This document shows, in pieces, positions 1 through 23,438 of a DNA stretch of 23,438 bases. Source of the DNA: Oscillospiraceae bacterium (GTDB lineage Bacteria > Bacillota > Clostridia > Oscillospirales > Oscillospiraceae); NCBI GenBank assembly GCA_017458025.1, contig JAFTGG010000096.1, positions 1 through 23,438 on the forward strand, read 5' to 3'. Each line of letters starts with the position of its first letter. The stretch's first letter is position 1. The notes beneath the pieces are model-generated. The model did no database searches, was not told where the DNA came from, and saw only the letters and a list, made by a program, of their open reading frames with translations. The position numbers were made by a program, and so were the translations under genes.

Positions 1-640
1 CCTCACCGAGAACCAATTTGATTCCTCGCAGTTGGTCTGGCTCGGCTCCGATACGCCGAAGATCTCGCTCAGCGAGGAGCAGTGGGGCCTCGTCAACGAC
101 CTCGCGCTGAGCGTGTTCTACGACGACGGCGAGGGCTATATCGACCTCGGCCTCGACAACGTGTTTGAGTTCACCGACGACGGCGCGCTCGAGGGCAAAT
201 ACGACGGGACGTGGCTCGCCATTGATTCCCAGCCTGTTCCGTATTATCACACGGGCACCGTTTACGACGGCGGCGACTATACGATTTCCGGCTATGTGCC
301 CTGCTTTGTGAACGGCGGTCGCGCGGAGCTGCTGCTCGTGTTCGATACGGCGAATCCCTATGGCTATCTCGCGGGTTACCGCGACGTGTATGCCGAAGGG
401 GAGACCGAAACGGTTGCCAAAACGGCAGGCGAGCTCGAAGAGGGCGACGTCATCGACTTTATCTGCGACTATTACACTTATGACGGCGGCTATCAAGACA
501 GCTATCTCTTCGGCGAGCAGTGGACCTATCACACGGACGCGGAGATCAGCGACGTCATTATCGACGCCGCGCGTGCCAACGCGACCTACCGCTTCACCGA
601 CATTTACGGGCAGAACTATTGGACGCCGGTGATCCCGTAA
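1..640 (+). CDS. C-terminal part of a probable clostripain-related (peptidase C11-like) secreted protein, 5' truncated
   Basis: The reading frame is open from the first bases of the window (first full codon at position 2) to a TAA at 638-640, so only about 212 C-terminal residues are present. The visible part is rich in Tyr, Asp and Gly, has no membrane segments, and looks like a beta-rich extracellular domain (YDDGEGYIDLGLDN, DGTWLAIDSQPVPYYHTG, and YRFTDIYGQNYWTPVIP at the very end). This pattern matches, from memory, the C-terminal accessory region of clostripain-family proteins of gut Clostridia. The catalytic His/Cys domain would lie upstream of the window, so the enzymatic assignment cannot be confirmed here. 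An in-frame TTG at 32 is not a credible start because the frame continues upstream. A strong terminator follows 10 nt after the stop. Family assignment is inference; the coding status is secure. Confidence 0.55.
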   Translation, partial: LTENQFDSSQLVWLGSDTPKISLSEEQWGLVNDLALSVFYDDGEGYIDLGLDNVFEFTDDGALEGKYDGTWLAIDSQPVPYYHTGTVYDGGDYTISGYVPCFVNGGRAELLLVFDTANPYGYLAGYRDVYAEGETETVAKTAGELEEGDVIDFICDYYTYDGGYQDSYLFGEQWTYHTDAEISDVIIDAARANATYRFTDIYGQNYWTPVIP

Positions 641-650
641 TATGGATAAA

Positions 651-685
651 AAAGAAGCGCCGCGATGATCGCGGCGCTTCTTTTT
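651..685. terminator. Bidirectional intrinsic terminator between convergent genes
   Basis: A perfect 15-bp stem (651-665 with 669-683) has a 3-nt loop and a GC-rich core GCGCCGCG. It ends in T5 on the plus strand and reads into T6 on the minus strand. It lies between the convergent 3' ends of the clostripain-like gene and the bactofilin gene and can serve both. Confidence 0.9.
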
Positions 686-708
686 GCGCTTTTGTATGAG
701 ACGGCAAC

Positions 709-737
709 TGCGTCAGCAACCGCATGCCGCCGTCGGC
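709..737 (-). repeat. Dispersed 29-nt 3'-UTR repeat, copy A
   Basis: Read on the minus strand, this segment begins directly after the bactofilin stop codon and contains GGCGGCATGCGG followed by TTGCTGACGCA. It matches 20442-20470 (plus strand) at 26 of 29 positions. Both copies lie between a stop codon and an intrinsic terminator, in the sense orientation of the preceding gene. The function is unknown; a REP-like or RNA 3'-end element is possible. Confidence 0.65.
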
Positions 738-1472
738 TCAACTGCCCATGTCGATCTTGCCCGAAACCTTCGCGCCGCGGGACATCGCCAGCGTGCCGGT
801 CTTGATGTCGCCGAGCACCTGCGCATTCTCGGTCAGCGTGATGTTGCCCTGCACGTTCAGGTTGCCCTTGATTACGCCGGAGCAGATGATATTCGTCGCG
901 CGGATATTGCCCGAGACAGAGGAATGTTCATTGACAGACACGTCGCCCGAGACCATCGCGTCGCCGACGAGGGTGCAGTCCAGAAGCACGAGCTCCGCCG
1001 CGGCGATGCTGCTCGTCGTGTTGGCGTGAATGGTCACCTTGCCGTCGGACGCGATCTCGCCCTTGAAGTCGCCGCAGATCTCCACGTCGCTGTCGCTGCG
1101 GAGCGTGCCTTCCATCGAGGTGCCCTCGGCGAAGTAGGTGCAGTTCGCGCGCTTGACGGGCGCGTTGTGCTGGAAAGAGCCGAAGAAATCGTCTTTGTCA
1201 GACGCCTCGGGCGCGGGCTCGACAGCCGCGGGATTTTTAACAGGCGGCTCAGCCGGCGCTTCAACAGGCGCGGGGGGTTCGACGGCAGATTCCTCGAAGA
1301 ACGACTCGTCCAACGCGGGAGCTTCTTCCGCCGCGGGCGCATCGTTGACGGCAGGCTCAACGGGTTCAAACCCGTCGAGTTCGTCGACGAGTTCCTCTTC
1401 GCCTTCCTCCGGCGCCTTGCCCAGGCCGAACATCTCATACATCGCCTGGCTGAAATTATCCTTCTTGCTCAT
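738..1472 (-). CDS. Bactofilin-family polymer-forming cytoskeletal protein
   Basis: This 244-residue protein has a bactofilin (DUF583) domain at about residues 121-240. The domain is made of short beta-helix-like repeats with regular Gly/Val/Ile spacing (EGTSMEGTLRSDSDVEICG, then GDVSVNEHSSVSGNIRA and GNLNVQGNITLTENAQVLGD). Bactofilins polymerise without nucleotide into right-handed beta-helical filaments and commonly scaffold cell-wall enzymes at the membrane. Residues 1-20 (KKDNFSQAMYEMFGLG) may form a short amphipathic segment. Residues 21-110 are an acidic, Pro/Ala/Glu-rich linker, which is longer than usual. The start is supported by GAGAGGAAA 6 nt upstream. The gene lies 27 nt downstream of the polysaccharide deacetylase gene on the same strand, so the two are probably co-transcribed and may act together in envelope shaping. 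The specific partner relationship is inference. Confidence 0.9.
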   Translation of the reverse strand: MSKKDNFSQAMYEMFGLGKAPEEGEEELVDELDGFEPVEPAVNDAPAAEEAPALDESFFEESAVEPPAPVEAPAEPPVKNPAAVEPAPEASDKDDFFGSFQHNAPVKRANCTYFAEGTSMEGTLRSDSDVEICGDFKGEIASDGKVTIHANTTSSIAAAELVLLDCTLVGDAMVSGDVSVNEHSSVSGNIRATNIICSGVIKGNLNVQGNITLTENAQVLGDIKTGTLAMSRGAKVSGKIDMGS

Positions 1473-1499
1473 ATTGATTTTCCTCTCTCGTAGTATTGA

Positions 1500-2498
1500 T
1501 TAATATGTGTAATTGTATAAAACAGGGAGCGTGGTGGGGGAGATCGCGTCAAACTCAAAGCCGCGCTCGCGCAGTTGATCGATTACCGGGCCGACCGCCT
1601 GTGCGGACGTGATTTTATCCGCGCTGTCGTGGAACAGGACGAAGCAGCGGACCTTCCCGCTCGCGTTGCGCACCACGTTGTCGACCAGTGTGTTGACCGG
1701 CAAAAGCCGCCTGTCGGTAGCGTCTTCGCTGGAGATATTCCAGTCGTAGGGCACGAACCCGCGGCGGATCATCTCTGAGATGATCTCCTGATAAAATCCG
1801 CCGTCATAGGCGTTGATGCTGCCGCCTGGGAAGCGGAAGACGGTGGGAGTGGTCCCTGTCTGTTCCCGAATCTGGACGAAGATCTGGTGGAACTCGTCCA
1901 AAAAACTCTCCACCGAGGCGTAGACCTTGGCGTACTCGTGCGTGTAGGAGTGCATACCGAGCGTATGTCCCTGCGCGACTATCTGACGCATGCGCTCGTA
2001 GTCCGCCTCATCGGAGTGCCCGATCACGAAGAAAGTCGCCTTGACGTTTTTCTCGGCGAGCGTAGCCAAGATCTCGTCCGTTCGCTCGGAGGGGCCGTCG
2101 TCAAAGGTCAAATAGACCGTGTTTGGCACGCGTTCCGTCGCCGCATAGGGCTGCGGCGCGTAAAAATCTTCGTATAGAAGCTGGTAGGCGGGCGGGTCCG
2201 CCGAGGCGGGCGCGTCTGCCGAGCCTTCCGCTTCGGCCGGCGGCAGCACGGATTCCGCGAGGGGAACGGGAAGGCCGTCCGGCTCAAACACCGTGTCCGG
2301 CGAGCCGTGCTCCGCGACGTCGTCCGCGAGCAGAGCCTCGCTTTGCGGCGCCGAGCTCAGCCGGTAATACTTGACCGCCAGACAGGTCGGGATCGTGATG
2401 AGTGCGATGACTGCGAGCAGAATGAGGTTTTTGAAAAAGCGGACGCTTCCGAAGTACAAAAACGGATCACCTACCCACTCGCGTATATCGTCTGTCAT
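1500..2498 (-). CDS. Membrane-anchored polysaccharide deacetylase (NodB homology domain)
   Basis: This 332-residue protein probably removes N-acetyl groups from peptidoglycan or another cell-surface glycan. Residues 24-42 form one hydrophobic helix that should act as an uncleaved signal anchor. A Pro/Ala/Glu-rich linker follows to about residue 105, then a NodB carbohydrate-esterase-4 domain. Motifs visible are TFDDG (131-135, catalytic and metal Asp), HSYTH (183-187, metal histidines), RFPGG, and a late LFHDS motif carrying the usual catalytic His. The frame is open far upstream, but that part is antisense to metA. ATG at 2498 is chosen because it gives a normal anchor and lies directly downstream of a promoter. 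The leader would be only about 10 nt and has a weak ribosome binding site (GTCAGAGA), which is unusual. The neighbour downstream is bactofilin. Confidence 0.9.
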   Translation of the reverse strand: MTDDIREWVGDPFLYFGSVRFFKNLILLAVIALITIPTCLAVKYYRLSSAPQSEALLADDVAEHGSPDTVFEPDGLPVPLAESVLPPAEAEGSADAPASADPPAYQLLYEDFYAPQPYAATERVPNTVYLTFDDGPSERTDEILATLAEKNVKATFFVIGHSDEADYERMRQIVAQGHTLGMHSYTHEYAKVYASVESFLDEFHQIFVQIREQTGTTPTVFRFPGGSINAYDGGFYQEIISEMIRRGFVPYDWNISSEDATDRRLLPVNTLVDNVVRNASGKVRCFVLFHDSADKITSAQAVGPVIDQLRERGFEFDAISPTTLPVLYNYTY

Positions 2499-2514
2499 TC
2501 TCTGACAAGATAAC

Positions 2515-2542
2515 AGTATAACACATATTTTCGATATGTAAA
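2515..2542 (-). promoter_or_regulatory. Sigma-A promoter for the deacetylase-bactofilin operon
   Basis: On the minus strand, TTTACA (2542-2537) is followed by a 16-nt spacer and TATACT (2520-2515). The -10 box is preceded by TGT, giving an extended -10. The predicted start near 2508 leaves a very short leader before the ATG at 2498. Confidence 0.65.
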
Positions 2543-2571
2543 AGACTTTTTTCAAGGAAAAACAAAAAATC

Positions 2572-2600
2572 TTGCCAAGCACATGAAATCGTTTTATACT
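2572..2600 (+). promoter_or_regulatory. Sigma-A promoter for metA
   Basis: TTGCCA (2572-2577), a 17-nt spacer and TATACT (2595-2600) form a near-consensus promoter. The predicted start is near 2607, about 39 nt before metA. This leader is too short to hold a SAM riboswitch or T-box. Confidence 0.75.
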
Positions 2601-2645
2601 GCAGATATACACCGTAAAGCACGCCGCGCAAAGGAGGCAATCGAG

Positions 2646-3569
2646 ATGCCTATCCGAATCCCCAACGACCTGCCCGCGACCAAGACGCTGGCCGAGGAGA
2701 ATATTTTCGTCATGACCGAGACGCGCGCCATGACGCAGGATATCCGTCCGCTGCAGGTGCTGCTGCTCAACCTCATGCCGACCAAGATCGAGACGGAGAC
2801 GCAGTTGGCGCGCCTGCTCGGCAATACGCCGCTGCAGGTGGAGCTGGAGCTGATGCAGACCGCGAGCCATGAGGCGAAAAATGTGCCGGCCGAGCATATG
2901 TTCAAGTTCTACACCACCTTCGATCAGGTCAAAGACCGTTATTTTGACGGCATGATCATCACCGGCGCGCCGGTGGAGAAGATGGAGTTCGAGAACGTCG
3001 AGTATTGGAATGAGCTGTGCGAGATCATGGAATGGACAAAGACGCACGTCCATTCCACGTTCCACATTTGCTGGGGCGCGCAGGCGGCGCTATATTACCA
3101 CTACGGAATCCCGAAGTATCTGCTGCCGGAAAAGCTCTCCGGCATCTATGAACACAGGGTGGAGCGCCGCTCGTCCATGCTCCTGCGCGGGTTTGACGAC
3201 GTGTTCCTTGCGCCGCACTCGCGCCATACGACGATCCGGCGCGGGGACGTGGAGAAATGCGACAAGCTGCGCATCCTCGCCTCGTCGGAGCAGGCGGGCG
3301 TCTACATCATGATGACCGACGGCGGGCGGCAGGTGTTCATCACGGGCCACTCGGAGTACGATGCGGACACGCTGCAAAAGGAGTACCTGCGCGACAAGGG
3401 ACAGGGGCTCGACCCGCATGTGCCGGAGCGGTACTTCCCGAACGACGACGATACGCTTTCGCCGAGGGTCAGTTGGCGCGCGCACGCGAACCTCTTGTAT
3501 CAGAATTGGCTCAACTACTACGTCTACCAGACCACGCCCTACGATATCAGCGATATCAAACCGCTCTAA
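2646..3569 (+). CDS. metA: Homoserine O-acetyltransferase (MetA family)
   Basis: This 307-residue protein acylates the hydroxyl of L-homoserine, committing it to methionine synthesis in the cytoplasm. The catalytic nucleophile is Cys142 in HICWGAQA, and His235 and Glu237 lie in TGHSEYD. All three fall at the standard MetA family positions. Position 111 is Glu (GAPVEKMEF). In this family Glu111 is associated with acetyl-CoA use and Gly111 with succinyl-CoA, so acetylation is the likely reaction. The start at 2646 is fixed by AAAGGAGG 8 nt upstream. An in-frame ATG at 2583 lies inside the promoter and is rejected. The gene is monocistronic or reads into frr, since no terminator is visible after the TAA. 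The deacetylase gene diverges from it. Confidence 0.95.
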
Positions 3570-3573
3570 GCAC

Positions 3574-3602
3574 TTGCCTTTTGACGCGGAAACAGTTATA
3601 CT
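3574..3602 (+). promoter_or_regulatory. Sigma-A promoter for the frr-polC operon
   Basis: TTGCCT (3574-3579), a 17-nt spacer and TATACT (3597-3602) sit just after the metA stop codon. AAGGAGG then lies 8 nt before the frr ATG. The architecture is almost identical to the metA promoter. Confidence 0.7.
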
Positions 3603-3636
3603 ATAAAAACTGATATTACAATAAGGAGGCGCTTCC

Positions 3637-4194
3637 ATGAATAAGGACGATTACAAGGAATATTCCGACAGAATGAAGAAGAGCATCGACTCCGTTGCCG
3701 CGGACTTTGCCGCCGTGCGCGCGGGCCGCGCCAACGCCGCCGTGCTCGACCGCATCAACGTCGACTACTACGGCACGCCGACCCCGATCCATCAGATCGC
3801 GTCCATCGCGTCGCCCGACCCGCGTCAGTTGGTCATCACGCCGTGGGACGCGCAGGCGGTCAAGCTCATCGAGCGCGCGATCCAGGAGTCCGATCTCGGC
3901 ATCAACCCGCAGAACGACGGCAAGTCGATCCGCCTTTCGTTCCCGCAGCTGACCGAGGAGCGCCGCAAGGAGCTGGTCAAGCAGATCCGCAAGTACGCGG
4001 AGAACGGCAAGGTCGCGATCCGCAATATCCGCCGCGACGCCATCGACACTTTTAAAAAGCAGCAGAAAGCGTCCGAGATCACAGAGGACGACTACAAGAT
4101 CGCCGAGAAGGACCTTCAGAAGCTCACCGACGACATGTGCAAGGAGCTCGACGAGCTGCTTGAGAAGAAGGAAAAGGAACTGATGGCCGTCTGA
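3637..4194 (+). CDS. frr: Ribosome recycling factor
   Basis: This 185-residue protein has the full length typical of RRF. With EF-G it splits post-termination ribosomes and releases mRNA and tRNA. Recognisable family stretches are AAVRAGRANAAVLDRINVDYYG, TPIHQIASIASPDPRQLVITPWD, and the charged C-terminal helix ending KKEKELMAV. The ATG at 3637 is preceded by AAGGAGG. The TGA stop overlaps the uppS ATG by one base (TGATG), so uppS translation is probably coupled. pyrH, often the upstream neighbour of frr, is not here; instead the gene has its own promoter after metA. Confidence 0.97.
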   Translation: MNKDDYKEYSDRMKKSIDSVAADFAAVRAGRANAAVLDRINVDYYGTPTPIHQIASIASPDPRQLVITPWDAQAVKLIERAIQESDLGINPQNDGKSIRLSFPQLTEERRKELVKQIRKYAENGKVAIRNIRRDAIDTFKKQQKASEITEDDYKIAEKDLQKLTDDMCKELDELLEKKEKELMAV

Positions 4195-4946
4195 TGGGCG
4201 TCTTTACAGGAAAAGGATCGGCGGGGCAGGTAGGGGATTCCAACCTGCCTCGTCATGTTGCCGTCATCATGGACGGCAACGGGCGCTGGGCCCAGAAGCG
4301 CGGTCTGCCGCGCACCGCGGGGCATAAGGCGGGCGCGGAAAACTTCCGCGCCATCGCGACATACTGCAAGGAGCTGGGGCTGGACTACCTGACGGTCTAC
4401 GCGTTCTCGACCGAGAATTGGAGGCGTCCGCGGGGCGAGGTCGACGCCATCATGGGCCTGCTCGACCAATATCTGCACGAGAGCATCGAGACCATGTCGC
4501 GGGATAATATCCGCCTGCGTTTTTTGGGCGACGTCAGCGTGCTGTCGCCCAAGCTGCGGGCGCTCATCGACGAGACCGACGAGATCACGCGGCACATCGA
4601 GGGCTTTCAGGCGAACATCTGCCTCAACTACGGCGGGCGCGACGAAATCGTGCGCGCCGCGCGGCGGTTCGCGCAAGAGTGTGCCGCGGGGGAGAAGTCG
4701 CCCGAGGATTTGACCGAAGCGAGCTTTCCCGACTATCTCTGGTCGGCGGGCCTGCCCGATCCGGAGCTGCTGATCCGTCCGGGCGGGGAGGTGCGCGTGA
4801 GCAACTTCCTGCTCTGGCAGTGCGCCTACAGCGAGATCTACGTCACCGATACGCTCTGGCCGGACTTCGGCAAGGAGGAGCTCGACAAAGCGCTCGCGTG
4901 GTATCAGACGCGCGACCGGCGCTTCGGCGGGCTGAGTACGAAATAA
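4194..4946 (+). CDS. uppS: Isoprenyl transferase, probably undecaprenyl-diphosphate synthase
   Basis: This 250-residue cis-prenyltransferase condenses IPP onto farnesyl-PP to make undecaprenyl-PP, the lipid carrier for peptidoglycan. The catalytic motif VIMDGNGRWAQKR is at 25-37 with Asp27. The C-terminal signature RPGGEVRVSNFLLWQ, then YSEIYVTDTLWPDF, holds IPP- and Mg-binding residues. Most members have RTSGE or RTGGE where this one has RPGGE, a variant I believe is common in related Clostridia. The gene starts within the frr stop codon and is followed after 26 nt by cdsA. Its substrate supply is made by the MEP-pathway genes downstream in the same operon. Confidence 0.95.
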   Translation: MGVFTGKGSAGQVGDSNLPRHVAVIMDGNGRWAQKRGLPRTAGHKAGAENFRAIATYCKELGLDYLTVYAFSTENWRRPRGEVDAIMGLLDQYLHESIETMSRDNIRLRFLGDVSVLSPKLRALIDETDEITRHIEGFQANICLNYGGRDEIVRAARRFAQECAAGEKSPEDLTEASFPDYLWSAGLPDPELLIRPGGEVRVSNFLLWQCAYSEIYVTDTLWPDFGKEELDKALAWYQTRDRRFGGLSTK

Positions 4947-4972
4947 CCTGTACGGTTTAAGGGACTGATTTT

Positions 4973-5842
4973 ATGTTACAACGCTGGCTGGTGGCCATCA
5001 TCGGGCTGCCGCTGCTGCTCTTGGTGCTGCTGGCGTGCCCACCGTGGGCGACGATGCTGCTGGTGTGCGCCATATCGGGCGTCGCGGCGTATGAGCTGCT
5101 GCATGTCGCGGGGAAGAACGTGCCGAAGGTCGTGCTTTGGGGCGTCATTCTCTCCGCCGCGGCGCAATGCTGGCTCAAATACGCGGAGACGCAGACCGCG
5201 CTGGCGGGGACGCACCAGAGCTATTCTCTGGTTTCCGGCGTCCGCTGGGCGACCGTAATGCTCCTGTTTTTCGCCGCCGTCGTCACCTACGGCACGGAGA
5301 GGGCGATGCCGTTCTCGACCGTCGCCGCCGGCGTCGTCGGGGGGATCGTGTTCCCCGCGCTGTACGCTTACCTCATTTTGCTGCGCGTGGATTACCCGCG
5401 CGCGGACTTGGAGCAAGCCTACGGGCAAATCTACATCCTCGCGCCGTTCTTCATCGCGTTCGCCGGGGATTCGCTGGCGATGTATTTCGGCATGTGGTTC
5501 GGCAAGAAGAAGCTGACGCCCGTCAGTCCCAAAAAGACCTGGGCGGGCTTCTGGGGCGGCGTCCTCGGTTCCGTGCTCGGGATGCTGCTGCTGCGCCTGA
5601 TCGCCGGAAAATGGCTCGGATATCATTATCCTTTCACCTGGCTTACGTTTGCGCTCACCGGCGCGGTCGCCAACGTGTTCGGACAGCTTGGCGACCTGTC
5701 CATGTCGCTCATCAAGCGGGAGGCGGGCGTCAAGGATTACAGCCATTTGTTTTTGACGCACGGCGGGATGCTGGATCGCTTTGATTCGACCATGTTCATC
5801 GCGCCGGTGGTCTACTTCTTTCATTGGATTACATTGGTATGA
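4973..5842 (+). CDS. cdsA: Phosphatidate cytidylyltransferase (CDP-diacylglycerol synthase)
   Basis: This 289-residue polytopic membrane protein converts phosphatidic acid and CTP to CDP-diacylglycerol. Several hydrophobic helices are visible from residue 5 onward, and the family core GDSLAMYFGMWFGKKKLTPVSPKKTWAG lies in the middle. The C-terminal signature reads GDLSMSLIKREAGVKD, then YSHLFLTHGGMLDRFDS. The usual form has PGHGG before the Asp-Arg pair; here residues 261-262 are Leu-Thr instead of Pro-Gly. The remaining metal-binding Asp and Lys residues are kept. The ATG has AAGGGA 10 nt upstream. The stop overlaps the dxr start (ATGA), so the genes are coupled. The assignment is secure; whether the changed loop affects activity is unknown. 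Confidence 0.93.
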   Translation: MLQRWLVAIIGLPLLLLVLLACPPWATMLLVCAISGVAAYELLHVAGKNVPKVVLWGVILSAAAQCWLKYAETQTALAGTHQSYSLVSGVRWATVMLLFFAAVVTYGTERAMPFSTVAAGVVGGIVFPALYAYLILLRVDYPRADLEQAYGQIYILAPFFIAFAGDSLAMYFGMWFGKKKLTPVSPKKTWAGFWGGVLGSVLGMLLLRLIAGKWLGYHYPFTWLTFALTGAVANVFGQLGDLSMSLIKREAGVKDYSHLFLTHGGMLDRFDSTMFIAPVVYFFHWITLV

Positions 5843-6990
5843 CAAGGACTATTGCTTTACTTGGCTCGACCGGCTCCATCGGCCGCCAGACGCTCGAAGT
5901 GGCGCGGGAATTGGGCCTCAAGGTCGCGGCGCTGACCGCCAATTCCAGCGTCGACCTGATCGAAGCGCAGGCGCGGGAGTTTTGCCCGCGTCTCGCCGCG
6001 CTTTACGACGAAGCGGCGGCGAACGAGCTGCGAAACCGCCTCGCGGATACGGATATTGAGGTCTTGAGCGGTATGGAGGGACTTCTCGCCGCCGCGACCG
6101 TCGCCGAGGCGGACACGGTTGTGACCGCCGTGGTGGGCATGATCGGGCTTTGCCCGACGCTCGCCGCCATCGAACAGAAAAAGCGCATCGCGCTCGCGAA
6201 CAAGGAGACGCTGGTCTGCGCGGGCGAGCTGGTGATGGACGCCGCCGACAAGCACGGCGCGGAGATCGTGCCGGTGGACAGCGAGCACAGCGCCATCTTC
6301 CAATGCGTGCAGGGCTGCCGCGACCGCGGCGAGATCAAGCGTCTGATCCTGACCTGCTCCGGCGGGCCGTTCTACGGGCTTTCGTACGACGAGCTGACGC
6401 ACAAGACGCGCGCGGACGCGCTTAAGCACCCGAATTGGACGATGGGCGCGAAGATCACCGTGGACAGCGCGACGCTGATGAACAAGGGCCTCGAAATCAT
6501 CGAGGCGATGCGTCTCTACCGCTTGCCGCTCGCGCAGGTCGACGCGGTCATTCACCGTCAGAGTATCGTCCACTCGCTCGTCGAGTTCCGCGACGGCGCG
6601 CTGCTGGCGCAGCTCGGCACGCCGGACATGAAGCTGCCGATCCGCTACGCGATGACGTATCCCTATCGAGGGATATCTCACGCGTAGCCGCTCGATTTGC
6701 TGAGCTGCCCGCCGCTGACGTACGCCGAGCCGGACGAGGAGGCGTTCCGCTGCCTGAAGCTCGCGAAGCGGTGCGCGCAGACGGGCGACACGTCCTGCGC
6801 GATCATGAACGGTGCGAACGAAGTCGCGGTGCATGCTTTTTTGCAAGCAGAGATCGGCTTTCATGATATCCCGTCGCTGGTCGAAACGGCGCTTGCCGAG
6901 GTTTCGCAGGTATCAAACCCGGCGCTTTCGGATATTCTGGAAGCGGATCGGCTTGCACGCGAGAGCGTGAAGCGTCATATTAAAAAGTAG
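5839..6990 (+). pseudogene. dxr: 1-deoxy-D-xylulose 5-phosphate reductoisomerase interrupted by an in-frame amber codon
   Basis: Dxr converts DXP to MEP with NADPH, the first committed step of the MEP isoprenoid pathway. The start is ATG at 5839, overlapping the cdsA stop; upstream in-frame ATG at 5824 is inside cdsA. The N-terminal part is intact: GSTGSIG (NADPH binding, residues 9-15), LANKETLVCAGELVMDAA, PVDSEHSAIFQ (metal ligands Asp, Glu) and VDSATLMNKGLEIIEA. Codon 283 (6685-6687) is TAG. The same frame then continues with PLDLLSCPPLTYAEPDEEAF, CAIMNGANEVAVHAFL and a normal C-terminus to TAG at 6988-6990. Read through, the protein would be 383 residues, a normal Dxr length. The distance between the TYP motif and PLDLL equals that in normal homologues, so only one codon is lost. 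As written, the product is 282 residues and lacks the C-terminal helical domain. Possible explanations are a sequencing error, recent mutation, suppression, or a second copy elsewhere. Confidence 0.85.
6658..6675. repeat. Perfect 7-bp hairpin just before the dxr amber codon
   Basis: TATCCCT (6658-6664) and AGGGATA (6669-6675) are perfect inverted arms around the loop ATCG. The amber codon begins 10 nt downstream. The patch uses codons rare in this window (CGA, ATA, TCT) and is the only place in dxr where family residues are lost. Confidence 0.7.
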
Positions 6991-7003
6991 GAGCATTTCG
7001 CAC

Positions 7004-8068
7004 ATGGTCTATATTCTCATTGCCATTTTGATCTTCGGCGTGCTGATCGGGCTGCATGAGTTCGGGCATTTCGCCGTCGCGAAAGCGTGCGGCGTGCGCG
7101 TGAACGAGTTTTCCATCGGCATGGGGCCGCTGAACTTCCAAAAAACCAAGGGGGAGACGGACTATTCGCTGCGTCTGCTGCCCATCGGCGGCTACTGCGC
7201 AATGGAGGGCGAGGACGAGGACTCCGACGACCCGCGCGCGCTGAACGTCCAGCCGTTCTGGAAGCAGTTCCTCATTTTCGTCGCGGGCGCGGCGATGAAC
7301 TTCCTCACCGGCTTCGCGATTCTGCTGTGCCTTTACGCGGGCGCGGCGGGCTTCTATACAACGAACATCGTCGAACTCAATCCGGCGTTTCCGAATCAAG
7401 GCGAAGACGGCGTCATGGTCGGCGACGAGATCTACAAGATCAACGGAGAGCGCATCTACCTGCGCGGCGACGTTTCGACGATCCTGGAGTACAAGTCCCG
7501 CGGCGATACGATGGAGATGGTCGTCAAGCGAGACGGGCAGAAGCTGACGCGCACGCTTACCATGCAGACCTACACCGACGAAAACGGGCAGGAGTACCGC
7601 GCCTACGGCTTTACGTTCGGCAGTATCGTCGAGGCGACGCCGATGCTGAAGCTCAAATACAGTTGGTACAACGCCATTGACTATGTGCGCCTCGTGCGGT
7701 TGAGCCTGCAAATGCTCATCACCGGCGCGGCGGGCGTCAACGACCTGAGCGGCCCCGTCGGTATCGTATCGACGATCTCGGAGATGGGGCAGGAGACCGA
7801 AGCGGAGGCGGGCTTTGCCGCGGCGCTCGAAAACGTGCTGTTTTTCGGCGCGCTGATCGCGGTGAACCTCGCGGTCATGAATCTGCTCCCGCTGCCCGCG
7901 CTTGACGGCGGCAAGATATTGATCCTCGTACTCGACGCGATCGGCATGCTGCTGTTCAAGCGCAGGATTCCGGAGAAGTTCGAGACTGTTGTCAACGCCG
8001 CGGGATTTGTGGCGCTGATGGGTCTGATGCTGTTTGTTACGTTCAACGACGTGGTTAAATTGTTATGA
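7004..8068 (+). CDS. rseP: RIP metalloprotease, site-2 protease family
   Basis: This 354-residue integral membrane zinc protease cleaves membrane proteins such as anti-sigma factors and remnant signal peptides within the bilayer. The first helix carries the zinc motif HEFGH (residues 18-22). The third zinc ligand is Asp301 in NLLPLPALDGGK. A PDZ-like domain occupies roughly residues 120-200 (DGVMVGDEIYKINGE, then LRGDVSTILEYKSRG). Four membrane helices are expected, the last at the C-terminus. The start has AGGAG overlapping the dxr stop codon, 13 nt after dxr. Its position between dxr and ispG/polC matches the Firmicute operon in which the gene is called rasP. The substrate in this organism cannot be inferred from the window. 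Confidence 0.94.
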   Translation: MVYILIAILIFGVLIGLHEFGHFAVAKACGVRVNEFSIGMGPLNFQKTKGETDYSLRLLPIGGYCAMEGEDEDSDDPRALNVQPFWKQFLIFVAGAAMNFLTGFAILLCLYAGAAGFYTTNIVELNPAFPNQGEDGVMVGDEIYKINGERIYLRGDVSTILEYKSRGDTMEMVVKRDGQKLTRTLTMQTYTDENGQEYRAYGFTFGSIVEATPMLKLKYSWYNAIDYVRLVRLSLQMLITGAAGVNDLSGPVGIVSTISEMGQETEAEAGFAAALENVLFFGALIAVNLAVMNLLPLPALDGGKILILVLDAIGMLLFKRRIPEKFETVVNAAGFVALMGLMLFVTFNDVVKLL

Positions 8069-8084
8069 AAAGGCAGTATTTGAT

Positions 8085-9122
8085 ATGACAAAACGTATTT
8101 TTGCCGGACAGGTCGCCATTGGCGGCGGCGCTCCGGTCACAATACAGTCGATGTGCAACACGCGTACCGAGGACGCGGAGGCGACCATCGCCCAGATCCA
8201 CGCTCTCGAGGACGCGGGCTGCGAGATCATTCGCGTCACCGTACCGAACATGGACGCGGCGCGGGCGCTGAGTATCATCAGGGACGCGATCCGTATCCCG
8301 CTCGTCGCGGATATCCATTTCGACTACCGTCTCGCGGTCGAGGCGGCGGCGCGCGGCGCGGACGCCATTCGCATCAATCCCGGCAACATCGGCGGCGAGG
8401 ACAACGTCCGCGCGGTGGTAGACGCGTGCCGCGCCCGCCGGCTGCCGATCCGGATCGGCGTCAACGGCGGGTCGCTTGAAAAGGAGCTGCTCGCGAAGTA
8501 CGGCCGCGTGACGCCCGAGGCGCTGGTCGAAAGCGCGATGACGCATATCAGGCTGCTCGAAAAGTACGATTTCACCGACGTCTGCGTCAGCGTCAAGTCG
8601 AGCGACGTGCCGCTCAACATGGCGGCGTACCGTCTGCTGCACGAGACCGTCGACTATCCGCTGCATCTCGGCGTGACCGAGGCGGGTACGCCGTCGATGG
8701 GGCTCATCAAGTCCGCCATCGGTATCGGGGGGCTGCTGTGCGAGGGCATCGGCGATACGATCCGCGTGTCGCTGACCGCCGATCCGGTGGAGGAGGTTTA
8801 CGCCGCGAAGCGCATTTTGCAGGCGTGCGGGCTGCGCAAGACCGGCGTCAACCTTGTGTCTTGCCCGACCTGCGGGCGTACGGCCTACGACATGATCCCG
8901 CTGGTCGAGGAGCTCGAAAAGCGGCTCGCGGGCTGCGATAAGAACATCACGGTCGCAGTCATGGGCTGCGTCGTGAACGGCCCGGGCGAGGCGAGCGCCG
9001 CCGACCTCGGCGTCGCAGGCGGCAAGGGCGAGGGGCTCGTTTTCCGCCGCGGCGCGGTGCTGTACAAGGTGCCGGAGGAAAAGCTTATTGACGCGCTGAT
9101 GGACGAGATTGAAAAACTGTAG
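8085..9122 (+). CDS. ispG: (E)-4-hydroxy-3-methylbut-2-enyl-diphosphate synthase
   Basis: IspG (GcpE) reduces MEcPP to HMBPP, the penultimate MEP-pathway step, using a 4Fe-4S cluster. The 345-residue protein is of the short, TIM-barrel plus cluster-domain bacterial type. Cluster ligands are Cys260 and Cys263 in SCPTCGRTAYD, Cys295 in MGCVVNGPGE, and Glu302. The N-terminus TIQSMCNTRTED and the SVKSSDVPLNM segment are family hallmarks. The start at 8085 follows AAAGG by 11 nt; a longer frame reaching back into rseP is rejected. It is intact, in contrast to dxr in the same operon, which argues that the MEP pathway is still used. Confidence 0.96.
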   Translation: MTKRIFAGQVAIGGGAPVTIQSMCNTRTEDAEATIAQIHALEDAGCEIIRVTVPNMDAARALSIIRDAIRIPLVADIHFDYRLAVEAAARGADAIRINPGNIGGEDNVRAVVDACRARRLPIRIGVNGGSLEKELLAKYGRVTPEALVESAMTHIRLLEKYDFTDVCVSVKSSDVPLNMAAYRLLHETVDYPLHLGVTEAGTPSMGLIKSAIGIGGLLCEGIGDTIRVSLTADPVEEVYAAKRILQACGLRKTGVNLVSCPTCGRTAYDMIPLVEELEKRLAGCDKNITVAVMGCVVNGPGEASAADLGVAGGKGEGLVFRRGAVLYKVPEEKLIDALMDEIEKL

Positions 9123-9135
9123 ATAAGGGTACATA

Positions 9136-12100
9136 ATGGCACAGAAGAAACCTTTTTTTGAATTATTCGGCGACTTTGCGCCCGACTTCACGCTGCGGCG
9201 GCATCTGAACGGCGCGCTCGTGACCGACATGGTGCTTGAAGCGGAGAAGCGCGCGCTGACGCTGGAGCTGGAGACGGCGGAGGAGTTCCCGCAGGCGGCG
9301 CGCGCCGCGGCGGAGGCGCTGCTTGCGCGGCGCTACGAGCTCAGCGCCGTGCATCTGCACGTCCATGACGCGCCGCCGAAAGAAGAGCAAGGCAAAACCG
9401 CCGAAAAGAAGCCGAAGCCCAAGACCAAGCGCATCATGGGCGGCGAGATCAAGGGACGGGTCACGCCGATGCGCGAGCTGACCGCGACGATGGGGAAGGC
9501 CGTCGTCGAGGGCAAGGTGTTCAAATTCGACTGCCATGAGACGCGCCGTCCGGGCATGTGGGTCGTCGTCATCGAGCTGACGGACTATACCGGCTCGGTG
9601 GTCGTGCGCCGCAACATGATGGAGCGCGAGACGCGCCCGTTACAGGAGCGCATTGAGCCGGGCATGTGGCTGCGCGTCGCGGGCAGCATGGAGCTGACCT
9701 ACGACGGCAAGGATATTCAGCTCAACCCGCGCGACATCTGCGCGGTACAGCATGAGGGCCGGAAGGACAACGCGCCGGTCAAACGCGTGGAGCTGCATTT
9801 ACATACCAAGATGTCCAATATGGACGCCCTGACCGACACAAAGAGCGTCGTCAAGCTCGCGGCGTCGTGGGGCATGCCCGCCATCGCGATCACCGACCAC
9901 GGCGTCGCGCAGGCATTTCCTGACGCTTGGCACGCAGCGGGGGATAAAATAAAAATACTTTACGGCTGCGAGGGCTATTTTGTCAACGATCTGGACGACC
10001 GTCTCGCGGTGCACGGTACGGCGGACGGCGATTTCCACGGCGAGATCGTCTGCTTTGACATCGAGACCACCGGTCTAAAAGTAACGCAGGAGGCGATTAC
10101 CGAGATCGGCGCGGTGCTTCTGCGCGACGGCGAGATTGTGGACACGTTCCAGACCTTCGTCGACCCCGAACGCCGGCTGACGCCGGAGATCGTGGGTCTC
10201 ACCGGCATCACGGACGCGATGCTCGCGGGCGCGCCGAAGCTTGAGGACGCGCTGTGCGCGTTCCTCGATTTCGCGGGCGGACGAATCCTTGCCGCGCACA
10301 ACGCCGAGTTCGATATCAGCTTCATTCGCGCGGGCTGCAAAAAGTGCGGCATTCCGTTCGAGCCGACGTATCTCGACTCGCTGATTTTCGCGCAGAACCT
10401 ACTGCCGGGGCTCAAAAACTACAAGCTCGATGTGGTCGCCGAGCATTTGAAGCTGCCCGCGTTCAACCACCACCGCGCGAGCGACGACGCGGCGCCCGTG
10501 GCGCAGATGCTCGCGAAGTTCTTCCCGATGCTCGAACAGCGCGGCGTGACGCGCATCCAGCAAATTAACGCCGAGATGCTCAAGCTGCGCCCGCAGGGCG
10601 GGCGCGGCAACCGCTTCCCGAAGCACATCATTCTCATCGCGCAGAACAAGGCGGGGCTCAAGCACCTCTATCAGCTCATTTCCGCGTCGAACCTCAAATA
10701 TTTTAAGCGCTACCCGATCATTCCCAAGAGCGAGCTGGTCGCGCGCCGCGAGGGAATCCTCGTCGGCTCCGCCTGCGAGGCGGGCGAGCTGTTCCGCGCC
10801 GTCGTCGACCACAAGGATTGGGACGAGCTCAAGCGTATCGCGTCGTTCTACGACTACCTCGAAATCCAGCCGCTTTGCAACAACCGCTTTCTGGTACGCG
10901 AGGGCAAGGCGAAGGACGACGAGGAGCTGAAGGAGTACAACCGCACGATCGTCCGTCTCGGCGAGGAGCTGGGCAAGCCCGTCTGCGCTACCGGCGACGT
11001 GCATTTTCAGGAGCCGGAGGACGAGGAGTACCGCCATATCATTCTCGCGGCGAAGAAGTTCGCCGACGCGAACGCGCCGCTGCCGCTCTACTTCCGCACG
11101 ACGGAGGAGATGCTGAAAGAGTTCGACTATCTCGGCGCGGAGAAAGCCTACGAGGTGGTCGTGACCAATACGCGCAAGATCGCGGACATGGTCGAGAACA
11201 TAGAGCTGCTGCCCAAGGGAAAGCTGTTCCCGCCGCGGCTCGAAAATTCTGAGGAAGAACTCAACACGATGGTCTGGGCGAAGGCGCACGAGCTGTACGG
11301 CGAGGAGCTGCCGCAGCTCATCACCGACCGCCTCAACATCGAGCTGGGCGGTATTCTCGGCAAGTACGACGTGGTGTACATGAGCGCGCAGAAGCTGGTA
11401 CAGCGCTCGCTGGAAAGCGGCTATCTGGTCGGCTCGCGAGGGAGCGTCGGCTCGTCGCTGGTCGCCTACATGGCGGGCATCACCGAGGTCAACTCGCTGC
11501 CGCCGCACTACCGCTGCCCGAACTGCAAGAACGTCGAGTTCGTGCGGGACGGCAGCTACGGCTGCGGCGCGGACATGCCGGACAAGGTCTGCCCGAAGTG
11601 CGGAGAGAAGTACGTCAAGGACGGGTTCGACATCCCGTTCGAGACCTTCCTCGGTTTCGGCGGCGGCAAGGTGCCGGACATCGACCTCAACTTCTCCGGC
11701 GAGTATCAGGCGCGGGCGCACCGCCACGCCATCGAGATGTTCGGCGAGACGCAGGTGTTCCGCGCGGGCACCATCGGCACGCTGGCGGAGAAGACCGCCT
11801 ACGGTTTCGTGAAAAAATACCTTGAAGAAAACGGTATTACCGCGGGTAACGCCGAGATCGACCGCCTCGTTGAGGGCTGCGTCGGCGTACGCCGCACGAC
11901 GGGGCAGCACCCGGGCGGACTCGTCGTCGTGCCGGACGATATGGACGTGGAGGATTTCTGTCCGGTGCAGCACCCCGCGGACGATCCCGACAGCGACATC
12001 ATCACGACGCATTTCGAGTACCACTGCATGGAGGACAATCTCCTGAAGCTCGATATGCTCGGCCACGATGACCCGACGATGATCCGCATGCTCGAGAATC

Positions 12101-13125
12101 TCACGGGCGTCAACGCCCGCGCGATCCCGCTCGACGACCCCGACACGCTGAGCCTGTTCACGTCGTCGAAAGCCCTGGGCTACGAGGACGACGAGGTGCT
12201 CGGCCCGACGGGCGCGGTGGCGATCCCCGAATTTAACACGCGCTTCACGCGCCAGATGCTCGTCGACACGCAGCCGAAGGACTTTAATACGCTGCTGCGA
12301 CTCTCGGGCTTCTCCCACGGCACGGACGTGTGGCTCGGCAACGCGAAGGACCTCATCATGAACAAGACTGCGACGGTTTTGGAGACGGTCGGGTGCCGCG
12401 ACGACATCATGCTGTACCTCATCAAGATGGGGCTCGACCCGAAGATGAGCTTTAAGATCATGGAGTCCGTCCGCAAGGGCAAGGTCAAGAAGAACGGCTT
12501 TGAAGAGGGCTGGGAGAGCGAGATGCACGCGCACGACGTGCCGCAGTGGTACATCGACTCGCTCGCGAAGATCGGCTACCTGTTCCCGAAGGCGCACGCG
12601 GTGGCGTACGTCATGATGGCGTTCCGCATCGCGTGGTTCAAGGTGCACGAACCGCTGGCGTTTTACGCGACGTTTTTCTCGGTCCGCGCCAAGGCGTTCG
12701 ACGCCGCCGAGTGCTGCTTTCCGAACGCGGAGGATGGCGCGGAGCGCACGAAGCGCCGCATCAGGGAGATCGAGAACAACAAGGACGCGACGGCGGTGGA
12801 GCAGGACCTGATGACGACGCTCGAGGTGTGCTACGAGTTCTACCTGCGCGGCTTCCACTTTGACAACATCGACATCTTCCGCTCCGACGCGACGAGGTTC
12901 CTCATTACCGAAAACGGCTTGCTTCCGCCGCTCACGAGCGTCCACGGCCTCGGCGAAGCCGCGGCGCAGGATACGGTGGAAAAGCGCGAGGGCAAGGACT
13001 TCATTTCCATCGAGGAGTTTGCCATGACCTGCAACAAGCTCTCCAAGACGCACATCGAGCAGCTCAAGGCGCTCGGCGCGTTCGCGGGCATGAGCGAGAC
13101 GAGCCAGATCTCGCTGTTTGGGTGA
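9136..13125 (+). CDS. polC: DNA polymerase III alpha subunit, PolC type
   Basis: This 1329-residue Gram-positive replicative polymerase has a built-in proofreading exonuclease. Domain order from the N-terminus is a short N-terminal region, an OB-fold (about 95-205), and a PHP domain begun by ELHLHTKMSNMDALTD near 218. Inserted into PHP is a DnaQ-type exonuclease (about 308-460; FDIETTGL, HNAEFD, and HHRASDD). The polymerase core follows, with GSRGSVGSS near 766, a zinc module (YRCPNC and CPKCG, about 790-825), catalytic PDIDLNF near 848, and QHPGG near 924. It is somewhat shorter than the roughly 1430-1470 residues of Bacillus PolC, mostly at the N-terminus. The start follows ATAAGG. As the last gene of the operon, it is followed by hairpins without a clear U-tract. 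Confidence 0.97.
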   Translation: MAQKKPFFELFGDFAPDFTLRRHLNGALVTDMVLEAEKRALTLELETAEEFPQAARAAAEALLARRYELSAVHLHVHDAPPKEEQGKTAEKKPKPKTKRIMGGEIKGRVTPMRELTATMGKAVVEGKVFKFDCHETRRPGMWVVVIELTDYTGSVVVRRNMMERETRPLQERIEPGMWLRVAGSMELTYDGKDIQLNPRDICAVQHEGRKDNAPVKRVELHLHTKMSNMDALTDTKSVVKLAASWGMPAIAITDHGVAQAFPDAWHAAGDKIKILYGCEGYFVNDLDDRLAVHGTADGDFHGEIVCFDIETTGLKVTQEAITEIGAVLLRDGEIVDTFQTFVDPERRLTPEIVGLTGITDAMLAGAPKLEDALCAFLDFAGGRILAAHNAEFDISFIRAGCKKCGIPFEPTYLDSLIFAQNLLPGLKNYKLDVVAEHLKLPAFNHHRASDDAAPVAQMLAKFFPMLEQRGVTRIQQINAEMLKLRPQGGRGNRFPKHIILIAQNKAGLKHLYQLISASNLKYFKRYPIIPKSELVARREGILVGSACEAGELFRAVVDHKDWDELKRIASFYDYLEIQPLCNNRFLVREGKAKDDEELKEYNRTIVRLGEELGKPVCATGDVHFQEPEDEEYRHIILAAKKFADANAPLPLYFRTTEEMLKEFDYLGAEKAYEVVVTNTRKIADMVENIELLPKGKLFPPRLENSEEELNTMVWAKAHELYGEELPQLITDRLNIELGGILGKYDVVYMSAQKLVQRSLESGYLVGSRGSVGSSLVAYMAGITEVNSLPPHYRCPNCKNVEFVRDGSYGCGADMPDKVCPKCGEKYVKDGFDIPFETFLGFGGGKVPDIDLNFSGEYQARAHRHAIEMFGETQVFRAGTIGTLAEKTAYGFVKKYLEENGITAGNAEIDRLVEGCVGVRRTTGQHPGGLVVVPDDMDVEDFCPVQHPADDPDSDIITTHFEYHCMEDNLLKLDMLGHDDPTMIRMLENLTGVNARAIPLDDPDTLSLFTSSKALGYEDDEVLGPTGAVAIPEFNTRFTRQMLVDTQPKDFNTLLRLSGFSHGTDVWLGNAKDLIMNKTATVLETVGCRDDIMLYLIKMGLDPKMSFKIMESVRKGKVKKNGFEEGWESEMHAHDVPQWYIDSLAKIGYLFPKAHAVAYVMMAFRIAWFKVHEPLAFYATFFSVRAKAFDAAECCFPNAEDGAERTKRRIREIENNKDATAVEQDLMTTLEVCYEFYLRGFHFDNIDIFRSDATRFLITENGLLPPLTSVHGLGEAAAQDTVEKREGKDFISIEEFAMTCNKLSKTHIEQLKALGAFAGMSETSQISLFG

Positions 13126-13150
13126 GCTTGCGGTCCCATTTCTTCTCCTT

Positions 13151-13214
13151 GAGGCGCGGCCTCGTTCGAGGGCGCGCCTCTGGTTCGCTTTATGACGCAC
13201 CGAAATGGGTGCGT
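13151..13214 (+). other. Two hairpins after polC, weak terminator or leader structure
   Basis: The first stem pairs GAGGCGCG (13151-13158) with CGCGCCTC (13173-13180) and CCTCG with CGAGG inside, with one G-G mismatch. The second pairs ACGCACC (13195-13201) with GGTGCGT (13208-13214). Neither is followed by a run of T, so intrinsic termination is doubtful. CCCATTTC (13135-13142) is also complementary to GAAATGGG (13202-13209), which competes with the second hairpin. Confidence 0.5.
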
Positions 13215-13239
13215 TCTGTCGTAAAAATGAACCCGTTTG

Positions 13240-13264
13240 GTAACATCACTGTAGGTGATACTAC
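13240..13264. promoter_or_regulatory. 25-bp dyad, putative operator of the XRE regulator
   Basis: The arms GTAACATCAC (13240-13249) and GTGATACTAC (13255-13264) are complementary at 8 of 10 positions around a 5-nt spacer. The site ends immediately before the ATG at 13265 and contains the likely ribosome binding site AGGTG. Binding of a dimeric helix-turn-helix protein here would block expression of the XRE gene and of the coupled comEC. Confidence 0.5.
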
Positions 13265-13477
13265 ATGGAATTTAGACGGATTCGCGACTTGCGGGAAGAC
13301 CACGACAAGTCGCAAAAAGCGATGGCGGATTATTTGCATCTGCATCGCAATGTCTACCATCGTTATGAAAGCGGCGAGCGGGAAGCGCCGTCGTGGGTTG
13401 TCATCAAGCTCGCAGAGTATTATAACGTCAGCACCGATTATGTCTTTGGCTTGACGGACAATCCCAGCCGGAAATGA
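13265..13477 (+). CDS. Small XRE-family helix-turn-helix regulator
   Basis: This 70-residue protein is almost entirely one Cro/C1-type helix-turn-helix domain. Visible helices are FRRIRDLREDHDKSQKAMADYL, the recognition region HRNVYHRYESGEREAPSWVV, and the fourth helix KLAEYYNVSTDYVFGLTDN, the usual ending of such domains. There is no ligand-binding or dimerisation extension. AGGTG lies 7 nt before the ATG and within the dyad 13240-13264. The TGA overlaps the comEC ATG (ATGA), so the regulator and comEC are translationally coupled. It could autoregulate and so set comEC levels; this is inference. Confidence 0.85.
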   Translation: MEFRRIRDLREDHDKSQKAMADYLHLHRNVYHRYESGEREAPSWVVIKLAEYYNVSTDYVFGLTDNPSRK

Positions 13478-15720
13478 GACGGCTGGCGACATTTTGCTTC
13501 GCGTTTGCCGCGGGCGTGTTCGCCGCGCAATATCTGCTGCCGGATTGGCTGCTGCCCTACGCGGCGGCGGGCTGTGTGGCGCTCGGCGCGCTTTGGGCGT
13601 GGCTGCTGCACGGCGATAATCGGCGGAGAGCTGCGATCATCGGCGCCGCGCTCGCGTTGGCGCTTTGCTATGACTGCCTCTATGTCCGGCTTGTGCAAGC
13701 GCCGTTCGAGGCGCTGGCCGGCACGCAGCGGGAGCTGAGGATGGAGGCCGTGGACTTCCCGTCGGAAACCGACTACGGCAGCCGCGTCGAGGTGCGCGTC
13801 TTAGACCGCGGGCTGCACGGCAAAGCCGTCTACTACGGCAGCGCGTCGCTGCTGGACGTTGAGCCCGGCATGCGCCTGACCGCAAACGTCTATGTCAACA
13901 GCGCGGCAACGATCCGGGACGCCGAGGTCGCGACGCACACCTCGCGGGGCGTGTTCGCGCTGCTTTACGCGAGGGGAGAGGCGGCGGTCGAAGACGGTAG
14001 CGCCGGTTCGCTCCGCTATCTGCCGCAGCGGCTCGCGCGGCAGATGCAGCGCGTCGTTGCGGAGAGCTTTCCCGCGCGCACGCGGGCGTTCATGAACGCG
14101 ATTCTGCTCGGCGACCGCTACGACCTCGCGACAGAGGATAAGACGTATCTGAGCGAAGCGGGGCTGTACCATGTGACCGCGGTCTCCGGCTTGCACTGCG
14201 CGTTTTTGCTGTCGCTGCTGAGCTTTCTCGTCGGAAAACACCGCCGTCGGCTGCTGTCTGCCGTCGCGATACCGATCTTGGCGTTGTACGCGGTCATGGT
14301 TGGCCTGACGCCGTCTGTTCTGCGCGCGTGCATTATGATGACGTTTTTGCTGCTCGCGCCGCTGTTCCGGCGCGAGAGCGATCCGCCGACAGCGCTTTCG
14401 TTCGCGTTGTTCCTGATTTTGGCGGCGAACCCGTTCGCGGTGAAAAGCGTGTCGCTGCAATTGTCTTTTGCCGCGGTGTCGGGCATGATCTGGCTTGGAG
14501 CGAGGCTTTTTGAGCGTATTCGCACAAAAAAGCGTTCCAAAGCGGCATACCTTGCGCTCGCCTCGCTTGCGACGACGGCGGGTGCGCTGGTGTTCACGGT
14601 CCCGCTTACCGCGTTTTACTTCGGCTATCTGGTGTTGCTCGCGCCGCTGAGCAACCTGCTGTGCCTCTGGGCGGCGACGTTCACCTTCGCGGCGGGACTC
14701 ATCGTCACGCTGCTGGGCATGGCATTTCTGCCGCTGGCGCGGATTTTGGCGTATCTGCCGCACTTCGGCGCGTGGTATCTGCTGACGGCGGCCAAGTGGC
14801 TCACGAAGATCCCGTACCACGCGGTGTATTTTGCGAACAATTACTTGAAGCTCTGGCTCGTCTACGCCTACGCCATGTTCGGCGTCTGCTACGCCGCCAA
14901 GCGCGGCAAATGGCGCTATGTGACGGCGTCCGGCCTTGCAGTCGCGACGCTGGCGCTGACGGTATGGCTCAACGCCCTGCCGATGCATGGCGGCTCGCTG
15001 CACATGGTCGCGCTCGACGTCGGACAGGGACAGAGCGTTGCGCTGCACTCCAAGGGCGCGACGGCGCTCATGGACTGCGGCAGCAGCTCCTACGTCGACG
15101 CGGGCGACGTGACGGCGGACTATCTCCAAAGCGCCGGCATACGCAAGGTGGACTATTTCGTGCTGTCGCACTATCACGCCGACCACTGCAACGGTCTGCC
15201 GGTGCTGCTCTCGCGGCTGAAGGTCGGGCGCTTCGTGCTGCCGGACGTCGAGGAGGGCGACGCGCTGCGCGCCGAGGTTTTGGCGCTGGCGGAGCGGTAC
15301 GAGATCCCCGTGACGTTCGTGCGCCGCAAGGAAGCGTTTGTCATCGGCGACGCGACGCTGACCGTCTACCCGCCGGTGACGGAGGGCGATATGAACGAGG
15401 AGTGCCTGACGGCGGTCTGCACAACGGGCAGCTTCGACGCGCTGTTCACCGGCGACATGGACGCGAACACGGAGTACCGCGTCATCGCGTCTTATCAAAT
15501 CCCCGATATCGAGGTGCTGATGGTCGGGCACCACGGTTCGCGCTACTCGACGGGCGGCGACCTGCTCGCGGAGGTGAAGCCGGAAACCGGCGTCATCAGC
15601 TGCGGGCTCAACAACCGTTACGGGCATCCGAACGAAGAAACGCTCTACCGCCTGACCGGCGCGGGCGTGGAGGTCTACCGCACCGATTTGCAAGGGAACA
15701 TACATATCACGGTCAATTGA
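13474..15720 (+). CDS. comEC: ComEC/Rec2 family DNA-uptake channel protein
   Basis: This 748-residue polytopic protein is expected to form the channel that carries single-stranded DNA across the membrane during transformation. N-terminal hydrophobic helices (residues 1-75) are followed by an OB-like extracellular domain. The competence membrane domain spans about 190-490 (YHVTAVSGLHCAFLLSLLSF, GLTPSVLRACIMM). From about residue 510 there is a C-terminal metallo-beta-lactamase domain (ALDVGQGQS, MDCGSSS, SHYHADHCNGLP with His566, His568, Asp570 and His571, TGDMD, GHHGS). The domain probably degrades the non-transported strand. comEA is not adjacent. The gene overlaps the XRE regulator at its start and is followed after 9 nt by holA, a frequent neighbour in Firmicutes. 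Confidence 0.95.
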   Translation: MRRLATFCFAFAAGVFAAQYLLPDWLLPYAAAGCVALGALWAWLLHGDNRRRAAIIGAALALALCYDCLYVRLVQAPFEALAGTQRELRMEAVDFPSETDYGSRVEVRVLDRGLHGKAVYYGSASLLDVEPGMRLTANVYVNSAATIRDAEVATHTSRGVFALLYARGEAAVEDGSAGSLRYLPQRLARQMQRVVAESFPARTRAFMNAILLGDRYDLATEDKTYLSEAGLYHVTAVSGLHCAFLLSLLSFLVGKHRRRLLSAVAIPILALYAVMVGLTPSVLRACIMMTFLLLAPLFRRESDPPTALSFALFLILAANPFAVKSVSLQLSFAAVSGMIWLGARLFERIRTKKRSKAAYLALASLATTAGALVFTVPLTAFYFGYLVLLAPLSNLLCLWAATFTFAAGLIVTLLGMAFLPLARILAYLPHFGAWYLLTAAKWLTKIPYHAVYFANNYLKLWLVYAYAMFGVCYAAKRGKWRYVTASGLAVATLALTVWLNALPMHGGSLHMVALDVGQGQSVALHSKGATALMDCGSSSYVDAGDVTADYLQSAGIRKVDYFVLSHYHADHCNGLPVLLSRLKVGRFVLPDVEEGDALRAEVLALAERYEIPVTFVRRKEAFVIGDATLTVYPPVTEGDMNEECLTAVCTTGSFDALFTGDMDANTEYRVIASYQIPDIEVLMVGHHGSRYSTGGDLLAEVKPETGVISCGLNNRYGHPNEETLYRLTGAGVEVYRTDLQGNIHITVN

Positions 15721-15729
15721 GGCGAAGTC

Positions 15730-16770
15730 ATGGCAAAAAATACGCCCGACAAGGGCTATCAAAAACTGAAAAGCGACCTTGCGTCCGGCGAGATCGGGCA
15801 GGTCTACGTCTTCCACGGCGAGGAGAGCTATTTGCGCGAATACTACTTGGGCGAGCTCAAAAAGGCGCTGGTGCCCGCCGGCTTCGAGGAGTTCAACTAC
15901 CACAAGCTCGACGGTAAGAGCATCTCGATGGCAGAGCTGATCGAGGCGGTGGAGGCGATGCCGATGATGGCGGAGCGCACGATGGTCGTCGTCACCGACT
16001 GCGACCTGTTCAAGCTCGGCGAGGACGCGCGCGGAATGATCATCAATATGCTTGAGGATTTTCCGGAGTATTGCTGCCTCGTGTTCGTGTACGACCTCGT
16101 GGAGTATAAGCCGAACAAGGTGTATAAGAAGCTTTGCGCCGCGCTGGAGCAGCATGCGGCGACGGTCAAGTTCGACATTCAGGATAAGAGCGACCTCATC
16201 AATTGGATCAGGAGGCGCTTCCGCGCGCTGGGGAAGGACATCGACGCCCACGCGGCGGAGCATCTGATCTTTACCTGCGGCGGTTTGATGACGGGACTTG
16301 TGCCGGAGATCGAGAAGATCGGCGCATACGCCAAGGGTAAAGCGATAACACTTGACGATATTAACGCCGTCGCCGACCCGGTGCTGGACGCGGTGGCGTT
16401 CCAGATGACCAACGCCATCACGCGCGGCGACTACAACGGCGCGAGCGAGATTTTGGGGCAACTGCTCAAAAAGCAGGAGGAGCCGTTCATGATCCTCGCC
16501 GTCGTCGGCAAGGAGCTGCGGCGGCTGTACACCGCGCGCATCGCGCTCGACGAGGGCCGCGACAAGTTTTGGCTCATGGAGCAGTGGGGCATGCGCTCCG
16601 ACTATCCCGCGCGGCTGCTCGTGGACGCGGCGCGGCATACGACGCGCGAGTGGTGCGCGAACAGCGTAATGCTTTGCCAAAAGCTCGACCGGCGCATGAA
16701 GAGCGAAAAGGGCGTCGACGACGAGGGCGAGATCAAGCTGCTGCTGATGGAGCTGGCGCAGCGCGGCTAA
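15730..16770 (+). CDS. holA: DNA polymerase III delta subunit
   Basis: This 346-residue clamp-loader subunit opens the beta sliding clamp for PolC. The N-terminus reads GQVYVFHGEESYLREYYLGELKKAL, the usual HolA pattern in which an ATP-site-like loop is followed by a helix. Further family segments are AVEAMPMMAERTMVVVTD and FQMTNAITRGDYNGASEILGQLL. The C-terminal collar domain contains KELRRLYTARIALDEG. The ribosome binding site is GAGGCGAA, 6 nt before the ATG. Its location directly after comEC is the normal Firmicute arrangement. The often-linked rpsT gene is not seen. Confidence 0.93.
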   Translation: MAKNTPDKGYQKLKSDLASGEIGQVYVFHGEESYLREYYLGELKKALVPAGFEEFNYHKLDGKSISMAELIEAVEAMPMMAERTMVVVTDCDLFKLGEDARGMIINMLEDFPEYCCLVFVYDLVEYKPNKVYKKLCAALEQHAATVKFDIQDKSDLINWIRRRFRALGKDIDAHAAEHLIFTCGGLMTGLVPEIEKIGAYAKGKAITLDDINAVADPVLDAVAFQMTNAITRGDYNGASEILGQLLKKQEEPFMILAVVGKELRRLYTARIALDEGRDKFWLMEQWGMRSDYPARLLVDAARHTTREWCANSVMLCQKLDRRMKSEKGVDDEGEIKLLLMELAQRG

Positions 16771-16799
16771 CACACTATTGATTGGGGTCGTGCCGGTTT

Positions 16800-17399
16800 A
16801 TGGCGAAACCGAAAATAAAAGAAGTCATCGTCGTCGAGGGGCGCTATGACAAAAATACGCTCTCGCAGGTCGTCGACGCGACCATCGTGGAGCTGGGCGG
16901 CTTCGGCGTGTTCAACGACAAGCAGAAGCTGTCGCTGCTGCGGAAGCTTGCGCAGACGCGGGGACTCGTCGTTTTTACCGACCCCGACGGCGCGGGCTTT
17001 GTGATCCGCAGCTATCTCAAGGGCGCGCTGCCGAAGGAACAGGTCAAGCACGCCTATGTGCCGGATGTCTATGGCAAGGAAAAGCGCAAGCGCAAGGGCG
17101 GCAAGGAGGGCAAGCTCGGCGTCGAGGGCATGAAGCCGGACGTGCTGTTGGACGCGCTGCGCCGCGCGGGCGCGACGTTCGAGGGCGAAGAAGCGGCGGA
17201 CAGGGGAGAGCCCATCACGAAGGCGGATATGCTCGACGCGGGGCTCGTCGGCGACGGCAGCGCGGCAAAGCGCGCCGCGCTTGTAAAGGAATTAAACTTG
17301 CCGGAGCGCCTGAGCGCCAACGCGCTGCTGGAGGCGCTGAATCTGCTGATGACGCGCGAGGAATTTCTGGAGGGGAAGAAATATTGTGACGATCAATGA
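16800..17399 (+). CDS. rnmV: Ribonuclease M5
   Basis: This 199-residue Toprim nuclease performs the final maturation of 5S rRNA in Firmicutes, usually with ribosomal protein L18. Toprim motifs are VVEGRYDK (Glu13) and FTDPDGAG (Asp61, Asp63). Residues 90-199 form the C-terminal DUF4093-type region, including a Lys/Arg/Gly-rich stretch (EKRKRKGGKEGK) suited to RNA contact. ATG at 16800 is preferred because homologues begin with a short segment before IVVEG; an in-frame TTG lies 18 nt upstream and the ribosome binding site is weak. rnmV is usually followed by rsmA (ksgA); here it is followed by an HNH-domain gene that overlaps its last 14 nt. Confidence 0.93.
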   Translation: MAKPKIKEVIVVEGRYDKNTLSQVVDATIVELGGFGVFNDKQKLSLLRKLAQTRGLVVFTDPDGAGFVIRSYLKGALPKEQVKHAYVPDVYGKEKRKRKGGKEGKLGVEGMKPDVLLDALRRAGATFEGEEAADRGEPITKADMLDAGLVGDGSAAKRAALVKELNLPERLSANALLEALNLLMTREEFLEGKKYCDDQ

Positions 17400-17973
17400 G
17401 AAAATGGAGGCGGCGGCCGATGATCTCATTGAGCGCTTCGGCGTCGGCCATTTGGTCGAGCGCAAGGAACTGTTGTCGCTGCTGCAAGATACATATCAGG
17501 TCAAGGAAAGCAGTGCAATGCCTTCTGATTATTGCTACAATCGGGTGAATAATGGTATTTCACTGACAAAACCGACGCTATTTGAGTATATAGGCCCGGG
17601 GCGCTACAGATGCCTTGGGGCGGGCTATCCGTACAACGGCCCCATCTACCATCGTCCGTCAGGCGCGGCGGGCGATATTGTCATCGGCTTCTGCAAGGAT
17701 GGCGTCCGCGCCATCGCGGACGGGCCGCGAAAGGCGGATGTATCTCGCGCGGAGACGAGCAAGGGGCGCGATCCGTCGCCGCGGCTTCGCTATCGGGTAC
17801 TAGAGAGAGACCGGTTCACTTGTCGGGCATGCGGCGCGTCTCCGGCAAAGGATTCCGGCGTCTCTCTGCATATCGACCATATTGTCCCGTGGTCCAAAGG
17901 CGGGAAAACAACGCTCGACAATTTGCAGACGCTTTGCACGAAGTGCAATCTCGGAAAAGGCGATTTGGCTTGA
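17386..17973 (+). CDS. HNH endonuclease domain protein
   Basis: This 195-residue protein has an N-terminal module (about 1-115) with the pattern PSDYCYNRVNNGI and FEYIGPGRYRCLG. I recognise it as a domain found ahead of HNH nucleases in other Firmicutes, without a firm name. The C-terminal HNH/McrA-like domain (about 133-195) has Cys146-Cys149, HIDH (162-165), then Asn and Cys184-Cys187, which bind zinc and a catalytic metal. The GTG start at 17386 is supported by GGAGGGGAAG; an in-frame ATG is at 17404. The gene is translationally coupled to rnmV, yet part of it is AT-richer than its neighbours, which suggests acquisition. It might be a nicking or restriction-type nuclease; substrate and role are unknown. 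No methyltransferase or transposase is adjacent. Confidence 0.85.
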   Translation: MTINEKMEAAADDLIERFGVGHLVERKELLSLLQDTYQVKESSAMPSDYCYNRVNNGISLTKPTLFEYIGPGRYRCLGAGYPYNGPIYHRPSGAAGDIVIGFCKDGVRAIADGPRKADVSRAETSKGRDPSPRLRYRVLERDRFTCRACGASPAKDSGVSLHIDHIVPWSKGGKTTLDNLQTLCTKCNLGKGDLA

Positions 17974-17980
17974 AAGTCTA

Positions 17981-18009
17981 TTGCCAAAGCTTCCGATATA
18001 AGCTATAAT
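17981..18009 (+). promoter_or_regulatory. Sigma-A promoter for the structured leader and glnS
   Basis: TTGCCA (17981-17986), an exact 17-nt spacer and a consensus TATAAT (18004-18009) lie just after the HNH stop codon. The predicted start is near 18016, the first base of the stem arm GGCCTTG. Confidence 0.8.
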
Positions 18010-18015
18010 ATTTTC

Positions 18016-18240
18016 GGCCTTGTCAGGCGAAAAAATCCCTCGCCATTGGACACGTTGCCCATTTTTAAAACAAGGCCCAGGCAATACCGCACAATTCATG
18101 ACAGCATCTTGCTTGCACAAATGTTCGTTTTAAGCCCAAAATTCCTTGACCATGTGCAGCATGATCTGCGGAATTTTGCGTCATCTGCCGAAATTTCCGG
18201 CTGCGCGCCGCAATGACGCGGTATTGCCTTCATTATTTTT
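18016..18240 (+). ncRNA. Putative structured RNA or attenuator leader upstream of glnS
   Basis: The sequence between the promoter and glnS holds nested perfect stems. The 5' stem GGCCTTG (18016-18022) pairs with CAAGGCC (18071-18077) and encloses GGCGA/TCGCC (18026-18030 with 18040-18044). One base later, a 12-bp stem begins: 18079-18090 pairs with 18218-18229. It encloses ATGAC/GTCAT (18098-18102 with 18180-18184), CAAAATTCC/GGAATTTTG (18137-18145 with 18170-18178), GCAG/CTGC, and a GCCG/CGGC hairpin. The long stem is followed by the T-rich tract TCATTATTTTT (18230-18240), which could terminate transcription. No T-box consensus is present. It may be a stand-alone small RNA of about 225 nt or a regulated glnS leader. 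The pairing is by eye; no covariation could be tested. Confidence 0.5.
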
Positions 18241-18263
18241 ACCGACGGAGAGAGGAAATCACT

Positions 18264-20003
18264 ATGGCGGACGAAGTCAAGATCATCACCGACGAGAACG
18301 CGGAGAGCGAAGGCAAAAACTTTATCCACGCCTTCGTCGAGGAGGATATCGGCCCCGGCGGGCGTTTCGAGGGCTTGCAGGTACACACGCGCTTCCCGCC
18401 CGAGCCGAACGGCTATCTGCACATCGGGCACTGCAAGGCGCTGACCATCGACTTCGGCACGGCGGAGAAGTTCGGCGGCATCTGCAACCTGCGCATGGAC
18501 GACACGAACCCCGCCAAGGAGGACACCGAGTTCGTCGACGCCATCAAGGAGGATATCCATTGGCTCGGCTTCGATTGGGGCGACCGTTTCTTTTATGGCA
18601 GCGACTACTTTGAAAAGGACTATGAGTACGCCGTCGAGCTCATTAAGAAGGGACTTGCCTACGTCTGTGATCTGACGCCGGAGGAGTTCCGCGAGAACCG
18701 CGGCGACATCGGCAAGCCCGCCGTTTCGCCGTACCGCGACCGCGACGTTGAGGAGAATCTCGACCTCTTTGAGCGCATGAAAAACGGCGAGTTTCCCGAG
18801 GGCAGCAAGACCCTGCGCGCGAAGATCGACCTTGCGTCCGGCAACTTCAACATGCGCGACCCGGTGCTGTACCGTATCCGCTATCTTGACCACCACCGTC
18901 AGGGCAAGAAGTGGAACATCTACCCGATGTACGACTTCGCGCACCCGATCCAGGACGCGCTGGAGGGCATTACGCACTCGCTGTGCTCGCTGGAGTTTGA
19001 GGCGCACCGCCCGCTCTACGATTGGGTCGTGAGCAACGTGTCGATCCCGTATCACAAGCCGCGCCAGATCGAGTTCGCGCGCCTTGGCATCAACTATACG
19101 GTCATGTCGAAGCGCAAGCTGCGGCAGTTGGTCGAGCAGAACTACGTCTCCGGCTGGGACGACCCGCGTATGCCGACGCTCTGCGGCCTGCGCCGCCGCG
19201 GCTTTACGAGCGCGTCGATCCGCAATTTCTGCGAGCGCATCGGCGTTGCGAAATCCGCGTCCACGGTGGAATACAGCTTTCTTGAGCATTGCCTGCGGGA
19301 GGACCTGAACGAGCACGCCGAGCGAACGATGGCGGTGCTGCGCCCCATCAAGCTCGTCATCACGAACTACCCCGAGGGCAAGAGCGAGACGTTCGAGGTC
19401 GAGAACAACCCGACCGATCCCGATTCCGGCACGCATACCATCACGTTCTCCCGCACCGCGTGGATCGAGGCGGACGACTTCATGGAGGAGCCGGTGCCGA
19501 AGTACAAGCGTCTCACGCCGAACGGCCCCGAGTGCCGTTTAAAGGCCGCGTATCTTGTGCGGTGCACGGGCTGCCGGAAGGACGAGAACGGCAACGTCGT
19601 CGAGGTCTACGCGACCTACGACCCCGACTCCCGCGGGGGCGACCCCGCCGACGGCCGCAAGGTCAAGGGCGCGACGCTCCATTGGGTCGACGCGGCGACC
19701 GCCGTCGACGCCGAGGCGCGCCTGTACGATTACCTGTTCAGCGATCCCGCGCCGGACGGACCGGATAAGAACTTCCTCGACTGTCTCAACCCCGATTCGC
19801 TGGAGGTGCTTCGGAGCTGCAAGATCGAGCCGGAGCTGGCGAAGATCGCCGCCGAGTACGACAAGAGCGAAAAAGCGGGCAAGACGGCGCCGACGTTCCA
19901 ATTCATGCGCCTTGGCTACTTTTGCCTTGACAGCAAGGATTCCACGGCGGACCACATCGTGTTCAACCGCAGCGTCTCTCTCAAAGACAGCTTTAAGAAG
20001 TAA
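18264..20003 (+). CDS. glnS: Glutaminyl-tRNA synthetase
   Basis: This 579-residue class I synthetase charges tRNA-Gln directly with glutamine. Signature motifs are [12 protein letters not shown] (HIGH at 53-56) and VMSKR (280-284). [23 protein letters not shown] is a GlnRS hallmark distinguishing it from GltX. The C-terminal anticodon-binding beta-barrels run from about residue 350 ([13 protein letters not shown]) to [10 protein letters not shown] near the end. The start has GAGAGAGGAAA 7 nt upstream. Many Clostridia make Gln-tRNA through GatCAB; those with GlnRS are generally thought to have acquired it laterally. Expression is probably shaped by the 18016-18240 leader. No terminator is visible before the next gene. 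Confidence 0.97.
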
Positions 20004-20033
20004 AATCCGAACAACTGCGTATACTATCTGAAA

Positions 20034-20047
20034 CGACTTCAAAGTCG
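20034..20047 (+). other. Small hairpin adjoining the ribosome binding site of the 20063 gene
   Basis: CGACTT (20034-20039) and AAGTCG (20042-20047) are perfect inverted arms lying directly before AAAGGAG. A TATACT at 20020-20025 could be a -10 box, but no matching -35 was found. The stem could modulate translation or protect a transcript 5' end. Confidence 0.35.
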
Positions 20048-20062
20048 AAAGGAGAACATAGC

Positions 20063-20395
20063 ATGGATTTAAATGATCTCAAGGGCAAGGTCAAGGAGAC
20101 GCTCCGTAACACCGACCTAGACGAAAAGGTCGGCGCGGCGGCGAATCAAATGAAGGAAAAGGTGCAGGACGTGCTCGATAAGACCGACCTGGACGAGAAG
20201 ATCAAGGCGGGCGCGGACAAGCTGCGCGAGAAAGCGGCGGACGTCGATACCGACGCGCTCAAGGCGCAGGTCAAAGACAATGCCGACAAGCTCAAAGGCA
20301 AGGTGCGGGACGCGCTCGACAAGACCGACGTCGACGAGAAGGTCAAGGCGAGGGACGAAGAACTCAAGGATAAGATCAAGGAAAAGCTCGACTGA
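20063..20395 (+). CDS. Small repetitive, highly charged helical protein of unknown function
   Basis: This 110-residue protein is built of a repeat of about 24 residues. Clear copies are KVKETLRNTDLDEKV (9-23), KVQDVLDKTDLDEKI (33-47) and KVRDALDKTDVDEKV (80-94), with a degenerate copy around 56-70. Lys, Asp, Glu, Leu and Ala dominate. Seven residue types are absent altogether: Phe, Tyr, Trp, His, Cys, Pro and Ser. Such composition predicts long amphipathic helices and resembles LEA-like, CsbD-like or hydrophilin stress proteins. No signal peptide or membrane segment is seen. The ribosome binding site AAAGGAG is strong. The gene may be read from the glnS transcript or a weak own promoter. I do not recognise a specific family; stress or envelope roles are speculation. 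Confidence 0.8.
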   Translation: MDLNDLKGKVKETLRNTDLDEKVGAAANQMKEKVQDVLDKTDLDEKIKAGADKLREKAADVDTDALKAQVKDNADKLKGKVRDALDKTDVDEKVKARDEELKDKIKEKLD

Positions 20396-20400
20396 TACTG

Positions 20401-20436
20401 CTATCGGATAAAAAGCTTACTCTTTTTATCCGATAG
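20401..20436. terminator. Perfect 14-bp hairpin after the repetitive-protein gene
   Basis: The arm 20401-20414 (CTATCGGATAAAAA) pairs perfectly with 20423-20436 around an 8-nt loop. The T5 run lies within the 3' arm rather than after it, so it may work as an RNA 3'-end stabiliser or atypical terminator on either strand. Confidence 0.5.
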
Positions 20437-20455
20437 ATGCCGCCGCCGGCGGCAT
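20437..20455. repeat. GC-rich 8-bp hairpin
   Basis: ATGCCGCC (20437-20444) and GGCGGCAT (20448-20455) form a perfect stem with a 3-nt loop, abutting the preceding hairpin. Its 3' arm is part of the dispersed repeat copy B. Confidence 0.6.
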
Positions 20456-20470
20456 ACAGTTGCTGACGCA
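20442..20470 (+). repeat. Dispersed 29-nt 3'-UTR repeat, copy B
   Basis: It matches the reverse complement of 709-737 at 26 of 29 positions, including the shared core GTTGCTGACGCA. It lies 46 nt after the stop codon of the repetitive-protein gene and before the terminator at 20534, again in sense orientation. GTTGC/GCAAC around TGAC forms a small hairpin at its 3' end. Confidence 0.65.
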
Positions 20471-20475
20471 ACCGG

Positions 20476-20514
20476 CGTCGAGTTCGGTTGCCCCGCAGGG
20501 GCGGGAACTTGACG
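20476..20514. repeat. Long imperfect hairpin in the 3' region
   Basis: CGTCGAGTTC (20476-20485) pairs with GAACTTGACG (20505-20514) with one G-U. An inner GCCCC/GGGGC stem (20490-20494 with 20498-20502) caps it. No T-run follows. It is the third strong stem between 20401 and 20514. Confidence 0.55.
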
Positions 20515-20533
20515 ATAAAAGTTTTGGCGCGGC

Positions 20534-20563
20534 AAAAACGCTCCCGATTTCGGGAGCGTTTTT
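20534..20563. terminator. Bidirectional intrinsic terminator
   Basis: A perfect 13-bp stem, AAAAACGCTCCCG (20534-20546) with 20551-20563, has a 4-nt loop and ends in T5 on the plus strand and T5 on the minus strand. It separates the plus-strand repetitive-protein gene from the convergent membrane-protein gene. Confidence 0.9.
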
Positions 20564-20565
20564 CT

Positions 20566-21354
20566 TTATGCCACGAGCCATTTGTACTTTTCGACGCTGT
20601 AAAGCGGAATGAGCGGCACCATAATCGGCGTTTTCTTTATGTACATCCGATACTCAGGGTCGCTGCCGTAAGCGCGGTTCTGCCGCATCTCCAGCCGCCG
20701 CGCGCCGCCGAACATGACGTAGACGATGCCGAGGTAGCCCGTCAGCGCCGCGGCCCACTGCCACGCGCCGCGCAGAGTGCCGACGCCGCCGACGAACACG
20801 CCCGTCCAGAACAGCATCTCGCCGAAGTAGTTGGGGCAGCGCACGATGCGGTACAGCCCCGTATCGACAAAGCGCTTCGGGTTCGCCTTCTTTGACGCGT
20901 TCTTCTGCAAATCGGCGACGGACTCGACGATGAGGCCGCAGACGCTGATGCACAGCCCGACGATCAGCGGCGTGTCCGTGCCCGCGCCGTTTTCTAGGCG
21001 GAATAGGACAGGGGAGGTCTCGCAGGCATAGAGCAGCGCCGCGCTGAGCCAGATGGACGCCTTGGCGGTGAGCTTCATGCCCTCGCCGGATTTGATTTCC
21101 GTCTTCATCTTGGCGTTGTAGGTCGCGCTCCTGACCTCGCGGAACGCGAGATAGCCGCCGAGGCGGCAGCCATAAATGATAAACAAAGCGCAGGCGGCCG
21201 CCGTGCCGGCGCTCAGCGAGCCGCGGAACAGGAGCGGCAGCGCCGCGCCGATGGCGGCGACGGAGAAACCGTAGCCGATGGAGATGAACCAGACGTACTT
21301 CTTGAAGCCGCAGGCGCTGAACAAAAGCGCAACGGCAAAAATGACCCAGAACAC
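20566..21354 (-). CDS. DUF1295 / steroid 5-alpha-reductase-like membrane protein
   Basis: This 262-residue polytopic membrane protein has about six to seven hydrophobic helices. Near residues 165-185 it has the family pattern FVDTGLYRIVRCPNYFGEMLFW, matching the RHPNYFGE core of DUF1295 proteins. DUF1295 belongs to the steroid-reductase and isoprenylcysteine methyltransferase-like superfamily. The C-terminus has the usual REMRQ-like and EYRMYIKKTP features. The enzymatic substrate is unknown. The start is GTG at 21354 with GGAGG 10 nt upstream, read from a promoter at 21395-21422. The gene stands alone on the minus strand and ends 2 nt from the bidirectional terminator. The family assignment is good; the reaction cannot be stated. 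Confidence 0.88.
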   Translation of the reverse strand: MFWVIFAVALLFSACGFKKYVWFISIGYGFSVAAIGAALPLLFRGSLSAGTAAACALFIIYGCRLGGYLAFREVRSATYNAKMKTEIKSGEGMKLTAKASIWLSAALLYACETSPVLFRLENGAGTDTPLIVGLCISVCGLIVESVADLQKNASKKANPKRFVDTGLYRIVRCPNYFGEMLFWTGVFVGGVGTLRGAWQWAAALTGYLGIVYVMFGGARRLEMRQNRAYGSDPEYRMYIKKTPIMVPLIPLYSVEKYKWLVA

Positions 21355-21394
21355 GGGAAATCAGCCTCCAATCGCAGATTTTCTGTAAGAAAAG

Positions 21395-21422
21395 ATTATA
21401 GCACCAAACGGAAAATATGCAA
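21395..21422 (-). promoter_or_regulatory. Sigma-A promoter for the DUF1295 gene
   Basis: On the minus strand, TTGCAT (21422-21417), a 16-nt spacer and consensus TATAAT (21400-21395) precede the GTG start by about 40 nt. Confidence 0.65.
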
Positions 21423-21525
21423 TTGAAATTTAAGGCAATCGATTCTTCTTTCCATTCCCGCACAAGCCGCAGAAGGTCGTCTGCACGCTGAATCCGAGAA
21501 AATGCGGCTCGATTAAATTTTCCCC

Positions 21526-21553
21526 TTGACAAACTGTTTTATCTGTATATACT
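21526..21553 (+). promoter_or_regulatory. Sigma-A promoter of the GntR-ABC operon
   Basis: Consensus TTGACA (21526-21531), a 16-nt spacer and TATACT (21548-21553) lie just upstream of the regulator gene. The -10 box lies inside the palindrome 21543-21565, so a bound repressor would occlude it. Confidence 0.75.
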
Positions 21554-21565
21554 GTTCATATACAG
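21543..21565. promoter_or_regulatory. Palindromic operator of the YtrA-type repressor
   Basis: CTGTATAT (21543-21550) and ATATACAG (21558-21565) are perfect 8-bp inverted arms separated by 7 nt. They cover the -10 box and probable transcription start. The position and symmetry fit autorepression by the dimeric GntR protein encoded 22 nt downstream. Confidence 0.75.
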
Positions 21566-21586
21566 ATTGAGCAAGGAGGTAGCGCC

Positions 21587-21964
21587 TTGAATGTCTTGAT
21601 CGACAACAAAAGCAGCGCCCCGATTTACGAGCAGATCTATGCTCAAATCAAGGCGCAGATCATCAGCGGCGCGCTGCGTGAGGACGAGCTGCTGCCGTCG
21701 ATTCGGAACCTCGCCAAGGATCTGCGTATCAGCGTCATCACAACGAAGCGCGCTTATGACGAGCTGGAGAGGGAAGGTTTTCTCTATACCGTTGCGGGAA
21801 AGGGCTGCTTTGTCGCGCCGAAGAATGTAGAGCTGCTGCGCGAGGAAAATCTCAAAGCCATCGAGAGGCATATCGAGGCGATCGCCAAGCTGGCGGCGAC
21901 CTGCGGCCTCGGCACGGACGAGGTGACGGAGATGGTGCGGCTTATCATGGAGGAAGACAAATGA
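21587..21964 (+). CDS. GntR-family (YtrA subfamily) transcriptional repressor
   Basis: This 125-residue regulator has an N-terminal winged helix (PIYEQIYAQIKAQIISGALREDELLPSIRNLAKDL region, then ISVITTKRAYDELEREGFLYTVAGKGCFV). A short C-terminal helical tail of about 45 residues follows, instead of an effector domain. That layout defines the YtrA subfamily, whose members repress linked ABC transporter genes and often respond to cell-envelope stress or antibiotics. The TTG start at 21587 is fixed by AAGGAGG 7 nt upstream. The TGA overlaps the ATG of the ATPase gene (ATGA). It probably binds 21543-21565 and controls the whole operon; the inducer is unknown. Confidence 0.92.
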   Translation: MNVLIDNKSSAPIYEQIYAQIKAQIISGALREDELLPSIRNLAKDLRISVITTKRAYDELEREGFLYTVAGKGCFVAPKNVELLREENLKAIERHIEAIAKLAATCGLGTDEVTEMVRLIMEEDK

Positions 21965-22803
21965 ACGCATTAGAGATCAGAAGCCTGCAAAAAGAATACA
22001 AGGAATTTACGCTCGGGCCGCTCGACCTGACGCTGCCGGCCGGCACGATCATGGGGCTTATCGGCGAGAACGGCGCGGGCAAGACCACGACCATCAAGCT
22101 GATCCTCGATATGATCAAACGCGACGGCGGGGAGGTGCGGCTGTTCGGCAGGGATAACCGCGAGAGCTTCCCGCTCGGCAAGGAGGACGTCGGCGTCGTG
22201 CTCGACGAGGTGAACTTCTCCGAGTGCCTGACGGCCCGTGAGGTCGGAAAGATCATGCGCGCCGTGTTCCGCAATTGGGACGACGCGGCGTATCGGGAGC
22301 TTTTGACGCGCTTTGAGCTGCCGGAGAAACAGAAGTTCAAGGAGTTCTCGCTCGGCATGAAGAAAAAGCTCGGCATCGCGGTCGCGCTGTCGCACCGCGC
22401 GCGGCTGCTGGTGCTCGACGAGCCGACCGGCGGGCTCGACCCCGTCGGGCGCGACGAGGTGGTGGACATCTTTTCGGAGTTCACGCGGGACGAGAGCCAC
22501 GCGGTGCTGATCTCGTCGCACATTGTCAGCGACCTCGAAAAGCTCTGCGACTACATCGCGTTTTTGCACAAGGGAAAGCTGATGCTCTGCGAGGAAAAGG
22601 ACCGGCTGTACGAGGAATACGGCGTCGTCCGCTGCTCGGCGGAGGACTTCGCGGCGCTCGAACCGTCGGCGTTGCTCGGCAAACGCGAGACGCCCTACGG
22701 CGTCGAGGCGTTGATAAAGCGGGAGGACGCGCCGCGCGGCATGGAGCTGGGGCGCGTGGATATCGAGGAGCTGTTTGTGCTGATGGCAAAGGAGGCAAAG
22801 TGA
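21961..22803 (+). CDS. ABC transporter ATP-binding protein
   Basis: This 280-residue ATPase has Walker A GENGAGKT (35-42), ABC signature FSLGMKKKL (129-137), Walker B LLVLDEP (149-155) with D-loop GGLDP, and switch His187 in SSHIVSD. The roughly 60-residue C-terminal extension is typical of exporter ATPases of the YtrB/BcrA type. It should power the ABC-2 permease encoded immediately downstream, pumping out a drug, peptide or lipid-like compound. Start and stop are tightly coupled: it overlaps the repressor stop, and one base separates its stop from the next ATG. The substrate is unknown. Confidence 0.95.
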   Translation: MNALEIRSLQKEYKEFTLGPLDLTLPAGTIMGLIGENGAGKTTTIKLILDMIKRDGGEVRLFGRDNRESFPLGKEDVGVVLDEVNFSECLTAREVGKIMRAVFRNWDDAAYRELLTRFELPEKQKFKEFSLGMKKKLGIAVALSHRARLLVLDEPTGGLDPVGRDEVVDIFSEFTRDESHAVLISSHIVSDLEKLCDYIAFLHKGKLMLCEEKDRLYEEYGVVRCSAEDFAALEPSALLGKRETPYGVEALIKREDAPRGMELGRVDIEELFVLMAKEAK

Positions 22804-22804
22804 G

Positions 22805-23401
22805 ATGAAAGGATTATTGCTGAAGGATTGGTATCTGACGAAGAAATATGCCATGAGGCTTTTGGTCATCGCGCTCGTTTTCATGGTAATCTCGCCGATC
22901 TGGCCGGAAAACGGCTTTTTCATGATCTATCCATGCGTGTTGTTCTGCCTGCTGCCGACCACGCTCTATTCCTACGACGAGAAGGAAAAGTGGACGATAT
23001 ACGCGGAGTCCATGCCCGTGTCGCGCGCGCTCTACGTCACGGAGAAGTATCTGGTCGGCGTGATCGTCATGGCGGCGTATTTTCTCCTGCTGACGCTGCT
23101 GTACCTGTTCTTCGGCGCGAGGGTATACCTGCCGGACGCGCTGATTTCTTCCGTCGCACTGGGCTTTCTGGCGCCTGCGGTTATGCTGCCGATTCTGCTG
23201 CGCTTCGGCACAGAGAAGGGAAGGCTGGCGTATCTGATCTTTATCGGTGTGATCTTTGGCGGGACGCTGATCCTGACCGGCGGTGGTAAAGGGGAGCTTG
23301 ATATGCCTCGGCTGGGAAGCCTGCCGGAGTGGTGCCTTGCGCTGTTCCCGCTGCTGCTCTACGTCCTCTCGTGGCGGCTGTCGATCACGCTGTATAAATA
23401 G
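22805..23401 (+). CDS. ABC-2 type transporter permease
   Basis: This 198-residue membrane protein has about six hydrophobic helices, starting at residue 19 after the cytosolic start KGLLLKDWYLTKK. That N-terminus and the segment SYDEKEKWTIYAESMPVSRALYVTEKYLVG are characteristic of ABC-2 permeases of the ABC2_membrane_5 kind linked to YtrA regulators. It would form the membrane channel with the upstream ATPase, probably as a homodimer. GGAGG lies about 10 nt before the ATG, within the ATPase gene's 3' end. Full length appears present, ending in TAG at 23399-23401. The last 37 nt of the window hold no recognisable feature. Confidence 0.9.
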   Translation: MKGLLLKDWYLTKKYAMRLLVIALVFMVISPIWPENGFFMIYPCVLFCLLPTTLYSYDEKEKWTIYAESMPVSRALYVTEKYLVGVIVMAAYFLLLTLLYLFFGARVYLPDALISSVALGFLAPAVMLPILLRFGTEKGRLAYLIFIGVIFGGTLILTGGGKGELDMPRLGSLPEWCLALFPLLLYVLSWRLSITLYK

Positions 23402-23438
23402 CGCGAGCTGTAAACCAAAAACGCACGGCGAAAACCGC

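Follow-up and report, generated by a model that had tools for sequence, protein, structure and literature searches.

Why does a bacterium that carries an otherwise normal isoprenoid operon have a stop codon in the middle of one of its genes? The gene is dxr, it is probably essential, and the in-frame TAG within it could in principle reflect an error, a recent loss, suppression of the stop or a change in how the enzyme is built. To answer this question, we analysed a stretch of 23,438 nucleotides (hereafter the window), which is contig C218 of an Oscillospiraceae assembly in its entirety. The assembly comprises 2,011,155 bases in 282 contigs and is 89.3% complete and 0.6% contaminated. With 282 contigs and 89% completeness, the source genome looks like a MAG, and its closest relatives in a GTDB scan were Oscillospiraceae or Clostridia MAGs together with one Oscillibacter strain, some of them from rumen or colon.

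An amber codon private to one dxr

A preliminary description of the window had reported an amber codon inside dxr, and translation from the gene's ATG confirmed it, placing the TAG at codon 283 (Table 1). The gene thus departs from the single uninterrupted reading frame expected of Dxr (IspC). The same description held that the frame continues past the amber for 101 codons. The frame does continue, although for 100 sense codons, the 101st being the terminal stop. It was also correct that the number of codons between the TYP and PLDLL motifs is unchanged, as alignments to 17 relatives of the genus contained no gap there. Coding signal was strong on both sides of the TAG: over 35 codons before and 35 after it, the frame beat its best competitor by log2 margins of 22.0 and 23.0. 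When the protein was read through with an X at the stop, Pfam matches to PF02670, PF08436 and PF13288 were all present and in order. The 282-residue product, by comparison, keeps PF02670 and PF08436 and covers only 20 of the 115 positions of PF13288 (DXPR_C), scoring 24.4 bits where the cut-off is 27, so nearly the entire third domain would be lost.

Table 1. Coordinates of the features discussed, all within the window.
Feature	Position	Strand	Basis or remark
uppS	4194..4946	+	Uninterrupted ORF, aligned to relatives, NCBIfam
cdsA-like	4973..5842	+	Uninterrupted; NCBIfam match under its cut-off
dxr, 1-deoxy-D-xylulose-5-phosphate reductoisomerase	5839..6990	+	383 codons read through one internal TAG
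Hairpin, 5' arm	6644..6664	+	8 + 3 + 8 paired bases
Hairpin, 3' arm	6669..6688	+	Contains the TAG; T6685 pairs with A6647
Codon 281, His (CAC)	6679..6681	+	Private; His in 0/120 listed homologues; Pro in P0001
Internal TAG, codon 283	6685..6687	+	Translation from ATG 5839; Glu (GAG) in 9/17 genus relatives
Codon 295, Tyr (TAC)	6721..6723	+	Private; Phe in 120/120 listed homologues
dxr terminal stop, also TAG	6988..6990	+	Translation
rseP-like protease	7004..8068	+	Uninterrupted ORF, aligned to relatives, NCBIfam
ispG, MEP pathway	8088..9122	+	Uninterrupted; terminal stop TAG

The neighbouring genes gave no sign of similar damage. Both uppS and ispG, which had been described as intact, are uninterrupted ORFs that aligned to relatives over nearly their full length and passed their NCBIfam cut-offs; within the window, metA, frr, uppS, rseP, ispG and polC all scored above the curated cut-off. 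Across ten genes we counted 17 private departures at 2,441 invariant sites, with residue 295 of Dxr being one of them. Because such departures are few, contig C218 looks clean overall and is not error-ridden as a whole. As a separate observation, cdsA is 95% identical to its counterpart in one relative (G016) and at most 67% identical to those of 11 other relatives compared, a pattern from which the neighbouring genes differ and which suggests local gene exchange.

Comparison with close relatives, a check that the preliminary description had proposed, revealed that the TAG is private to this genome. None of the 17 other genus genomes has an internal stop in dxr, which in the window is 79–87% identical to theirs; 16 of the 17 have one dxr match each, and the 17th has two pieces at contig ends. 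We then extended the comparison to 150 genomes of the family. A dxr match was found in 146 of them, the source genome included, a few of the matches being partial and some of these few falling short of codon 283, and among these 146 the internal stop occurred in the source genome only. Stop flags raised in three further genomes (G120, G159 and G133) were rejected: the best alignments, which end at query residue 378–380, contain no stop inside them, and we attribute the flags to the stop that ends the gene. Searching with the 282-residue product yielded no Dxr protein cut at codon 283 among the 120 matches listed of 4,374. The single match of 282 residues, the database Dxr P0157, finishes in unrelated letters (LSLIHI) that look like translated transposase adapter, and matches of 288, 305 and 319 residues continue past the site.

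These comparisons bear on the idea that Dxr works here as a split protein, which the preliminary description had listed among its explanations. In such a scheme the 282-residue product would cooperate with a C-terminal piece made by reinitiation, or low-level natural readthrough would suffice. The nearest start after the stop, a TTG at 6697, does open a frame of 97 amino acids, and the stop lies beyond the first two Pfam domains. By eye, no Shine-Dalgarno-like stretch was seen ahead of this TTG, the nearest start being the one inspected; no twin truncated at this point was among the 120 matches listed of 4,374; and the site is unsplit in all 17 genus relatives. In addition, because the alignment to solved structures of Dxr extends through its C-terminal part, a functional 282-residue Dxr is unlikely. 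With neither a ribosome-binding site seen nor a truncated twin listed, split function has little support, and we consider it, together with sufficient natural readthrough, extremely improbable.

Clustered changes and a hairpin at the stop

We found that the nearest protein, P0001 (ENA; 383 amino acids), is 93% identical to the Dxr of the window. The differences are unevenly spread: 22 of the 139 N-terminal residues differ, against only 3 of the 244 in residues 140–383. These three are His for Pro at residue 281, the stop for Glu at 283 and Tyr for Phe at 295. If three differences were placed at random in 244 codons, the chance of their lying within 15 codons of one another would be 0.0086. In a set of 120 homologues listed of 7,978 that scored above threshold, 115 have one of the four most frequent residues, E, T, P or Q, at codon 283. 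The minimal change at each of codons 281, 283 and 295 is a transversion, as judged from the relatives' codons, P0001 being known as protein only. Because the three private changes cluster within 15 codons, they point to a local disturbance near the stop rather than to general decay of the gene. Neither the hairpin around the stop nor the private changes on its two sides (codons 281 and 295) were part of the preliminary description. Separately, dxr is a mosaic with respect to P0001, being divergent at 5839–6255 and nearly identical at 6256–6990; this suggests recombination between strains, or that either the window or the source of P0001 is a chimeric contig.

Another reading is that dxr has been truly and recently lost in this lineage, with the loss tolerated through an unseen isoprenoid source or through a dxr copy that the incomplete assembly lacks. 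The stop was assembled in the middle of a contig and not at a contig end, residues His281 and Tyr295 also look unconstrained, and 4 of the 150 family genomes have no dxr match, all of which would be compatible with such a loss. Against it, the second dxr copy envisaged earlier was not found: only one dxr was present in the source genome (89% complete), and none was duplicated in the 17 relatives. The suggested check for mevalonate genes likewise returned no mevalonate kinase in the same 89%-complete genome at E 0.001. Moreover, ispG and uppS are uninterrupted, and residues 140–383 are otherwise unchanged from P0001, which argues against general decay. We therefore regard a real loss of dxr as unlikely.

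We also examined how the sequence around the stop folds. Folding of positions 6640–6780 produced a stem from 6644 to 6688 that holds the TAG, with a z score of -2.87 and with 1 of 200 shuffles folding equally well. The hairpin contains 19 pairs in 45 bases, 18 of them Watson–Crick. At least 18 Watson–Crick pairs were found in 4 of the 23,394 windows of this size along the contig, counting the hairpin itself and those overlapping it, and 4 of 3,000 random synonymous recodings attained 18. By fold energy, the hairpin stands out less, ranking only 44 of 23,394 windows and ninth among non-overlapping hairpins. The same place in twelve relatives has 8–15 Watson–Crick pairs.

Within this hairpin, the first base of codon 283 faces A6647 in the outer stem of eight pairs. 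Nine of the 17 relatives have GAG at codon 283, and the pair opposite A6647 is mismatched in all nine; in six of them it is the sole mismatch of the eight pairs when G–U is allowed. The remaining eight relatives have other codons and poorer pairing. In the window, the T at the first base of the codon allows all eight outer-stem pairs to form. The private base A6680 in codon 281 also pairs, with T6653, adding a further pair to the stem, and codon 295 lies outside the hairpin.

Such a pattern is known from other organisms. According to the available text of PMC7202029, mutations associated with quasi-palindromes in Escherichia coli involve a polymerase that copies the nascent arm and leaves the repeat more perfect, and homogenisation of arms in coding genes is described for yeast in the available text of PMC8604942. 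Both hallmarks can be recognised here: the repeat was imperfect before the change, if the GAG relatives stand in for the ancestor, and each of the two changed bases raises the complementarity of the arms (T6685–A6647 and A6680–T6653). We estimate the chance that two derived letters both pair at about 1 in 9. The idea that the whole hairpin is an artefact was dropped, its Gly-Ile core (codons 278–279) being common to P0001. Three other in-gene stops sampled in this genome (described below) lie in weak folds of 11–12 pairs, so template switching is no general cause of the sampled stops.

Amber suppression and the use of stop codons

An amber codon could also be tolerated if a suppressor tRNA decoded it, and the preliminary description had accordingly proposed a search for a tRNA with a CUA anticodon. 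We read 30 tRNA-family matches in the source genome with ARAGORN and did find a tRNA-Tyr body with the anticodon CTA, at the end of contig C186. If amber suppression were real, this tRNA would read the TAG as Tyr and full-length Dxr would be made. The gene occupies the final 80 bases of the contig (L130:1500-1579), which stops before the tRNA's 3' end; a complete tRNA gene with a CUA anticodon was not found among the matches read, and the remainder may be unassembled. Compared with seven genus relatives whose tRNA-Tyr shares its acceptor type, the 80 bases contain three private transversions, all of them outside the stems as read. The exact CTA pattern occurred in 1 of 150 family genomes, namely the source genome, in a search that would miss variants. 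A tRNA-Thr on the same contig, away from the end, is identical to that of five of the seven relatives compared.

A second tRNA-Tyr lies near the end of contig C111 (L131:1498-1582) and has the anticodon GTA. Its 5' end is unlike that of relatives, and its acceptor pairing, as read, has two mismatches and two G–U pairs of seven. We compared the order of genes around both tRNAs with eight relatives' loci. In G006 the order is C111 genes, tRNA-Tyr, tRNA-Thr, C186 genes, and this collinear order was found in that relative only. In four others (G001, G009, G010 and G011) these gene groups likewise flank a tRNA-Thr/tRNA-Tyr pair, which is inverted relative to G006, whereas G004 and G016 have only the C186 genes near the tRNA locus, and G002 has neither group. 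Each of the seven relatives that share this acceptor type has a single tRNA-Tyr match. Two matches per genome were found in G002, G003, G004 and G013, all with the other acceptor type, and one match each of G004 and G013 adjoins C186-type genes; 5 of the 18 genus genomes have no tRNA-Tyr match.

Because of the gene order in G006 and the copy number in the seven relatives, these data suggest that the CTA copy on C186 and the GTA copy on C111 are two halves of one locus, although a second locus is possible. ARAGORN reading of the fetched loci of the source genome yielded no tRNA for Glu, Phe, Cys, Trp, Ile or Asn; since six kinds were not seen, tRNA genes are absent from the assembly and a further tRNA-Tyr is possible. 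The CUA tRNA looks like an end-of-contig artefact, and we set a suppressor tRNA aside mainly because of where it lies on the contig, its private changes, the number of copies in relatives and the arrangement of genes in G006. As read from the contigs, the conflicting tRNA-Tyr copies at contig ends are at least one other flaw in conserved sequence of this assembly.

We also asked how this genome uses its stop codons. An RF1-like match on contig C195 runs to the contig end and scored 385.8 bits, below the curated cut-off of 423.25 because the gene is cut by the contig end. Of the ends of 268 sampled coding ORFs, 32 are TAG, which makes it the least used terminator, and dxr and ispG are among the window genes that end in it. 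Reassignment of TAG, for which release factor 1 would be missing and TAG would not serve as a terminator, is therefore not what we see. The earlier suggestion of pylTSBCD found no backing either: TIGR03912, which covers the N-terminal domain of PylS only, had no match at E 0.001 in the source genome (89% complete), and a control in Methanosarcina acetivorans was positive.

To sample in-gene stops more widely, we used a codon-usage scan that was trained on the window genes and based on a six-frame margin, applied it to a 410-kb sample and read 35 candidates by eye. Most of the candidates resemble ordinary gene-to-gene junctions. The in-gene stops were TAG in two cases, TAA in one and TGA in one, and ordinary pseudogenes could add TAA and TGA. 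TAG accounts for 801 of the 1,233 nonsense changes reachable by transversion in window genes, so its excess needs no special cause. The other TAG is in frame on the minus strand of contig C237 (L196:11057), 200 bases from the contig end, in a gene that we take to be DUF255/thioredoxin-domain-like; of the 18 genomes of the genus, just one more has this gene, with Arg (CGT) opposite the TAG. The in-gene TAA lies in a coiled-coil-like protein on contig C9 (L168:18001). The in-gene TGA lies in an uncharacterised protein on C186 (L164:473), where one relative, at 43% identity, has Cys.

Amber suppression thus has several points in its favour. A contig ends in a tRNA-Tyr-like gene with a CTA anticodon whose three differences spare the stems, a second in-gene TAG beside a CUA tRNA is the pattern expected of suppression, TAG is the rarest terminal stop, and genomes with two tRNA-Tyr exist in the genus, albeit with the other acceptor type. 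These points are opposed by the incomplete, contig-terminal state of the tRNA with its private transversions, by a gene order in G006 that fits C186 and C111 as halves of one gene with the C111 copy reading GTA, by the single tRNA-Tyr of all same-type relatives, and by the fact that Tyr codons would go unread if the CUA copy were the sole tRNA-Tyr. Furthermore, the exact CTA pattern is unique to the source genome among 150, an RF1-like gene is present, the sampled in-gene stops are not TAG only and TAG dominates the reachable nonsense changes, and codon 283 is mainly E, T, P or Q in the listed homologues. We judge real suppression of this TAG by the C186 tRNA to be very unlikely. The broader proposal, in which hairpin template switching created the amber and an essential MEP gene came to depend on a natural amber-suppressor tRNA-Tyr, is in our view likewise very unlikely.

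Origin of the stop and comparison with known systems

Together, these data make it probable that the TAG is a sequence-level accident, a hairpin-templated lesion in a thin consensus of an otherwise normal dxr, and not recoding. Among the explanations in the preliminary description, error or accident is thus favoured, and a second copy, suppression and a split protein are not. We propose that the quasi-palindrome already present in relatives served as the substrate, and that a polymerase, acting either in vivo or while the library was being made, probably folded back and copied the opposite arm. The mismatched base of the outer stem would thereby have become complementary, turning a Glu codon into TAG. 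If this happened at a thin spot of a fragmented metagenome assembly, one or a few such molecules could have set the consensus, and the living population presumably produces full-length Dxr. We favour a thin spot because a lethal change can dominate a consensus only if very few molecules were sampled. As illustration only, and not as values for this genome, contig coverages in relatives include 3.95, 3.04 and 1.75, others being much higher. From these considerations we infer a template switch, low coverage and a change that is not fixed in living cells. The flawed tRNA-Tyr copies elsewhere in the assembly fit this account. Several observations weigh against it: the stop sits far from either contig end, codon 295 is not part of the hairpin, the joint pairing of both derived letters has an appreciable chance by itself, the energy rank of the hairpin is modest, the other sampled in-gene stops have weak folds, and private departures along the contig are few.

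If it were true, a wild bacterium with an essential gene dependent on amber suppression would be remarkable, and it would imply a chromosomal suppressor economy in a lineage of Clostridia. The case is also a warning: an in-frame amber can turn up in the same assembly as a suppressor tRNA that matches it, each of them probably a local sequence flaw. Analysis of synteny and of hairpins can expose such flaws without reads.

The gene resembles other Dxr (IspC) genes of the MEP pathway in its three Pfam domains and in the isoprenoid and envelope genes that adjoin it, and it differs from them in its internal TAG and in the private residues 281 and 295. The supF type is a natural amber-suppressor tRNA-Tyr, and the assembly shares with it a CUA anticodon on a tRNA-Tyr body; unlike supF, the C186 tRNA is incomplete at a contig end and conflicts with a GTA copy of seemingly the same locus. 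The recoding of TAG in gut phages (code 15), as presented in the available text of PMC9523058, likewise features in-frame TAG, and the relatives of this genome include gut MAGs. Unlike the phages of that text, the stop described here lies in a bacterial housekeeping operon of a genome that has TAG terminal stops, an RF1-like gene and, in the sample, in-gene stops that are not only TAG. The last comparison is with quasi-palindrome mutation in E. coli, for which the available text of PMC7202029 treats a natural thyA hotspot as well as lacZ reporters. Whereas our case is a single assembled sequence without a parent–offspring pair, is perhaps an in vitro copy and includes a change at codon 295 outside the repeat, it is like the E. 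coli cases in that an imperfect repeat has been perfected at a mismatch and the changes are clustered.
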